Source of the DNA: an alpha proteobacterium HIMB59
GTDB lineage: Bacteria > Pseudomonadota > Alphaproteobacteria > HIMB59
DNA length: 64,000 bases
NCBI GenBank assembly: GCA_004321805.1
Contig: SGZV01000004.1
Coordinates: forward strand, 1-64,000
Direction of reading: 5' to 3'
In this document: piece by piece, positions 1-64,000 of the stretch
How the letters are laid out: every line of letters starts with the position of its first letter
Numbering within the stretch: the first letter of the stretch is position 1
Notes under the pieces: model-generated
Seen by the model: the letters and a program-made list of their open reading frames with translations, nothing else
The model's database searches: none
What the model was told of the DNA's origin: nothing
Made by a program: the position numbers and the translations under genes

Positions 1-1
1 T

Positions 2-190
2 GGATGTGAAAGAGTATCAAATTTCTTTGAAAAAGATGGACAGTATTATCGGTTATTTATAACTACACCAAGCGCAGAGTCTGAAGTAGCTTATCTTGGG
101 ATTGAAAATTATACTGGTAAACTAACATCTAGTGAAAAAGAAATTGTAAACACAAATCAACTTGATGCCTTAGATGCCTTGTTAGAATAA
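2..190 (+). CDS. C-terminal part of an unknown protein (5' end outside window)
   Basis: An open frame enters from the left edge and ends at TAA 188-190, giving 62 residues of a C-terminus. The visible part has no membrane segment and no motif I can assign; it is moderately acidic and ends in a leucine/aspartate-rich tail. The next gene starts 14 nt downstream on the same strand, so the two are probably co-transcribed. Function unknown. Confidence 0.6.
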   Translation, partial: GCERVSNFFEKDGQYYRLFITTPSAESEVAYLGIENYTGKLTSSEKEIVNTNQLDALDALLE

Positions 191-204
191 TAAAGAAGTT
201 AAAG

Positions 205-1110
205 TTGATTTTATCTAAACCAGGATATATTAAAATTTACGGACATCGCGGGGCAAGGGGAGATCTTCCTGAAAATACTTTAGAAAGTTTTAGGTATTTA
301 TTTGAAAACAATATTCATGCATATGAAACTGATATTTTAATTTCAAAAGATTTAATACCGGTAATCACACATGACTTTAAACTTGATCCAAGTTATACAA
401 AGGACGTTAATGGTAATTGGATTGAGGATGAAAATATAAAAATTATTGATCTCACTTATGAAGAAATATTAAAATATAATGTTGGAACACTAAACAAATT
501 ATCTAGATATGGTAGGAAGTTTATCAATCAAAAAAGTTTAGATAATCAAAAAATACAAAAGTTATCTGATCTTTTAAAATTATCATCAGATAATGACTTT
601 GATGATTTATTAATCAATTTAGAAATTAAATCTACTCCTATTGAAGAGGGGCTTACTCCAAGCCCAGAAGATACGGTGAATATAGTGATAGACGAAGTGA
701 GTCGTTCAAATTTAAGTGATAAAATCATTTATTCATCATTTGATTGGAGAGTACTAAGGGAAATAAAAGAAAGAGATCCAAAAATTCCAAGAGCTCATTT
801 AACATCTGGTGCTAAGGGTAAAATTTATGATAAATCACCTTGGTTAGATTTTACACCTCTCCATAGCGAGGTCGAATTACCAAAGCTCATTAAAGCTTTA
901 GGAGGAAGTGCGTGGCACCCAAATTATAAGGATGTTAATAAAGAAGTAATTGAAATATCACGCAATGAAGGTTTACCTATTAATGTATGGACAGTTAATA
1001 GAGAGCAGGACATGTTACGAATGATTGATTATGGTGTTGATGGCATAATGACTGACTATCCATTAAAATTGAAAGAGATTTGTGATAAAGAAGATATAAA
1101 CTGGTTTTAG
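205..1110 (+). CDS. Glycerophosphodiester phosphodiesterase family protein
   Basis: GDPD-type TIM-barrel phosphodiesterase, 301 aa, expected to hydrolyse glycerophosphodiesters to glycerol-3-phosphate plus an alcohol. Catalytic landmarks are visible: HRGARG at 14-19 (catalytic His and Arg), PENT at 22-25, the ETD metal ligands at 41-43, the second catalytic His of THDF at 56, and an E-x-K pair at 140-142. The C-terminus carries the usual WTVN and DGIMTDYP elements. No signal peptide is seen, so it is probably cytoplasmic, unlike periplasmic GlpQ. Translation appears to start at TTG 205, because no ATG or GTG precedes the HRG motif at a sensible distance. It is convergent with rho, 11 nt away. 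Substrate not determinable; family assignment is firm. Confidence 0.9.
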   Translation: MILSKPGYIKIYGHRGARGDLPENTLESFRYLFENNIHAYETDILISKDLIPVITHDFKLDPSYTKDVNGNWIEDENIKIIDLTYEEILKYNVGTLNKLSRYGRKFINQKSLDNQKIQKLSDLLKLSSDNDFDDLLINLEIKSTPIEEGLTPSPEDTVNIVIDEVSRSNLSDKIIYSSFDWRVLREIKERDPKIPRAHLTSGAKGKIYDKSPWLDFTPLHSEVELPKLIKALGGSAWHPNYKDVNKEVIEISRNEGLPINVWTVNREQDMLRMIDYGVDGIMTDYPLKLKEICDKEDINWF

Positions 1111-1121
1111 CTATTAATAGA

Positions 1122-2378
1122 TTATTGGTTCATACTACTGAAAAACTCCTCGTTAGTTTTACAGTCTTTCATCTTATCCAATAAGAATTCCATTGCATCC
1201 ACTGTTCCCATGGATGATAAAATTTTCCTTAAAATAAACACCTTTTGGAGGTCACCAGCATCTAAGAGTAGGTCTTCTTTTCTAGTGCCTGACTTTTGAA
1301 CGTCAATTGCAGGGTAAGTTCTTTTATCAGAAAGTTTTCTATCTAATACTATTTCCGAATTACCGGTGCCTTTAAATTCTTCGAATATCACTTCATCCAT
1401 TCTACTGCCTGTTTCAATTAATGCTGTTGCAATAATTGTTAAAGATCCACCCTCTTCAATATTTCTAGCTGCACCAAAAAATCTTTTTGGTCTTTGTAGT
1501 GCATTTGCGTCAACACCACCTGTCAGAACCTTACCACTAGATGGAACTACTGTATTATATGCTCTACCTAGTCTGGTTATAGAGTCTAGTAAGATAACTA
1601 CATCATATTTATTTTCAGCTAAACGTTTCGCTTTCTCAATTACCATTTCAGCAACTTGCACGTGTCGGGCAGCAGGTTCATCAAATGTAGAGCTTATAAC
1701 TTCTCCATTAACAGAACGTTGCATATCAGTTACTTCTTCAGGTCTTTCATCGATGAGAAGAACAATTAAATATGCATCTGGAAAATTTTCTGCAATTGAT
1801 TTTGCAACTTTTTGCAAAATTACAGTTTTACCTGATCTTGGTGGTGCAACAATAAGTGATCTTTGTCCAGCTCCAACAGGTGCAATAATGTCAATTATTC
1901 TAGATGTTAAATCCTTATCAGGTTTATCTGTTTCTAAATTAAATTTTTTCTCTGGGTATAAAGGTGTAAGATTGTCGAAATTTGTTTTAAATTTATTATT
2001 TTTTGCAATATCAATAAAATTTACTTTATTAACTTCAACTAAAGCAAAATAACGTTCACCATCTTTTGGTGGTCTTATCGGTCCCTCTAAAGTATCCCCT
2101 TTTCTCAAACCATATTTTTTGATTTGATTAGGACTTACATAAATATCATCTGGGCCAGGTAGATAATTTGAATCAGCAGATCTTAAAAAACCGAAGCCAT
2201 CTTGCATTGTTTCTAAAACACCTTCACCAATTATCTCTTCACTTTTTTCAGCAAATTTCTTTAAAACAGAAAAATATATTTCTTGTTTTCTTAGACCAGA
2301 GGCATTTTCAATACCCAAAGACTCAGCATAGTCTAATAATTCTTGAGGTTTTTTATCTTTTAATTCGTTTAGATGCAT
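1122..2378 (-). CDS. rho: Transcription termination factor Rho
   Basis: Hexameric RNA-dependent ATPase that terminates transcription, 418 aa, a normal length. Domains in order: N-terminal helical Rho_N domain (about 1-45), cold-shock-like RNA-binding domain (about 50-118, with DGFGFLR at 60-66 and a DDIYVS element), then the RecA-like ATPase with Walker A APPRSGKT at 178-185, a DERPEEV element, and a Walker B aspartate in a VVILLDS stretch. Rho is likely important here because almost no gene in the window has an intrinsic terminator and convergent genes overlap. It is transcribed away from the 236-bp gap shared with maf. Confidence 0.98.
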
Positions 2379-2614
2379 TTTGGAAAATTCCTAGATAGTT
2401 AGATTTCTTGAGTTACGTTTATAACAAAAAAAATTAAAAATATATATATATTTATATATGAAGTATTGATGTAGTAGGTCTAATTGCGTGGATTAACACC
2501 TTATTAATACAAATAATACTTATTTTATTGATTTTATTGCCTTTAATAACAACTGAGGATAACTTAATAATGATAAATTAATGATCTTAAAGCTGTTTAG
2601 AACTCCAAAAATTT
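2379..2614. other. Candidate chromosomal origin (oriC) in the rho-maf gap
   Basis: This 236-bp non-coding gap separates rho (minus) from maf (plus). In Alphaproteobacteria such as Caulobacter, oriC lies between the hemE/rho side and the maf-aroE-coaE-dnaQ side, so the position fits; the hemE and ppsR genes that usually flank it are not here. The sequence holds a very AT-rich tract with TA repeats (2426-2460). TGAGGATAA at 2554-2562 is the reverse complement of TTATCCTCA, one mismatch from the DnaA box TTATCCACA. TTAA-N7-TTAA at 2493-2507 matches the CtrA recognition pattern. These sites are few and could arise by chance in AT-rich DNA. Promoters of rho and maf must also lie here. Confidence 0.45.
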
Positions 2615-3208
2615 ATGAATAAGTTATTTAATCAACACCTTTTTAAACAAGTTATTATTGGAACTAAGAGCCAATCGCGTAGAGCTTTATTTAGAAACTT
2701 GAATTTAAAATTCAAGTATAGAGCAGCAAACATCGATGAAAAAAAGGTAAAAAAATTACAAAACAATAAATATGATGCAATAAAAATAGCTACTGAGAAA
2801 GCAAGACATTTATCTTCAATAAATAAAGGTAAAATAATAGTAACATTCGATACCACTATACTATTTAACAAAAAGACAATTTATAAATGTGAAACACAGG
2901 GATGCTGTTTAGAACTTTTAAATTCTTTTACGAATAGAAAACACTATTTATATACAGGTATGGTTTTTATGATAGATAATAAAATAATCCAAAAAAAATT
3001 ATCTGAAACAAGGGTTATGTTCAATAATCATGGCAAATCTGTCATATCTAGGTATGTAAAAGATAATTACAACAATATAAGATCCGCAGTGGGTTGCTAT
3101 AATATTGAAGGTTCAGGTAAATTTCTTTTCAAAAACATTAACCCAAGTTATTTTAATGTTTTAGGAGTTGATATTATTAATTTTATAAAAACTTTAAACA
3201 AGATTTAA
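2615..3208 (+). CDS. maf: Maf family nucleotide pyrophosphatase, divergent
   Basis: Maf-type nucleoside triphosphate pyrophosphatase, 197 aa, expected to hydrolyse non-canonical or surplus NTPs. The N-terminal phosphate-binding segment (IIGTKSQSRRALF, 14-26) corresponds to the family's xSxSPRRxxLL signature but has Gln in place of Pro. The catalytic acidic region reads VTFDTTI (76-82) instead of the usual GADTVV. The C-terminal NPSYFNVLGVDI element is typical. Overall it is a fast-evolving member and the substrate is unclear. First gene of the run maf-aroE-coaE-dnaQ; aroE begins immediately after its stop codon. Confidence 0.85.
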   Translation: MNKLFNQHLFKQVIIGTKSQSRRALFRNLNLKFKYRAANIDEKKVKKLQNNKYDAIKIATEKARHLSSINKGKIIVTFDTTILFNKKTIYKCETQGCCLELLNSFTNRKHYLYTGMVFMIDNKIIQKKLSETRVMFNNHGKSVISRYVKDNYNNIRSAVGCYNIEGSGKFLFKNINPSYFNVLGVDIINFIKTLNKI

Positions 3209-4021
3209 ATGAAAAAAGTAATTGGTATTTTAGCGGAAAAATTAGATCATTCACTTTCACCAGTGATACATAACTATTGGTGTAAAAAACATGAGAATAA
3301 TTTTTTATACAAAAAATTTGAAATACGAAAAACATCACTAAAAACATTCTTTAATAATTTCAAAAAAAATAAAAATCTTAGGGGTTTTAATATAACAATA
3401 CCTTACAAGGAAGAATGTTTATCCTATTGTGATAAATTATCCCCAAGTGCAAAAAAGATTGGATCAGTAAACTTAATATACAAAAGAGATAATTTATTAA
3501 TTGGTGACAACACTGATGTTATAGGTTTTTCTAAATGTTATAGAAATTTAAAAATTAAAAATCCACGCACAGTCTTAATAATCGGTGCCGGAGGTGCTGC
3601 TCGTGCAGTATTATATTTTCTCAATAAAGAAAAAATTAAAAACATTGATATTTTTGCACCGACATTAAAAAGAAAACTTGGTTTAGAACAAAGTTTTAAA
3701 TTTCAGAATTTTGTAAACAAAACAACGAAACTTAATAAAAAATATGACCTGATTATTAATGCCTCCAGCGCTGGTATGGTGGGTAAACCCAAATTAAATA
3801 GAAATATTTTAAGCCTCGTCGTAAATGCTAAATATATTATAGATATTGTTTATAACCCAACAATGACGGATCTATTAAAAAGGGCCAGTATCAAAGACAA
3901 AGACTATATCGGCGGCTTAAAAATGTTAATTGAACAAGCGAAACCATCATTTGAAATATGGACAGGTAAAAGCATTAAAATTGATAAAGAAATATATAAA
4001 AAAGTAGAACAAAATATCTAA
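3209..4021 (+). CDS. aroE: Shikimate dehydrogenase (NADP+)
   Basis: Reduces 3-dehydroshikimate to shikimate in aromatic amino acid biosynthesis. 270 aa, normal length. Shikimate-site residues are visible: the SLS motif in DHSLSPVIHN (15-17), N61 and T63, the catalytic Lys in NITIPYKE (K67), and NTD (101-103, catalytic Asp). The NADP-binding Rossmann motif is GAGGAAR at about 126-132, and the C-terminus keeps a GGLKMLIEQA element. It starts directly after the maf stop, and its TAA overlaps the coaE ATG by one nucleotide, so it is translationally coupled. Confidence 0.96.
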   Translation: MKKVIGILAEKLDHSLSPVIHNYWCKKHENNFLYKKFEIRKTSLKTFFNNFKKNKNLRGFNITIPYKEECLSYCDKLSPSAKKIGSVNLIYKRDNLLIGDNTDVIGFSKCYRNLKIKNPRTVLIIGAGGAARAVLYFLNKEKIKNIDIFAPTLKRKLGLEQSFKFQNFVNKTTKLNKKYDLIINASSAGMVGKPKLNRNILSLVVNAKYIIDIVYNPTMTDLLKRASIKDKDYIGGLKMLIEQAKPSFEIWTGKSIKIDKEIYKKVEQNI

Positions 4022-4575
4022 TGCACATTGCAATTACAGGTAATATTGGCTCAGGAAAATCAGAGGCTATAAAATTTTTAACACGACTCCAATTCAAATG
4101 CATATCATCTGATAAAATAATATCTGATTTCTATAACAATTTAGAAATTAGAACTAACATTCTTGATAGGCTTAATATTAGTCAAAAAAATTACAAAAAA
4201 GAGATATTAAAGAAATTACCAGATGAGAAATTTAATAGAAAACTCAAAAAAATAATTTATCCAAAACTTTATGCCAAAAAAAAATTGATAACACCTAAGT
4301 ATGACATACACAAACCTGTATTTTTTGAAATACCATTATTATTTGAAGAAAAATTATCTCAGACTTTTGACTTAATTATATTTATTCAGTCAGATATTAA
4401 TAAAAGAAAGGAAAGGGTATTAAAAAGGGGAGTTACTAGTGAATATTTTAAACTCATGGATGGAAAGCAAATAAATCAAAATACAAAATATATTTTATCA
4501 GATTATACAATCCAAAATAATAGTTCCATCTTGAACCTTAGATTAAATATCATTAAATTATTAAATATCTTATGA
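4021..4575 (+). CDS. coaE: Dephospho-CoA kinase
   Basis: Last step of coenzyme A biosynthesis: phosphorylates the 3'-OH of dephospho-CoA. 184 aa, slightly shorter than the usual 195-210. P-loop GNIGSGKS at 7-14, followed by the expected CoaE pattern of SSDKI and a conserved PLLFEE segment in the lid/CoA region. It overlaps aroE by 1 nt and dnaQ by 4 nt (ATGA). Gene order maf-aroE-coaE-dnaQ supports the call. Confidence 0.94.
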   Translation: MHIAITGNIGSGKSEAIKFLTRLQFKCISSDKIISDFYNNLEIRTNILDRLNISQKNYKKEILKKLPDEKFNRKLKKIIYPKLYAKKKLITPKYDIHKPVFFEIPLLFEEKLSQTFDLIIFIQSDINKRKERVLKRGVTSEYFKLMDGKQINQNTKYILSDYTIQNNSSILNLRLNIIKLLNIL

Positions 4576-5252
4576 GAGAGATAATTTTAGACATAGAAAC
4601 CAGCGGTTTAGACTATAAGGAAGGTCATAGGATTATTGAAATTGGTTGTATCGAAATGAACAAAAAAGAAGTGGGGGGGCACTATCATCAATATATCAAT
4701 CCTCTTAAAACTTTAACCGAGGACAACATTAAAATTCATGGTATTACAAACGAATACTTAGATGATAAACCAGTGTTTGAAGAAATTGTTGATGATTTTT
4801 TAAAATTTATAGGTGATAGTTCAATTATTGCTCATAATGCAAACTTTGATATAGGTTTTCTCAACTTTGAGCTTGAAAAAATATCAAAACCTAAAATAGC
4901 TAAGGATAGGGTTGTAGATACTGTAACAATTGCAAGAAAAAGATTTCCTGGACAACAGGTCAATTTAGATGCGCTTGTAAAAAAATTAAAAGTTAATTCA
5001 TATATTAATAGAGATCATCATGGCGCTTTAAAAGATGCAAAGATTTTAACTGATGTTTATTTAGAGCTACAGGGCATAAATCAAATCGGCTTACAATTAG
5101 ATGAAAAAAAATCAGAAAATCTGAAATTAGCAGGTGAGCCAAATTTATCTAAAATCGTACTAACAAAAGAAGAGACAGAAGCCCACAAAGAGTTTATAAA
5201 AAATCATATACCTAATTCTAATTGGGCACTGTTAGATAAAGATTATGAGTAG
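4572..5252 (+). CDS. dnaQ: DNA polymerase III epsilon subunit (3'-5' proofreading exonuclease)
   Basis: DEDDh exonuclease that proofreads for the replicative polymerase, 226 aa. Exo I is DIETSGLD with D7 and E9; Exo II is HNANFDIGFL with D93; Exo III is HHGALKDA with His150 and D155. The C-terminal tail after about 170 includes a short QIGLQLDE segment that could serve as clamp or alpha-subunit contact (inference). Overlaps coaE by 4 nt and the Tim44-like gene by 8 nt. Confidence 0.95.
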   Translation: MREIILDIETSGLDYKEGHRIIEIGCIEMNKKEVGGHYHQYINPLKTLTEDNIKIHGITNEYLDDKPVFEEIVDDFLKFIGDSSIIAHNANFDIGFLNFELEKISKPKIAKDRVVDTVTIARKRFPGQQVNLDALVKKLKVNSYINRDHHGALKDAKILTDVYLELQGINQIGLQLDEKKSENLKLAGEPNLSKIVLTKEETEAHKEFIKNHIPNSNWALLDKDYE

Positions 5253-5754
5253 CGAATTTATAGATATTTTATTATTTGGAGTAATAGCAGTCTTCTTAAT
5301 TTATCGTTTACGCAGCATTTTAGGCTCCACTGACGGTAAAATTGTTAATATTAAAACAAAAAGAGCAAAGTCTAGTTTTAAACCCAAAATTGTTCCTGAA
5401 AATACCAATAGCGAATTTTTGGATGGCGCTAATAAGGCTTACGAGATGATCGTCCAGGCCTACCAAGGGAATAATATTGAAAAAGTCAAAGATTTACTAA
5501 CACCAGAAGCTTTAAACGCAATGGCTCAAGCTAAAGCACCAAAAGAAATAAAATTTTCTGAGGTCAAGACAAGCTCTATCCTTGAAGACAAAGAAGAAGA
5601 TAGTCGTTTAATTAAATCAGTTAAATTTGAAACAGAACATTACAATGTTGCAAATAATGAGATTTTAACTGTTGTTGAAGAATGGGGATTTGAAAAAGAA
5701 AGAAAATCATCAGATCCTAATTGGAAGCTTTTTTCTATAAAACTTGTCTCATAA
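5245..5754 (+). CDS. Tim44/TimA-like membrane-anchored adaptor protein
   Basis: Tim44-like domain protein, 169 aa, the bacterial relative of the mitochondrial import component; alphaproteobacterial members (TimA) sit at the inner membrane. Residues 4-22 form one transmembrane segment, followed by a basic linker and, from about 55, the Tim44-like domain (GANKAYEMIVQAYQG, LLTPEALNAM). It is shorter than many alphaproteobacterial TimA proteins because the linker is short. Position after dnaQ and before smr is the usual one in the class, although the secB and mltA genes often found nearby are absent. Confidence 0.82.
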   Translation: MSSEFIDILLFGVIAVFLIYRLRSILGSTDGKIVNIKTKRAKSSFKPKIVPENTNSEFLDGANKAYEMIVQAYQGNNIEKVKDLLTPEALNAMAQAKAPKEIKFSEVKTSSILEDKEEDSRLIKSVKFETEHYNVANNEILTVVEEWGFEKERKSSDPNWKLFSIKLVS

Positions 5755-6238
5755 AATTAAATTAAATTTCAAAAATAAAGATAAATCTTTAGAAGAATTA
5801 CCTAATCAAAAAATTTCTATCTCATTAAGCAATAAAATAAATAAATCTGATAAAAAGATTACCACTACTATTACGAAACCCAATGTCGTGATAAATTCAA
5901 CTAAACTAGTAACGATTGATCAACAATTACATAAACAATTCAAGAAAAATGATTTTTCAAAAATAGATCTACATGGTTCTACTGTAGATGAGGCATATCA
6001 AAAATTATTAAAATATTTAACAAATAATTTTTCGAAGAAAAAGATTTTACATATCGTTATTACAGGTTTAGGCAATAAATCAAGTGATGGAGATTTTTTT
6101 ACTGGTAAAATAAGGAAACAGTTTCCTTTATGGTTAGAAACAGATGCTTTCAAAAAATTTGTTAAATCTTACTCTCCTTGTAAAATACAACATGGAGGGC
6201 TTGGCGCTTTTTATGTTAAATTAAAATCTAAAGAATAA
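5744..6238 (+). CDS. Smr/MutS2-C domain protein
   Basis: Small Smr-domain protein, 164 aa, a putative nuclease or nucleic-acid-binding protein. The N-terminal 65 residues are lysine/asparagine-rich linker. The Smr domain begins at the IDLHGSTVDEAY motif, then VITGLGNKSS, and ends with HGGLGAFYVKLK, all signature elements. The start is TTG 5744 inside the 3' end of the Tim44-like gene (11-nt overlap), as the frame has no better start upstream. Its 3' end overlaps the end of hslU on the other strand by 11 nt. Confidence 0.85.
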   Translation: MSHKIKLNFKNKDKSLEELPNQKISISLSNKINKSDKKITTTITKPNVVINSTKLVTIDQQLHKQFKKNDFSKIDLHGSTVDEAYQKLLKYLTNNFSKKKILHIVITGLGNKSSDGDFFTGKIRKQFPLWLETDAFKKFVKSYSPCKIQHGGLGAFYVKLKSKE

Positions 6239-7541
6239 ATTTCTTCTCATCTGTCGGTTTAATCTCTGATTGTATAGCATCAGCAACCCACTCTTTATTT
6301 ACAGTCTCTATCTTCTTTTCGGATAAGTTTGCATTAAAGCTTATTCTCTCTAAAATTTTTTCAAACATAGTTTGCAACCTTCTAGCGCCAATATTTTCAA
6401 CTTCCTTATTAATTTGTTCAGTAAGGATGGCTATTTCTTCAATCGCTTCATCTTCAAAAATTAAATCAATATTTTCAGTTTCAAATAAAGACTTATATTG
6501 TTTGGTTAAACTGTTATCTGTTTCCTTTAGTATTTTAATAAAATCACTTTTTGTTAAAGCATTTAATCTTACCCGTACGGGCAATCTTCCTTGAAGCTCT
6601 GGAAGCAAATCACTAGGTTTAGATTGGTGAAAAGCACCTGATGCAATAAATAAAATATGATTTGTTTCTATTGTTCCATATTTTGTAGAAACTACTGTGC
6701 CTTCAATTAATGGAAGCAAATCTCTTTGAACTCCCTCGCGAGATACATCCCCACCTCTTCGCTCACTATTAGGTGCAATTTTGTCTATTTCATCAATAAA
6801 AACAATGCCACTCTCTTGAACACTTTTTATAGCATTTTGGACAACATTTTGTTTTTCTGCTATTTTTTCAATCTCTTCTTGGATGAGTGGTTCATAAGCA
6901 TCACCAATTTTCAGTTTCGTTTTCTTTTTATTTTTTAGACCTTTGCCAAAAATATCATTCATATTAATCATGCCCATCTGGGCACCTGGCATTCCAGGAA
7001 TATCTAAAGATTGAAATGGATTAGATTTTTGGTCTAGAGCTATTTCTACTTCTTTATCGTTTAACTGGTTATTTCTTAGCATTGAACGGAATTTTTCTTT
7101 TGTTTCTTCGGAAGGATTGTCGCCCAATAAAGATTTTAATACTATTTCTTCTGCATTTTTTTTAGCTTCATCAATAAATTTATCTCTTATTTTTTTCTTC
7201 TCTAAATTTATTGCAACTTCAATTAAGTCTCTAATTATTTGTTCCACGTCTCTACCTACATATCCTATTTCTGTAAATTTTGTGGCTTCAACTTTAATAA
7301 ACGGTGACTGTGTAAGTTTAGCTAGCTTTCTAGCAATTTCTGTTTTACCACATCCAGTGGGGCCTATCATTAAAATGTTTTTAGGAATGATGTCATCTCT
7401 GAGAGTTTCATCTTTAACATTTAAACGTCTCCAGCGATTTCGTAGAGCTATTGCTACAGCTTTTTTAGCTTCATCTTGTCCAATCACGTAACGATCTAAT
7501 TCTTCCTTAATAATTTGAGGAGTTAAATTTTGATCATCCAT
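6228..7541 (-). CDS. hslU: ATP-dependent protease ATPase subunit HslU
   Basis: AAA+ unfoldase of the HslUV (ClpYQ) protease, 437 aa. Walker A GPTGCGKT at 60-67; an intermediate I-domain of about 100-230 that includes a KNKKKTKLKIGDA stretch; Walker B in GIVFIDEIDKIAP; a sensor and pore region; and the C-terminal segment that docks on HslV, here ending in KKFIL. Starts 1 nt after (overlapping) the hslV stop, so the two are one operon with hslV first. Confidence 0.97.
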   Translation of the reverse strand: MDDQNLTPQIIKEELDRYVIGQDEAKKAVAIALRNRWRRLNVKDETLRDDIIPKNILMIGPTGCGKTEIARKLAKLTQSPFIKVEATKFTEIGYVGRDVEQIIRDLIEVAINLEKKKIRDKFIDEAKKNAEEIVLKSLLGDNPSEETKEKFRSMLRNNQLNDKEVEIALDQKSNPFQSLDIPGMPGAQMGMINMNDIFGKGLKNKKKTKLKIGDAYEPLIQEEIEKIAEKQNVVQNAIKSVQESGIVFIDEIDKIAPNSERRGGDVSREGVQRDLLPLIEGTVVSTKYGTIETNHILFIASGAFHQSKPSDLLPELQGRLPVRVRLNALTKSDFIKILKETDNSLTKQYKSLFETENIDLIFEDEAIEEIAILTEQINKEVENIGARRLQTMFEKILERISFNANLSEKKIETVNKEWVADAIQSEIKPTDEKKFIL

Positions 7542-8092
7542 TAGATTTTGATTTCAGCGATATTTAAAGTATCATTAGTATAGATGCATAGTTCTGCAGC
7601 TACCTTTAACGACTCAGCTGCGATTTCATGTGCACTTAAATTTGATTTTCTTTTTAATGCTCGTGCTGCACTCAGTGCAAAATTTCCACCTGACCCTATG
7701 GCTACAATTCCCTCTTGTGGTTCAAGCACATCACCAGTTCCACTAATTAAAAATGTTTCATTTTTATCAGCAGCAATAATCATTGACTCAAGTCGACGAA
7801 GATAACGATCTGTTCTCCAATCCTTTGCTAGTTCAACACATGCCCTCTTCAAATTATATGAGAATTCTTCACATTTTTTTTCTAACCTATCAAAAAGGGT
7901 CAATGCATCGGCCGTAGATCCAGCAAATCCAACAATTATTTGATCATTGTGAAAAGTTCTAATTTTATTGGCATTAGATTTGATAACTGCCGTCCCTAGA
8001 GTAACCTGACCATCTGATGCAATAACTACACTTTTGTCATCTCGTACACAAACAACAGTTGTAGAGCGTATTATTGTTTTATTTTTACCCAT
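7541..8092 (-). CDS. hslV: ATP-dependent protease proteolytic subunit HslV
   Basis: Threonine protease of the HslUV complex, 183 aa. A 10-residue propeptide precedes TTVVCVR, so T11 is the expected catalytic N-terminal threonine after processing, as in other Alphaproteobacteria. SDGQVTLG (about 27-34), a KSNANKIR segment with the catalytic-site lysine, and the GSGGNFALSAARAL stretch confirm the family. It is divergent from hisB with only 38 bp between start codons. No heat-shock promoter motif is evident in that gap. Confidence 0.97.
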   Translation of the reverse strand: MGKNKTIIRSTTVVCVRDDKSVVIASDGQVTLGTAVIKSNANKIRTFHNDQIIVGFAGSTADALTLFDRLEKKCEEFSYNLKRACVELAKDWRTDRYLRRLESMIIAADKNETFLISGTGDVLEPQEGIVAIGSGGNFALSAARALKRKSNLSAHEIAAESLKVAAELCIYTNDTLNIAEIKI

Positions 8093-8130
8093 TATTCCTA
8101 TAAATATAGGTACTAATTATCTGATTACAA

Positions 8131-8715
8131 ATGAGACAATTCACAATAAACAGAGATACCAAAGAAACAAAAATTTCTATTTCCCTTAATTTAGACGGTA
8201 TCGGCAAGAGCAATATTGACACCGGAATTGCATTTTTTGATCATATGCTTCAACAAATAAGCACACATAGTTTAATTGATTTGGATATTAAATGTGATGG
8301 AGATTTAAAAGTCGATATGCATCACACTGTAGAAGACGTAGGCATCGCATTAGGTGAATGTATCAAAGGCGCCCTTGGAGACAAAACAGGAATTACACGT
8401 TTTGCTAATTCATATGTAACTTTTGACGAGACACTGACTAGAACTGCCATGGATTTATGTAATCGTCCTTATTTTATATGGAATGTTAATACAACCTTGG
8501 AAAAAGTTGGAGATATGGATCAAGAGTTATTTCCAGAGTTTTTTAAATCTCTTGTTACTGAATCAAAAATGAATTGTCATATTGAAACTCTTTATGGTGA
8601 TAATAATCACCATATTATTGAAAGTTGCTTTAAGTCATTTGCCTTATCTTTGAAAAAAGCTATATCAATTGATCCTAGGAAAGAAGGCGTTCCAAGTTCT
8701 AAAGGAACACTTTGA
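8131..8715 (+). CDS. hisB: Imidazoleglycerol-phosphate dehydratase
   Basis: Histidine biosynthesis step 6: IGP to imidazole acetol phosphate, manganese-dependent. 194 aa, single-function form. Metal-binding histidine motifs are all present: FFDHML (H38) with STH (H46), HHTVED (H64/H65/E68), and a C-terminal HHIIESCFK. First gene of the hisB-hisH-hisA-hisF run; hisH begins with TTG inside its stop codon region. Confidence 0.97.
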   Translation: MRQFTINRDTKETKISISLNLDGIGKSNIDTGIAFFDHMLQQISTHSLIDLDIKCDGDLKVDMHHTVEDVGIALGECIKGALGDKTGITRFANSYVTFDETLTRTAMDLCNRPYFIWNVNTTLEKVGDMDQELFPEFFKSLVTESKMNCHIETLYGDNNHHIIESCFKSFALSLKKAISIDPRKEGVPSSKGTL

Positions 8716-9341
8716 AAAAAAAAATTCTTGGACTAATTGATGGTCAGTCTGGAAACATAGGTTCAATAAAAAAGGCTGTTAAAGACTTAATTAGAGAAAA
8801 ACCCTATCAATTGAAAGTTATAAAAGGAAATTTTAATCCAAATAGATTCGATAAAATAATTTTACCTGGGCAAGGTGCATTTGCAACGCTCATGTTTAAT
8901 TTAAAAAAGTTAAAAATACTTAATCCTTTAAAACAATACCTGCAAAATAATAAACCATATCTAGGTATATGTGTTGGAATGCAAATTTTATCTGATGAAG
9001 GCCATGAAGATCAAATTGTAAAAGGCCTTAGTGTAATTCCTGGAAAAATTAAAAAATTTTCTAATAAGAAATTAATTATTCCACATATGGGATGGAATAC
9101 CGTACTTATCTCTAAAAAAGATCCAATTATTAAAAATGATTTGAATGAAAAAGATTTTTATTTTGTTCATAGTTATATTTATGAAAATATAAAAAAAGAA
9201 AATATATTAGGTTTAACTCATTATGGAAAAAATTTTCCATCGATTGTAAATAAAGGAAACATTTATGGTGTCCAGTTTCATCCTGAAAAAAGCCATAAAA
9301 ACGGTCTTAAATTGATAAAAAATTTTATAATGAAATCATGA
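8712..9341 (+). CDS. hisH: Imidazole glycerol phosphate synthase, glutamine amidotransferase subunit
   Basis: Class I glutaminase that feeds ammonia to HisF, 209 aa. Nucleophile C87 in LGICVGMQ, and the triad His190 and Glu192 in VQFHPEKS. The N-terminal LIDGQSGNIGS matches the family's oxyanion region start, though HisH more often reads DYGxGN here. The start is TTG 8712 overlapping the hisB stop (TTGA). The end overlaps hisA by 4 nt. Confidence 0.95.
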   Translation: MKKKILGLIDGQSGNIGSIKKAVKDLIREKPYQLKVIKGNFNPNRFDKIILPGQGAFATLMFNLKKLKILNPLKQYLQNNKPYLGICVGMQILSDEGHEDQIVKGLSVIPGKIKKFSNKKLIIPHMGWNTVLISKKDPIIKNDLNEKDFYFVHSYIYENIKKENILGLTHYGKNFPSIVNKGNIYGVQFHPEKSHKNGLKLIKNFIMKS

Positions 9342-10048
9342 ATGTTTTTCCTGCAATAGATATTATCGAGGGTAAATGTGTTCGCCTAACTAAAGGCCTG
9401 GAAGACCAAAAAACTATTTATCAAAAATCTCCAGTTGAAATGGCAAAGGTATATGAAGAAATAGGTTTTAAAACCATCCACGTTGTCGATTTAGATGCAA
9501 CCTTAGGCAAGGGAAATAACAACAAAGTTTTAAATGACATTAGAGAGAGCGTTGATATAAAAATTGAAGTTGCCGGAGGTATTAGAAGTCAAAAAGCTAT
9601 AGAAGAAAAACTTAAAGAAGGCTTTGATATAATTGTTATTGGTACGTTTGCTGTAAAAAATATTAACGAGGTTTTACAATTTGATGATGTTATTTTAAAT
9701 AAACTATCTATTGCACTAGATATTAAAGACAATCAAATTGCTTCGCATGGTTGGCAACAAACTAATACAACTTCCCTTAATGATATCATTGATCAATATA
9801 ATAAAAAAAATATTCATTCTTTCTTCGTAACTGATGTTGCTAATGATGGCATGTTATCTGGATTAAACATGCATACATTCCAAAATATTAAAAAGCTAAC
9901 CAACAAGCCAATTACAATTGGAGGGGGTGTTAAAGATATTTTAGATATCGAGCTATCCAAAGAAAATGGTTTTGATAATGTTGTTGTAGGTAAAGCAATA
10001 TATGAGAATAAAATTTCACTAGAAAGCTTGATAAAATTTAATGCTTAA
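9338..10048 (+). CDS. hisA: Phosphoribosylformimino-5-aminoimidazole carboxamide ribotide isomerase
   Basis: TIM-barrel isomerase (ProFAR isomerase) of histidine synthesis, 236 aa. Catalytic aspartates D8 (FPAIDII) and D166 (VTDVANDGM) are present, as are the phosphate-binding AGGIRS and TIGGGVKD loops. Overlaps hisH by 4 nt and hisF by 8 nt, so tightly coupled. Confidence 0.96.
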   Translation: MNVFPAIDIIEGKCVRLTKGLEDQKTIYQKSPVEMAKVYEEIGFKTIHVVDLDATLGKGNNNKVLNDIRESVDIKIEVAGGIRSQKAIEEKLKEGFDIIVIGTFAVKNINEVLQFDDVILNKLSIALDIKDNQIASHGWQQTNTTSLNDIIDQYNKKNIHSFFVTDVANDGMLSGLNMHTFQNIKKLTNKPITIGGGVKDILDIELSKENGFDNVVVGKAIYENKISLESLIKFNA

Positions 10049-10793
10049 AACTAGAATTATTCCCTGTCTTGACGTCATTGAAAATAAAGTAGTTAAAGGT
10101 GTGAATTTTAAAAACATAAGAGTGATGGGAAGTGCTGTAGATATGGCTAATTATTATTCTTCAGCAGGAGCAGACGAACTATGTATGCTTGATATCAATG
10201 CATCTTACCAAAAAAGAAAAACATTTATCAAAACTGTCGAGTCTATTGCAAAGGTTATTAACATCCCGTTCACTGTTGGAGGAGGTGTTTCAGCACTGCA
10301 GGATATAACTGATCTGCTTAATGCGGGTGCTGATAAAGTTTCAATAAATTCTGCTGCTGTTAAAAATCCATCATTAATTAGAAAGGCAGCACTTAAGCAT
10401 GGATCACAGTGTATCGTCGTAGCAATTGATGGAAAAAGACATGGTAGACAAATGAGGGTATTTGTTAAAGGGGGAAGAGAATTAACTAAGAAAGAGCTTG
10501 TTTCATGGTCAAAGAAAGTACAAAGCCTTGGCGCAGGCGAAATTCTTTTAACATCTATGGATACAGATGGAGTACAAAATGGTTTTGACAGTGAAATGTT
10601 AAAAAAAGTAACTAAAAACGTTAATATTCCAGTTATCGCAAGTGGTGGTGTAGGAGAATTAAATCACTTTTACTTGGGCCATTTAACTAAAGCAACGGGG
10701 TTGCTAGCTGCTAGCGTCTTTCATTCTGGTAAATTCAAGATAACAAAGGTAAAAAAATATTTAAGCTCTAAAGGTGTGCCAGTAAGATTATGA
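10041..10793 (+). CDS. hisF: Imidazole glycerol phosphate synthase, cyclase subunit
   Basis: Cyclase that uses HisH-derived ammonia to make IGP and AICAR, 250 aa. Catalytic D11 (IIPCLDV) and D130 (VVAIDGKR) are present, with phosphate-binding GGGV near 80-83 and a C-terminal ASGGVG. Overlaps hisA by 8 nt and the HIT gene by 4 nt. Confidence 0.97.
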   Translation: MLKTRIIPCLDVIENKVVKGVNFKNIRVMGSAVDMANYYSSAGADELCMLDINASYQKRKTFIKTVESIAKVINIPFTVGGGVSALQDITDLLNAGADKVSINSAAVKNPSLIRKAALKHGSQCIVVAIDGKRHGRQMRVFVKGGRELTKKELVSWSKKVQSLGAGEILLTSMDTDGVQNGFDSEMLKKVTKNVNIPVIASGGVGELNHFYLGHLTKATGLLAASVFHSGKFKITKVKKYLSSKGVPVRL

Positions 10794-11125
10794 AATACGA
10801 TAATGAAAATATTTTTGCAAAAATATTAAAAGACGAGATTCCTTGTGACAAAGTTTTTGAAGATGAACATGTACTTTCTTTTAAAGACATAAACCCTCAA
10901 GCAAAGCTTCATATTTTAATTATTCCAAAAAAAAAGTTTATTGATATTGCTGATTTCTTAGAAAATGCAGATGAAGAATATCAATCATCTTTTTGGTCTT
11001 CAGTAAATAAGATCATTATTAAATTAGAGTTAAGAGATAAAGGATTTCAAATAAAAGCGCACAAAGGCAAGGATGGTGGCCAAGAAGTATTTCACTTCCA
11101 TCTTCATTTACTTTCCAATTCTTAA
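10790..11125 (+). CDS. HIT family (HinT-like) nucleotide hydrolase
   Basis: Histidine-triad protein, 111 aa, HinT-type purine nucleoside phosphoramidase. Motifs: IFAKILKDEIPCDKVFED at 8-25, the KLHILIIPKK strand, and the triad FHFHLHL with H102, H104 and H106. It sits where hisE, then HIT, are often found in this class; hisE itself is missing here. Translationally coupled to hisF and ends 1 nt from the convergent lipoprotein gene. Confidence 0.93.
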   Translation: MKYDNENIFAKILKDEIPCDKVFEDEHVLSFKDINPQAKLHILIIPKKKFIDIADFLENADEEYQSSFWSSVNKIIIKLELRDKGFQIKAHKGKDGGQEVFHFHLHLLSNS

Positions 11126-11126
11126 A

Positions 11127-11690
11127 TTATCTCGCTTGAATATAGTTAATAATATCTAATACGCCTTTAATAGATTTGGCATGATCAATTACTCGATTAA
11201 TTTCACTTTGATCATTTGAGACACCGAAAAGATAGATTATTTGTTTTTGAACCTCAAAATCGTATTTAAATTTCTTAATATCACTATCAGTTAAAATTTT
11301 TGTAAATAACTGTGTGCTAATAAATTTATCTTTAGCTATATCATCTAGTCCATAACCAGTATCAATAGAAATCTCGTTTAGCACCTCTATAACACCATCT
11401 TGCTGCCAAGCAAGCCTGACTGCTTCTAATCGCATATCACCAAAAGGCACGACACCAGTAAGAAGAACCTTCCCCAGTTCAACTTCCACATCTATTTTTG
11501 TGAATAAAGTAGCATCGTAAGAAAAGTATTTTTCCTTAATACCTAACTTAATTGTCGTATCATCCCAACTCTCACCCAAGCTTTTTCCATCATTTGCTTG
11601 TCCAACTGCTGTGGATGTACCTTTAGTAATAATTGATGGAGAACAACTAAGTAGTGATAAAGATAAAATTATAATTGTTAATTTAATCAT
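11127..11690 (-). CDS. BON-domain outer-membrane lipoprotein (DolP/YraP-like)
   Basis: 187 aa. Lipoprotein signal peptide with lipobox LLSC (C16). Two BON domains follow, about 45-115 (DDTTIKLGIKEKYF ... VLLTGVV) and 118-187 (LFGVS), the layout of E. coli DolP/YraP, which supports outer-membrane integrity. In E. coli dolP also belongs to the rsmI-lpoA neighbourhood, and here it overlaps rsmI by 8 nt. Retention at the inner or outer membrane cannot be judged from sequence; an envelope role is inferred from context. Confidence 0.85.
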   Translation of the reverse strand: MIKLTIIILSLSLLSCSPSIITKGTSTAVGQANDGKSLGESWDDTTIKLGIKEKYFSYDATLFTKIDVEVELGKVLLTGVVPFGDMRLEAVRLAWQQDGVIEVLNEISIDTGYGLDDIAKDKFISTQLFTKILTDSDIKKFKYDFEVQKQIIYLFGVSNDQSEINRVIDHAKSIKGVLDIINYIQAR

Positions 11691-12504
11691 TTTTTAATTT
11701 CATAGCGAATTTATAAAAATTATTCCTTGATATCTTATACTTAGTTTTTACCTCTTGATAAGCTTTTTTAATACCTACTTTTTCTATTAGTTCTAAAGTC
11801 TCTTTTTTATCAATATCTTTTTGTAATTGAGTATTAATTTCAGCCGACACACATAAAACCAGTTCCCCCTTTAAACTATCAAATGCAAATTCCTCTATAT
11901 TTTTTGAGTTTAGCATAATTCTATCTTCATGCATTTTTGTTAATTCTTTTAATATGATGATTTCAAAATTATTCGATATTTCTCTAATTGCTGAAACATC
12001 TTTTGGTATCTGTTCTTTGGTTGTGTAAATAATCAAATTATTATGTAGTTGCTCTTTAAGAGAATTGACTTTTTGATCGTGTTTTTTTGGTAAAAAGCCA
12101 AGAAAGGTAAAATTTTTCTTATTAAGAAAACCACTAAGTTGTATTCCTAATATCATTGCACTTGGCCCAGGTATAGAAATTATTTTAACTTTGTTTTTTA
12201 ATAAAAAATGAATTAGCTGGCCCCCTGGGTCAGAAATTAATGGAGATCCAGAGTCTGAAATTAGAGATACAACATTATTAGTTTTAATTAAATTTAATAT
12301 TTTATCTTTTTTCTTCTCAAAATCATGATCTGTATATTTGTCTAGATTTTTTTTAATTTCATATTTATTAAGCAATTTTTTACTGTTAAGAGTATTTTCA
12401 CACAATATTAATTTTGAATTTTTTAAAACATTTAAGGCCCTTAATGTGATATCATCCAAATTTCCAATGGGCGTTGCTACTAGATATAATCCTGCTTCTA
12501 TCAT
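11683..12504 (-). CDS. rsmI: 16S rRNA (cytidine1402-2'-O)-methyltransferase
   Basis: SAM-dependent ribose methyltransferase of the tetrapyrrole-methylase fold, 273 aa, modifying C1402 in the decoding centre. Signature elements: LYLVATPIGNLDDITLRAL near the start, the SDSGSPLISDPG loop, and SIPGPSA. Adjacent and divergent from the LpoA-like gene (7 nt between start codons), and followed by the BON lipoprotein, matching the E. coli rsmI/lpoA/dolP neighbourhood. Confidence 0.95.
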   Translation of the reverse strand: MIEAGLYLVATPIGNLDDITLRALNVLKNSKLILCENTLNSKKLLNKYEIKKNLDKYTDHDFEKKKDKILNLIKTNNVVSLISDSGSPLISDPGGQLIHFLLKNKVKIISIPGPSAMILGIQLSGFLNKKNFTFLGFLPKKHDQKVNSLKEQLHNNLIIYTTKEQIPKDVSAIREISNNFEIIILKELTKMHEDRIMLNSKNIEEFAFDSLKGELVLCVSAEINTQLQKDIDKKETLELIEKVGIKKAYQEVKTKYKISRNNFYKFAMKLKND

Positions 12505-12511
12505 TTCTTTT

Positions 12512-13576
12512 ATGAAGAATATCTTTTTATTAATTTCTTTAATATCTTTTTTTAGTTGTGCGCCTACAGTGATCGATAATGTTCAAAAAACTCCAAAAGT
12601 ATCTGATCCTGATGTAGTTAAAGATGAAACAGAAAAACTGGAAGAAAAGAAAGATTTAGTCGTTATTGAGAAACCCACTAAGCCCGAAAACAAAGAAATT
12701 GATTTTAAAACAATAGAAAAAATATTAGTTATCTTATCGGATGATGAGCTATTTACTTCTCTATTTTATGATGTGTTTTTAGAAAATATTTCAAATTATC
12801 CCTCACTAGGCTCAATTGATTTTGTCTATTCAATAAATGAAATTACATCTCCAATCAATAATACATTGATCATCGGGCCCGTAAGTTCAAAAGATTTAAG
12901 TCTTCTACCTCCTTTATTAGGTGATAATACTTTTATAGTGACTTTATCTAACGATTATTCATTAATGAAGAATTTTGCTGACAATGAAATTATATTTATC
13001 CCTAATAGCCCTTATTTGCATGTTCAAAAACTCCAAAAATATATTGATAATGCCAATGCTGTAGGTGTTTTATATAAGCAAAATGATTATGGTTTAAAGG
13101 TTTTTACTTATTTTAAAAAGATTTTTCCGCTGATTTACACAAAATCAAGCTCCTACGGTTCTAGCGCCATTGATCTAGAGTTATCAGTGAATTTACTTGG
13201 TAATTTAGATGACCTAGAAAGTATAATTATAATTGATGATACAATAAGTTATAAAGATCTTATTGGTTACCTTGCGACTGATAAAAAAACATACCCTCTT
13301 GAGAATATATACTTAATAGATAACTTTTTAGAGCAACGCATCAATTTAGAAAATTATTATAAACCAATCAATAGATCTAATTTTGATATGATTGATCTTT
13401 CATTAATGAGGGAGCCCCATAGAGAGTACTTCTTTAAACAGTCAATTGAAATTTCTTTGGAAATGGCTGTAAAAATTTTTCAACAAAAAATGTATCCACA
13501 AAATATTGAACACCCTGTTTTAGGTAGTTTACCAATTAAAAAACAGATGATTGATTACCCAATTATATTTGACTAG
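12512..13576 (+). CDS. Lipoprotein with periplasmic-binding fold, LpoA-like
   Basis: 354 aa when started at ATG 12512, which gives a lipoprotein signal peptide with lipobox FFSC (C16). A longer reading that starts inside rsmI would destroy the signal peptide and is rejected. Residues 20-70 are a charged linker (DEKLEEKKDLVVIEKP-like composition); 75-350 resemble the PBP-type ligand-binding fold of penicillin-binding-protein activators (LIIGPVSSKDLSLLPPLL, VGVLYKQNDYGLKVF). E. coli LpoA is about twice as long, so only the C-terminal domain is represented. The divergent rsmI and nearby BON lipoprotein support the LpoA-like assignment. Role in peptidoglycan synthesis is inferred. Confidence 0.75.
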   Translation: MKNIFLLISLISFFSCAPTVIDNVQKTPKVSDPDVVKDETEKLEEKKDLVVIEKPTKPENKEIDFKTIEKILVILSDDELFTSLFYDVFLENISNYPSLGSIDFVYSINEITSPINNTLIIGPVSSKDLSLLPPLLGDNTFIVTLSNDYSLMKNFADNEIIFIPNSPYLHVQKLQKYIDNANAVGVLYKQNDYGLKVFTYFKKIFPLIYTKSSSYGSSAIDLELSVNLLGNLDDLESIIIIDDTISYKDLIGYLATDKKTYPLENIYLIDNFLEQRINLENYYKPINRSNFDMIDLSLMREPHREYFFKQSIEISLEMAVKIFQQKMYPQNIEHPVLGSLPIKKQMIDYPIIFD

Positions 13577-14150
13577 ATAAAATCTTAAATGCTTGAAATC
13601 GATGAGAGGCTTTAAGTTTTTCATCACTTTGCATTTCTGCAAATGTTTTTTCACTTTGTTCTGGTATAAAATATGGGTCATAGCCAAAACCATTATTCCC
13701 GATCCCTTGAGAGATCATCTTTCCTTTAACTTTTCCTAAGCAGTTATATTTTTTATTATCAGTGACCAGTGACACAGCACAAAAAAATGTAGCATTAAGA
13801 TGACTTATATTTCCAAACTTTGAAAAAATATCATTCATAACATTTTGTTCGCTTCCCAATTTTTTAGCAACCCTAGCGGTTTTTACTCCGGGATAGTTTC
13901 CCATATCATCGATAATAAATCCACTATCATCACTAATAGTAGCATGACCAGTTAAGTTAAAATAATACTGAGATTTAATCTCAGCATTTTCTTGAAATGT
14001 AAGAGCGTCTTCTATTGGCTCTCCAAAGTTATTTAATTCTTTTGTAGTAATTAAATCAAAGTCCAGATAGATACTGAAATATTTTAAGTAAAATTTTATT
14101 TCATTTAGCTTACCTTTGTTGCTAGAGCCTAGGAGTAATTTATTTTTCAA
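13563..14150 (-). CDS. rdgB: XTP/dITP diphosphatase
   Basis: Removes non-canonical purine NTPs (ITP, dITP, XTP) from the pool. 195 aa, Ham1/RdgB family: SSNKGKL (9-15), the DDSGFIID catalytic segment, GFGYDPYF with the binding Phe/Asp residues, and the C-terminal KASHRFQAF. Overlaps rph by 11 nt upstream and the 3' end of the convergent LpoA-like gene by 14 nt. Confidence 0.96.
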   Translation of the reverse strand: MKNKLLLGSSNKGKLNEIKFYLKYFSIYLDFDLITTKELNNFGEPIEDALTFQENAEIKSQYYFNLTGHATISDDSGFIIDDMGNYPGVKTARVAKKLGSEQNVMNDIFSKFGNISHLNATFFCAVSLVTDNKKYNCLGKVKGKMISQGIGNNGFGYDPYFIPEQSEKTFAEMQSDEKLKASHRFQAFKILSSQI

Positions 14151-14865
14151 TAGCTATATTTTGAGCTTTAAATATTTCTGGCATTGATTTCTCTACGAGC
14201 TCTATAAAATCAAGCATTGTTTGCTTACTAAATTTAGCTTCTTCACCCGTTGATTGAAATTCAATAAATTGTCCATCGCCTGCCATAACAACATTACAAT
14301 CTACCTCCGCTCCAGAGTCTTCAATATAATCCAAGTCAATACATGCTGTTCCGTTTACTACACCTACAGATATAGCGGCCACCTGATTAACAACAATGGC
14401 TTTTGTTAAGTTATAATTTTTTTTGTGATGATTAATTGCTCGTACTAAGCTCACATAGCCACCGATTATTGAAGCTGTTCTCGTTCCACCATCAGCGCTG
14501 ATAACGTCACAATCAATTTTAATTGTTCTTTCTCCTAGAATATCTAAGTTGACTGCACAACGCAGGCTTCTTCCTATGAGCCTTTGTATTTCCTGCGTTC
14601 TACCAGATTGTTTTCCTTTGGCAGCCTCTCTGTCCATTCTTTCATTGGTTGAGGAGGGTAACATGCCATACTCTGCAGTTAACCATCCTTTACCAGAGTT
14701 TCTTAAAAAACCCGGCACTCTATCTTCAATAATTGCTGAACAACAAACATGTGTATTACCCAGTTTGACTAAGCAAGATGATTGATTATTTGGTTGAAAA
14801 TTAGGATTTATTTCCAAAGTCCTTATTTGACTTAGTTCTCGATGATTTCTCTTATATCCTGACAT
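14140..14865 (-). CDS. rph: Ribonuclease PH
   Basis: Phosphorolytic 3'-5' exoribonuclease that trims tRNA 3' ends, 241 aa. Typical start with NHRELSQIR, the phosphate-binding R-rich stretch KGKQSGRTQEIQRLIGRSLR, CDVISADGGTRTASI, and the C-terminal EFQSTGEEAKFSKQ. First gene of a minus-strand pair with rdgB, divergent from hrcA by 41 bp, the usual alphaproteobacterial arrangement. Confidence 0.97.
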   Translation of the reverse strand: MSGYKRNHRELSQIRTLEINPNFQPNNQSSCLVKLGNTHVCCSAIIEDRVPGFLRNSGKGWLTAEYGMLPSSTNERMDREAAKGKQSGRTQEIQRLIGRSLRCAVNLDILGERTIKIDCDVISADGGTRTASIIGGYVSLVRAINHHKKNYNLTKAIVVNQVAAISVGVVNGTACIDLDYIEDSGAEVDCNVVMAGDGQFIEFQSTGEEAKFSKQTMLDFIELVEKSMPEIFKAQNIAIEK

Positions 14866-14906
14866 TTTAATTTTATGTATTTAAGTTATAAGATTAATAA
14901 GAATTT

Positions 14907-15929
14907 ATGAATAAAAAAATTTCAGAGATTGGTGATCGCGCTAAATCAATTTTCAAACTTTTAGTTGAAAACTATGTTGCAACAGGAGAGCCCTTAGGCT
15001 CTAAGTCAATTAGTTCTAAAATTAATAATCAACTATCCCCTGCAACCATAAGAGGTGTTTTAAATGAAATTAATTTATACGGTTTAATTAAAAAAGATCA
15101 TTTTTCGGCTGGAAGTATTCCAACCGATTTTGGTTTACACTTTTATACTCAGGCCATATTAGAGCCTGGAACCCTAAAAAAAAATGAGAAGAAGTTAATC
15201 GACTCAACTTCATTGAAAGACTTACCAGAAGAATATGAAAAAATTACAAATGTGTTAAATGGCCTATCTAATCAAGCAAGTTTAGTGATTAATGATGAAA
15301 AGATACCTAAGATAAAAAAAATAGATTTTCATAAAATTGATAGCCAAAAAGTAATTTTTATAATTGAGAATGAGGATGGAACAACTATTAATAGACTTGT
15401 AGAAACGAAAGAAAATATTGATAATAGTGACTTAAATATCATAAGTAACTTCTTAGATCGCTTTATTGCTCTTCAGTTGCCAAGCCAGATTGAAAAAAAT
15501 ATTTCCAAATTTATATCTGATACACAAAATCAAATCAATGAGACAACCAGAAACCTACTTCAAAATGGTATCAAGTTAGAAAAATCTAATAAATCTGAAA
15601 AATTTTTTGTCAGGGGTTTGCCAAATTTAATTAAAAATGAATTAGAAACAGATTTAGATAGCCTAAATGAATTACTAAGTGAAATAGAAACTGGAAAAAT
15701 GGCAACAAAAATGATTCAAGCCTTGAAAAAATCAAAAGGAGTACAAATATTTATCGGAAGTAATACTAACCTTTTTAAAAATGCAAATTTATCGATGATT
15801 TTTTCAAGTTACCAAACAAAAAATGGACTTACCGGTGCAATTGGTGTAATAGGTCCGAAGAGAATTGATTATCAACGTATAGTTCCGATTGTTAGTTATA
15901 TGTCTGAAATTATTTCAAAAAAAAAGTAG
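14907..15929 (+). CDS. hrcA: Heat-inducible transcription repressor HrcA
   Basis: Repressor of heat-shock genes that acts at CIRCE operators, 340 aa. N-terminal winged helix (about 1-70, with RAKSIFKLLVENYVATGEP and SPATIRGVLNEI), followed by the GAF-like and dimerisation region and a C-terminal GAIGVIGPKRIDY element. No CIRCE inverted repeat is visible before hrcA, grpE, dnaK or dnaJ in this window, so its target may lie elsewhere (for example groESL). grpE begins 10 nt after its stop. Confidence 0.93.
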   Translation: MNKKISEIGDRAKSIFKLLVENYVATGEPLGSKSISSKINNQLSPATIRGVLNEINLYGLIKKDHFSAGSIPTDFGLHFYTQAILEPGTLKKNEKKLIDSTSLKDLPEEYEKITNVLNGLSNQASLVINDEKIPKIKKIDFHKIDSQKVIFIIENEDGTTINRLVETKENIDNSDLNIISNFLDRFIALQLPSQIEKNISKFISDTQNQINETTRNLLQNGIKLEKSNKSEKFFVRGLPNLIKNELETDLDSLNELLSEIETGKMATKMIQALKKSKGVQIFIGSNTNLFKNANLSMIFSSYQTKNGLTGAIGVIGPKRIDYQRIVPIVSYMSEIISKKK

Positions 15930-15939
15930 TGGAGAGAAG

Positions 15940-16569
15940 ATGAACGAAGACAACAACAAAGATATAAAAACTTCAGAAGAAAATAAAACAGATGAAAGTC
16001 AGATTGAAGAAATTAATGAAAAAGATGAAGACTCAAATGAAAATGACAAAGACTCACCTGAAAATATAATTGAAAAATTAAATGAAGAGATACAAGATCT
16101 TAAAGATCAAAGGTTAAGAGCTGCCGCTGAATTGGAAAACCTCAGAAAAAGAGCAGAAAAGGATCAATCAGATGCTCTAAAGTATGGTGTCTCAAACTTT
16201 GCTAAAGAAATTATCAGTATAAAAGATAATATTGAGAGAGCACAAAGTTCTATTTCTGATGATGTGCGCAGCAATGATGATGTTAAATCTGTAGTTGAGG
16301 GTCTTGATCTTATAGCGCAATCAGCAGTATCTACATTTGAGAAAATCGGCATAAAGAAAATTGAGAGTCTAAATGAAAAATTTGATCATAATTTGCATCA
16401 AGCAATGATGGAGATAGAAAACGATCAAGTAGAGCCAGGAACTATTGTTCAAGAGCTAATCCCAGGATACAAACTGCACGACAGATTACTGCGTCCTGCA
16501 ATGGTTGGAGTTGCTAAAAAAACTCAACAAAATCAACAGTCTGAAGAGAAAGAAAAAGAAGAAAATTAA
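15940..16569 (+). CDS. grpE: Nucleotide exchange factor GrpE
   Basis: DnaK co-chaperone that exchanges ADP for ATP, 209 aa. ATG 15940 is chosen because GGAGAG at 15931-15936 is a good ribosome binding site and the upstream in-frame extension lies within hrcA. An acidic, disordered N-terminus (1-48) precedes the long dimeric coiled coil (about 48-105, DQRLRAAAELENLRKRAEKD) and the beta-domain ending LLRPAMVGVAK. Between hrcA and dnaK as usual. Confidence 0.96.
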   Translation: MNEDNNKDIKTSEENKTDESQIEEINEKDEDSNENDKDSPENIIEKLNEEIQDLKDQRLRAAAELENLRKRAEKDQSDALKYGVSNFAKEIISIKDNIERAQSSISDDVRSNDDVKSVVEGLDLIAQSAVSTFEKIGIKKIESLNEKFDHNLHQAMMEIENDQVEPGTIVQELIPGYKLHDRLLRPAMVGVAKKTQQNQQSEEKEKEEN

Positions 16570-16592
16570 GTAGAATCAGTATTATTGGTGCA

Positions 16593-16620
16593 CTTGAATA
16601 AATCCAGGTATGCCCCATAT
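16593..16620 (+). promoter_or_regulatory. RpoH (sigma-32) type promoter before dnaK
   Basis: CTTGAA at 16593-16598 and CCCCATAT at 16613-16620, separated by 14 bp, match the E. coli sigma-32 consensus (CTTGAA, 13-17 bp, CCCCATnT) very closely. It lies 46 bp upstream of the dnaK ATG in the only sizeable gap (96 bp) of the hrcA-grpE-dnaK-dnaJ run, so dnaK-dnaJ can be heat-induced separately from hrcA-grpE. Confidence 0.8.
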
Positions 16621-16665
16621 ACATAGTAGTTTAAAAAATTTTAATTTTTATAGGTATAAAACAAA

Positions 16666-18603
16666 ATGGCAAAAGTAATTGGTATAGATTTAGGCACCAC
16701 AAACTCATGTGTGGCAATCATGGATGGTAAAAATCCAAAAGTTATTGAAAATTCTGAAGGTGCAAGAACGACACCTTCTGTAGTGGCATTCACTGAAAGC
16801 GAAAAGTTAATAGGACAATCAGCAAAAAGACAAGCTGTAACAAATCCAGAAAATACATTATATGCGGTTAAAAGATTTATAGGAAGAAACTTTGATGACG
16901 AGACAGTTCAAAGGGATCTTTCCTTATCCCCATTTAAAATTATTAAAGGAAATAGTGGTGATGCTTGGGTTGAAGCTCAAGGTGAAAAATATAGTCCAAG
17001 CCAAATATCAGCTTTTATTCTTCAAAAGATGAAAGAAACTGCTGAGGCGTATACAGGTGAAACAATCACCCAGGCAGTAATTACAGTTCCGGCATATTTT
17101 AATGATGCACAAAGGCAAGCTACAAAAGATGCTGGTAAAATTGCAGGTTTAGAAGTTTTAAGAATCATTAATGAGCCAACTGCTGCGTCACTTGCATATG
17201 GCCTTGATAAAAAGCAATCAGGTACTGTGGTTGTATATGATTTAGGTGGTGGAACATTTGATGTCTCTATTTTAGAAGTTGGCGACGGAGTTTTTGAAGT
17301 GAAATCTACCAATGGTGATACTCATCTAGGTGGAGAAGACTTCGACTTAAGAATTATTGATTTTCTAGCTGATGAATTTAAAAAAGAACAAGGTATTGAC
17401 CTAAAAAATGACAAGCTTGCTCTGCAACGTTTAAAAGAAGCTGCAGAAAAGGCAAAGATTGAACTATCCAGTTCTACCCAAACAGATGTGAATCTTCCTT
17501 TCATTACTGCAGATCAATCAGGTCCTAAACACTTAAATGTAAAACTTACACGAGCTAAATTAGAAGAACTCGTGGATGATCTATTACAAAAAACTATTGA
17601 ACCATGTAAAAAAGCCCTTAGTGATGCTGGCTTATCGGCATCTGATATTAATGATGTTATTTTAGTTGGCGGCATGACAAGAATGCCTAAAGTCACTGAA
17701 ATTGTTAAAAACTTTTTCGGTAAAGACCCAAGTAAGGGCGTTAATCCTGATGAGGTTGTTGCCATGGGAGCCGCAATACAAGCGGGTGTTCTTCAGGGTG
17801 ATGTTAAAGACGTCTTATTATTAGATGTCACTCCTCTTTCTCTTGGCATAGAAACACTTGGTGGAGTATTTACAAAACTCATTGAAAGAAATACGACTGT
17901 TCCAACTAAAAAGAGTCAAGTGTTCTCAACTGCTGAAGATAACCAAAATGCAGTAACAATTAGAGTTTTTCAAGGTGAGAGAGAGATGGCTGCTGATAAT
18001 AAATTGCTAGGCCAATTTGATTTAGTAGGAATTCCGCCAGCACCTAGAGGCACACCTCAAATCGAAGTTACCTTTGATATCGATGCGAATGGTATCGTAA
18101 ATGTTTCAGCAAAAGATAAATCTACAGGTAAAGAACAACAGATTAAAATTCAAGCATCTGGTGGCCTGTCTGATGATGAAATTGATAAAATGGTAAAAGA
18201 TGCCGAAGCTAATGCAGAGTCTGATAAGAAAAAAAGAGAAGAGGTCGATGTTAAAAATCAAGCTGACAGCTTAGTTTTCCAAGTCGAAAAAAATATTAAA
18301 GAGCACGGAGATAAAATTAGCCCTGAGGATAAGTCTAAGATAGAAACAGATTTAAATGATCTGAAAGAAGCAATTGAAAAAAATGATCTCGAATTAATTA
18401 AGGCAAAAACACAAGAATTAACTCAGTCATCAATGAAAATGGGTGAGGCAATGTATAAAGACCAACAAACAAACGCTGCGCCTGGTGCAGAAGGCGGTGA
18501 GCAATCTCAACCAAATGATGGAGCTGAAGCATCTAAAGAAGATGATGTGATTGATGCAGATTTTGAAGAAGTAGACGACGATAAAAAAGCAAGCGGACAA
18601 TAA
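16666..18603 (+). CDS. dnaK: Molecular chaperone DnaK (Hsp70)
   Basis: 645 aa, full-length Hsp70. Nucleotide-binding domain with [16 protein letters not shown] near the N-terminus, [13 protein letters not shown] (phosphate 2) and VGGMTRMP. The interdomain linker is [16 protein letters not shown]. The substrate-binding beta domain and helical lid end in an acidic tail with [14 protein letters not shown], typical of proteobacterial DnaK. Preceded by an RpoH-type promoter and followed by dnaJ after 23 bp. Confidence 0.99.
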
Positions 18604-18626
18604 AACTTTAGTTTGCTGATATAGTT

Positions 18627-19706
18627 ATGGCTAATGATTTCTATGACACCCTCGGTATATCTCGCGATGCAAGCGACGCTGATATTAAGGGCGCTTATAG
18701 AAAACTAGCGATGAAATATCACCCTGATCGAAATCAGGGAGACTCCAACGCCGAACAAAAATTTAAAGATGTAAGTCAAGCTTATGAAATTTTAAAGGAT
18801 CCAAAAAAAAGGCAAACTTATGATCAGTTTGGCCATGCGGCTTTTGAACAAGGCGGAGGTGGCCAAGGTGGTTTTGGGCAACAGGGTTTTGGAGGGTTTT
18901 CTGATATATTTGAAGATATTTTTGGTGCATTTGGAGAGGGTGGCCAAAGAGAAACTCGCGGTGATGATTTACGTTATGACATTACTATTGACTTAGAAGA
19001 TGCTTTCCATGGAAAAAATATAGACGTTACTATACCAAAGATGGTTAATTGTCCTGAGCAACATAGCTATAAGAGCTGCTCTACCTGTGATGGCCATGGC
19101 AAAGTTAGGACACAAAGTGGGTTTTTTTCAATGGAAAGAACATGTGGCAGATGCGGTGGCACAGGACAAGAAATGAAAGGTCGTTGCTCAAAGTGCAGTA
19201 ATACCGGCCGAATAAAAAAAAATAAGAAACTTCAAATTAAAATTCCAGCAGGTGTTGAAACTGGAAACAGAATTCGAATGAGTGGAGAGGGCGAAGCAGG
19301 AGAGAGAGGCGGCTCCTATGGTGATCTATATGTTTTTATTAATATTAACAACCATAAGCTCTTTCAAAGAGAACGAGATAATATTATTTGTGATGTAGCC
19401 GTGCCTTTTACAACTGCAACTTTGGGTGGAAAGATAGAAGTACCAACAATAGACAGAAAAATGGTTAATATTTCTATACCAAAGGGAATGCAATCAGGTC
19501 ACAAACTAAGGGTAAAAGAAAAAGGTATGAGTATTTTGCGAACAAACCGCAGGGGAGATATGATAGTCAAAGTACATGCAGAAACACCTGTAAATCTTTC
19601 AAAAGATCAAGAAGCTCTGCTTAATCAGTTTAATGATAGTCTTACAAAAAAAAATTCGACTATGACAGAAGGATTTTTTGATAAAGTAAAAAAAATGTTT
19701 GGCTAA
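18627..19706 (+). CDS. dnaJ: Chaperone DnaJ with reduced zinc-binding domain
   Basis: Hsp40 co-chaperone of DnaK, 359 aa (E. coli 376). J domain 1-70 with HPD at 32-34; Gly/Phe-rich linker 75-107; cysteine-rich domain 141-196; two C-terminal beta domains. The cysteine domain normally has four CxxCxGxG repeats. Here repeats 2, 3 and 4 survive (C151/C154, C173/C176, C187/C190), but repeat 1 is reduced to NCPEQH with a single cysteine (C142) plus H146, and the spacer to repeat 2 is shortened. Zinc site 1, built from repeats 1 and 4, is therefore altered, perhaps to a Cys-His-Cys-Cys site. Its stop overlaps the MGMT start by 1 nt. Confidence 0.96.
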   Translation: MANDFYDTLGISRDASDADIKGAYRKLAMKYHPDRNQGDSNAEQKFKDVSQAYEILKDPKKRQTYDQFGHAAFEQGGGGQGGFGQQGFGGFSDIFEDIFGAFGEGGQRETRGDDLRYDITIDLEDAFHGKNIDVTIPKMVNCPEQHSYKSCSTCDGHGKVRTQSGFFSMERTCGRCGGTGQEMKGRCSKCSNTGRIKKNKKLQIKIPAGVETGNRIRMSGEGEAGERGGSYGDLYVFININNHKLFQRERDNIICDVAVPFTTATLGGKIEVPTIDRKMVNISIPKGMQSGHKLRVKEKGMSILRTNRRGDMIVKVHAETPVNLSKDQEALLNQFNDSLTKKNSTMTEGFFDKVKKMFG

Positions 19707-20218
19707 TGCAATATCATTTCGATATTGCTAAAACAGATTTTGGAAAATTTTTTATACTTGATAGTAGAAAAGGTCTACATTTTATTTTAAAAAATACTGA
19801 TAAAAGAGTTCCCGTTTTAAAAAGCATCTACAAACCTCAAAAAAAATTATTTAATGGAATAATTTTAGAAAATTTCATCAATGCGACCTTAGGAAAGTCG
19901 ACATCTTTAATGCCAAAAATTGTATTTTTAGTGGGTACAAATTTACAAAAAAAGGTGTGGGCCTATTTGCGAAAAATTCCTAAAGGAAAGAAAATCTCAT
20001 ATTCTGAACTGGCGATTAAAATTTCTAAAAAAAATGCTGTTCGAGCAATTGCATCTGCGGTTGGTAAAAACCCCGTTGCTGTGATCATACCGTGTCACCG
20101 AATTATCTGTAAAGACGGTTCACTCGGGGGATATGCATGGGGATTAAAAATGAAGTCAGGACTACTAGATGTTGAGGTAGGTGGAATGGCTGACTCGATA
20201 TATAGAGGAGGAAAGTGA
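19706..20218 (+). CDS. Methylated-DNA-protein-cysteine methyltransferase
   Basis: Suicide repair protein that removes alkyl groups from O6-alkylguanine, 170 aa, Ogt/Ada-C class. The DNA-binding helix region holds VRAIASAVGKNP with the arginine finger R113; the active site is IPCHR (C130); GGYAWGL follows. The last 16 residues (from about 155, VEVGGMADSIYRGGK) are not a family feature and are encoded by an unusually G-rich segment that continues past the stop, so the C-terminus may overlap a separate element. Coupled to dnaJ by a 1-nt overlap. Confidence 0.9.
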   Translation: MQYHFDIAKTDFGKFFILDSRKGLHFILKNTDKRVPVLKSIYKPQKKLFNGIILENFINATLGKSTSLMPKIVFLVGTNLQKKVWAYLRKIPKGKKISYSELAIKISKKNAVRAIASAVGKNPVAVIIPCHRIICKDGSLGGYAWGLKMKSGLLDVEVGGMADSIYRGGK

Positions 20219-20260
20219 AACACCGAATCAGCCCCCGCATGAATGCTAATTGCACCTTAA
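20166..20260 (+). other. GC-rich segment with hairpin, possible structured RNA
   Basis: About 95 bp with visibly more G+C than the flanks, spanning the atypical 3' end of the MGMT gene and the gap before the GPH transporter. GGCTGA at 20188-20193 pairs perfectly with TCAGCC at 20228-20233, enclosing GAGGAGGAAAGTG (20205-20217). The same GAGGAGGAA core occurs in the leader hairpin of the FMN dehydrogenase gene (minus strand, 24521-24531). In very AT-rich genomes such islands are often structured RNAs. The loop contains GAAACACCGAA, which recalls the glycine riboswitch, but the CTCTCAGG partner is missing. Function unknown. Confidence 0.3.
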
Positions 20261-20309
20261 TTAATATTTACTATTAGTCAAAGTTGTGCCAAGTTCCAAA
20301 GTCCCCAAT

Positions 20310-21581
20310 ATGAGCATAAAATCAATTTTTGCCTATAGTTTTCAGTCATTTTATCTAGCTGGAAGCTTTTTACTTTTATTCATTTTTTTACCTAGTTTTT
20401 ACAATTTATCTCTTGGTTTTGCTTTAAGTACTCTTGGATTAATTATACTAGTATCAAGATTTTTTGATGTTTTTTCCGATATTTATATTGGCTATCAGAC
20501 AGAAAGGAGAATTATATATAATAAATCAAAAAAAAAACAAATTCAATTTGGGGTTTTAATTTTTATTTTTTCTTTAATTGGATTGTACGTAGTACAACCT
20601 TCAAACATTTATCTATTTATCTTCTATTACAACTTAGCTTTGATAAGTTACTCAATTGCAATTATTCCTTACGACTCTATTGTAATTGATCAAAAAAAAA
20701 CCCTCAGTAAGAGATTTCATTTAGCAACGATAAAAGAGATATTTACTATTTCAGGTGTTATCAGTGCTTTAGTATTTCCAACAGCAATTTCAAAAATATT
20801 ATCTGTTGATCTATTAAGTCCACAAGTCATAAAGCTTACGGGTCTTTTTATGATAATTATTTCAATCATAGGAATTATATTTTTTCATTTTTTTTTTCAC
20901 GAGGATAATCAATATCAGTCTAAATCAGTATCCATAAAAAAAATTAAATCTTTCATTTACAAAAATAAAAAAATTACTTTATTCGCAATAATTACATTCT
21001 TCAATTTGTTAGCTAATAATTTTACTGCTAACCTTTTTATCATTTTCGTATCTACTCATTTGGGCCTACCTAATTATGCGGGTTTATTTTTAATTTTATA
21101 TTTTGTGGTAACGCTAATTGCTACCCCATTTTGGTATAAGATTGGAAAATCATATAAAAATATGTTTCTACTACAAATAGGAACTTTAATTACCATGATC
21201 GGTTTCTCTCCAGTTTTGTTCATAAATTCTCAAAATTGGGAATTATACTTAGTTGTAATCTTGATAACTGGTATAGGGGTTGGTATCGATCTTATTATCC
21301 CTCAAGTTGAATTAGCTGACATACTCGACGATAACAAAGATAATCGGTTGTCTCAAATTTTTACCGCTTTTTTTTCAATTGTAAGAAAAGCTGCTATCGG
21401 AATAGCTGGAGGTATATCACTTGCTGGATATGGATATCTTGAAAAAATTGAATATTCTTTACACCCTTTAATACCAAATATAATGATATTTTACTTCTTT
21501 ATCCCTATCATTATTAAATTGATCGTATTATTGCTTGTGATGAGTTATAGAAGTAAGTTCGATGTCATTATCAAGTCCTAA
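20310..21581 (+). CDS. GPH/MFS-family sugar:cation symporter-like transporter
   Basis: Inner-membrane transporter, about 423 aa with roughly 12 hydrophobic helices. The opening IFAYSFQSFYLAGS, LVSRFFDVFSDIYIGYQTER and NFTANLFIIFVSTHLGLPNYAG segments match the glycoside-pentoside-hexuronide symporter branch of the major facilitator superfamily. ATG 20310 is preferred because GPH proteins begin just before the first helix; an in-frame GTG at 20286 would add eight residues. The substrate cannot be told. Overlaps the following transporter by 20 nt, so they are probably co-expressed. Confidence 0.78.
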   Translation: MSIKSIFAYSFQSFYLAGSFLLLFIFLPSFYNLSLGFALSTLGLIILVSRFFDVFSDIYIGYQTERRIIYNKSKKKQIQFGVLIFIFSLIGLYVVQPSNIYLFIFYYNLALISYSIAIIPYDSIVIDQKKTLSKRFHLATIKEIFTISGVISALVFPTAISKILSVDLLSPQVIKLTGLFMIIISIIGIIFFHFFFHEDNQYQSKSVSIKKIKSFIYKNKKITLFAIITFFNLLANNFTANLFIIFVSTHLGLPNYAGLFLILYFVVTLIATPFWYKIGKSYKNMFLLQIGTLITMIGFSPVLFINSQNWELYLVVILITGIGVGIDLIIPQVELADILDDNKDNRLSQIFTAFFSIVRKAAIGIAGGISLAGYGYLEKIEYSLHPLIPNIMIFYFFIPIIIKLIVLLLVMSYRSKFDVIIKS

Positions 21582-22434
21582 AAAACACCTCATTTATATT
21601 CTTGGAACGTTTGCTTTTTTTCTCTTTACAATCGCTGACACTATTATCAAGCTTATTGGCAATCTTTATAAAGACACTGTCATTTTTACTATCGCAAGTT
21701 TTTCCGCAATAATCCCGGTTTTAATTTACCTATTATATAGGAGAAGCTTGCAAGAAATTAAAACTTCAAATTATAAATTACATATCGTTAGGGGAATATT
21801 AATGACACTAACATACTATTTTATTGTTAAAGGTATCATTATTCTTCCATTGTCCATAGCTTATCCAATCATTTTATCTGCTCCTGTCCTTTTATCTCTT
21901 CTTGGAATATTAATTTTAAAAGAAAAAGTTTATTTATCTAAGATTATTTCATTAGCTATTGCGATGTTTGCAGTTTTTCTAGTTTCTGGTTTTAGTTTGA
22001 ATCAAGGTTTTGATCCTATGGGCGTTTTATTTTTGGTCGTTGGTGTTATAAGTGTTGCTTGCTTAGATTTTTCAGTAAGAGTTTATGGGAAATCTGAGCG
22101 AACTATGGCTCTCACATTTTATTCAATGTTAATAACAGGGTTTATTTTTTTACTTTTTTCTTTTAATTATTTTAGCCAAGTTCATATAAAAGATTTTTCA
22201 ATTATGGTTATTGCTGGCTTAATTGATGGTGTTGCTATGATGATTTTAATTTATTCTTTGCGGAGAATAGAAGCTTCTTTTTTTAGTATTACACATTATT
22301 CACAAATTATATTTGGGATACTCATCAGTATTTTTATTTTCAATCATTATCCTTCAATAATTGAAATTTTGGGAGCCATCTTAATCATTATATCTGGATA
22401 CTTAATTTACTCTAAACTTAAGAATTTAAATTGA
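21562..22434 (+). CDS. EamA (DMT superfamily) transporter
   Basis: 290 aa, about ten transmembrane helices in two EamA repeats (about 8-140 and 150-288). The first repeat has the typical HIVRGILMTLTYYFIVKGII and APVLLSLLGILILKEKV segments, the second SLRRIEASFFSITHYSQIIF and ILGAILIIISGYLIY. Metabolite exporter or importer of unknown substrate. Starts inside the end of the GPH transporter gene; its 3' end overlaps the convergent DUF4864 gene by 9 nt. Confidence 0.85.
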   Translation: MSLSSPKKHLIYILGTFAFFLFTIADTIIKLIGNLYKDTVIFTIASFSAIIPVLIYLLYRRSLQEIKTSNYKLHIVRGILMTLTYYFIVKGIIILPLSIAYPIILSAPVLLSLLGILILKEKVYLSKIISLAIAMFAVFLVSGFSLNQGFDPMGVLFLVVGVISVACLDFSVRVYGKSERTMALTFYSMLITGFIFLLFSFNYFSQVHIKDFSIMVIAGLIDGVAMMILIYSLRRIEASFFSITHYSQIIFGILISIFIFNHYPSIIEILGAILIIISGYLIYSKLKNLN

Positions 22435-22851
22435 CTCTTGTTGCATAGGATATACCGCACAGCCTGAAATTTTCCATTCATTATTATCTTTAACCAGCGA
22501 ATAGGTCGCTAAGTAAGATAAGTTTGATTGAGAAATAATTTGTAATTGGTGATATATGGAACCTTCAAAATGCTTTGCATTTAAAAAGTAGTATTGTTTT
22601 GGGTTATAAACAGGCTCATAGTAGTTCTCTACCATGTTCATAAAGGCAAGGGGATTATCAAATCTTAATTTGATCATTGGTGCCGCATATGAAAATGCTT
22701 TCTCAGCATCTTTGTCAATAAACGCCTGAATTTGACTTTTGATTATATTTTCTGTTTCAAATAAATCTTGTTCTATTATATCTTTGGCATTTGTTAAACT
22801 ATGAGCAAATAAAATCGTACATAGTAAAAAGATAAATTTATATGATCTCAT
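22426..22851 (-). CDS. DUF4864 domain secreted protein
   Basis: 141 aa from ATG 22851, which places a signal peptide (MRSYKFIFLLCTILFAHSL) at the very N-terminus; a start 27 nt upstream is possible but less natural. The mature part matches the DUF4864 pattern: IIKSQIQAFIDKDAEKAFSY, FMNMVENYYEPVYNP and a closing W-K-I-S-G-C. A small export-directed domain resembling SnoaL/NTF2-like proteins, common in Alphaproteobacteria; function unknown. Divergent from the TPR gene. Confidence 0.75.
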   Translation of the reverse strand: MRSYKFIFLLCTILFAHSLTNAKDIIEQDLFETENIIKSQIQAFIDKDAEKAFSYAAPMIKLRFDNPLAFMNMVENYYEPVYNPKQYYFLNAKHFEGSIYHQLQIISQSNLSYLATYSLVKDNNEWKISGCAVYPMQQESI

Positions 22852-22881
22852 ATTATTTATAAGATAAAGGAACAGCATTAG

Positions 22882-23427
22882 ATGATAAAAATTATTATTT
22901 TCATACTCCTTAGCTTCATTTCTGTGAATAAAGTTTTTTCAGATCAAAATAGTCCAAAATTAGAAGGACTTTTTGAAGATTTATATAATGTTGATGATAT
23001 TGTCTTGCAAAACAAAATTGTTGGTGAAATCTGGAAAGAATGGATGGAGGTAGACAATCCTGAAATAGAAAAGATAATGAATTCAATACCTTATTTCTTT
23101 CAAACTCAAAAATATGAAGAAGCTATTGAGGCTTTAAATTATGTAATAGAAATTAATCCTAATTATTCCGAGGGATATAATAAAAGAGCAACATTTTATT
23201 TTATGATGGGCGATTATGAAAAATCCATGCAGGATATTGAAACTACTCTTCTTTTAGAGCCCAGACATTTTGGTGCTCTTGATGGAATGAGTAGAATTCT
23301 GATTTTTTTTGGAAAATTCAACCAAGCGTTACAAGTTTATGATGAGATGAAAAAGTTAATGCCAAATGATGTAACACTAGACATGAAAATAGATAGATTG
23401 AACAATTTGATGTTTGATGATGCTTAG
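22882..23427 (+). CDS. Secreted tetratricopeptide-repeat protein
   Basis: 181 aa. Signal peptide about 1-20 (hydrophobic IIIFILLSFISV). Two or three TPR units from about 72 to 170: KYEEAIEALNYVIEINPNYS, GYNKRATFYFMMGDYEKSMQ and FGALDGMSRILIFFGKFNQA show the canonical W/L-G-Y-A-F-A-P spacing. The start ATG 22882 follows AAAGGAA. Probably a periplasmic scaffold or adaptor; partner unknown. Overlaps the end of the convergent FMN-dehydrogenase gene by 4 nt. Confidence 0.8.
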   Translation: MIKIIIFILLSFISVNKVFSDQNSPKLEGLFEDLYNVDDIVLQNKIVGEIWKEWMEVDNPEIEKIMNSIPYFFQTQKYEEAIEALNYVIEINPNYSEGYNKRATFYFMMGDYEKSMQDIETTLLLEPRHFGALDGMSRILIFFGKFNQALQVYDEMKKLMPNDVTLDMKIDRLNNLMFDDA

Positions 23428-24500
23428 TTTTCTCGAACAAGATCTCGAGTAATTTCAGTAATATTTTTAGATCCTGATAAAATCATAGACTCAATAAGTT
23501 CATTTATGAGAATTTGTAATACTATTTCCACACCCTTTTGGCCATCGTAATTTAAACCCCAAAGAATTGGTCTTCCAATTTGAATTGCATTAGCCCCAAG
23601 AGCAAGTGACTTTAAAACATCAGTTCCTCTTCGTATTCCGCCATCTACAATTAAGAGAGCCTTAGTGCCAATTTCTTTTCTAATTGGCTCTACCTGTTTT
23701 AATGTTGAGGTTGCAGTATCAAGTTGTCTGCCTCCATGATTGGAAATAATAATTCCATCAGCTTTATTTTCAAGACATTGAGCAGCATCATCTGGACGAA
23801 GAATTCCTTTTACTAGAACAGGAAGATCAGCTGTTTCTTTAATCCAATGTATAATCTCAAATGTTAATGTTTTATCAAATAACAATTCATTATGCATATT
23901 CATTGATGACCCTTCATGATCACTAAACTTTTCAAAAACAGTCCCTTTGAAATTTCCTAAACTTAAGTTCTCAGGCATCTTAAATTTATTTCTTTCATCA
24001 TTTTCTCGAGTTCCTAATTGTGGAGCATCTGCAGTAAATACAATTGCTTTAAAACCGAATTTTTTTGCTTTTTTTAACATTGCTTCAGTTATTGATCTGT
24101 CTTTAGCAAAGTATAATTGAAAAAATAAATTATTATTATATGTACTTACTTCATCTATGGCATAATTTGAACTCGTGCTTAAGGTCATTGCACAACCGAA
24201 TTTTTCAGCTGCAGCAGCGGAAGCTAGTTCGCCTTTTTGATGTGCCATTTGTTGCATTGCTATAGGGCCTAAAATGATAGGGTTACGTAATTGTAAATCT
24301 AATATATTTATGGATGTATCAATATCGGATACATTGCGTAATAGTTTTGGCAGTAATTCATAATTATTAAATATATCTCTATTTTTTTTTAAAGTAATTT
24401 CATCTCTTGCCCCAGATTGATAATAATCCAAAATGGCTTTTGGCATTTTTTTTTCAAAGATTTTTTGTAAATCAAAAAGATTGACTATCTTATCAGACAT
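23424..24500 (-). CDS. FMN-dependent alpha-hydroxy acid dehydrogenase/oxidase
   Basis: 358 aa TIM-barrel flavoenzyme of the lactate dehydrogenase (LldD), glycolate oxidase and lactate oxidase family, oxidising an L-2-hydroxy acid. Family features: YYQSGARDE near 27-35, the FMN-binding PIMLGPIA-like strand (NPIILGPIAMQQMAH), QLYFAKDRS, the catalytic-His motif SNHGGRQLD, and the flavin phosphate loop DGGIRRGTDVLKSLALGA with GRP. No transport signal. The exact substrate (lactate, glycolate, mandelate or other) cannot be assigned. The translation start lies 9 nt after a GC-rich hairpin that contains the likely ribosome binding site. Confidence 0.9.
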   Translation of the reverse strand: MSDKIVNLFDLQKIFEKKMPKAILDYYQSGARDEITLKKNRDIFNNYELLPKLLRNVSDIDTSINILDLQLRNPIILGPIAMQQMAHQKGELASAAAAEKFGCAMTLSTSSNYAIDEVSTYNNNLFFQLYFAKDRSITEAMLKKAKKFGFKAIVFTADAPQLGTRENDERNKFKMPENLSLGNFKGTVFEKFSDHEGSSMNMHNELLFDKTLTFEIIHWIKETADLPVLVKGILRPDDAAQCLENKADGIIISNHGGRQLDTATSTLKQVEPIRKEIGTKALLIVDGGIRRGTDVLKSLALGANAIQIGRPILWGLNYDGQKGVEIVLQILINELIESMILSGSKNITEITRDLVREN

Positions 24501-24508
24501 TGAAAACA

Positions 24509-24559
24509 GCCCCTTGCCACCTTCCTCCTCGACAAAGTCTCAACCCAAGCGGCTAGGGG
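24509..24559 (-). promoter_or_regulatory. Leader hairpin upstream of the FMN-dehydrogenase gene, candidate cis-regulatory RNA
   Basis: Read on the minus strand, CCCCTAGCC (24559-24551) can pair with GGCAAGGGG (24518-24510): eight of nine positions form a strong GC-rich stem around a 32-nt internal region containing GAGGAGGAAGG. The 3' arm includes AAGGGG, the only purine-rich stretch at ribosome-binding distance from the ATG at 24500, so closing the stem would hide it. The segment is visibly GC-rich against a flank of nearly pure A+T. I recognise no known riboswitch class. It could also act on the plus strand ahead of the TSUP gene. Confidence 0.4.
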
Positions 24560-24633
24560 AAAGACATACTATTTTAATTTGAGATCATATGAAATAGATT
24601 TTTAATAAATTAAAAGCCTATAAAATAAAATGT

Positions 24634-25386
24634 ATGTTTTTCAATGAATATTCTCTATTCATTTTAACATATATTTTCATTGTCTATCTCTTTTGTGGCA
24701 TCATTAAAGGTACTATAGGGTTTGGTATGCCAACTGTTTCAATATCTCTGTTGGTCTTCTTTATAGATATCAAAATAATAATAGCCTTAATCCTTATCCC
24801 GACAATTGTTGTTAATATTTATCAATTAAGCAGAGGGGGCAATCTTATAATAATTTTAAAGGAAACAAAATTTTTTTTACTTTTCTCAACAATGTTTATT
24901 TTTCCTGGGACATATTTATTAAACATTATTAATTCTCAATATATAATTTTATTTATTGCGTTTGTTTTATTTATAAATTCACTATTATTTTTAACGAACA
25001 GAACATACATTTTACCTAAGTATAAATCTCCATTTACACAAAGCATAATAGGAGCAATTAATGGTGTTATTATCGGCATGACTAGTATATACACCATGCC
25101 TTTAATATTTTTATTACAATCATTTAAATACAACAAAAATACAACTGTTCAATTTTTAGGGATTGCATTTTTTTTATATCCAATAGCGCAAATGGTTTCT
25201 TTTGCTAATTTTAGTTTGATCTCTCTAGATATTATTAAAACTTCTTTAATACTATTAATACCGATCTTTTTTGGTCTATTTATTGGTCAAAAAATAAGAA
25301 GAAGAATTTCTGAAACATTATTTCAGAAGTTCTTTTATTGCATGTTGCTTGTGATGAGCTTCATTATTATTATCTCATTGATTTAA
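24634..25386 (+). CDS. TSUP family (TauE/SafE) permease
   Basis: 250 aa integral membrane protein with about eight helices. The N-terminal half repeats YLFCGIIKGTIGFGMPTVSI and the C-terminal half GAINGVIIGMTSIYTMPLIF, the internal repeat typical of TauE/SafE sulfite or sulfoacetate exporters. Followed after 38 bp by the transsulfuration pair, which suggests sulfur-anion or organosulfur export (inference). A second TSUP gene at 33633 belongs to a persulfide operon. Confidence 0.85.
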   Translation: MFFNEYSLFILTYIFIVYLFCGIIKGTIGFGMPTVSISLLVFFIDIKIIIALILIPTIVVNIYQLSRGGNLIIILKETKFFLLFSTMFIFPGTYLLNIINSQYIILFIAFVLFINSLLFLTNRTYILPKYKSPFTQSIIGAINGVIIGMTSIYTMPLIFLLQSFKYNKNTTVQFLGIAFFLYPIAQMVSFANFSLISLDIIKTSLILLIPIFFGLFIGQKIRRRISETLFQKFFYCMLLVMSFIIIISLI

Positions 25387-25424
25387 TTATTTTAATCAAT
25401 TCGTAATAGTTTATAAGGATAAGT

Positions 25425-26564
25425 GTGAAAAAAAAATTTAATACAAAGGTGATACATTCAGGGCATAGCTCTGATAAAGACACTGGTGGTGTAATGCCAC
25501 CCATTCACCTGTCATCAACCTTTGAACAAACTGAGCCTGGTAATTTTAAGTATGAATATGCTCGAACTAAAAATCCATCACGAGATATTTTAGAGAAATT
25601 ATTAGCAGAAATTGAATCTGGAAAGCAGGCATTTGCCTTTGCTTCAGGCATGGCAGCAATAAATACTGTTTGTGATATTTTTGGTGATAATTATCACATC
25701 GTATGTTCAGATGATGTTTATGGTGGAACAAGACGTTTATTTGATAAGGTTAAAACAGGTATCGATGTAACTTATGTTGACTTTGATAAGAATATAAATT
25801 GGGATGATATTGTTTCTGACAAAACTAAATTTATCTGGTTAGAGACACCATCAAATCCACTGATGAAAATTATTGATATCAAAAATACGAGCCAAATAGC
25901 TAAAGATTTTAATCTTCCAATTATCTGTGACAATACTTTTGCGTCTTCTTTTAACCAACGACCTATTGAAATTGGTGCTGATATTGTGGTTAGCTCTTCT
26001 ACTAAATATTTAGGTGGCCATTCTGATATTGTTGGCGGGTCTATTGTTATAAATGATCCTGAAAAATATGCTGATAAAATTGCATATTTACAAAATGCGG
26101 TTGGTGCTGTCCCATCTCCTTTTGATTGCTATTTATTAACAAGAAGTATCAAAACTCTTTCTGTGCGTATGAAACAGCACAACGAGAATGCTTTGCAAGT
26201 AGCAAATTTTTTAAACTCTCACCCAAAAATATTGAAAATTCATTATCCAGGTTTTGACCCTAAATATAAAGATATTGCTGCAAAGCAAATGGATGGTTTT
26301 GGAGGTATGATGTCAATAGTAATTGATTCAGACCTTAAGGGCGTTAATAAATTTTTAAGACAACTTAATCTTTTTACTCTAGCAGAAAGTCTTGGTGGTG
26401 TTGAAAGTTTAATTGAACATCCAGCAATTATGACTCATGCTTCTATTGATAGAAAAGTGAGAGAGGCACTAGGCATTACAGACAATCTCCTTCGCCTCTC
26501 TATTGGTATAGAGGATGTTGGTGATCTGATTGCTGATTTAGAACAGGCATTACAACAAATCTAA
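25425..26564 (+). CDS. Cystathionine gamma-lyase/gamma-synthase family PLP enzyme
   Basis: 379 aa Cys/Met metabolism PLP enzyme. YEYARTKNPS (Y45, R47 contacting the phosphate of the adjacent subunit), SGMAAIN, and the cofactor lysine K194 in SSSTKYLGGHSD. Starts with GTG after AAGGAT. Next gene (18 nt downstream) is a cysteine synthase/cystathionine beta-synthase-like enzyme, so the pair probably runs transsulfuration, the first as gamma-lyase or gamma-synthase. Gamma-lyase, gamma-synthase and homocysteine-forming members cannot be separated by eye. Confidence 0.88.
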   Translation: MKKKFNTKVIHSGHSSDKDTGGVMPPIHLSSTFEQTEPGNFKYEYARTKNPSRDILEKLLAEIESGKQAFAFASGMAAINTVCDIFGDNYHIVCSDDVYGGTRRLFDKVKTGIDVTYVDFDKNINWDDIVSDKTKFIWLETPSNPLMKIIDIKNTSQIAKDFNLPIICDNTFASSFNQRPIEIGADIVVSSSTKYLGGHSDIVGGSIVINDPEKYADKIAYLQNAVGAVPSPFDCYLLTRSIKTLSVRMKQHNENALQVANFLNSHPKILKIHYPGFDPKYKDIAAKQMDGFGGMMSIVIDSDLKGVNKFLRQLNLFTLAESLGGVESLIEHPAIMTHASIDRKVREALGITDNLLRLSIGIEDVGDLIADLEQALQQI

Positions 26565-26581
26565 ATTTTATGGAGAAAACG

Positions 26582-27571
26582 ATGATTGACCTTATTGGTA
26601 ATACTCCATTAATAAAATTAAAATACCCCTCTGAAATAACAGGATGTAATATTTACGGTAAAGCGGAATTTATGAATCCAGGCGGATCTGTTAAGGACAG
26701 GGCAGCGATGGGTATCATTTTAGACGCTGAAAAAAACAAACTTATTGAAAAAGGCGGCACCGTAGTTGAAGGCACATTTGGTAATACTGGCATATCTTTG
26801 ACCATGATTAATAATTCAAGGGGCTATAAAACAATTATTGTTATGCCTGATGGAGCATCATTAGAAAAAAGAGAAATACTTACAAACCTAGGTGCAGAGT
26901 TAAGAGTTGTTGAAACTAAACCATATTCTGATCCTGGAAACTATCAACATGTATCCCGTAGGCTCGTAGAAGAGTTAAAAGACAAAAGTAAAGGTTCAGT
27001 TATTTGGGCTAATCAATTTGACAATACTTCTAATTATCTTATTCATGCAAAAACTACAGCCAAAGAAATTTATAATCAACTTGATGGGAAAATTGATGGC
27101 TTCACTTGTGCAATAGGAACTGGTGGAACTCTGGCTGGAACATCCGTTGGTTTAAAAGATTTAGATAAAAATATTAAAATTGCATGCACCGATCCTCAAG
27201 GAGCTAGAATGTATCGTTATTTTAAAGACTCCGTACTAGAGGTAACAGGCGATCCATCTGAAACAGAAGGGATTGGGCAGTATAGAATTACGAAAAATGT
27301 AGAAGCCTGCCAAGTTGATATGGCATATCATGTACCAGATTCAGAAGCATTTGAATTGCTTTACAAGCTTATAAAAACCGAAGGTCTTTTTTTAGGAACT
27401 AGTTGTGGAGTTAATATTGCTGGTGCTATGAAGATGGCAAAAGACCTTGGACCAGGAAAAAATATTGTCACCATTCTTTGTGATGATGCATACAAATATT
27501 TTAGTAAGATGTTCAATAAAGATTTTTTAATTTCCAAAAAACTCCCAATGCCTGATTGGTTTGAAAAGTGA
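26582..27571 (+). CDS. Cysteine synthase / cystathionine beta-synthase-like PLP enzyme
   Basis: 329 aa, fold-type II PLP enzyme of the CysK/CBS family. ATG 26582 is chosen because GGAG (26572-26575) sits 6 nt upstream and family members start with the IGNTPL motif; ATG 26570 is the alternative. Landmarks: cofactor lysine K38 in NPGGSVKDRAA, GTFGNTGI binding the substrate carboxylate, and the phosphate loop GTGGTLAG. No C-terminal CBS regulatory domain. With the preceding gamma-lyase-like gene it could join homocysteine and serine metabolism, or make cysteine from O-acetylserine. Confidence 0.87.
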   Translation: MIDLIGNTPLIKLKYPSEITGCNIYGKAEFMNPGGSVKDRAAMGIILDAEKNKLIEKGGTVVEGTFGNTGISLTMINNSRGYKTIIVMPDGASLEKREILTNLGAELRVVETKPYSDPGNYQHVSRRLVEELKDKSKGSVIWANQFDNTSNYLIHAKTTAKEIYNQLDGKIDGFTCAIGTGGTLAGTSVGLKDLDKNIKIACTDPQGARMYRYFKDSVLEVTGDPSETEGIGQYRITKNVEACQVDMAYHVPDSEAFELLYKLIKTEGLFLGTSCGVNIAGAMKMAKDLGPGKNIVTILCDDAYKYFSKMFNKDFLISKKLPMPDWFEK

Positions 27572-27592
27572 TATTAAATTAATCTAAAAAAA

Positions 27593-28135
27593 TTATTTAT
27601 TCAGTTTCATAAGGGTTATTCTTCTCAATGTATTGTCTTTTAAAATTATATGATGGTAGAGAGCTCCCAATATATGTAAGCCTAAAATTAATAGTAAAAT
27701 ATTTCCTAAATAAAAATGAATATCATGAACATAATATTTTAAATCTGAATTTCTTTCTAAAATATTTGGTAGTGAAGTTCCAAAAAAACTAACTATATCT
27801 CCTTGTAGATTTGTCAATAAATAGCCTGTAAATGGCATAACAAAAAAGATGACATAAAAAACTATATGAGATAACGACGCTAATTTCATAAAAATAATTT
27901 TATTAGGTAATGCATCTGGTTTTATGTTTATAAATTTCCATGTAATACGGAAAATAGCCAATATGAAAATTAAAATACCAAAGCTGTTATGTAATGCCAA
28001 AATGGCATAATAATTTTCAAAATTATCTTGAAGGTTTTTTCCTAAAAGAAATGTAATAAGCACTATTACAGCCATAGCCCAATGAAAAATAATGCTAATA
28101 AGACCATATTTTTGATTATCATTAAGAATTGACAT
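27593..28135 (-). CDS. Cytochrome b561 family membrane protein
   Basis: 180 aa, four transmembrane helices with histidines placed for two haems: FHWAM in helix 1, LHNSFG in helix 2, SHIVFY in helix 3 and LHILGALYHH in helix 4. Matches the bacterial YodB/CybB-type b561 family, which passes electrons between quinol and oxidants such as superoxide. Convergent with the PLP gene and alone on its strand; partner unknown. Confidence 0.85.
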   Translation of the reverse strand: MSILNDNQKYGLISIIFHWAMAVIVLITFLLGKNLQDNFENYYAILALHNSFGILIFILAIFRITWKFINIKPDALPNKIIFMKLASLSHIVFYVIFFVMPFTGYLLTNLQGDIVSFFGTSLPNILERNSDLKYYVHDIHFYLGNILLLILGLHILGALYHHIILKDNTLRRITLMKLNK

Positions 28136-28260
28136 TATTTATTATGATAGCGTTTTATTAATAATTTACATAAATTTTATAATAAGAAATTATTATTGGA
28201 TTTAGATGCTTTAATAATATTTTATTATCAATAAATGGTTTTTTTTCATAGCAAATTATC

Positions 28261-29058
28261 ATGTCCATTTTAAGAATAATTTCTTTTTTAATTATTTTAT
28301 TCTCGACCTCTCTTCATGCGAGAGATTATATAATTGTTCAATCTACTACTAGTACCGTAAACACCGGACTACTTGATATTTTAAGTCAGCAATATTTTTT
28401 AGAAACGGGGATTGAAGTTAGGTCTATTGCTGTTGGCACAGGTACTGCTATTGCTAATGCTAAAAAAGGAGATGGCGATATTCTAATCGTTCATTCTAAA
28501 TCAGATGAATTAAAATTTATTGAAGATGGATTTGGTGTTGAGCGATTTGATCTGATGTATAATGATTTTATAATTGTCGGACCAAAAAATGACCCAGCAG
28601 ATATTAGTAATGCAAATAATCTGACTGAGATAATGAAAAAATTATCTGACCCTAGGTATAAATTTATTTCTAGAGATGATAACTCTGGTACTCATAAAAA
28701 AGAAATTTCTCTATGGAAAAATAGTTTATTACAAATACCTCAAGATAATTCTTACATTAAAACAGGGAGCAATATGGCTAACGCTATAAATATAGCAGGA
28801 GAAATGCAAGCATATGTTTTGACTGATCGGGGCACATGGATATCATTTAGAAATAAAAAATACTTAAAAGTCCTATATGAAAAGGATAAGGCATTATTTA
28901 ATCCTTATGGAATAATTGCCGTTAGTCCAAATAAATTTTCTCATGTAGAATATGATAAATCTAAAAAGTTTATTGATTGGTTAATTGATGGAAGAGGAAA
29001 AACACTTATCAATGAATTTACTTTAAATGGTGAACAACTTTTTTTTACTTATGACTAG
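28261..29058 (+). CDS. tupA: Tungstate ABC transporter, substrate-binding protein
   Basis: 265 aa periplasmic binding protein. Signal peptide 1-20, cleaved near LHA. Residues 27-33 (QSTTSTV) form the TTST-type oxyanion-binding loop of TupA; VGTGTAIANAKKGDGDILIVH and SRDDNSGTHKKE also match. TupA proteins bind tungstate tightly, with molybdate as a weaker ligand; which anion is used here is not visible. Followed by the permease and ATPase genes in one operon. Confidence 0.9.
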   Translation: MSILRIISFLIILFSTSLHARDYIIVQSTTSTVNTGLLDILSQQYFLETGIEVRSIAVGTGTAIANAKKGDGDILIVHSKSDELKFIEDGFGVERFDLMYNDFIIVGPKNDPADISNANNLTEIMKKLSDPRYKFISRDDNSGTHKKEISLWKNSLLQIPQDNSYIKTGSNMANAINIAGEMQAYVLTDRGTWISFRNKKYLKVLYEKDKALFNPYGIIAVSPNKFSHVEYDKSKKFIDWLIDGRGKTLINEFTLNGEQLFFTYD

Positions 29059-29114
29059 AAGGTTTAACTAGTAGAGTTTTTAATTTATAAATATGAAAGA
29101 ACTATCCCGTAATA

Positions 29115-29759
29115 ATGATTGAGATATCAAAAATTGTTGAGGCCATTACTATATCTTTACATGTGAGTTTTGTTTCAACATTATTTGCATTTTTAATTTC
29201 TATATTTCTTGGATATTTTATTGGAACTAATCATTTTTTTCTTAAAAAATTTTTTGTAAGTTTTCTAGGTTCATTGACATCAATCCCCCCCGTATGTGCT
29301 GGATTAATCGTATATTTGATTATTAGTCGATCTGGCCCTCTGGGATGGATGGAACTTTTATATACTCCTTCAGCAATGATTATTGCACAATTCATTATCA
29401 TTTTTCCAATTATGACGACGTTAATCATCAATTATATGGAGAGTGAGTATCCACAAATAAAAGAGGAATTAATTTCTTATGGTGCAAGTAAAAAGGACAC
29501 TTTAATTTTACTTTTATCAAATCAAAAAAATATCTATCTAACAATTATATTAATTGGCTTTGGAAGAGCCATAAGCGAATATGGTGCCGCTGCTATTGTT
29601 GGGGGCTCTATTGATCATTTCACTAGAAATATGACATCAATGATTGCTCTTGAAACTGCAAAAGGGAATATTTTAATCGCTATTATATTGGGGGGTATTT
29701 TAATTTCTATATCTCTTCTGATCTCTTTTAGTATTAATTATTTTAAAAAAAATGATTAA
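29115..29759 (+). CDS. tupB: Tungstate ABC transporter, permease
   Basis: 214 aa inner-membrane permease with about five helices. The EAA-like loop that contacts the ATPase (LISYGASKKDTLIL) and GRAISEYGAAAIVGG agree with the TupB/ModB family. 56 bp after tupA; overlaps tupC by 8 nt, showing co-translation. Confidence 0.9.
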   Translation: MIEISKIVEAITISLHVSFVSTLFAFLISIFLGYFIGTNHFFLKKFFVSFLGSLTSIPPVCAGLIVYLIISRSGPLGWMELLYTPSAMIIAQFIIIFPIMTTLIINYMESEYPQIKEELISYGASKKDTLILLLSNQKNIYLTIILIGFGRAISEYGAAAIVGGSIDHFTRNMTSMIALETAKGNILIAIILGGILISISLLISFSINYFKKND

Positions 29760-30384
29760 ATTAGAAAAAATTTGCTTTGAAATTGACAATAAATTTATAT
29801 TAAAAAATCTAGACTTAGTAATTCCTAAAAATAAAACGACAATAATTATGGGAAAGAATGGGTCTGGGAAGTCAACATTACTAAAAATTCTTAATCAAAT
29901 TATAAAACCATCTTCTGGAAAATTTTATTCTGAATTAGAAAATCCAGTTCCTATGTTATTTCAAAAACCAATTTTAATGCATAATACCGTTGACTATAAC
30001 TATCATATTCTTAATAAAATTAAGAAACATCAAATAAACTATACTTGGTTTAAAACATTCAACTTAAATAACTTAATAAATCAAAATGCTATGTCTCTTT
30101 CTGGTGGAGAAAAACAAAAATTATTTTTAGCCCGAGTTATGAGCTTTAATCAAAATAGCCTATTTTTGGATGAACCAAATCAAAGTTTAGACTTAGACAG
30201 TGAAAACTTATTGTTGGATCTATTAAAGCAAGAACAAACAAATAAAACAATTGTCATGACATTACACGATTTTGAAATTGCTAAAATTATCGGAGATTAC
30301 ATAGTGTATATGGAAAATGGACAAATTTTATTAAAAGATTTTACTGATGACTTTTTTAAAAAATTTCATCAAAATAGCTTTTAA
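29752..30384 (+). CDS. tupC: Tungstate ABC transporter, ATP-binding protein
   Basis: 210 aa ABC ATPase. Walker A GKNGSGKSTLLK, Q-loop in MLFQKP, signature LSGGEKQKLFLARV, Walker B LFLDEPNQSLD, and the switch histidine in TLHDFE. Short, without the C-terminal TOBE domain found in ModC, which favours the TupC type. Last gene of the tupABC operon. Confidence 0.9.
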   Translation: MIKLEKICFEIDNKFILKNLDLVIPKNKTTIIMGKNGSGKSTLLKILNQIIKPSSGKFYSELENPVPMLFQKPILMHNTVDYNYHILNKIKKHQINYTWFKTFNLNNLINQNAMSLSGGEKQKLFLARVMSFNQNSLFLDEPNQSLDLDSENLLLDLLKQEQTNKTIVMTLHDFEIAKIIGDYIVYMENGQILLKDFTDDFFKKFHQNSF

Positions 30385-30415
30385 TCTATAAAAGATTGAT
30401 TTCGTTTAAAAAGAT

Positions 30416-30826
30416 ATGGATAAAATATTAGTTGTATTAATTTTTTTTGCTTCAAATCTTCTAGCAAATGACGTTATTACACAACGACAGGATTCCATGC
30501 AAAACTTCAATAAACTTATGAGAGAAGCTACGCAACTGTTAAAAAGTGGAGAAGTTCAATCGCTTAATGATATTTATGGTGAAATTGAAATTATTATGAA
30601 TGAATATCCAAATCTTTTTCCAGATGAAAGTTTTAAAGGTAAGACTAAAGCTAGTAGTGATATTATAGATAATCGTGATGCTTTTAACCAAATTGCATCT
30701 GAAACAGAGCAGTGGGCATCATTAGCTAAGATTGCTGCCAAAAATAATGATATTGAACAAGTTCAACAACACCACCAAAGTTTATTTAGCAGTTGTAAAA
30801 GCTGCCATTCTCGATTTCGAAATTAA
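30416..30826 (+). CDS. Cytochrome c' (class II c-type cytochrome)
   Basis: 136 aa periplasmic haem protein. Signal peptide about 1-18 (ending LLAND). Four-helix-bundle composition, with the haem motif CKSCH (C127, C130, H131) almost at the C-terminus, as in cytochrome c'. It may bind NO, CO or O2 gas or shuttle electrons; the role is not known. Lies 31 bp after tupC, so may share its transcript; ends directly against the convergent GST gene. Confidence 0.88.
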   Translation: MDKILVVLIFFASNLLANDVITQRQDSMQNFNKLMREATQLLKSGEVQSLNDIYGEIEIIMNEYPNLFPDESFKGKTKASSDIIDNRDAFNQIASETEQWASLAKIAAKNNDIEQVQQHHQSLFSSCKSCHSRFRN

Positions 30827-31753
30827 CTAGTAAATATCTGGGCCTGAAGGAATTATACCGTTGGGGTTGATTGTAGGATGGCTACCGTAATAATGTGCTT
30901 TAATATGATCAATATTGATTGTAGGCCTGATTTGAGAGTTATTTTTTATCTTATTTAAATATCGATAAATATTGGGGTAGTCGATTAACCTTTTTTTATT
31001 ACATTTAAAGTGTCCGACATACACCGGATCAAATCTCAATAAAGTTGGAAATAATCTTAAATCACATTCCAGAAGTTCACTTCCTAATAGATAAGTATTT
31101 TTACTAAGAAGATTTTCAATATGATCAAGTGCAATAAAAAGTTTATCTAACTCATTTTCATAAACGTTTTGATCTGTAGCAAAACCAACCTTATAAACTC
31201 CATTATTAATGTTGTCATAAGTAAATTTATTTAAGTCATCAATTTTTTTTTGATAAATTTGAGGATAAAAATCATTTGTATTATGAGCAATGTCATCAAA
31301 AACATTGTTGAACATTCTTATTATTTCCGATGATTCATTGCTGACAATTGTATTTAATTTCTTATCCCATAAAACTGGTACTGTAACTCTTCCAGAATAA
31401 TTAGGATTTGCTTTTAAATATATTTGATAAAGATATTTACTATCGAATAAATGATCAGGAGTAGACCCAGGAAAATCTTCATTGAAAACCCATCCATTTT
31501 CTAACATATATGGATTAACTATACTTACAGATATATGTCCTTCTAAACTTTTCAGAACTCTATACAAAAGTGTTCGATGCGCCCAAGGACAAGCTAAAGA
31601 AACATAGAGGTGGTAACGACCACTTTGAGGTAAAAAATTAGAGTCATGGCCTACATAATTTCTGAATTGTGATTCAGTCCGTATAAATTTTCCGCCATAT
31701 TTTTTGGTGTCGTACCATTTATCTTGCCATTTACCTTCTACTAAGAGACCCAT
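30827..31753 (-). CDS. Glutathionyl-hydroquinone reductase-like GST (YqjG/ECM4 family)
   Basis: 308 aa Xi-class glutathione transferase. N-terminal GKWQDKWYDTKKYGGKF, then the catalytic Cys motif SLACPWAHR (C55), and VTVPVLWDKK and SNESSEIIRM in the thioredoxin-like domain; the helical C-terminal domain keeps LRLFPTLLRFDPVYVGHFKC. These enzymes reduce glutathionyl-hydroquinones using GSH, with a Cys mechanism. Single gene, convergent with the cytochrome c' gene. Confidence 0.9.
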   Translation of the reverse strand: MGLLVEGKWQDKWYDTKKYGGKFIRTESQFRNYVGHDSNFLPQSGRYHLYVSLACPWAHRTLLYRVLKSLEGHISVSIVNPYMLENGWVFNEDFPGSTPDHLFDSKYLYQIYLKANPNYSGRVTVPVLWDKKLNTIVSNESSEIIRMFNNVFDDIAHNTNDFYPQIYQKKIDDLNKFTYDNINNGVYKVGFATDQNVYENELDKLFIALDHIENLLSKNTYLLGSELLECDLRLFPTLLRFDPVYVGHFKCNKKRLIDYPNIYRYLNKIKNNSQIRPTINIDHIKAHYYGSHPTINPNGIIPSGPDIY

Positions 31754-31806
31754 AGATAATTATTCGATTTTAAATTATTATAGATCTTATAAATGACTAT
31801 TATTCT

Positions 31807-32202
31807 TTAAGAAAAATATTTTTTTATTTGTGGCTTTGAAATTAAATGAAAAATGATACCACATATAAGAATAAAAAATGTAACAAAATAATCTTTAAAA
31901 ATAGTATTTGGAGAAATTAAATTCATAACAAATAATCCTATGCTAAAACTGATCAAAAAAACTTTTAGAAAATGTAGGGGATAAACCTCTTTTGTTGCAT
32001 TTATTAAATACGAAATACCATAAAAAATAAAAGTCATAAAGATTGCAAGCCTCAATGCTTGCATTCTGTAAAATGGTAGTTCATTGTCTTGAATTACCTC
32101 AAAAGGAAAAATAATATTTATATTTAGAAGAATACAAATACTAAGAAACAATGCCCATGTAGAAAGCAGAAGCACTAATGCTTTCCCTATTATTCTAAGC
32201 AT
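31807..32202 (-). CDS. Hypothetical four-helix membrane protein
   Basis: 131 aa, no family recognised. Four hydrophobic stretches at about 5-30, 48-66, 78-97 and 103-122, with a short charged loop carrying KEVYPLHF between the second and third. It lies between the GST gene (53 bp away) and the divergent persulfide dioxygenase gene (72 bp). The composition resembles small DUF4345-type membrane proteins, but I cannot confirm that. Confidence 0.6.
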   Translation of the reverse strand: MLRIIGKALVLLLSTWALFLSICILLNINIIFPFEVIQDNELPFYRMQALRLAIFMTFIFYGISYLINATKEVYPLHFLKVFLISFSIGLFVMNLISPNTIFKDYFVTFFILICGIIFHLISKPQIKKYFS

Positions 32203-32274
32203 AAATAATCATACTTTATTTTGTAGTTATAGCAATTTGTTGATCTAAATTATAAATATATATAAGAATATTCT

Positions 32275-33306
32275 ATGATTTTTAGACAGTTGTTTGACAA
32301 TGTTTCTTCAACCTATACTTATATCGTGGCTAGTAGAAAAGGCGGTGAGGCTCTTATTATTGATCCCGTTTTGGAAAATGTAGAACGTTACATTAGATTA
32401 ATGGAAGAGCTTGATTTGAAGCTGGTCAAAGTCATTGATACTCATATTCATGCTGATCATATATCCGGTATGGCTGAACTCAGAGATAGAACCAACTGTA
32501 TTTCAATTATGGGTGACGCAACTCCAAGCGATGTTGTTTCTATGCAAGTTAAAGACAATGATGAAGTAACTATAGAAGGCGTGAAATTAAAAGCTTTGCA
32601 TACGCCTGGCCATACTAACGACTCTTTTAGCTATTTGATGAATGATAGAATTTTTTCTGGTGACACTCTTTTAATTAGGGGCACGGGGAGAACAGATTTT
32701 CAAAATGGCGATCCATATGATGCTTATAATTCAATTTTTGAGAGACTTTTAAAACTTCCTGAGGAAACCCTTTTATATCCAGCTCATGACTATAAAGGAG
32801 ATACAGTGAGTACTATTGGCGAAGAAAAAAAGTTTAATCCACGTCTTCAAGTAACATCTGCAGAGGAATATGCAAATATAATGAATAATTTGAAACTACC
32901 TGATCCTAAGATGATGGATATAGCAGTTCCAGGTAATTTACAATTAGGCATAGATTTAAAAAGACAAAAAAATACTAATGGTCTAACAGCAGAAGAATTT
33001 CAAAAAGCAATTTTAAATGATGATCACATTATTTTAGATCTTAGAGAGTCTAGTGAAATTTTTCATGATGGTTTTATCAATAATTGTATTCATGTTCCTT
33101 TTGATAAAATTTCTGATTACCTTATTAAAGAAAAAGATTTTGTGAACACAAAAAAAATTCTTATGTATTGCGCTGTAGGCCATCGGTCTACTCTTGCTGT
33201 TCAAGTTTCAAAGTCTTATGATTATAAAAACTCATTTCATTTAATGGGTGGTATTAAAAATTGGATTGCCCAAGGTTATTCTATTAAAAAGAAAAACAGT
33301 CATTAA
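32275..33306 (+). CDS. Persulfide dioxygenase (ETHE1-like) fused to rhodanese
   Basis: 343 aa bifunctional protein. N-terminal metallo-beta-lactamase domain (1-205) of the ETHE1 type: metal motif THIHADH (H57, H59, D61, H62), H113, D130 and H171. C-terminal rhodanese domain (about 235-340) with active-site C299 in MYCAVGHRS. ETHE1 oxidises glutathione persulfide to sulfite; rhodanese can move sulfane sulfur between thiols, so the fusion links supply of GSSH to its oxidation (or the reverse). First gene of an operon with a rhodanese and a TSUP permease. Overlaps the next gene by 1 nt. Confidence 0.9.
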   Translation: MIFRQLFDNVSSTYTYIVASRKGGEALIIDPVLENVERYIRLMEELDLKLVKVIDTHIHADHISGMAELRDRTNCISIMGDATPSDVVSMQVKDNDEVTIEGVKLKALHTPGHTNDSFSYLMNDRIFSGDTLLIRGTGRTDFQNGDPYDAYNSIFERLLKLPEETLLYPAHDYKGDTVSTIGEEKKFNPRLQVTSAEEYANIMNNLKLPDPKMMDIAVPGNLQLGIDLKRQKNTNGLTAEEFQKAILNDDHIILDLRESSEIFHDGFINNCIHVPFDKISDYLIKEKDFVNTKKILMYCAVGHRSTLAVQVSKSYDYKNSFHLMGGIKNWIAQGYSIKKKNSH

Positions 33307-33632
33307 TGGGATTTAAATCAGTAAATATTAATGAAGCGGTTATAGAAATTCAAAAAGGTGCTCTAATTATCGATGTTAGAGAACAAAACGAATATAGTGA
33401 AGCACATATAAAAGATAGTATTTTAGTGCCTCTTTCAACAGTTAGTGCTGCTAGAATTAATGAAATTAATATAGAAAATAAATTAATTATTATTCATTGT
33501 AGATCGGGCAAAAGATCAAAAGTAGCTGCCAATATTCTCTTAAGCCAAGATTATAAGGGTGAAATCTTAGAAATAGATGAAGGAATTATTGGTTGGATTG
33601 AAAATAATCAACCAGTCATTTCAGATTTATAA
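33306..33632 (+). CDS. Single-domain rhodanese sulfurtransferase
   Basis: 108 aa rhodanese domain with the IIDVREQNEY acidic start (22-31) and active-site loop IIHCRSGKRS (C65). Starts with ATG inside the TAATG overlap of the previous gene; the TSUP gene begins on the nucleotide after its stop. Likely delivers or accepts sulfane sulfur for the adjacent persulfide dioxygenase. Confidence 0.92.
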   Translation: MGFKSVNINEAVIEIQKGALIIDVREQNEYSEAHIKDSILVPLSTVSAARINEINIENKLIIIHCRSGKRSKVAANILLSQDYKGEILEIDEGIIGWIENNQPVISDL

Positions 33633-34427
33633 TTGTTTATATTAGGAATTACTGGAGCCTTACTAATGGGCTTAATTTTATCCCTTTTGGGAGCAGGAGG
33701 CTCTATACTTACTATGCCTATCTTAGTATATTTATTTTTCATTCCTGTCGTGGAAGCCACTAGTTACTCTCTCCTTATTGTGGGACTTACAGCTTTATTT
33801 GGATCGATAGAATATTTTCGAAGAAGATCAATTGATATAAAAACCGCAATCAGTTTTGGTGCCCCATCAATTATAGGTGTATTGATTGCACGTAAGTACC
33901 TTTTACCATCAGTTCCTGATCAATTTAATTTTGGAATATTGATTACAAAGGATTTTATTATAATGATTATTTTTTCAACTCTGATGATTGTAGCATCAGT
34001 GTTGATGTTAAAAAAAAATGAGTCTTTTCATAATCAAAAATATACAAGAGAGAAAAAAAATTATTTAATCATTGTACTTGAAGGTTTCATTATTGGTGGT
34101 GTTACAGGATTTGTAGGAGCGGGCGGAGGTTTTATAATTATACCTGCATTAGTTCTTCTTGCTGGTTTAGAGATGAAGATCGCTGTAGGCACTTCTCTCA
34201 TAATTATTGCATTTAAATCAATAATTGGATTCAGTAGCGATTATATTAATGGTTTTGAAACAGATTGGGTTTTTATTTTATATGTCATGTTAGCTACAGC
34301 ATTAGGTGTAATTATAGGAAATTATTTCTCAAAAAAATTGACAAGCAATCAATTAAGAAATTTCTTTGGACTCATGGTCTTAATAATTGGCCTATATATT
34401 GTTATTGAGCAAATTTTTAGTCTTTAA
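33633..34427 (+). CDS. TSUP family permease, candidate sulfite/thiosulfate exporter
   Basis: 264 aa, about eight helices, TauE/SafE family with the internal repeat GLILSLLGAGGSILTMPILV and GGVTGFVGAGGGFIIIPALV (two GAGG motifs). Starts with TTG 33633 directly after the rhodanese stop. Genomic coupling to persulfide oxidation suggests export of sulfite or thiosulfate made by that pathway (inference). Confidence 0.87.
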   Translation: MFILGITGALLMGLILSLLGAGGSILTMPILVYLFFIPVVEATSYSLLIVGLTALFGSIEYFRRRSIDIKTAISFGAPSIIGVLIARKYLLPSVPDQFNFGILITKDFIIMIIFSTLMIVASVLMLKKNESFHNQKYTREKKNYLIIVLEGFIIGGVTGFVGAGGGFIIIPALVLLAGLEMKIAVGTSLIIIAFKSIIGFSSDYINGFETDWVFILYVMLATALGVIIGNYFSKKLTSNQLRNFFGLMVLIIGLYIVIEQIFSL

Positions 34428-34594
34428 GAAAAATAGTTGGTGGAAATCATATAATAGACCATATAACCGAATAACCCTATTACCAATAATATTAAAGGTA
34501 TTGTCGAAAGAGCGAATGCCTCTCTAAATTTCTTATTAAATATTAGCAGGGATGCTAATAGAAGTACCAATATAATTATTAATAATCTTATCAT
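34424..34594 (-). CDS. Small two-helix membrane protein, 56 aa
   Basis: Complement of 34424-34594 reads from ATG 34594 to TAA 34426-34424 and encodes 56 residues with two hydrophobic segments, 3-19 (LLIIILVLLLASLLIF) and 30-47 (TIPLILLVIGLFGYMVYYM), separated by the charged loop NKKFREAF. Its composition looks like a real membrane hairpin, and the reading frame fills the otherwise empty gap between the TSUP gene (4-nt 3' overlap) and dapB. No strong ribosome binding site, which is also true of most genes here. Family unknown. Confidence 0.5.
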   Translation of the reverse strand: MIRLLIIILVLLLASLLIFNKKFREAFALSTIPLILLVIGLFGYMVYYMISTNYFS

Positions 34595-34665
34595 TGTTGT
34601 TTATTATCTTTATTTTATAAATTTTTACTATTTTATATCTGTGATTTTCAATATAAATATTCTAC

Positions 34666-35439
34666 ATGTCTACAAAAATTGCAATTGCAGGTGCTATGGG
34701 CCGAATGGGTCAAAATTTAATTAAATCAGGACTTAAAAATGATAAAACTGAAATTGTTGGTGTCTTTGATATTGACAATATTGATCAAACTTTTTTAGTT
34801 TCAGCTGGACTACAGCCAGGTATAGCAATTACTAGAGAAACCTCTTTTGAAGCAGCTGATGTTGTCATTGATTTTACATCTCCCAAAGCTCTTTTTAATT
34901 TTACTGAGGCTGCTGTTTCCAATAGCACAGGACTGGTTATAGGTACCACGGGCTTAGAGGATCAACACTTCAAATTATTACAACAATCAGGTCATTCAGT
35001 TCCTGTTTTCTATGCTCCTAACATGAGTTTTGGAGTTAACTCTTTTTTTAGCCTTGCAAGAAAAGCTGCGGCACACTTGAAAGAGTTCGATATTGAAATT
35101 GTTGAAACACATCATCGATATAAAAAAGATGCTCCAAGTGGCACAGCAATTAAACTTGGTGAAGAAATTGCAGATGAGCTAAATTTTTCAAAAGAACAAT
35201 TTAATTTTAATCGTCAAAAAGACCAACAGGAAAGAAAGAAAAATGAAATTGGTTTTTCCTCAATGCGTGGTGGGAATATTCCTGGTGAACACACTGTTAT
35301 CTTTCATGGAGATAATGAAAGTATCGAATTAACACACCGGGCATTCAATAGAGAAATATTTTCTGATGGTGCGATCAAAGCTTCTATATGGCTCTCAAAA
35401 CAAAAAAAAGGTTATTTTACTTTTAAAGACTTACTTTAA
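34666..35439 (+). CDS. dapB: 4-hydroxy-tetrahydrodipicolinate reductase
   Basis: Second committed step of the lysine/diaminopimelate pathway, 257 aa. NAD(P)-binding GAMGRMGQ (9-16), VIDFTSP, VIGTTGL, and the substrate motif HHRYKKDAPSGTA. Starts at ATG 34666 in a clean AT-rich upstream region; its 3' end overlaps the end of the convergent DUF2244 gene by 4 nt. Confidence 0.97.
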   Translation: MSTKIAIAGAMGRMGQNLIKSGLKNDKTEIVGVFDIDNIDQTFLVSAGLQPGIAITRETSFEAADVVIDFTSPKALFNFTEAAVSNSTGLVIGTTGLEDQHFKLLQQSGHSVPVFYAPNMSFGVNSFFSLARKAAAHLKEFDIEIVETHHRYKKDAPSGTAIKLGEEIADELNFSKEQFNFNRQKDQQERKKNEIGFSSMRGGNIPGEHTVIFHGDNESIELTHRAFNREIFSDGAIKASIWLSKQKKGYFTFKDLL

Positions 35440-35870
35440 TAATTTTTAGATTTATATTTCTCAATAATTTTTTTTAACTTTAGTCTTCTTGCCGGACTAA
35501 GAAACTGCGCAAATATATTTTTTTTTCCTGCATATGATAAGGATAAATTATTTTTTTCATTTTTTATTGAAGACCAATGTAGATTATAACTTTGATCGTC
35601 AACAATACCTTCATCTTTAAGCTTTTGAATTCTGACCTCATCTCTATTTAAGATAATTCTTTGTTTATTTTTACTGTAATGAATAAAAACCATTGTACAA
35701 ATTACTAAGAGTAAAAATTCAACAATACCAAAGATTAAAATTGGCCAAGCCCCCACAAGTAGAAATCTAGCGCCTATAAAAAATATTAAACACCCCGTAA
35801 TTATCAAAAAAAAGATAATTTGTATGTGATTTAGGCTCTTATTTGGTTTAATATCTATCTGTCTTTTCAT
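35436..35870 (-). CDS. DUF2244 domain membrane protein
   Basis: 144 aa. Two hydrophobic helices in residues 15-60 (HIQIIFFLIITGCLIFFIGA, ILIFGIVEFLLLVICTMVF), then the DUF2244 soluble part with YSKNKQRIILNRDEV, a WSSIKN strand and the terminal FLSPARRLKLKKII signature. DUF2244 genes commonly neighbour nth in Alphaproteobacteria, as here (divergent start codons 1 bp apart). Function unknown. Confidence 0.8.
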   Translation of the reverse strand: MKRQIDIKPNKSLNHIQIIFFLIITGCLIFFIGARFLLVGAWPILIFGIVEFLLLVICTMVFIHYSKNKQRIILNRDEVRIQKLKDEGIVDDQSYNLHWSSIKNEKNNLSLSYAGKKNIFAQFLSPARRLKLKKIIEKYKSKNY

Positions 35871-35871
35871 T

Positions 35872-36528
35872 TTGGATACATCAACAATAAATCAAATTTT
35901 TTCAAAATTAGCAAAAGCTATTCCTGCACCACAATCTGACTTATCATATATTAACAATTATACTCTTTTAGTTGCGGTAGTTCTTTCTGCACAATCCACT
36001 GATGCCCAGGTAAATAGAGCTACAAAGGATCTTTTTAAGAAATATGACACGCCAGAAAAAATTATAAAACTTGGTCTATCTGGTCTTATTTCTTATGTAA
36101 AAAGTATTGGATTATTTAATACAAAAGCTAAAAATATTATTGAATTATCTAAAATCCTAATTGAAAAATATCACAGTCAGGTGCCTGAAGACTTTGATAA
36201 ATTATTAGAACTTCCAGGGGTTGGGCGAAAAACAGCGAATGTTGTTATGAGTGTTGCTTTTGGATACACTACAATTGCCGTAGACACACATGTATTTCGG
36301 TTATCTCGACGATTAAACTTGAGTTTAGGAGAAACGCCGGATGCTGTTGAAAAAGATCTAATGCAGATAGTCCCTAAAAAGTATAAAAAAACTGCTCATC
36401 ATCTTCTAATTCTACATGGGCGCTATACTTGTAAAGCCAGAAACCCGTTGTGTAATGAATGTACAATATCTAAAGAATGCATACATTTTAAGAACGATAA
36501 TTATGGAAAAATAAAAAATATCCTATAA
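35872..36528 (+). CDS. nth: Endonuclease III
   Basis: Base-excision repair glycosylase/AP lyase for oxidised pyrimidines, 218 aa. HhH motif LPGVGRKTANVV with the catalytic lysine K120, catalytic D138 (AVDTHV), and the [4Fe-4S] cysteines in the C-X6-C-X2-C-X5-C pattern near the C-terminus. TTG 35872 is taken as start because the next Met is far inside the conserved domain; it lies 1 bp from the divergent DUF2244 start. Confidence 0.96.
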   Translation: MDTSTINQIFSKLAKAIPAPQSDLSYINNYTLLVAVVLSAQSTDAQVNRATKDLFKKYDTPEKIIKLGLSGLISYVKSIGLFNTKAKNIIELSKILIEKYHSQVPEDFDKLLELPGVGRKTANVVMSVAFGYTTIAVDTHVFRLSRRLNLSLGETPDAVEKDLMQIVPKKYKKTAHHLLILHGRYTCKARNPLCNECTISKECIHFKNDNYGKIKNIL

Positions 36529-36548
36529 AACATGTAGGCAATACTTCA

Positions 36549-39500
36549 ATGAAAAATATTAAAAAAATACTTATTGCTAATAGAAGTGAAATTGCTATTC
36601 GCATTTCTAGAGCTGCAACTGAATTAGGCTATAGAACTGTCTCAATTTATTCATATGAAGATCGTTTTGCTCTCCATCGATTTAAAACTGATGAAAGTTA
36701 TTTAGTTGGATCAGGATTAGGTCCTATTCAAGCTTATTTGGATTATAAAGGCATAGTGCAAATAGCTATAAATTCTGGATGCGATGCTATTCATCCAGGA
36801 TATGGTTTCTTATCTGAAAATCCAGATTTCGCTGATGAATGTGCAAAACATCATATTTTATTTGTGGGGCCTTCTTCGAAGATCATGAGATCTCTTGGAA
36901 ATAAAGTTGAAGCAAAAAAAACTGCCAATAATGCAAAAGTCCAAACAATTCCCTCAACTGGGCCTCTTCCAAAAGATATTAGTAAATGTAAGTCTCTTGC
37001 TAAAAAAATCGGCTATCCCATTATGTTAAAAGCTTCTTGGGGTGGCGGTGGTCGCGGTATGAGGGTTATTAGAAAAGAATCTGAGTTAGAAAATCAAATT
37101 AATACTGCTCGTAGAGAAGCAAAAAGCGCTTTTGGCAAAGATGACGTTTTCTTTGAAAGGTTAATAGAAAAGGCCTTCCATGTAGAGGTGCAAATTATCG
37201 GTGATACGTATGGTAATATTGTCCATCTTTTTGAAAGAGACTGCTCTCTTCAAAGACGACACCAAAAAGTTGTAGAAAGGGCTCCTGCCGCATATTTGAG
37301 CGAAAAAGAAAGACATGAAATTTGTAAAGCTGGTGTAAGAATAGGCCAGCAAGTTAATTACTCTTGTGCAGGCACTGTAGAATTCTTAATGGACGCAAAG
37401 TCCAGAGAATTTTATTTTATTGAAGTAAATCCCCGTGTCCAAGTTGAACATACTGTAACTGAAGAAATTACTGGAATTGATATTGTTAAGGCTCAATTCT
37501 TATTATCCGCAGGTGCAAAAATTGGTGACAATATCTGTGGTGTTCCCGTTCAAGAAGACATCCATATGAAAGGCCATGCCATTCAATCTCGTGTAACCAC
37601 TGAAGATGCGGCTAACGATTTTGCACCAGATTACGGTAAGATTACTGTTTATCGATCTGCAAGTGGTCATGGAATACGTTTAGATGCAGGAACAGCGTCA
37701 ACTGGCACTGTTATTACACCTTATTATGACTCACTTCTTGTAAAAGTTTCTGCTAAGGGCCAGTCACCCATTGAAGCAAAAGAAAGAATGAATAGAGCCT
37801 TAAGTGAATTTAGAGTTCGAGGAGTTAAAACTAATATCCCTTTTCTTTTAAAGCTAATTAATCATGATGGTTTCGATAAGTTTGATTATCATACTAAATT
37901 TATAGATAGTGAAAAAAGCTTATTTGAATTTAGTAGCAGAAAAGATAGAGCTACTAAAACACTCAACTTTTTAGCTGAGGTTATAGTCAATGGAAATGCA
38001 GAAGTTGCTAATCGACCAAAGTTAAGAGAAACAATTCCTGCTAAACTTTCAGATTATGGTATTGCTAAATCAAAAAAAGCTCAGCAAGCAGTTGGCCAAA
38101 CATTCAAACAAATTTTAGACCATAAAGGACCTAAAGAAGTAGCAAAATCTGTATTAAAACAAAAAAAATTATTAATCACAGATACTACTTTTCGTGATGC
38201 TCATCAATCACTTATAGCAACTAGAATGAGAACCCAAGATATGTTGGGAATAACAGATTTATATGAAGAGAGATTAAAAAGTTTATTTTCTATTGAATGT
38301 TGGGGCGGAGCTACTTTTGACTGTGCCCTAAGATTCCTGAAAGAAGACCCTTGGGAAAGATTAGAAAAATTAAGAGAACAAATCCCCTCTGCTTTATTAC
38401 AGATGTTATTTAGAGGTTCAAATGCACTTGGGTATACAAATTATCCAGACAATGTTCTTAGAAGATTTATTCAATTATCTGCAAAGTCTGGGATAGATGT
38501 TTTCAGAATATTTGATGCACTTAATTGGATAGAAAATATGAAAATATCTATTGATGAAGTTTTAAAATCAGGAAAAATTTGTGAAGCTTCAATTTGTTAT
38601 TCAGGTGATCTGTCTTCACCTTCTGAAAAAAAATATACTCTTGATTATTATCTTAAAATGGCTGAAAAACTTGAAAAAATGGGGGTACACTTTTTAGCAA
38701 TTAAAGACATGGCAGGTCTTTGTAAACCTAAAGCTGCAAAAATACTTTTTAAAGAATTGAAAAAAAATATAAAAATCCCGATACATTTCCATACTCATGA
38801 CACAAGTGGCAATGGAATAGCCTCGCTATTAAACGCATCTGATGCAGGTGTCGACATCGTTGATGTTGCAATCGACTCTTGGTCAGGCTTTACATCTCAA
38901 CCAAGCTTCGGTGCGATGGTTGAGTCATTGGATGGCAATTCAAGAGATCCTAAAATTTCTTCTGCTGTTGTGAGAACTGCTGCTAATTATTGGGAGGGTG
39001 TCAGAAAACAATATCAACCTTTTGAGAGCAAGGCTCGCACTAGCATGTCTGAGGTTTATCTACATCAAATGCCAGGTGGTCAATATACTAATTTAAGAGA
39101 ACAAGCCCGCTCCATGGGTATAAATGACGAAAGGTGGCCAGAACTCGCCTCAATGTATGCCGAAGTAAACAAAATCTTTGGTGATGTTATTAAGGTAACT
39201 CCAATTTCTAAGGTTGTAGGGGATATGGCCATATATATGTTAGCGAATAATATTCAAATTTCTGATGTTTTAGATCCAAATAAAGATGTTGGTTTTCCTG
39301 CATCGGTAATAGAATTTTTTAGTGGTCGTTTAGGCCAGCCTTATAAAGGCTTTCCTAGGTCTCTTCAAAAAAAGATTTTAAAGGGAAAAAAACCAATTGC
39401 ATATCGCTTCGGTTCAAAAATACCATCACTTAATATAAAAAATCGAACTAAAGAATTAGAGAAAACTTACAAAGAAACCATATCTGAAAAAGACACTTTA

Positions 39501-40013
39501 TCACAAATATTCTTTCCTGAAGTTTTTGATGAATATATGAAACATAAAAAACAATTTGGTAATACGAGTGTTATTCCAACTTCAAACTACTTTTTTGGTA
39601 TGAATACTGGTGAAGAAATTTATGTTGCTATTGAACCAGGAAAGACTCTTATTATAAGATACTTTACTCTTAGTGAACCTAACGAAAAAGGTCATCGAAC
39701 TGTTTATTTTGAATTGAACGGTCAACCCAGATCTGTAGACATCAAGGACCACTCCATTGCAGTAGACGATCTTGCAAAAGAAATGGCAGATCCTAGCAAT
39801 AAGGAACATGTTGCAGCTCCTATTCCTGGGTTACTTGTAGACGTTGCTGTTACAGAGGGTATTAGAGTACAAAAAGGAGCCAAGCTTTGTACCATTGAAG
39901 CTATGAAAATGGAAACAGTAATATATGCCGATCAAACTGGCACTGTTAATAAAATTTTCGCTTCTGCTGGTGAAAATATTGATGCTAATCAACTTTTATT
40001 TATCATAAAATAA
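36549..40013 (+). CDS. pyc: Pyruvate carboxylase
   Basis: Biotin-dependent anaplerotic enzyme that forms oxaloacetate from pyruvate and bicarbonate. 1154 aa, full single-chain form. Biotin carboxylase domain from residue 1 (KKILIANRSEIAIRI, GGGGRGMR, EVNPRVQVEHTVTEE); carboxyltransferase TIM barrel from about 540 (DTTFRDAHQSL, FHTHDTSGN metal site); tetramerisation region; C-terminal biotinyl domain with the biotin lysine in EAMKMET about 35 residues from the end. Proteorhodopsin-bearing bacteria often rely on anaplerotic CO2 fixation by this enzyme, but any link here is inference. Starts 20 bp after nth. Confidence 0.98.
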   Translation: MKNIKKILIANRSEIAIRISRAATELGYRTVSIYSYEDRFALHRFKTDESYLVGSGLGPIQAYLDYKGIVQIAINSGCDAIHPGYGFLSENPDFADECAKHHILFVGPSSKIMRSLGNKVEAKKTANNAKVQTIPSTGPLPKDISKCKSLAKKIGYPIMLKASWGGGGRGMRVIRKESELENQINTARREAKSAFGKDDVFFERLIEKAFHVEVQIIGDTYGNIVHLFERDCSLQRRHQKVVERAPAAYLSEKERHEICKAGVRIGQQVNYSCAGTVEFLMDAKSREFYFIEVNPRVQVEHTVTEEITGIDIVKAQFLLSAGAKIGDNICGVPVQEDIHMKGHAIQSRVTTEDAANDFAPDYGKITVYRSASGHGIRLDAGTASTGTVITPYYDSLLVKVSAKGQSPIEAKERMNRALSEFRVRGVKTNIPFLLKLINHDGFDKFDYHTKFIDSEKSLFEFSSRKDRATKTLNFLAEVIVNGNAEVANRPKLRETIPAKLSDYGIAKSKKAQQAVGQTFKQILDHKGPKEVAKSVLKQKKLLITDTTFRDAHQSLIATRMRTQDMLGITDLYEERLKSLFSIECWGGATFDCALRFLKEDPWERLEKLREQIPSALLQMLFRGSNALGYTNYPDNVLRRFIQLSAKSGIDVFRIFDALNWIENMKISIDEVLKSGKICEASICYSGDLSSPSEKKYTLDYYLKMAEKLEKMGVHFLAIKDMAGLCKPKAAKILFKELKKNIKIPIHFHTHDTSGNGIASLLNASDAGVDIVDVAIDSWSGFTSQPSFGAMVESLDGNSRDPKISSAVVRTAANYWEGVRKQYQPFESKARTSMSEVYLHQMPGGQYTNLREQARSMGINDERWPELASMYAEVNKIFGDVIKVTPISKVVGDMAIYMLANNIQISDVLDPNKDVGFPASVIEFFSGRLGQPYKGFPRSLQKKILKGKKPIAYRFGSKIPSLNIKNRTKELEKTYKETISEKDTLSQIFFPEVFDEYMKHKKQFGNTSVIPTSNYFFGMNTGEEIYVAIEPGKTLIIRYFTLSEPNEKGHRTVYFELNGQPRSVDIKDHSIAVDDLAKEMADPSNKEHVAAPIPGLLVDVAVTEGIRVQKGAKLCTIEAMKMETVIYADQTGTVNKIFASAGENIDANQLLFIIK

Positions 40014-40047
40014 TTATTTCCAACAATTAATATGATACTTTTGATAA

Positions 40048-40986
40048 GTGCTTAAAAAAATTCTTACTGCAAAACATCGTGGATTTTGCGCCGGAGTAGA
40101 ACGGGCTGTCGAAATTGTAGAAAAAAGTTTAATCAAGTATGGTGCGCCTGTATATGTTCGTCATGAAATAGTTCATAATAAATTTGTAGTTAATAATTTA
40201 AAAAAAAAGGGAGTCATCTTCGTTGAGTCGCTTGACGAAGTTCCTAAAGAAACAAATCAACCAGTCATTTTTTCTGCTCATGGTGTTGCAAAAAGGGTTA
40301 TTGAAAAAGCAAAAAACTATAATTTACTTTTTTATGATGCTATTTGCCCTTTGGTAAGTAAAATTCACAAAGAAATTACTCTTTTAGAAAGTCAAGGCTT
40401 TCAAATTATTATGATTGGTCATGAAGGACATCCTGAAGTAGAAGGAACGGCAGGTCAATTAAAAGATATGGGTAATTTAACCCTTGTTCAAACATTATCA
40501 GATGTAGAAAAATTGTATTTTTCATCTGAACAAAAGCTGGCATATATTACCCAAACAACACTGTCAGTATTTGACACTCAAGAAATTGTTGATGCTTTAG
40601 AAAAAAAATTCCCCGAAATTTTAGCACCTAAGAAATCAGATATATGTTACGCAACATCTAATAGACAGTCCTCTGTACAAGATATGGCAAGTAAAGTTGA
40701 TGCTATTTTTGTTGTAGGCGCTTTCAATAGTTCTAATTCCATTCGATTAGTTGAAACAGCTAAAAGATTTGGCTGTGAGTATAGTGAACTAATTGAAAAT
40801 ATTGATAATTTTGATTATGCACAATTAGGTAAATTTAATTCAATTGGCTTAACCGCGAGTGCTTCCGCTCCAGAAGAACAACTAAATATGTTTATTGAAA
40901 AAATTAAATCTAAGTTTCCTGTCGAAGTTACTGACTATAAAGAAGATGAGAGTATAATATTCAAAGTGCCTAACTTTCTTAATTAA
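40048..40986 (+). CDS. ispH: 4-hydroxy-3-methylbut-2-enyl diphosphate reductase
   Basis: Last enzyme of the MEP pathway; makes IPP and DMAPP. 312 aa. [4Fe-4S] cysteines in RGFCAGVERA (C14), DAICPLVSK and DICYATSNRQ; also HGVAK, TQTTLSV and GHPEVEGT. Start GTG 40048. Its 3' end overlaps the end of blh by 8 nt on the opposite strand, so IspH, which supplies isoprenoid precursors, sits against the carotenoid-rhodopsin cluster. Confidence 0.97.
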   Translation: MLKKILTAKHRGFCAGVERAVEIVEKSLIKYGAPVYVRHEIVHNKFVVNNLKKKGVIFVESLDEVPKETNQPVIFSAHGVAKRVIEKAKNYNLLFYDAICPLVSKIHKEITLLESQGFQIIMIGHEGHPEVEGTAGQLKDMGNLTLVQTLSDVEKLYFSSEQKLAYITQTTLSVFDTQEIVDALEKKFPEILAPKKSDICYATSNRQSSVQDMASKVDAIFVVGAFNSSNSIRLVETAKRFGCEYSELIENIDNFDYAQLGKFNSIGLTASASAPEEQLNMFIEKIKSKFPVEVTDYKEDESIIFKVPNFLN

Positions 40987-41794
40987 ATTTTTTTCTATAA
41001 AAAAAGTCTATCAAAGTCATATGAGGCAAAGTTAAAGCTGCAAGGCCTATGAATATTGTTTTAATAAAAGACTCACTAAAAGAAAGATTATTACTTAAAT
41101 AAATGATAGCAGCACAACCACCTAACCAAGTAAGTAAAGTAAAAATAGCTGTCGATTTAAGTACAAAATTTTTATTATCTATATATTTATTCGTATTCTT
41201 CAATACCGCTCTTACATGTTTAGTAGTATGAACAAAACAAAAATATAATGCAAATCCTGTTAAAGGGTCTATCTGAGATGCTATAATCAAGATGAGAGCC
41301 ATCTCTAATATTCCCCATCTCATTTTTTTTTCTTTAAAACTGCAATAAAAATAAATTATAGCGAGTGCAAGATAAATTGAATATGCGATGTAAAGATAAT
41401 TTTGAAAAAAATTAAAATTTTCATTTGATAAAAATGAAAAAATTTTAAAAGCTTCTTCACGATGGAAATATATAATTCCAAAAATGATATTCATGCCATG
41501 GGTAAGAGTTATTAACCATTTATAGTTTTTAATATTTAAATAAGACCAATCACAAAGACCAAAATGAATTATGCTCATAAATAAAAAAATGAGTAAGGCA
41601 ATAATTGGAAAATAAATCCAAAAGATAACAACAACTATAGATATAATTGTGTACAAAAATATAAATAATAAAAATTGTTTTTTAGATTTATAACCCAGAA
41701 GTGCTGCTACGGCCCCATCAAAAGAACCATGCGGAACCCCAATAAAGGATACTAAACAAAGAGCAATTAAAGAGATAAGACTTAATTCATACAT
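40979..41794 (-). CDS. blh: Beta-carotene 15,15'-dioxygenase (Brp/Blh family)
   Basis: Cleaves beta-carotene to two all-trans-retinals, the proteorhodopsin chromophore. 271 aa polytopic protein with about seven helices. The family motif GVPHGSFDGA occurs at 20-29, and further histidines expected to bind iron occur in HFGLCDW, VHTTKHV and near the C-terminus in PHMTLIDFF. Last gene of the crtI-crtB-crtY-blh operon, 3 nt after the crtY stop. Confidence 0.94.
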   Translation of the reverse strand: MYELSLISLIALCLVSFIGVPHGSFDGAVAALLGYKSKKQFLLFIFLYTIISIVVVIFWIYFPIIALLIFLFMSIIHFGLCDWSYLNIKNYKWLITLTHGMNIIFGIIYFHREEAFKIFSFLSNENFNFFQNYLYIAYSIYLALAIIYFYCSFKEKKMRWGILEMALILIIASQIDPLTGFALYFCFVHTTKHVRAVLKNTNKYIDNKNFVLKSTAIFTLLTWLGGCAAIIYLSNNLSFSESFIKTIFIGLAALTLPHMTLIDFFYRKKFN

Positions 41795-41797
41795 AAA

Positions 41798-42871
41798 CTA
41801 AGACAATAATGAGCTTATAAAGCTTTTAATAAAACTTTTTTTTGGCATAGACAATATTACTTTAATTTTAGTCTTTAAATCAGCAATACCCATCATAAAA
41901 GAGGAGAATTCATCTCCAGTTAGCGACTGCGACATTCTAATAAAAATATGTTCAGTTTTATGATTATTTAAAAGGAAGTGTACAAAAATTTTATCCATCC
42001 ACTCATCCCAATAAGAATGATAATTATCTATATTTGAGGTTAATTTCCTTAAAAAAAATGAGAAGGCATAGCCCGAGGAAATTTTTGTTGCTCCTCCTCT
42101 TGTTCCTATATTAATGTAATTATCAGTGTTTTTATTTTTAATTTCATACATAGGTAAAATACCTTTTTCTTCCTCTATAATCTCAAACTGTTCTAATTGA
42201 AGTTGTTGACTAATATAATCTCTTATTTGATGCTTATACCATTCATTAGGTAATAAATTTTTAGAAAAAATAGTAGACTCTACTAAAATTTGATTTTCAT
42301 TAATTGGCAAGCAATACATAAAATGCAATCCTTCTTCTTGAGACACGCGAAAGTCCATTAATGTTGCGATATTCATTTTATGCGATTTTGTCGTTTGTAT
42401 TATTTGGCCAATAAAATGTTGTTTTAACCCATCTTTTTTTATACCAGGGCTTCTAGAATCATAAATTTTTTTTGCAAAAATATTCTCATCATTATCTAAA
42501 GTAATTTTGTAATAATCATCATTTTTAGAAATTTTATTAACATTTCTTTCTTTATAATTAATATTGTTAATATTTTCTAAACAAAATTTTTTCCATTCTT
42601 GAAAACGGATTACACAGTAGGGTCTTGAATTAGATGTATGTGTTATATTACCATTTTCATAGTAGAAAGACCATTTATTCCATTTTTGAGTAATTAAACT
42701 CTCAAATGACTCCATCCAATCTGTTAACCAAAAAGCAAAAAAATTATTTCTGGAACTGTTAAATTCTTTATCAATTCCAATTATTGAAAGTTGGCTATTA
42801 GAATATTTTAATTTAATAGTAGCTAGGCTACTGGCGCCCAATCCAATAAAAGCAATATCATAAATTTTCAT
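41798..42871 (-). CDS. crtY: Lycopene beta-cyclase
   Basis: Cyclises lycopene to beta-carotene, 357 aa. N-terminal nucleotide-binding start IYDIAFIGLGASSLAT; the FWLTDWMES segment and late FSSFMMG region fit the CrtY beta-cyclase family. It overlaps crtB by 14 nt. Beta-carotene is the only cyclic product expected, since no hydroxylase or ketolase gene is present in the window. Confidence 0.9.
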   Translation of the reverse strand: MKIYDIAFIGLGASSLATIKLKYSNSQLSIIGIDKEFNSSRNNFFAFWLTDWMESFESLITQKWNKWSFYYENGNITHTSNSRPYCVIRFQEWKKFCLENINNINYKERNVNKISKNDDYYKITLDNDENIFAKKIYDSRSPGIKKDGLKQHFIGQIIQTTKSHKMNIATLMDFRVSQEEGLHFMYCLPINENQILVESTIFSKNLLPNEWYKHQIRDYISQQLQLEQFEIIEEEKGILPMYEIKNKNTDNYINIGTRGGATKISSGYAFSFFLRKLTSNIDNYHSYWDEWMDKIFVHFLLNNHKTEHIFIRMSQSLTGDEFSSFMMGIADLKTKIKVILSMPKKSFIKSFISSLLS

Positions 42872-43730
42872 TCTTAAAATTTTCTCTAATTGTTTGATAT
42901 TTATTGTATTTATGATTTAGCAAAAAAAACTCAGGTATAGAAGTAAGTGTTACAAGTAATTTTTCAAATTTAGTGACATATACTCTTTCAGAGCTATATT
43001 TGTATCCTTTTTTCTTTATTTTTTGTCCTATGGCTCTATAAATTTTTGCTGCGAAAAAAATCGCTAATCTAGTTTTTACAGGAATGTATTTCATTCCAGC
43101 AAAACCGTTTTTATAATAAGTCTCAGATAATTCGATTATTTTTCTTGTTGCTTCTTCAATATGAAAAAGTTTTTTACCAGATAAATTATATCTTAACTCT
43201 TCAATTTCAATATTTTCTATCCAATCTTGAGGTAAATAAATTCTGTTCATTAAAGCATCGTCATATATGTCTCTTGCTATATTGGTAAGTTGCATAGCGA
43301 TACCGAGATCTATAGCATGTTTATTAGCTTTATTATCATTTACCATAATTATAGGACTCATCATCAAACCAACTGTACCTGCAACTTGATATGAGTATTC
43401 TATCAATTCTTTTTCATTTTTAATTCGCACTTTTTTTTGATCTTTAATTAATCCATTAATTAAGTCACCTAATACTTCTATTGATATATTATTAGATCGA
43501 AAAAAAATATTTATAGGGTGGTTTAAATTATCATTAATTTTTTTAAATTCTTCCGATAGCCATTTTGTTTGATCATCATCATTTTCATCTGCGAGATCAT
43601 CAAAAAAACGACATATACTGTATAACTCTGAAGCTATCTTTTTATTTCTTTTAGGCAGAAAAAAACTTGCCCAATAAAAACTTTTTCCATGTTTTTTTAT
43701 AGAATTTGGATCGTTTAAATATTGTATCAC
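42858..43730 (-). CDS. crtB: Phytoene synthase
   Basis: Condenses two GGPP to phytoene, 290 aa. The first aspartate-rich motif is FFDDLADENDDD (D44-D48); the second is NIARDIYDDAL. LTNIARDI, YYKNGFAGMKYIP and KIYRAIGQKI are squalene/phytoene synthase family features. Overlaps crtI by 4 nt (ATGA) and crtY by 14 nt, so the operon is tightly coupled. Confidence 0.95.
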   Translation of the reverse strand: MIQYLNDPNSIKKHGKSFYWASFFLPKRNKKIASELYSICRFFDDLADENDDDQTKWLSEEFKKINDNLNHPINIFFRSNNISIEVLGDLINGLIKDQKKVRIKNEKELIEYSYQVAGTVGLMMSPIIMVNDNKANKHAIDLGIAMQLTNIARDIYDDALMNRIYLPQDWIENIEIEELRYNLSGKKLFHIEEATRKIIELSETYYKNGFAGMKYIPVKTRLAIFFAAKIYRAIGQKIKKKGYKYSSERVYVTKFEKLLVTLTSIPEFFLLNHKYNKYQTIRENFKNENL

Positions 43731-45211
43731 AAGATATTAAAATCTTTTTTAATTAATTTCTCTACTACTTTTGCAGAACATAGCACTCCTGGAATTCCAG
43801 CTCCAGGGTGTGATCCAGCAGTCGAGAAATATAAATTTGAAATTTTCTTATCTTTATTATGATATCTAAACCATGCTGATTGAGAAAAGATTGGAGCTAT
43901 AGAAAATCCAGCACCATACATTGATCTGTAATCATTTTTAAAATCTTCAGGGGTCATCCAAAAATCAGCTTCAATATTCTCTTTTAATGAGGGCATAATA
44001 GTTTCATCTAATGAACTTACTATTCTATCTCTTAAAATTGACCCCTCTTTATCCCAATTTATATTACCCTGAAGATTGGGAACAGGACATAAGACATAAA
44101 AACTATCTTTACCAGAGGGGGCAAATGTTTGATCAGTTGCAGTTGGCCTATGAAGATAGAGAGAAAAATCTTCAGTAAGAATTTTGTGATCAAAAATATC
44201 TTTTAACAATTCTTTGTATCTATTAGCCATCCAAATAGTGTGATGAGCAACTGAATGATATTGTTTTTTACTTCCAAAAAATAAAACGAATAGTCCCATG
44301 GAATATTGAACACTTTTTTCTAATTTTGGTAAAACATATTTACGATGTTTCGGTTCTAGCATTTCTTTGTAGACTGTAGGAGGATCAGCATTGCATATTA
44401 CTACATCTGCTTGAATTATCTCTCCATTTATAAGCTTAACACCAGTAACTTTTCTGTTATTAACTATAATTTTTTCTACATCAGTATTTTTTTGAATTTT
44501 AATATTATTTCTCATCATAAGTTTTTCTAATTCGTAAACAATTTTTCCTGTACCACCCATGCAAAAATATACACCCCACTTTCTCTCTAAATAGTGAATA
44601 AGGGCATATATTGAGGTAGTTGTGAAAGGGTTGCCACCAACTAGAAGTGGATGAATAGAAAAAGCCTTTCTCATAAATTCATTTTTTAATTTGCTGTTGA
44701 CTAATTGACTTACAGTTAAATAACTTTTTAATTTTAAAAGAGAAGGAACTTGTTTTGCCATTTCCCAGAAAGAAGAAAATGGCTTGTCAGATAGCTGTTC
44801 AAATCCAATTTTGAAAATTTCTTTTGAGGTATTTAATAAGTTTTCATAGCCTTTGACATCATTTTCATCAAATTTCCTAATTTCTTTATTTGTATCTTCA
44901 ATCGAGGGCCTATAGTCAAAAGTTTTACCATTATGAAAATAAAATCTATACCAAGGATCTAATGGCACAAAATTTAAATAATCTTCTAGTTTTTCATTAT
45001 AAATTTCAAATAGCTCTTCAAACAGAAATGGAGCAGTAATAACTGTGGGGCCGGCATCGTGTCGGTACCCGTCTCTTTGGAAGACCCTGGCTCTGCCACC
45101 CAACATATCTAACCTTTCGATTAAAGTTACATCAAATCCTAGCTTATTACTCCTAAGCGCAGCAGCTAAGCCACCAAATCCCCCACCTATAACTAATACT
45201 TTTTTCTTCAA
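43727..45211 (-). CDS. crtI: Phytoene desaturase
   Basis: FAD-dependent desaturase/isomerase taking phytoene to lycopene, 494 aa. N-terminal FAD-binding GGGFGGLAAA (9-18) then ERLDMLGGRARVF and HDAGPTVI; the C-terminal YFSTAGSHPGAGIPGVL signature of bacterial CrtI is intact. First gene of the minus-strand crtI-crtB-crtY-blh operon, following the proteorhodopsin terminator. Confidence 0.97.
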   Translation of the reverse strand: MKKKVLVIGGGFGGLAAALRSNKLGFDVTLIERLDMLGGRARVFQRDGYRHDAGPTVITAPFLFEELFEIYNEKLEDYLNFVPLDPWYRFYFHNGKTFDYRPSIEDTNKEIRKFDENDVKGYENLLNTSKEIFKIGFEQLSDKPFSSFWEMAKQVPSLLKLKSYLTVSQLVNSKLKNEFMRKAFSIHPLLVGGNPFTTTSIYALIHYLERKWGVYFCMGGTGKIVYELEKLMMRNNIKIQKNTDVEKIIVNNRKVTGVKLINGEIIQADVVICNADPPTVYKEMLEPKHRKYVLPKLEKSVQYSMGLFVLFFGSKKQYHSVAHHTIWMANRYKELLKDIFDHKILTEDFSLYLHRPTATDQTFAPSGKDSFYVLCPVPNLQGNINWDKEGSILRDRIVSSLDETIMPSLKENIEADFWMTPEDFKNDYRSMYGAGFSIAPIFSQSAWFRYHNKDKKISNLYFSTAGSHPGAGIPGVLCSAKVVEKLIKKDFNIL

Positions 45212-45243
45212 TGATTATAAAATATATGAATTTGAGATAAAAA

Positions 45244-45272
45244 AAACCAGGCAAGTTAGACTTGCCTGGTTT
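45244..45272 (-). terminator. Intrinsic terminator of the proteorhodopsin gene
   Basis: Perfect 12-bp inverted repeat: AAACCAGGCAAG (45244-45255) and CTTGCCTGGTTT (45261-45272) around a 5-nt loop. On the minus strand it is followed by a run of eight T. It separates proteorhodopsin from crtI and is one of very few clear intrinsic terminators in the window. Confidence 0.93.
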
Positions 45273-45292
45273 AAAATAAATAATTTAGCTTA

Positions 45293-46063
45293 TTAAGCTG
45301 CTTTTTTGCTTGAAGATGCTGTAGCAGCAGCCCAAATAACTGCGACAAAAGCGATCTTATTCACAACGTCAGCTACGTTATAGATAACGTTTAATGTGAC
45401 CGCATCGGCACCACCAGTTAGATAACCAAAGAAATATCCTAGAGGATAAATGGCCCAACCAATAGTAACAATCCATCTCATTGTGTTGAAAGCTGTTTGA
45501 ACAGCAGCAGGACACTTATCTGCAGCAGCTTTTCCAGCTTCACCAGCAAAGATTTCATATAAGATGTATGCCCAACCAGCCATACCTACTATAAATCCTG
45601 CCCATGCATTGATGAAGCCAGCTTCACCCATGTAACCAGCAACTAGCATCACTAAAGTACCAATTAATAGTCTCCAGAAAATACCAGCTGAGACCGCAGC
45701 AACGGCAGCAAGAATTATATAAAATTCAATCATCTGTAATGGAACAGTAATTAACCAGTCTACATATCTGTAAACAGTTGGTGTATCACCTGTTGTTATC
45801 CATACTTCTCTCATATAGAAATAGTGAACTGCAGCAACTAGACAAACTAGACCACCAAGTGCAAGAGAAGTCTTCCACTTACCTGATACATTGTTAGTCT
45901 CTAAAAAGAAAAACGCGGTTGCAGCAACCATACACATTGAGATTACCCAAAAAGATATCCCAACAAAGTCATTTGGCTGTAAGCCAACGCTTGCAGAAGC
46001 TATGCTTGGAAGCGCTAATAATGCAGCTGTAGGGACAGCCACTTTTTTTAAAAACTTAATCAT
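45293..46063 (-). CDS. Proteorhodopsin, predicted blue-absorbing proton pump
   Basis: 256 aa, signal peptide (1-24) and seven helices. Helix C reads RYVDWLITVPLQMIEF: D102 (proton acceptor, PR D97), T106 (T101), Q110 (spectral-tuning site 105; Gln means blue absorption) and E113 (proton donor, E108), so it has the DTE signature of outward proton pumps. H80 pairs with D102, and retinal Lys is K236 in VVNKIAFVAVIW. F157 stands where antenna-binding rhodopsins carry a glycine, so a carotenoid antenna is unlikely. Own promoter, strong ribosome binding site and terminator imply high expression. Confidence 0.97.
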   Translation of the reverse strand: MIKFLKKVAVPTAALLALPSIASASVGLQPNDFVGISFWVISMCMVAATAFFFLETNNVSGKWKTSLALGGLVCLVAAVHYFYMREVWITTGDTPTVYRYVDWLITVPLQMIEFYIILAAVAAVSAGIFWRLLIGTLVMLVAGYMGEAGFINAWAGFIVGMAGWAYILYEIFAGEAGKAAADKCPAAVQTAFNTMRWIVTIGWAIYPLGYFFGYLTGGADAVTLNVIYNVADVVNKIAFVAVIWAAATASSSKKAA

Positions 46064-46069
46064 TGAGTA

Positions 46070-46139
46070 CTCCTTTTCTTAAGTTCTTAGACTTATGTAG
46101 AATCCAAATTAGTTGGTTCTACTAATTCGGTGGATTATA
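46070..46139 (-). promoter_or_regulatory. Promoter, leader hairpin and ribosome binding site of proteorhodopsin
   Basis: Reading the minus strand: a perfect -10 box TATAAT at 46139-46134 (no convincing -35 hexamer), then a leader of about 60 nt with a hairpin (GTAGAA 46097-46102 pairs with TTCTAC 46117-46122; CCAA 46104-46107 pairs with TTGG 46113-46116), and AAGGAG at 46075-46070, 6 nt before ATG 46063. This is one of the best ribosome binding sites in the window. Confidence 0.7.
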
Positions 46140-46200
46140 GGGATTTAATGCAAAAAAAAAATACTTTTAATGACTTTAATTCATATGATTTGGGGGTATA

Positions 46201-46422
46201 GTGGATAAAAAAATGGCTATATTAAATGATAGTGTGATATTTCATGGACTTTTGTTCCTCTTATCCACATTATTATTGTTATTTTTACTTAAAATCTCAG
46301 AAAAACTCAAAAATTATCAAAAATTTAAAAGATTTTTTAATTTTATCTTATATATAGCTTATCTGGGCATTATTATTTTCATATTTGATAGCCATACCAC
46401 ACATTATTTAAATAACTTGTAA
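46201..46422 (+). CDS. Small two-helix membrane protein upstream of crtE
   Basis: 73 aa from GTG 46201, preceded by GGGGG (46192-46196). Two transmembrane helices are predicted at about 13-31 (VIFHGLLFLLSTLLLLFLL) and 45-63 (FFNFILYIAYLGIIIFIF), with a basic loop SEKLKNYQKFKR between them. No family recognised. Its stop is followed immediately by the crtE ATG, and it faces the proteorhodopsin gene across 137 bp, so it is probably co-transcribed with crtE. An accessory role for rhodopsin or carotenoid membranes is only a guess. Confidence 0.7.
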   Translation: MDKKMAILNDSVIFHGLLFLLSTLLLLFLLKISEKLKNYQKFKRFFNFILYIAYLGIIIFIFDSHTTHYLNNL

Positions 46423-47322
46423 ATGAATTATAGAGACAGTTTTGAACTAAATGATCTAAAATTCTTTGCCTCTGTTTTTGACAAATCTCTTTTAAAGCAT
46501 GTTCAAAATTTAAAATCTCCAGATAAGAGAATTAAAAAAGCAATGATTTACTTTATTAAAACTGGAGGAAAGAGAATAAGGCCTTTTCTAATTCACAAAA
46601 CTGGTACATTTATGGGAATTGACCGAAAAATTTTAAATGACTTTTCATTAGCTGTAGAATGTATTCATCTACACTCTCTCATACACGATGACCTTCCCTC
46701 AATGGATAATGATGACTATAGAAGAGGAAAGTTGACAGTTCATAAAAAATTTGATGAAGCAATAGCTGTACTAGCAGGGGACATGTTTCAAGTTTTATCT
46801 GTTAAAACTCTAACTGACTCAAAGAACCTTTCACCAATCCAAAAAATAAATTCTATTCAAATGCTTTCAAAAGCCAATGGCTTAGAGGGCTTAATAGCGG
46901 GACAGTCATTGGATATTTATATGAAAAAAAATTCTACTTTAAAAAATATTGAGTCAATGCATCTTTTAAAAACAGGTGCACTATTTAATTTGTGTTTTAG
47001 CCTCCTTGCAAACATTAAAAATTTAAATATAAAACAAAAAAAAGAATTAAAAATTATTGGTGAGACAGTTGGAAAGATTTTCCAAGTTACGGATGACATG
47101 TTAGATAGATGGGGAGATGAGAAAACAGTTGGAAAAAAAATAAATAAAGATTTTTTAAAAGCAAACATAGCTTATAAATTTAATAAAAAAGAATGTATGG
47201 CTTACTTACATAATATTCAAAATAAAAATTTCAATGCTTTAAAAAAATTTTTTTATAAAAATAATAAAGGATTGGTTTATATTTCAAGTCTAGTTGATTT
47301 TATTGTTAGGCGTGTTAAATAA
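46423..47322 (+). CDS. crtE: Geranylgeranyl diphosphate synthase (polyprenyl synthetase)
   Basis: Makes GGPP for phytoene synthesis, 299 aa. First aspartate-rich motif is HDDLPSMDNDD (D89, D90, D95); the second is QVTDDMLDRWGD. GGKRIRPFL (48-56), SLIHDDLPSMD and the KTGALFNL segment fit the family. Farnesyl diphosphate synthase is an alternative by fold, but placement opposite the crtI-crtB-crtY-blh operon favours CrtE. Confidence 0.88.
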   Translation: MNYRDSFELNDLKFFASVFDKSLLKHVQNLKSPDKRIKKAMIYFIKTGGKRIRPFLIHKTGTFMGIDRKILNDFSLAVECIHLHSLIHDDLPSMDNDDYRRGKLTVHKKFDEAIAVLAGDMFQVLSVKTLTDSKNLSPIQKINSIQMLSKANGLEGLIAGQSLDIYMKKNSTLKNIESMHLLKTGALFNLCFSLLANIKNLNIKQKKELKIIGETVGKIFQVTDDMLDRWGDEKTVGKKINKDFLKANIAYKFNKKECMAYLHNIQNKNFNALKKFFYKNNKGLVYISSLVDFIVRRVK

Positions 47323-47349
47323 ATTGAATAAAGCTTTAAAATATTAAAG

Positions 47350-47820
47350 ATGATTAATAAAGAAGAACTTACCAAAGCGCGTATAGCCTGGGGAGAGGGT
47401 ATTATAGCTATCTCTGAGGCATATGAAGAACAAGGTATAAATAAAGCATCAACTACAGCAAATGTAATTTTAGATAATTTATATGGTTTTGAGCTTGGAC
47501 CTATCCTATTCAAACCAACTTTAAGCGGAGGCATTCAGACATTTCGCATAGATAAAGAAGGGGCCTTATCTTATTTTATTGGCAATAATCCTAAATACCC
47601 CCAAGATACTGGTTTTGGAATTAAATCCTGGCATAAAGTTGAGTCAGAGACTTCATCTATATTTATTAATGAAAATATTGCTATGTGGATGGGTTGGGTT
47701 ACTTTTACAAATAAAGATGGTGGAACTGTAAAGGTCGATAAAAGCTGGGGTTACAAAAAAGTAGCTAATGGATCATTGAAAATTATTCTACATCACTCCT
47801 CATTGCCTTATGATGCATAA
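47350..47820 (+). CDS. SnoaL-like (NTF2 fold) protein
   Basis: 156 aa. The sequence pattern (ARIAWGEGIIAISEAYEEQG at the N-terminus, ENIAMWMGWVTFTNKDG in the middle, LKIILHHSSLPY at the end) resembles SnoaL-like or calmodulin-kinase-association-type NTF2-fold domains. Similar proteins in marine bacteria are sometimes labelled phosphoribosyl-AMP cyclohydrolase, but the metal-binding cysteines of HisI are not present, so that name would be wrong. Lies 27 bp after crtE and may be co-transcribed. Function unknown. Confidence 0.6.
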   Translation: MINKEELTKARIAWGEGIIAISEAYEEQGINKASTTANVILDNLYGFELGPILFKPTLSGGIQTFRIDKEGALSYFIGNNPKYPQDTGFGIKSWHKVESETSSIFINENIAMWMGWVTFTNKDGGTVKVDKSWGYKKVANGSLKIILHHSSLPYDA

Positions 47821-47824
47821 AATA

Positions 47825-48226
47825 TTAATCTTTTAATTCAATTATATTTGCCTGAATAGGATTGCCATCAATTGTAAATTCACCGTGCATATTTGCATTG
47901 AGAGTAACTTTTATTAAATTTTCTTTTAAATTAAAATACCTTCCAGGGATGTGAAACCAATTAGAGTATATTCTAGCAATTTTAATATCATTTACATAAA
48001 GATGTAAATGACCTGTATTAGGTTTATTTTTTTTCCCAACTTGCTCAGGTGCCAATGTAAAATTATTTAAATCGATTAAAAGATTATAACCATCCATATT
48101 ATCCTTAGTTAGTTTTAATTTTATTGTTGGATATGGTGTTTCAGCTTCAACTTTATGACTTGGATGATGTGCAAATAAGTTAAAATAAAAAAAAATTAAG
48201 AATATAAAATAAATAAAATTTTTCAT
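47825..48226 (-). CDS. Secreted protein of unknown function
   Basis: 133 aa from ATG 48226, which gives a compact signal peptide (MKNFIYFIFLIFFYFNLFA) cleaved before HHPSHK; a start 12 nt upstream is possible. The mature protein is beta-rich, with GHLHLYVNDIKIAR, SNWFHIPG and NANMHGEFTIDG. The histidine-rich N-terminus and HLH motif could bind metal, but no family was recognised. Confidence 0.6.
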   Translation of the reverse strand: MKNFIYFIFLIFFYFNLFAHHPSHKVEAETPYPTIKLKLTKDNMDGYNLLIDLNNFTLAPEQVGKKNKPNTGHLHLYVNDIKIARIYSNWFHIPGRYFNLKENLIKVTLNANMHGEFTIDGNPIQANIIELKD

Positions 48227-48284
48227 TTTTAATAACACCTCAAATCAAAAACCATAAGTTATTTCACTTAACGAATTTTTACAA

Positions 48285-48710
48285 TCAATGACATAAGTCT
48301 TTTTTATAATTCTTTAATACTTTTTTTTCTTCAATATGAAATATGGTAATAGAAATTATTTTTTTGTTTGAAGTATTGTTTTGAATAAATATTCGACATT
48401 TGTTTGCATTATATCTATGTAATTCATATATTTCATCTTTTTTTGAAAAATTAAAATTTCCATAAGTTGAAATAACTGATGAGATTTCTTTTTGTATATA
48501 ATTTTCAATTGCTAAGAAATCTTGCACTTCTATTTCTATTTCTGTTTCATCTAATACTTCTTTGTTTGCAATTGAAGTATTTTCATCTGGTTGATAAATT
48601 ACCTTCTCAGTTGGTTCAGGAAGAATTTCTTTAATCTTTGTTATAGGAGCGGTTGTTTCACAACCAATTAACAAAAGAAAAATTCCTTTTAAAATAAGGT
48701 TTTTGTGCAT
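48285..48710 (-). CDS. Predicted lipoprotein
   Basis: 141 aa from ATG 48710; the N-terminus carries a lipobox LIGC (C17) followed by a threonine/proline-rich linker (about 20-60), so this start is preferred over one 69 nt upstream in the metY leader. The C-terminal half, about 65-141, includes EIEVQDFLAIENYIQKEISS and lacks known domains. Function unknown; it is divergent from metY. Confidence 0.55.
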   Translation of the reverse strand: MHKNLILKGIFLLLIGCETTAPITKIKEILPEPTEKVIYQPDENTSIANKEVLDETEIEIEVQDFLAIENYIQKEISSVISTYGNFNFSKKDEIYELHRYNANKCRIFIQNNTSNKKIISITIFHIEEKKVLKNYKKDLCH

Positions 48711-48759
48711 AATAATTATAAAATTTCGAAGATCATAAGTGAAAATAAATAACAAACAA

Positions 48760-48828
48760 TTGATATTCTTGTTTGACATATTAAATAAAGTTCTATAAAA
48801 AGAACAATATTAATAAAGCGAGGATACA
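48760..48828 (+). promoter_or_regulatory. metY leader: promoter and/or SAM-type regulatory element
   Basis: The 118-bp gap between the lipoprotein gene and metY contains TTGACA (48773-48778) with TATAAA (48794-48799) 15 bp downstream, a possible promoter. It also has a weak stem TTGATAT/ATATTAA (48760-48766, 48778-48784), a hairpin GTTCT/AGAAC (48790-48794, 48801-48805) and two ATAAAG repeats leading into GAGGA before the ATG. metY genes of marine Alphaproteobacteria are often controlled by SAM-II or SAM-V riboswitches, but I cannot match the consensus with certainty. Confidence 0.35.
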
Positions 48829-50157
48829 ATGACTACTGCATCAAAACACCCAGAAACACTTGCTCTTCATGGAGGAAGTTATCGTAAAGATCCAGCTACT
48901 AATTCTGTAGCAGTTCCTATTTATCAAACTACATCTTATGAGTTCAATTCTGTTGAACATGCGGGTAATTTGTTTTCCCTAAAAGATTTGGGAAATATTT
49001 ACTCACGTATTATGAATCCTACTAACGCTGTACTTGAAGAAAGATTAGCAGCTATTGAAGGTGGCACTGTTGCTCTAGCGCTCAGTTCAGGACAAGCTGC
49101 TTCCGCTTTTAGTATTCAAAACGTTGCCCAAGCTGGAGATAATATTGTTTGTTCGACAGATATTTATGGTGGAACATGGAATTTATTTAATAACACCCTA
49201 AGAGCCCAAGGTATTGATGTCAGGTTTGCTGACCCTTCTGATCCTGAAAATTTTAGAAAATTAACAGACGATAAAACCAGAGCTTTTTATGCTGAAACAT
49301 TACCTAATCCTAAATTGACAGTATTTCCAATAGAGGAAGTTGCAAATATAGGAAGATCTTTAGGAATACCTTTAATTGTTGACAACACAGCTGCTCCTTT
49401 AAGCTGTAAACCTTTTGACTATGGAGCTGCAGTTGTTGTTCATTCTTTGACAAAATGGATAGGAGGGCATGGAACTTCCGTTGGTGGTGCTATAATTGAT
49501 GGTGCTAACTTTGATTGGACAAAATTTCCTGAACGTCAACCAAATTTCAATCAACCTGATCCAAGTTATTGGGGATGGGTTTTAGGGAAAGTAGTTCCAG
49601 AAGTACTTGGAGCAAATATAGCTTATGCTGTTAGAGCTAGATTCGTCTTACTCAGAGATTTAGGATCAGCAATATCACCTAATAATGCATTTAATATTAT
49701 TCAAGGATTAGAAACACTTCCTTTAAGAATAAAACAACATAATGCTAACGCATTAGAAGTTGCGAATTTTTTAAAAAGTCACGAACAAGTATCAAAAGTG
49801 GTATTTCCTAAATTTGCTCAGGGTAAAACAAAAGAAAATGCTGAAAAATACCTCAATGGTAATTATGGATCAATGATTGGTATTGAAGTGAAAAATGGCG
49901 TAGAGGGAGGCAAAGCATTTATTGATGCTCTACAATTACACTATCATGTAGCTAATATCGGCGATGCTAGAAGTCTTGCAATTCACCCTGCTTCTACAAC
50001 TCATTCACAATTAACGCCAGAAGAACAATTAAAAGCTGGAGTAACACCAGGTTACGTTAGGTTATGTGTTGGCCTAGAGCATGTTGAAGACATAATTAAT
50101 GACTTGAAAACTGGTCTTGATGCTGCAAGTAAAGCAAGTAAATCACAAGCTGCATAA
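48829..50157 (+). CDS. metY: O-acetylhomoserine aminocarboxypropyltransferase (sulfhydrylase)
   Basis: 442 aa PLP enzyme that makes homocysteine directly from O-acetylhomoserine and sulfide. The long-chain form of the Cys/Met family: TLALHGGSYRKDPATNSVAVP at the start, YQTTSYEF, SRIMNPTNAVLEER with the phosphate-contact Arg, SSGQAASAF, the cofactor lysine in VHSLTKWIGGHG, and the C-terminal GYVRLCVGLEHVEDI. Two strong terminators follow, consistent with a single-gene transcript. It complements the transsulfuration pair at 25425-27571. Confidence 0.93.
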   Translation: MTTASKHPETLALHGGSYRKDPATNSVAVPIYQTTSYEFNSVEHAGNLFSLKDLGNIYSRIMNPTNAVLEERLAAIEGGTVALALSSGQAASAFSIQNVAQAGDNIVCSTDIYGGTWNLFNNTLRAQGIDVRFADPSDPENFRKLTDDKTRAFYAETLPNPKLTVFPIEEVANIGRSLGIPLIVDNTAAPLSCKPFDYGAAVVVHSLTKWIGGHGTSVGGAIIDGANFDWTKFPERQPNFNQPDPSYWGWVLGKVVPEVLGANIAYAVRARFVLLRDLGSAISPNNAFNIIQGLETLPLRIKQHNANALEVANFLKSHEQVSKVVFPKFAQGKTKENAEKYLNGNYGSMIGIEVKNGVEGGKAFIDALQLHYHVANIGDARSLAIHPASTTHSQLTPEEQLKAGVTPGYVRLCVGLEHVEDIINDLKTGLDAASKASKSQAA

Positions 50158-50164
50158 AGATTAG

Positions 50165-50189
50165 AAAAAAGAAGTATCCTCTTTTTTTT
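50165..50189 (+). terminator. metY intrinsic terminator 1
   Basis: AAAAAAGA (50165-50172) pairs with TCTTTTTT (50180-50187) around a 7-nt loop, ending in T residues, 8 nt after the metY stop. It is AU-only at the base and weaker than the second hairpin. Confidence 0.55.
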
Positions 50190-50196
50190 GATGCCA

Positions 50197-50238
50197 GGGC
50201 ACAGCACTACTCCTCATGATTAAAAGCTGTGCCCTTTT
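50197..50238 (+). terminator. metY intrinsic terminator 2
   Basis: GGGCACAGC (50197-50205) pairs perfectly with GCTGTGCCC (50226-50234), a GC-rich 9-bp stem with a 20-nt loop, followed by TTTT (50235-50238). It lies in the gap between metY and the SMP-30 gene, 30 bp before the latter's GTG. The loop has CTCCTC, complementary to a ribosome binding site, so an additional regulatory role is conceivable. Confidence 0.75.
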
Positions 50239-50268
50239 GCATTTTTATAAATAGTTTATATTAAATCC

Positions 50269-51180
50269 GTGCAGATTAAATATGAACAACCTTTTGTTTG
50301 CGAAAATTCTTATAAAAGTATTTTAGGCCAAAGACCACTTTGGGACTGGAGGCAAGACAAACTTCTATGGATAGACATTCATGAAAATAAAATTATTGAA
50401 ACGGATCAAGATATTCAAAAAGAAAATTTCTACTTAGTACCTGAAGGAATAACTAATATTTTACTTCAAGATAATGAAAATTATCTTATGAGCTCTGCTG
50501 ACTCATTATTTTCTTTACATTCTTCTATATCTAAAAAACAACTTCTTACAAAAATAAATTTTAAAAATAACAAAGATAGAATTAATGATGCTGATATCGA
50601 TATCAACGGACAAATTTGGATTTCAACAATGGACACCCAGCAGCAATCTGAGACGGGTATGGTAATTGGATATAATTCTAATTTTGATCCTATTTTCCAA
50701 GATGAATCATATATTATCTCAAATGGGCCTATATTTGACTATGAAAGAAATATTGGTTACGTAACAGACTCTATCAAAAGAATAATTTACAGTTTTTCTA
50801 TGAATGATATTTCATCTAGTGGATTTCAAAAAAAAATATTTCTTTCACTGAATAATGTTGATGGAAACCCTGATGGCATGGCAGTTGATAGAAATGGTAA
50901 CTTATGGGTAGCAATGTGGGGCAGTGGAAAGGTATGTTGTTTTGATAAAAGTTCAAATTTGAAACTCATTCTTCAGTTACCAGTATCAAAGGTTACTAGC
51001 TGTGCTTTTGGTGGATCAAATTTAAATGAATTGTATATAACTACCGCATCTATAGGTTTAAATGATATTGAAGCTGAAAGACAACCACATGCTGGAAAAA
51101 TATTTAAATTTATAACACAAGAACAAGGGTACGCTTCAAATTGTTATAGATCTGAAAACATCTCAAATTTGTACCATTAA
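50269..51180 (+). CDS. SMP-30/gluconolactonase-family protein
   Basis: 303 aa six-bladed propeller lactonase family. Conserved segments: ILGQRPLWDWRQDKLLWIDI at the start, DRINDADIDINGQIWISTMD, and GNPDGMAVDRNGNLWVAMWG in the metal-binding blades. The first metal ligand, usually Glu in the GEGP motif, is Gln here (LGQRP), so the activity may differ or the metal be bound otherwise. GTG start. Likely hydrolyses a sugar lactone; substrate unknown. The next gene begins 1 nt after its stop. Confidence 0.85.
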   Translation: MQIKYEQPFVCENSYKSILGQRPLWDWRQDKLLWIDIHENKIIETDQDIQKENFYLVPEGITNILLQDNENYLMSSADSLFSLHSSISKKQLLTKINFKNNKDRINDADIDINGQIWISTMDTQQQSETGMVIGYNSNFDPIFQDESYIISNGPIFDYERNIGYVTDSIKRIIYSFSMNDISSSGFQKKIFLSLNNVDGNPDGMAVDRNGNLWVAMWGSGKVCCFDKSSNLKLILQLPVSKVTSCAFGGSNLNELYITTASIGLNDIEAERQPHAGKIFKFITQEQGYASNCYRSENISNLYH

Positions 51181-51181
51181 T

Positions 51182-51400
51182 ATGAAATTTAGCGTTTCAC
51201 AAATTAGCGATATTATACAAATGGCCTGGGATGATCAAACAGATTTCAGCCATATTACAAAGATTTATAATATTGATGAAGGTGAAGTAAAAAAAATTAT
51301 GAAGAAAAATATAAAAAATAAGAGCTATAAAATATGGAGAGAGAGAATATCTAGGCGCAGTGCTCAAAAATCTCAATTAAAAGGAAAAGAAAATGCCTAA
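51182..51400 (+). CDS. TIGR03643/DUF2805 family small protein
   Basis: 72 aa. Helical, with IIQMAWDDQTDFSHI, a helix-turn-helix-like segment YNIDEGEVKKIMKKNIK, and the WRERISRR basic patch that characterise this family, possibly a nucleic-acid-binding or transposase-like helix-turn-helix. Overlaps msrA by 8 nt and follows the SMP-30 gene by 1 nt. Function unknown. Confidence 0.85.
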   Translation: MKFSVSQISDIIQMAWDDQTDFSHITKIYNIDEGEVKKIMKKNIKNKSYKIWRERISRRSAQKSQLKGKENA

Positions 51401-51857
51401 AGCTATTTTTGGTGCTGGTTGTTTTTGGGGGGTGGAAAAAAAATTTTCAGAAGTTAAAGGGGTCATTGCAACTGAGGTCGGATATTCACAAGGTAAATCT
51501 TCAAAAACCTCTTATGAAGAAGTTTGTTCTGGTAATACGGACCATGTTGAAGTTGTCATGGTTACCTTTGATGATCAGATTATAAGTTATGAAAATTTAA
51601 TTGACTTTTTTTATCAAATTCATGACCCAACTACACTTAATCAACAGGGCCCAGATAAAGGAACCCAGTATCGATCGTTATTAGGATGTTATGACGAGGA
51701 CCAGATTAGTATTGCTAAAGAGAAAACAAAAAATTTAAATCTTTCAAAATTTCAGAATGCTATCACCACAACTATTGAAACTGTTATTAATTATTGTCCT
51801 GCAGAAGACTACCATCAAAAATATATTGAAAAAAAATACTCTTTTTTAAATCTTTAA
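51393..51857 (+). CDS. msrA: Peptide methionine sulfoxide reductase A
   Basis: Reduces methionine-S-sulfoxide in proteins, 154 aa. Catalytic Cys in GAGCFWG (C10), with the EVGYSQG, DHVEVV and FFYQIHDPTTLNQQGPD elements and GTQYRS; the C-terminal Cys/YHQKY tail is present. A short MsrA lacking a fused MsrB. Starts in the preceding gene and ends 3 nt from the convergent tsaB. Confidence 0.96.
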   Translation: MPKAIFGAGCFWGVEKKFSEVKGVIATEVGYSQGKSSKTSYEEVCSGNTDHVEVVMVTFDDQIISYENLIDFFYQIHDPTTLNQQGPDKGTQYRSLLGCYDEDQISIAKEKTKNLNLSKFQNAITTTIETVINYCPAEDYHQKYIEKKYSFLNL

Positions 51858-51860
51858 ATT

Positions 51861-52514
51861 TTATATTGGCGAGTAAGGATAAATAATTTTAGGAAATCTA
51901 TTATTACCCTTTTTATCAAATACTCTATTTTTAAAATAATTTGACTCAAGTTTCACGGGCCCAATTACTCGATTTTTAATAAATTTAAATTCCTTTTTTT
52001 TTAATAATTTATTAACTCCATTGCCTATTAGTAAATAATCATCCTTAAGTAAATGCACAAGATCATTATCAATTAGCATTGTACGAGTTTTACCAATTAG
52101 CCTCCCATTAGGGTTAATTTTTTGTATTGCAAGGTCTCTACGATTAGTATCGACAATGCATAAAATATCTTTTTTAACTTTTTTACTCAGCCCTAAAAAA
52201 AAATGTTCAAATATTGAATAACTAAATATCTTAACTGCATGATTTATAAAATATCCCTTGGCTAAAGCGTGACAGTTTCTTATAGCAGTAAAGCGAGCAG
52301 GCCCTTTATTTAAATGAAGAAAGCTAATGTTTTCAGGTAAAATATGGGTTTGCTTGACCATCTGTCTTAACAGATTAGATAAAACTTTTTCATGTCCAAA
52401 CTCACAGCTTTGTCCTTTGTTCCAAATGATTTTTTTCTTTTTAAATAAAGTAATTGAACAGTATGATAGTGAACTATCGATGCCCATTTCTAAATTATTA
52501 AGTTTATTGACCAT
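51861..52514 (-). CDS. tsaB: tRNA threonylcarbamoyladenosine biosynthesis protein TsaB
   Basis: Inactive ASKHA-fold partner of TsaD in the t6A37 tRNA modification complex, 217 aa. The N-terminal NLEMGIDSSLSYCSI matches the family's ILAIDTS strand; EKVLSNLLRQMV and a KGPARFTAIRN loop (usually GPGSFTGIR) follow, with a divergent glycine-poor loop. Starting at 52514 retains the first strand; its 5' end then overlaps that of the divergent polysaccharide deacetylase by 35 nt. Confidence 0.85.
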   Translation of the reverse strand: MVNKLNNLEMGIDSSLSYCSITLFKKKKIIWNKGQSCEFGHEKVLSNLLRQMVKQTHILPENISFLHLNKGPARFTAIRNCHALAKGYFINHAVKIFSYSIFEHFFLGLSKKVKKDILCIVDTNRRDLAIQKINPNGRLIGKTRTMLIDNDLVHLLKDDYLLIGNGVNKLLKKKEFKFIKNRVIGPVKLESNYFKNRVFDKKGNNRFPKIIYPYSPI

Positions 52515-53481
52515 ATTGTTTTCTTTATATGCAGGTTCTCAATCTATATCCTACGCAACAACACTCAATGATACAATTCCTAATAACTTATTAATGTATC
52601 ATCGCTTTGGCGAGTCTAAATACCCATCAACTAATACAACTACAGAACAAGTAGAACAACACCTCTCATATCTAAAAGATAAAAACTTTAATTTTATTTT
52701 TGCTAAAGACTTATTAAATCTTGAAGTGCTCTCTACAAAGACAATTTCAATTACAGTCGATGATGCGTATTTATCTTTTTATGAAGTAGGTCTTCCTATC
52801 TTTGAAAAATTTAATATTCCTGTAACGCTCTTTCTCAATACAGAAAATGTTGGTGGAAATAATTATATGAGCTGGAGTCAACTTAAAGAAACATTAAATA
52901 GAGGGGTAGATATCCAAAATCATACCCATTCTCATTCAAGTCTTAGTTTATTGACTGATGAAGAAATCATAAACGAGATCGAAAAGTCACAATCACTAAT
53001 TTTCGATAATCTTGGTATTGTTCCTAATTTATTCGCATATCCTTTTGGTGAAAATAGCTTGAAAGCACAAAAAATTGTTTCAGAGTATTTTGATGCTGCT
53101 TTTGGTCAGCACTCTGGTGCCTTTTCAATAGATCAAAAGTATTACATCCCAAGGTTTCCATTAAATGAGAATTACGGGTCTCTTGATCGAATTAGAGATG
53201 CTGCAAATGCATTACCTTTCTCTAATGCTTCGTTGCTTCCTATCGATCCTCATTTAAATCCGGCTACTAATCGTTTTGTTTTAAACTTAGCTGAGGGAAC
53301 ACAGGGGGTTAATTGTTTTATTAGTGATTTTCAAGGCTCTATTGAAAAAACATTTACTACTTTAGAAGATAAATTATTAATTGAACTTGATCGGATGCCT
53401 GTCAAAGGACGACTCAGGTTTAATTGTACAAAAGTAAATGAGGGCGTTTATTGGTACGGTTTTCAGTACGTAATTAATTAA
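52480..53481 (+). CDS. Secreted polysaccharide deacetylase (NodB domain) protein
   Basis: 333 aa from ATG 52480, which puts a signal peptide (about 1-27, SLLTILFSLYAGSQSIS) at the N-terminus. NodB domain: SITVDDAYLSF (metal Asp pair) and NHTHSHSSLS (His metal motif); the catalytic base region is FAYPFGEN. The C-terminal 90 residues, past PRFPLNEN, form an extra beta-rich part of unknown use. Probably deacetylates a cell-wall or capsule polysaccharide. Its 3' end overlaps the convergent Bax-like gene by 4 nt. Confidence 0.88.
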   Translation: MPISKLLSLLTILFSLYAGSQSISYATTLNDTIPNNLLMYHRFGESKYPSTNTTTEQVEQHLSYLKDKNFNFIFAKDLLNLEVLSTKTISITVDDAYLSFYEVGLPIFEKFNIPVTLFLNTENVGGNNYMSWSQLKETLNRGVDIQNHTHSHSSLSLLTDEEIINEIEKSQSLIFDNLGIVPNLFAYPFGENSLKAQKIVSEYFDAAFGQHSGAFSIDQKYYIPRFPLNENYGSLDRIRDAANALPFSNASLLPIDPHLNPATNRFVLNLAEGTQGVNCFISDFQGSIEKTFTTLEDKLLIELDRMPVKGRLRFNCTKVNEGVYWYGFQYVIN

Positions 53482-54311
53482 TATTCGAATCTGTCAAATT
53501 CTCTTAATTTATTTGACTCAATTATCATCTCTAATTTTTCAACATAAGCATCACCTATTTCAGCATATGCTGCTAAGAATTTTACTTTTGCACTAATGGG
53601 ATCAGTATATTGAACTCTTTCAGCAATACGACGCACAACTCGAAAACTATAATATGCCGGATGGGTATTGATGTTATGCATGTATGCCTGAACGCTATTT
53701 TGTAAACTTTCAAATTTTAAAACTGCATGACTTTTATCTTCATCACGGTCTTCCGGAATAATGCCTCTTTGCTCATTTGTTGTCCATTGCCCATATAGGG
53801 CATTACCCTCGAGTGCAAAACGAGATTGACCCCATCCACTTTCAATAATTGCTTGACCTAGAGCAAGAGAAGTAGGAATGATATTTATTCTTTGCTTTAA
53901 TTTTTTAAAGAGCGAAAGATTAATCAAACTATAATCGAGTTTATATTTTTTAGACAAACGAATAACTTCATTTTTTTCATTTTCATTAAGCTCTGCACGT
54001 TTGAATTTTTTTTCTATATTCATTATCATTTCACGATCCTCTAGAATTAAGGTGTTAGACTCGTATATGATTGGAAGAACAGTTAAATAAAATAATTTTT
54101 TTTTTGTAGGTACGTCTACTAATTCATCAAAATCAGAGGGCAGGTGTTGAAGAGTTGGAAGATAGTTTAACTTTTCTGTTGTGATCGTTTCGGGTGAAAA
54201 ATTATTTTTCTTATAATAAATGTGTAATTCTTTCCAGCTATTAAATCCTTGTGCATTCACCAAAGGGCTTAAAAATATTCCAAATAAAAAAATAAAAAGT
54301 TTATGCTTCAA
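53478..54311 (-). CDS. Bax-like glucosaminidase, exported
   Basis: 277 aa with a signal peptide (1-20, FIFLFGIFLSPLVNA). The C-terminal domain (about 130-277) belongs to the mannosyl-glycoprotein endo-beta-N-acetylglucosaminidase (LYZ2/Bax) family: LGQAIIESGWGQSRFALEGNALYGQWT with the catalytic Glu, and SVQAYMHNINTHPAYYSFR. Expected to hydrolyse peptidoglycan glycan strands. The region 30-120 is a linker with a short helix. Co-directional with nfuA-like (11-nt overlap). Confidence 0.88.
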   Translation of the reverse strand: MKHKLFIFLFGIFLSPLVNAQGFNSWKELHIYYKKNNFSPETITTEKLNYLPTLQHLPSDFDELVDVPTKKKLFYLTVLPIIYESNTLILEDREMIMNIEKKFKRAELNENEKNEVIRLSKKYKLDYSLINLSLFKKLKQRINIIPTSLALGQAIIESGWGQSRFALEGNALYGQWTTNEQRGIIPEDRDEDKSHAVLKFESLQNSVQAYMHNINTHPAYYSFRVVRRIAERVQYTDPISAKVKFLAAYAEIGDAYVEKLEMIIESNKLREFDRFEY

Positions 54312-54858
54312 CGGGGCGAACTTCTCGAATTTCAGGAATATAATGCTTTAACATATTTTCAATCCCCATTTTCAAAGTTGCCGTTGAACTGGGACAGCCT
54401 TGACATGCGCCTTGCATTTGAAGAAAGACTATTCCCTCATTGTATTTGTCAAATATAATATCCCCGCCATCCATAGCTACCGCTGGTCGAACTTTTGTGT
54501 CTAAAAGTTCTTTAATTTTTTTTACAACATCACTATCATTTTCATCATAAGTGTGCTCAGTTCGTGCTGCTTGTTCAGATATAACTGGTTTATTCATAGT
54601 GAAGTGTTCAATAATGCAGCCCAATATAGCTGGTTTCATTAATGTCCAGTCATTTGCCTCAGCTTTGGTGATTGTAATAAAATCTGAACCAAAAAAGACA
54701 CTTTCTACCCCTTTTATATGAAAAAGATTGATAGCTAATGGAGAATTGCTAGCAGATTCTTCATTTTGAAAAAAAATAGTCCCTTCCTTCATCACTTCTT
54801 GCCCTGGTAAGAACTTCAAAGTGGCGGGATTAGGTGTGGGTTCAGTTTGTACAAACAT
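54301..54858 (-). CDS. NifU/NfuA-type iron-sulfur cluster scaffold
   Basis: 185 aa. N-terminal Nfu_N domain (MFVQTEPTPNPATLKFLPG ... SPLAINLFHIKGVESVFFG) and C-terminal NifU domain with the cluster-binding CxxC in GACQGCPSST (about 150-160). This is the alphaproteobacterial NfuA/Nfu1 layout. Delivers [4Fe-4S] clusters to apoproteins such as IspH or endonuclease III. Placed before the Bax-like gene and after trpS on the same strand. Confidence 0.93.
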   Translation of the reverse strand: MFVQTEPTPNPATLKFLPGQEVMKEGTIFFQNEESASNSPLAINLFHIKGVESVFFGSDFITITKAEANDWTLMKPAILGCIIEHFTMNKPVISEQAARTEHTYDENDSDVVKKIKELLDTKVRPAVAMDGGDIIFDKYNEGIVFLQMQGACQGCPSSTATLKMGIENMLKHYIPEIREVRPVEA

Positions 54859-54908
54859 TGTTTCTTATAATATGACTTTTAATTACGAAAATTCAAGACA
54901 TGTAGTTT

Positions 54909-55913
54909 TTATTTAAAACCAACGATTTTATAGACATCCTCAATAATTGGATTGGCTATGTTAGTTGCCTTTTGTGTTCCATCTTTCAATATAGCATCTA
55001 ATTCATCTTTGTTATTTAAAAGGTTTTTAATCTCTGTTCTCATGGGTTTGATAATCTGAATGAGGCTTTCTGCTAAATCTTTTTTTAATAATGAATATTC
55101 TTTTCCAGAGTAATTTTGAAGTGTCTTATCAACGCTTTGATTTAAACAAGCAGATAAAATATTGATCAGATTTAAACATTCTGGTTTATCTTGTAAGTCC
55201 TTAGAAGACTCAGGAATTAATTCTGAGTCTGATTTGGCTTTTTTAATTTTAGATGCTATGGATTCATCTTCATCAGTTAAAAGAATTCTTGAAAAATCAG
55301 ATGGGTCTGACTTTGACATTTTTTTTGTTCCATCTCTTAAGCTCATTACTCTAGTTGCATTGCCGTAAATCAGAGGTTCAGGTTGTGGAAAATAATTGAC
55401 ACCAAAATCATTATTAAATTTTTGAGCAATATCTCTTGATAATTCTAAATGTTGTTTTTGATCATCTCCAACAGGTACATGCGTGGCTAAATAGGCAAGG
55501 ATATCTGCAGCCATTAGATTAGGATAAACCATTAACCCAACACTTACATTTTCTCTATTTTTTCCTGCCTTATCTTTAAATTGAGTCATACGATTTAACC
55601 AGCCAATACGACTTACACAATTAAAAACCCAGGCTAATTGTGAATGGGCCGCCACACTGGATTGTTGGAAAATAATTTGTTTCTTATAATCTACGCCTGC
55701 TGCAATAAAAGATGCCAAGACCTCTAGAATATTAGATCGAAGTTCCACTGGATTTTGTTCAACAGTGATAGCGTGTTGATCTACAACACAATAGATACAA
55801 TTGTATTTGTTTTGAAGTTCGACAAAATTTTTAATTGCACCTAAATAGTTTCCTAAGTGTAGTGTTCCAGTTGGCTGGACTCCAGAAAACACTCTTTCTT
55901 GAAATTTTGTCAT
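54909..55913 (-). CDS. trpS: Tryptophanyl-tRNA synthetase
   Basis: 334 aa class I synthetase. HIGH-type motif TLHLGN in [18 protein letters not shown] near the N-terminus, KMSKSD near residue 200, and a [15 protein letters not shown] segment in the active site. Normal length; ATP- and tryptophan-binding elements are intact. 43 nt from the next gene on the same strand. Confidence 0.98.
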
Positions 55914-55956
55914 AACAAATAATTGATATCAGATTAATAGCTTTATTCCAGTAAGT

Positions 55957-56283
55957 TCACTTAGCGTTCCTTTCCCAATAAATAAGCGCTTCATTTTGAT
56001 CAGGCAAGCCCGATGTTTCATAATGACAAGTTTTTCCCTCTCCTAATTTTTCAAAAATATCGATAGCTTTTTGATGTGCTGGTGAATACACATATTCCAT
56101 CATACATTCCCTCTTATCCCATGCAGTAATTGTATGAAAATAGCCCTTATTTTGAAATGAATGTCCATGTAAATTACCTTTACTGAATAATGCTTTTTTC
56201 ATTAAAGGCCCTGATAAGGATAAAAAATGAATTTTTTTAAGTAAATTGAAAGGTTTCAGTCCAGTAATTGCTACAATCATCAA
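55957..56283 (-). CDS. Small antibiotic-monooxygenase-like (dimeric alpha-beta barrel) protein
   Basis: 108 aa with the ITGLKPFNLLKKIHFLSLSGPLMKKAL start, a central HTITAWDKRECMMEYVYSPAHQKAI segment and a terminal ALIYWERNAK. The TAWDKRECM...AHQKAI pattern is shared with ABM/DUF3291 proteins. No active-site residue can be named. Its start overlaps the end of glnD by 4 nt, so it is the last gene of a small operon with glnD. Confidence 0.6.
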   Translation of the reverse strand: MMIVAITGLKPFNLLKKIHFLSLSGPLMKKALFSKGNLHGHSFQNKGYFHTITAWDKRECMMEYVYSPAHQKAIDIFEKLGEGKTCHYETSGLPDQNEALIYWERNAK

Positions 56284-58832
56284 AGAATTTTAATTAATTG
56301 TTTCTCTAAGGATTTAATTAGATTTGCATCTTTAATTTTTTTATTTTTGATATCAGTAATTTGAAATGTATCAAAAATTTTTTCACCATATGTTGAAATT
56401 TTTGCTGATTGAACACTCACATGATTTTTATGGAAAATGTTCAGTATATCCATTAGTAAACCTTTGCGATCTCCAGATAGAATTTGATAGGTAGTTACAT
56501 TTTTACTCATCTTATTATCTACAGTAATTTTAGGTAAAACTTCTAATTTAGATTTGATGTTGAGCAAATCAGAGACAACTTCAATTTCTAATCCCTCTAC
56601 ACTAGCAATTAAATTTTGAACAAGTCTATTTTGTTCATTTTTTTCTTTTAGGGCTTTTTGTGCAGAATTACAGACCCAAAAAACATCAATGACATCATTA
56701 TTATTTAATGAAATGACCCTAGAACCTAAAATATTAATTTGAGAAAAACTTAATCCTTGGACAATATCTTTTAAAATCCCTGATCTATTATTACATATTA
56801 CAACTATCGCACTATACTCATTATTTTCATAATTTAAAAAATTAACTTCAATTGATTTTTTATTATCTGAATATTTTTTATAAAATTTAAATATATCGAT
56901 GATCATTCTAGATGAAAAAGCTTCCCAAAAAAGAGAAGGTAGCTCTGACATATTTTTTTGAATAAAACTATTCATAGACTTGTCAACGTTTCTTAAAACA
57001 TTTGTTTTTATAGAGTCTTGAACGGCAGAGGAGTATGAAATTGTATCAAGTCCTCTTTGTAAAAAATCTCGAGAATTATATAAAAGACTTCTCAGCAAAC
57101 TAATTCGCCATTCGTTTAAAATATTTGGGCCTACGGCCGCGATATCACATAAAGTAAAAAGAAATAAAGAGTTAATTTTTTCAGGCGTATTAGCTATCGA
57201 TGTAAATGAAGCAATGACATCAGGGTCTTGAGGATCATTTTTAAATGCAATATCGCTCATTAATAGATGATTTTCTATGAGCCACAGTACCATCTCTTGA
57301 TCTTCATCTCGCAAAGGCAATCTTTTAAAAATCTTTTCTGTTAATTCTTTGCCATAGATGGAATGGCTTTTAGGCCCCTTTTTACCAATATCATGAAAAA
57401 GTAAGGCTACATGAAGTGCAAATTTGAGGCTTATTCTGCTATAAATTTCCTTATAAAAAGATTGTTTCTTTAGCTCATTTAGATGATACAGAGTTAATAG
57501 TAAGTGTTCATCTGTAGTATAATGATGATAAATATCAAATTGTACTTGCCCCCATACTCTTCCAAACTCAGGGAACAGCTCACTTAAAATTTTTGTATCA
57601 TTGAGGTTTCTTAGGACATGAATGGGATTTTTTTTGGAAACTATAATATCAACTAATGTTTGATACTGTTCAGTATTGATTGACTTTTTAATTACCTTCT
57701 TTTTCTCCTCTACTGTTTTTAAAAAAAATGGATGTATAAATAAGTTATAATTGAGAGATGTTTCAAAAACACTTATCCAATTTTTAAGGAAGTTTTTAGA
57801 TTCATAATTTTTTAAATGCAGAAAACCTTTTTCGACTACAAATTGTTTTCCAAGTGGTTTGGTTCGTGTTGGTTTACTTTTGTATATGGTTTTGATAATT
57901 AAATCTTCAGGTAGTTTTGAATAAAAAGTATTAAGTAGTGATTCAATTTTTGCAATGTTTACAAACAAGTGCTTCATAAATCTCTCGACACCTTTTTCTT
58001 TTTTTGCATTTCGATATGAAAGTTTTTTTGAAATCTTTAATTGATTTTCTATTGACAGGGTATCGCCTTTATTATCATTGAATAGATGAATAAAAGCTCT
58101 AACAGTTAATAAAAATTTCCATGCTGTTCTTAATTCTTTTATTTCCTTAGATGTAAAAATATTTATTTGAGATAAATCCTCTAGCTTATTTATGTTAAAC
58201 ATAAAAATTGAAATCCACAAAATAGTATGGATATCTCTTAGTCCCCCAATTCCTTCTTTAATTTGAGGCTCTAAATTACTTTTAATGCCTAAATAATATT
58301 CATGTCGATCTACTAGTTCGAATAATTTTTTCTCACTTAATTTTAATGTATTCAATTTTCCTATTAGAATTTTTATAGATCTTACAAATTCGCCATATTG
58401 TTCATAATCTCCAATTAAATGGCGTGACTCTGCAAACTTGGTTACAGTTTTGATGTCTTTTTTAGAATCAATAATTGCTTGTTTGATAGTTAAAAAAGAT
58501 ATTCCAACTTCTAGCCCCAAGTCCCAAAGTGAGTTGTTGAGAGCAGTGATAAATTCACGAATATTTTTATTCGACTTTTGATAAAGAAATAATAAATCCA
58601 CATCGCTTTTTGGCGACAAGTCTTGTCTCCCGTACCCTCCAACTGCTATTAATGAAAAATTTGAGACAGGGGAATGGTTGAGAATTTCTTTGACTAATGC
58701 TTTAACTATTCGATCGACTAATTGTGTATGATTTTTATTAAAATTTACTCCATCGTTGCTTTTAATAAGTGCATCAAAGAGTTTTTCTCTTTCATTTAGG
58801 TACTTTTTTTTGAGTTCTAGGGCTTTTTTCAT
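56280..58832 (-). CDS. glnD: Bifunctional PII uridylyltransferase/uridylyl-removing enzyme
   Basis: Central nitrogen sensor, 850 aa. N-terminal nucleotidyltransferase domain with GGYGRQDLSPKSDVDLLFLY (about 73-92), the GlnD-specific helical region, the HD uridylyl-removing domain with LLFHDIGKKGPKSHSIYG, and two C-terminal ACT domains for glutamine sensing (for example IVVICNNRSGILKDIVQGLS and QILSGDRKGLLMDILNIF). Its presence implies PII-based nitrogen regulation, which some SAR11 relatives have lost. Divergent from the ATP-grasp gene. Confidence 0.96.
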   Translation of the reverse strand: MKKALELKKKYLNEREKLFDALIKSNDGVNFNKNHTQLVDRIVKALVKEILNHSPVSNFSLIAVGGYGRQDLSPKSDVDLLFLYQKSNKNIREFITALNNSLWDLGLEVGISFLTIKQAIIDSKKDIKTVTKFAESRHLIGDYEQYGEFVRSIKILIGKLNTLKLSEKKLFELVDRHEYYLGIKSNLEPQIKEGIGGLRDIHTILWISIFMFNINKLEDLSQINIFTSKEIKELRTAWKFLLTVRAFIHLFNDNKGDTLSIENQLKISKKLSYRNAKKEKGVERFMKHLFVNIAKIESLLNTFYSKLPEDLIIKTIYKSKPTRTKPLGKQFVVEKGFLHLKNYESKNFLKNWISVFETSLNYNLFIHPFFLKTVEEKKKVIKKSINTEQYQTLVDIIVSKKNPIHVLRNLNDTKILSELFPEFGRVWGQVQFDIYHHYTTDEHLLLTLYHLNELKKQSFYKEIYSRISLKFALHVALLFHDIGKKGPKSHSIYGKELTEKIFKRLPLRDEDQEMVLWLIENHLLMSDIAFKNDPQDPDVIASFTSIANTPEKINSLFLFTLCDIAAVGPNILNEWRISLLRSLLYNSRDFLQRGLDTISYSSAVQDSIKTNVLRNVDKSMNSFIQKNMSELPSLFWEAFSSRMIIDIFKFYKKYSDNKKSIEVNFLNYENNEYSAIVVICNNRSGILKDIVQGLSFSQINILGSRVISLNNNDVIDVFWVCNSAQKALKEKNEQNRLVQNLIASVEGLEIEVVSDLLNIKSKLEVLPKITVDNKMSKNVTTYQILSGDRKGLLMDILNIFHKNHVSVQSAKISTYGEKIFDTFQITDIKNKKIKDANLIKSLEKQLIKIL

Positions 58833-58881
58833 TAATAAATATTTAACACTTATTATATCTAATAAAAATGAGAATCACATT

Positions 58882-59739
58882 ATGTCCACCATTACAGCTT
58901 CTGATGTAATTAGCGTTTTAAGAAGAGGGTTCAGAGATATCTACTTTTTAGCCTCTTGTTTCGACTATAACCGCCAGCCCAAAAAAAAAATTATTTGTTA
59001 TCCACGGCGCCCTTTTAATCCTTTGTATATGATAGCAAAAGTAAGATGGGGATTACCTGTAAAATTTACATCATCTGTTCATGAAGCTGATTTGGAAGTC
59101 TACTTTGACGATCATACTAATAGTCAATTCAAAGAGATGACTAATGGTAAAAATATCAAAACCATTAATAAAAATTGTGTCAACATTAGTAAATCACACG
59201 TTGATCGAATTTTTAAAGAAGTTTTTGGTTATTCACTAATTGTGAGTCCGTTAGAGGATAATTATTTAATAATCGAAAAGTCAGAAGAAAATGCAAAACA
59301 TGATGGTAGAATTATACTATCACCAATCAGTTCTCATTTAATTGATCAAAGCAAAGTTTATCAGAAAGTAATAAATAATATTTATAACGATTTTGCTATC
59401 GACTACCGTGTTGTTTGGGTTAAAGATGAAATTGTCCTTACATATGTTAAATATGCTTTAAAAAAAGATAGGTTTAAATCAAAAACAGTTTATTCAAAAA
59501 TAGAAGCCGTGACTAAATTATTTTCTAAATTGGAAATAAAATTAATAAAAAGTTTTTGTAGAAATTTTCAATTAGACTTTGGTGAATTAGATATACTAAG
59601 AGATCGCCAAACAAAGAAAATATACATTGTAGATGTTAACAAAACTGCTTGGGGGCCACCCGATAAAATTAAATTACAAGATGGTAAAAAAGCAATTCAA
59701 TTAATTAATAAAAAATTTCATCAAAGCTATTTAAATTAA
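58882..59739 (+). CDS. ATP-grasp-like protein of unknown substrate
   Basis: 285 aa from ATG 58882 (the reading extends upstream into glnD on the other strand, but this Met is the natural start). Central region VYQKVINNIYNDFAIDYRVV and DEIVLTYVKY resembles the ATP-grasp B/C domains, and FGELDILRDRQTKKIYIVDV followed by NKTAWGPP matches the family's metal/ATP site (E-L-D and D-V-N). No recognised N-terminal ligand domain. It could ligate a carboxylate and an amine. A bidirectional terminator lies directly after it. Confidence 0.65.
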   Translation: MSTITASDVISVLRRGFRDIYFLASCFDYNRQPKKKIICYPRRPFNPLYMIAKVRWGLPVKFTSSVHEADLEVYFDDHTNSQFKEMTNGKNIKTINKNCVNISKSHVDRIFKEVFGYSLIVSPLEDNYLIIEKSEENAKHDGRIILSPISSHLIDQSKVYQKVINNIYNDFAIDYRVVWVKDEIVLTYVKYALKKDRFKSKTVYSKIEAVTKLFSKLEIKLIKSFCRNFQLDFGELDILRDRQTKKIYIVDVNKTAWGPPDKIKLQDGKKAIQLINKKFHQSYLN

Positions 59740-59765
59740 AACCCCTCTTGTTTAAAAAGGGGTTT
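59739..59765. terminator. Bidirectional intrinsic terminator
   Basis: AAACCCCT (59739-59746) pairs with AGGGGTTT (59758-59765) around an 11-nt loop between the ATP-grasp gene and the convergent choice-of-anchor-I gene. In minus-strand reading a T-rich tail follows the stem; in plus-strand reading the stem itself ends TTT. It can serve both genes. Confidence 0.75.
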
Positions 59766-59785
59766 GTGAGGAAGTCTAGTACTAT

Positions 59786-61339
59786 TTAGTTATTAATTTG
59801 ATATACTGCTGTTGAGCCTGAGAGCTCATAGGCTCCAATTAGTAATGGACTGTTATTCAAAGCTCTATAGGCGGGTGGTGTTTTATCTGCAGGAATAAAG
59901 ACTAACGATTCTGGAGATATATCTCCACCTGTCATCTTGGTGCCATCGCCAAAAAAGTTTCTACCATTAAAGTATCCAACAAATTTGGGTTTTATGATGC
60001 CTGTAATATCGTACATCATAATACCACCTTGTCTTTCTAAGCCCACAAAAGCATAGGATTTGCCGTCAATATCTCCAACTGTAATCGCTTCAGGCTCAGC
60101 TCCTTTGTCATCACTTCGATCGTCAAAGGATCCTGCATCTTCGTTCCAATTAAAAAATCCTGTGAAGGCAGTTCGAACAGCAATATCGTTACCACTATCG
60201 TAGATAATGTTTCCTGAGTTACCATCCATGATTGCGAAAGATCTTCCCCCATAACCATAGATTTCTTCATAAAAACCATCATTGTTCGCATCACCCATAG
60301 CAGTGGTTGTTTTAAGACGACCTAAGTTTTCACTTTTTTGAAGCTCTTCAGCATTTGGAAACACTGAAGGATCCAAAGTTAGATCTTTAACACGAACCTC
60401 TTCTGAAAAACCATCATAGTCCTTTGCATCACCCTCGTTAGCCATTAAAACGTAGTCGTATATCTCACCATTAATTTCTTTGGACACAACTACAATTGTA
60501 TCGGGTTGATACATACCTTTGACCGGCCAAGGTTGGATATTTACTCTGTTATCTTTATTAGATGCATCGAGTGCAGATTGTGACCAATCTTTATAACCAA
60601 GGCCGAAATAATCAGTCACAATGCCATACTCAATATTAACTTTAGCAATAACATTATTTTCTTGCAATGAAACATAAGCATGCTTTGAGTCACCACTTAC
60701 AGCAATATATTCAGGTTCCGCATCTTGCTCAAAAGTTGCACCGGGTTTTACAATTCTTCCACCTTCAGGAGCACCATTTCTAGTGAAATAAATATGTCTA
60801 ATGCGATCCTTACTTGGCCCTACAAACCAATTATTAAGATCAATGATTGAAACAGATCCCTTAGGGTCAATTGAATAATCATCATTTGGCTCTCCTTCAT
60901 TTGCAACTAGTGCATATTTGCCATCTGGAGTAAAAGCTACATTATCTGGGAGGGCGCCGACGCTATAACCAAAAGCCAATTTTAAGGTAGCAAGATTATA
61001 GAATAAGACCATTCCATTTTCTTGTTTATTTTCAGCTTCAATGGCTAGGGCCAATAGACCTGCCTTTTCAGAGACAGCAACACTATTAATTCCCCCTACA
61101 CCAACTCGAGGATTAATTGAAATTTCCTTTTTGGTGTATGGAAGGTTTGCAATACTTAATACATCGACAGTTTTAGTAAGGTTATTTGTAACAAAAATTC
61201 TACTTCTAGTGGGATCATAGGCTGCAATCTCTGAACCGCCCTCATCCCATGAGAAGGTTGAATATCCAGACATTTTATTTAATTCGAGAGCCTGCGCGCT
61301 TGAAAAAAATAATCCAAGAATAATAATTAAAAACTTCAT
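59786..61339 (-). CDS. Secreted choice-of-anchor-I beta-propeller protein
   Basis: 517 aa from ATG 61339, which has GGAG 7 nt upstream and a clean signal peptide (MKFLIIILGLFFSSAQA). The mature part repeats propeller strands such as GGSEIAAYDPTRSRIFVTNN, NVAFTPDGKYALVANEGEPN and PEAITVGDIDGKSYAFVGLER, which match the choice-of-anchor-I family; many DxDxD-type acidic loops suggest calcium binding. Related domains occur in extracellular phosphatases, but no catalytic nuclease/phosphatase domain is attached here. Function unknown; periplasmic or surface location predicted. Confidence 0.82.
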   Translation of the reverse strand: MKFLIIILGLFFSSAQALELNKMSGYSTFSWDEGGSEIAAYDPTRSRIFVTNNLTKTVDVLSIANLPYTKKEISINPRVGVGGINSVAVSEKAGLLALAIEAENKQENGMVLFYNLATLKLAFGYSVGALPDNVAFTPDGKYALVANEGEPNDDYSIDPKGSVSIIDLNNWFVGPSKDRIRHIYFTRNGAPEGGRIVKPGATFEQDAEPEYIAVSGDSKHAYVSLQENNVIAKVNIEYGIVTDYFGLGYKDWSQSALDASNKDNRVNIQPWPVKGMYQPDTIVVVSKEINGEIYDYVLMANEGDAKDYDGFSEEVRVKDLTLDPSVFPNAEELQKSENLGRLKTTTAMGDANNDGFYEEIYGYGGRSFAIMDGNSGNIIYDSGNDIAVRTAFTGFFNWNEDAGSFDDRSDDKGAEPEAITVGDIDGKSYAFVGLERQGGIMMYDITGIIKPKFVGYFNGRNFFGDGTKMTGGDISPESLVFIPADKTPPAYRALNNSPLLIGAYELSGSTAVYQINN

Positions 61340-61421
61340 ATTTATACTCCAATTTGATTGATGAATAGTCAAATAGAACAAATAAAGATGTCATTTTAAT
61401 TAAAATTATATTAACGAATTA

Positions 61422-62867
61422 TTAAAAACTTCTGATTAGCTCAAATAATTTATAAACTTTATTCGTTTTGGTGATAGCTTGGTATTCTGATAATTCAAAT
61501 TGAGTTTGCAAATCAGTTTTTAAGCTTAAATTTTTTAATGCTGCTGATGAGCCTTTGCTCCAAGAATAGAGAAAATGAATTATTGACCCAAATTCATATC
61601 CAAAAGACCTCTCTTCCTCAGAAAGATAACTTATAACTTTTTCAATTTTTTTATCACAATCCTCTTTAGATAAAATTTCTTTGCAATGACGAAGGTATAC
61701 TAAATACCCAATAAGAATTTTTTCATTATAGCCTATACCAATTAATGGTAAGTTTAATATTGAACTCAAAGCATATTGAGCTCTGTTTTTAGATCCTTGC
61801 TCCCATCCTAAATCTGAAATTTGACATGCTAACTTCAAAACTCGAAGTCGTTCATTAGAGAGTTTTTTGTTTTTAAATTGAAGATATTTTTTTTCTATCC
61901 AGTTGAATGACCTCTGGTTAAATAGGAGAAATCGACATCTATTTTTAGCGATAAGATTTAATGAAATTTCAGTTGGATCTTGATTTTGAAGTTTTTTTGG
62001 TAATTTGCTATAAATATATCCCTCTCTGATTCCATAGCGAGGGTAAATTAGTGTTTCACACTGGGTATTAGAAAATATTTGATCAATCACTTTGAGCGCG
62101 ATATGCAAATGCTTTACTCGATCAATTGAAATTTTGGGAACTTTAGATAGTTGTTCATAATTAAGAGTGGAAATTTTAGACCGGAGCGATTTAAAATGAG
62201 TCTTATTAATCTTAAGTTGGTGAATTTCATTTAAAGGCATTTCATTAAAATGAATAAAACATCTAGCAATTGATCGAAACGTCCCTCCTATTAAATAAAA
62301 ATTCTTTTGTAATTTATGTTTTGTGGATAGCTCTTTAATAAAATTTTTTACCTCTTTATCTTTTTGTTCAAAGTTTAGTATTCCTAAAGGAAAGGATTTA
62401 ATTTTATTCAATTTATTCTTATTTATAGAAGCAAGCTCAATGCTCCCACCACCCATATCAATCATAGTTCCACAGGCATTAGGAATTGCAGCTATCACAC
62501 CTTTGGCCGCAAGCTCAGCTTCTTCAGAGCCGCTCAAAGTAATAACCTTGCCTTTAAAGACTTTAGATATTTGTTTAACGATTTGTTTGCGATTAGATGC
62601 ATTTCGAATTGCTGCGGTGCAAATAGCTATATTTTGATTTGTTTTTATTTCGTCAAGAATGGAATTAAAAAAAATTATCGAGTTAACACATTTTTTTTCA
62701 GATTCTTTAGTAATTTCTTTAGTCCCAGGCCTGTATTCTCCCAAACCACAAAAAAACTTTTTATTATATAAGACATCAGGGTTTCTCATGTTACCCTTGT
62801 AAATACAAAGTCGAACAGAGTTTGAGCCAATATCAATCAGACCAACAGAATCTCTTTTATTGAGCAT
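61422..62867 (-). CDS. ppx: Exopolyphosphatase (Ppx/GppA family)
   Basis: 481 aa. ASKHA-fold N-terminal domain with GLIDIGSNSVRLCIY (phosphate 1), GSEEAELAAKGV and DMGGGSIELA (phosphate 2), then the long Ppx C-terminal helical region with HD-like portion. Hydrolyses terminal phosphate from polyphosphate or pppGpp. Divergent from sixA-ppk, completing a polyphosphate locus; 27 bp separate the start codons of ppx and sixA. Confidence 0.93.
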   Translation of the reverse strand: MLNKRDSVGLIDIGSNSVRLCIYKGNMRNPDVLYNKKFFCGLGEYRPGTKEITKESEKKCVNSIIFFNSILDEIKTNQNIAICTAAIRNASNRKQIVKQISKVFKGKVITLSGSEEAELAAKGVIAAIPNACGTMIDMGGGSIELASINKNKLNKIKSFPLGILNFEQKDKEVKNFIKELSTKHKLQKNFYLIGGTFRSIARCFIHFNEMPLNEIHQLKINKTHFKSLRSKISTLNYEQLSKVPKISIDRVKHLHIALKVIDQIFSNTQCETLIYPRYGIREGYIYSKLPKKLQNQDPTEISLNLIAKNRCRFLLFNQRSFNWIEKKYLQFKNKKLSNERLRVLKLACQISDLGWEQGSKNRAQYALSSILNLPLIGIGYNEKILIGYLVYLRHCKEILSKEDCDKKIEKVISYLSEEERSFGYEFGSIIHFLYSWSKGSSAALKNLSLKTDLQTQFELSEYQAITKTNKVYKLFELIRSF

Positions 62868-62894
62868 ATTTTTTAATACTTATAGATTAACTAT

Positions 62895-63401
62895 ATGAAA
62901 AAGTTAATCCTTTTAAGGCACGCAAAGTCTTCGTGGGATGACCCAACTTTAGAGGATGTTGACAGACCTCTCTCAAAAAGAGGGGTGTATAGTGCAAAGT
63001 TGATGAGAAAGTTCATCATGAATAAACTTAAAAATGATATTACAAATATTTATTCTTCACCATCAAAAAGGACAAAATCTACCTGCAATTATGTCTTTAA
63101 TAAAAATTTAACAATAAATTATGAAAAGGAATTGTATTCTTTTAATTTTCAAGACTTATTGAATTGGTTAAAAAAAATTAAAGGCGATAAAAATACAATT
63201 TTAATTGTTGGACATAACCCAGCTCTCATAGATTTAATTCAATATCTTTCCAGAAAAGAAGAAATAATATTAATGCCTACATGTTCTTTATGTGAGATTC
63301 ATTTGAACATTGATTCTTGGGATGATATTAAAAAGTATTGTGGCGAAATACATTTAATGCAAAAAGTTAAAAGTTTAAAAAATTATAATTATAAAAAATG
63401 A
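62895..63401 (+). CDS. SixA-like histidine phosphatase
   Basis: 168 aa. Histidine phosphatase superfamily: phosphate-accepting H9 in LLRHAKSSW, the second pocket His in VGHNPALIDL, and the usual RPLSKRG loop. Resembles SixA, a phosphohistidine phosphatase, though polyphosphate-linked members exist. Its stop overlaps the ppk start by 4 nt (ATGA), so the two are translationally coupled. Confidence 0.9.
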   Translation: MKKLILLRHAKSSWDDPTLEDVDRPLSKRGVYSAKLMRKFIMNKLKNDITNIYSSPSKRTKSTCNYVFNKNLTINYEKELYSFNFQDLLNWLKKIKGDKNTILIVGHNPALIDLIQYLSRKEEIILMPTCSLCEIHLNIDSWDDIKKYCGEIHLMQKVKSLKNYNYKK

Positions 63402-64000
63402 AAAAATATATCAATAGAGAAATTTCATGGCTTCGTTTTAACGAGAGAGTTAATGAAATTTCTTTTGATCTTAATGTACCTATTCTTGAAAGATTGAATT
63501 TTATTAGCATTGCAGCTTCTAATTTAGATGAGTTTTTTTCTGTTCGAGTGGCAGGTCTTATTGAACAGACAAAATTAGACCCTAATAAAAAAAGCTATGA
63601 TGGTTTAACTGCGAGTGAACAACTACTTCAAGTAGATGAATTTACAAGAAACTTAATTTCAAAACAAAATCAATCTTTTGAGAAAATTGAAAAAGAATTA
63701 AAAAAACACAAAATTTATATCATGCGTAATAAGTTTTTAAAAAAACATATTAGCAAAATTAATAACTTCTTTGATGCTGAAATTGAGTCTATTTTGACCC
63801 CAATCACAGTGGATGCGACACACCCTCTACCTTTTATTCCTAACTTATGTTTGAGTTTAATTGCAAAGATTAAACATAAAAAAACTCATCAACAATTTAT
63901 CTCGGTACTGAGAATTTCAGATTTAAAACTTCGTTTTTTTAAAATCAATGATGCAAATGGAACCTACTTTTATCCTGTAGAAGAAATAATTATATTCCAA
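63398..64000 (+). CDS. ppk: Polyphosphate kinase 1, N-terminal part
   Basis: Starts at ATG 63398 and runs to the window edge without a stop (201 codons). The PPK1 N-terminus YINREISWLRFNERV, PILERLNFISIAASNLDEFFSVRVAGL and the following helical N domain and H-domain start match well; the catalytic histidine domains lie beyond the window. Makes polyphosphate from ATP reversibly. Gene order ppx <-> sixA-ppk couples synthesis and degradation. Confidence 0.96.
   Translation, partial: MKKYINREISWLRFNERVNEISFDLNVPILERLNFISIAASNLDEFFSVRVAGLIEQTKLDPNKKSYDGLTASEQLLQVDEFTRNLISKQNQSFEKIEKELKKHKIYIMRNKFLKKHISKINNFFDAEIESILTPITVDATHPLPFIPNLCLSLIAKIKHKKTHQQFISVLRISDLKLRFFKINDANGTYFYPVEEIIIFQ

Follow-up and report, generated by a model that had tools for sequence, protein, structure and literature searches.

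Locus and Genomes

The window, a stretch of 64,000 nucleotides, comes from an alphaproteobacterium of the HIMB59 type with a tiny genome of about 30% GC, assembled in 28 contigs and 80% complete; it starts at the first base of contig 23. Near that end rho and maf point away from each other across an intergenic gap that an earlier sequence-only reading had measured at 236 bp, with coordinates that proved exact. The features considered here are:

1122 to 2378, minus strand: rho, start at 2378 (TIGR00767, 677 bits)
2379 to 2614, no strand, 236 bp: rho-maf intergenic gap, proposed oriC
2420 to 2462, no strand: AT tract, a conserved block and proposed duplex unwinding element
2466 to 2477, plus strand: trinucleotide repeat TTG-ATG-TAG-TAG, from the sequence, the alignment and the tree of motif variants; proposed single-strand DnaA grip
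2477 to 2480, no strand: GGTC, a GC-richer step between repeat and box, with GTC almost unchanged across the genus alignment
2487 to 2495, minus strand: candidate proximal weak DnaA box TAATCCACG (plus strand CGTGGATTA), 9-bp spacer from the repeat
2554 to 2562, minus strand: candidate distal DnaA box TTATCCTCA (TTATCAACA or TTATCTACA in most relatives)
2615 to 5252, plus strand: maf-aroE-coaE-dnaQ, conserved right flank (NCBIfam matches), maf start at 2615

In the right flank, the NCBIfam scores of dnaQ and aroE are above the curated cut-offs and those of maf and coaE somewhat below. Because the window starts at its contig's first base, which leaves the left side of the locus absent, skew was tested in G029, a single-contig congener genome (1,410,127 bp, 99% complete) that served for the whole-chromosome tests and in which the gap lies at 344.2 kb. 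The left neighborhood there, from sequence inspection and homology, reads parB-parA-rsmG-mnmG-mnmE-(FG-GAP-like protein)-rho, and the same order is found in relatives. Beside rho the window has a glycerophosphodiester-phosphodiesterase-like gene (205-1110) at the place of the FG-GAP-like protein gene of G029; what lies between mnmE and rho seems to vary.

Chromosomal Position of the Gap

The sequence-only reading had placed a likely replication origin between rho and maf and had proposed GC skew and conservation in close relatives as checks. Cumulative GC skew in G029, computed from sampled 20-kb stretches, bottoms out in a plateau at about 300-355 kb and peaks near 1.06 Mb; the gap lies inside this broad minimum, with the maximum antipodal to it, and a step fit placed the origin slightly to the left of the gap, at 250-330 kb (90%). 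The skew is weak, largely tracks gene direction and has a resolution no better than tens of kb. At four-fold degenerate sites of G029 the fraction G/(G+C) is 0.377 versus 0.357, which leaves almost no strand bias once gene direction is removed; strand asymmetry at these sites was tried as a means of sharpening the origin and discarded, being too weak, with a best fit that was not credible and an origin that could not be placed. With four-fold sites so nearly unbiased, origin finders that rely on skew may go wrong in the HIMB59 lineage. The congener G020 has only a weak skew pattern, and in G037, from the other family of the order, the skew gave neither clear support nor contradiction.

Polarity of KOPS gives a narrower placement. 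Over 900 kb of G029, 27 of the 31 copies of GGGNAGGG point away from 344 kb and toward 1,060 kb, a polarity that ranks first among 42 letter permutations (mean 67%), with one permutation of half as many sites tying the fraction to two decimals. The nearest copies bracket an origin switch at 338.6-369.8 kb and a terminus switch at 1,049.2-1,065.9 kb; the exceptions include two plus-strand sites at 253 and 273 kb. Within the terminus bracket lies a dif-like 26-mer, TTCCTATAATATATATTATGCAACAA (G029:C1:1059855-1059880; also G000:C22:42135-42160), which was found as one copy each, with 0-1 mismatches, in six of seven congener genomes, while its reversed sequence, used as a control, had no match in the seven. 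This is likely the dif site; in G029 it lies 715.6 kb from the gap in one direction and 694.5 kb in the other, giving chromosome arms of 50.7% and 49.3%. The partition markers lie close by: a parS, TGTTCCACGTGAAACA, stands at 339,756 in G029 (L027:4756-4771), in the first codons of mnmG and beside parAB, and is the only one with at most two mismatches in the first 870 kb. In relatives, parS is found in the same gene. This parS/parAB evidence comes from G029 and relatives, as the contig of the window does not include that side.

Conservation of the Gap and its Core

In every genus member with both flanks placed, the order rho, gap, maf is kept and the gap measures 232-246 bp. Among 60 relatives searched, the gap was matched strongly in most of the 36 other congeners and weakly in a few others, with DNA identity of 72-79% in close relatives; both its synteny and its sequence persist across the genus. 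In the other family of the order, rho and maf are separated by about 400 bp, with a similar AT tract and a TTGTTG/GATGTAGTTGGG-like repeat; no clear DnaA box was found in that gap. On one 19.4-kb contig the rho-maf gap is present twice, the copies being inverted (G016:C12:5023-5254 and 14183-14414), probably an amplification or an assembly chimera at the origin.

Conservation is concentrated on a core made up of the AT tract, the TAG-TAG repeat, the GTC/GGTC step and the weak reverse box TAATCCMCA. The most conserved 32 bp of the gap are positions 2420-2451, with a mean majority frequency of 0.95 versus 0.89 for the whole gap, and the core block has a single zero-mismatch place in 900 kb of G029, the next best having 9/30 mismatches. 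The AT tract had been called extreme: it is low in G+C (7 G+C in the poorest 60 bp, with 0.5% of window positions as poor), but it is not extreme for a genome of 30% GC, and over 100 bp it is matched by 2.7% of positions. The sequence-only reading overlooked the conserved unwinding core at 2472-2498, which includes, in the window, two canonical 5'-TAG DnaA-trios of the repeat.

The near-consensus DnaA box reported earlier, TGAGGATAA at 2554-2562, is present with 8/9 matches (0.09 expected per 236 bp), and corresponds to the distal box, outside the conserved core. The proximal box is TAATCCCCA or TAATCCCCG in most relatives and TAATCCACA in two, and every aligned sequence has the same GGATTAACA context around it. 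Both boxes face the same direction, and their spacing is a constant 64-65 bp across the 29 close genus sequences. A cluster of near-consensus boxes is absent from the gap, the window having one 8/9 and one 7/9 box, and some relatives having no near-consensus box; this makes an oriC less probable without excluding it. In Caulobacter Cori, too, the boxes are generally weak (PMC4468827), and TAATCCCCA contains TCCCCA, the published Caulobacter W-box (PMC4285127).

Clustering of DnaA boxes over 900 kb of G029 was tried and rejected as a locator: small clusters occur elsewhere too, most of them within or next to coding frames, and the gap did not stand out. A ranking of conserved intergenic segments was likewise set aside, as most of its supposedly intergenic hits proved to be genes miscalled by a crude gene caller. 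At G029:C1:387116-387470 an exact TTATCCACA and two near-boxes lie within 350 bp, beside rhodopsin-like and prenyl-synthase-like frames; a DnaA-regulated promoter or a titration site is possible there.

Probable Identity of the Origin

Taken together, we assign a probability of about 0.9 to the rho-maf gap being the chromosomal oriC of this HIMB59-type alphaproteobacterium. The origin function proposed by the sequence-only reading is supported by skew, KOPS, parS/parAB, the dif-like site and gap conservation, none of which needs a reading of DnaA boxes.

The best of the alternatives, which we consider improbable, is that the gap serves just as a conserved promoter region for the divergent rho and maf, with the true origin close by, for example beside parAB or in another intergenic region up to 50 kb away. 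Any divergent gap has to contain promoters, the resolution of skew is no finer than tens of kb, and the box cluster with its one exact TTATCCACA at 387.1-387.5 kb of G029 would be a candidate; however, a promoter scan of the gap found promoter-like sites at shuffle level, a search of the gap for terminators and Rfam elements found nothing, and the core holds box, repeat and AT tract correctly ordered and oriented, the spacing of the boxes being constant. The 387-kb cluster is disfavored by the plus-strand KOPS at 369.8 kb and lies partly in or beside coding frames.

An origin at dnaA, as in many bacteria, is very unlikely. The gene is indeed on the maf side, at a distance of 99 kb in G029 and of 88 kb in four other genomes, but the skew climbs steadily through 443 kb, three plus-strand KOPS stand between 369 and 410 kb, and upstream of dnaA there is only T-rich DNA and no box cluster. 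Least probable of all, to the point of being negligible, is an origin at the record ends of G029 (base 1), where three near-boxes fall within about 120 bp (1,409,999-1,410,125): the skew is flat there with no extremum, KOPS do not switch, and the boxes fall within an open frame or at its start.

CtrA, hemE, and ppsR

Regulation of the gap by CtrA was considered and rejected. The letters of the proposed CtrA-type site TTAA-N7-TTAA are present at 2493-2507, yet such sites occur at chance frequency (15 in the window versus 15.3 expected), and the second TTAA half is peculiar to the genome of the window and is not kept in relatives. No CtrA protein was found in G029, where three OmpR-type regulators score 129-144 bits versus a cut-off of 350; absence of CtrA has likewise been reported for Pelagibacter (PMC2877005). 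The gap contains no GANTC (CcrM) sites. The sequence-only reading was right that hemE and ppsR are missing and that the locus has been rearranged or trimmed: hemE has moved, lying at 62 kb in G029 and on other contigs elsewhere, in neither case adjoining the gap, and ppsR has been lost, with no PF03618 match in the six genomes searched, which span both families.

A Series of Motifs in the Core

In the main clade of the genus, TAG-TAG is replaced by TTG-TAT, giving TTGTTGTA, which contains the E. coli motif TTGT. On a small tree of rho and maf, rooted on three divergent congeners, the TAG forms occupy the basal branches and one large clade is made up of the TTGT form; L081 is a second, independent-looking case of TTGT. 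Across close relatives, the DNA motif that DnaA probably grips shifts gradually from one known type to another. The initiator-specific segment of DnaA is identical in the genome of the window and six congeners, both motif types included. Asn187 of B. subtilis DnaA contacts the trio adenine (PMC10721633); the corresponding position is Tyr here, and is Tyr or Phe in all 31 sequences compared, 24 of them from other alphaproteobacterial families.

Tentatively, and with the odds somewhat against it, we suggest that in one genus and at one origin position the motif steps from TAG (the B. subtilis type) to TTGT (the E. coli type) with the DnaA segment unchanged, in which case the two types would be interchangeable states of one recognition mode, which the aromatic residue at the Asn187 position may permit. 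The genus is also a natural series linking both motif types known to be gripped by DnaA, with the pore segment of DnaA unchanged, and makes the reading of single-stranded DNA by DnaA directly testable.

Proposed Mechanism of Unwinding

Location markers, conservation and layout of the gap are observed; from them we infer DnaA binding, melting and firing at the gap, and we consider the following detailed course of unwinding somewhat more likely than not. DnaA would bind the two weak same-direction boxes, the proximal box (minus strand, 2487-2495) anchoring a DnaA-ATP oligomer and the distal box (2554-2562), a constant six helical turns off, aiding its loading. The oligomer would extend leftward over the GTC step onto the plus strand and grip the trinucleotide repeat, TAG-TAG in the window and TTGT in most relatives. 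The AT tract would then melt toward rho, and DnaB would load for two forks, one moving via rho/mnmE/mnmG/parAB and the other via maf-aroE-coaE-dnaQ, to meet at the dif-like site.

Comparison with Known Origins

Other alphaproteobacterial origins share the neighborhood of rho, maf-aroE-coaE-dnaQ and mnmE/mnmG/rsmG/parAB. Origins of the hemE type (Caulobacter Cori; Sphingopyxis, PMC4741004) have weak boxes, as the gap does, and the Caulobacter W-box TCCCCA recurs in relatives. In contrast to these origins, the HIMB59-type gap stands without adjoining hemE and ppsR, without a CtrA protein or a conserved CtrA site, and without the G-box TGATCCACA; it has about 236 bp and two boxes, and dnaA is 88-99 kb away. 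The neighborhood is known, and the gap would add to it a compact oriC with weak boxes, from which hemE has moved and for which neither ppsR nor CtrA was found. Among the papers searched, none names the origin of HIMB59.

Order and polarity in the gap agree with the ssDUE arrangement at E. coli oriC. Recruitment of the single-stranded unwinding element there (ssDUE) uses the motifs TTGT/TTATT (as summarized in PMC10316083), and most relatives of the gap carry TTGTTGTTGTA on the strand that matches the E. coli upper strand, with a box in R1 orientation alongside; the gap differs in having no R1-R4 box array and no identified IHF site, and the core of the window has TAG rather than TTGT. The Bacillus subtilis BUS (PMC6669920, PMC8287927) has the same order and polarity of box, spacer, TAG trios and AT tract, and shares with the gap a distal box placed beyond the proximal one. 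The published BUS search rule takes a box with at most two mismatches, 0-16 bp from the trios, and at least three consecutive NAN trios. In the window, TAATCCACG has two mismatches and a 9-bp spacer, which agrees with the rule for box and spacer; the trios number two in the window, three in L082 and fewer in most relatives. The differences from BUS are a single weak proximal box, canonical trios limited to two in the window and to at most one in most relatives, and Tyr in place of the Asn187 that reads the trio adenine.

To judge by its sequence, the gap resembles in layout either the BUS of Bacillus or ssDUE recruitment in E. coli, and the motif series between the two is the part that a specialist might follow up. 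For an abundant, hard-to-grow ocean lineage, the gap offers a precise, testable origin, from which growth could then be estimated by read-coverage ratios.
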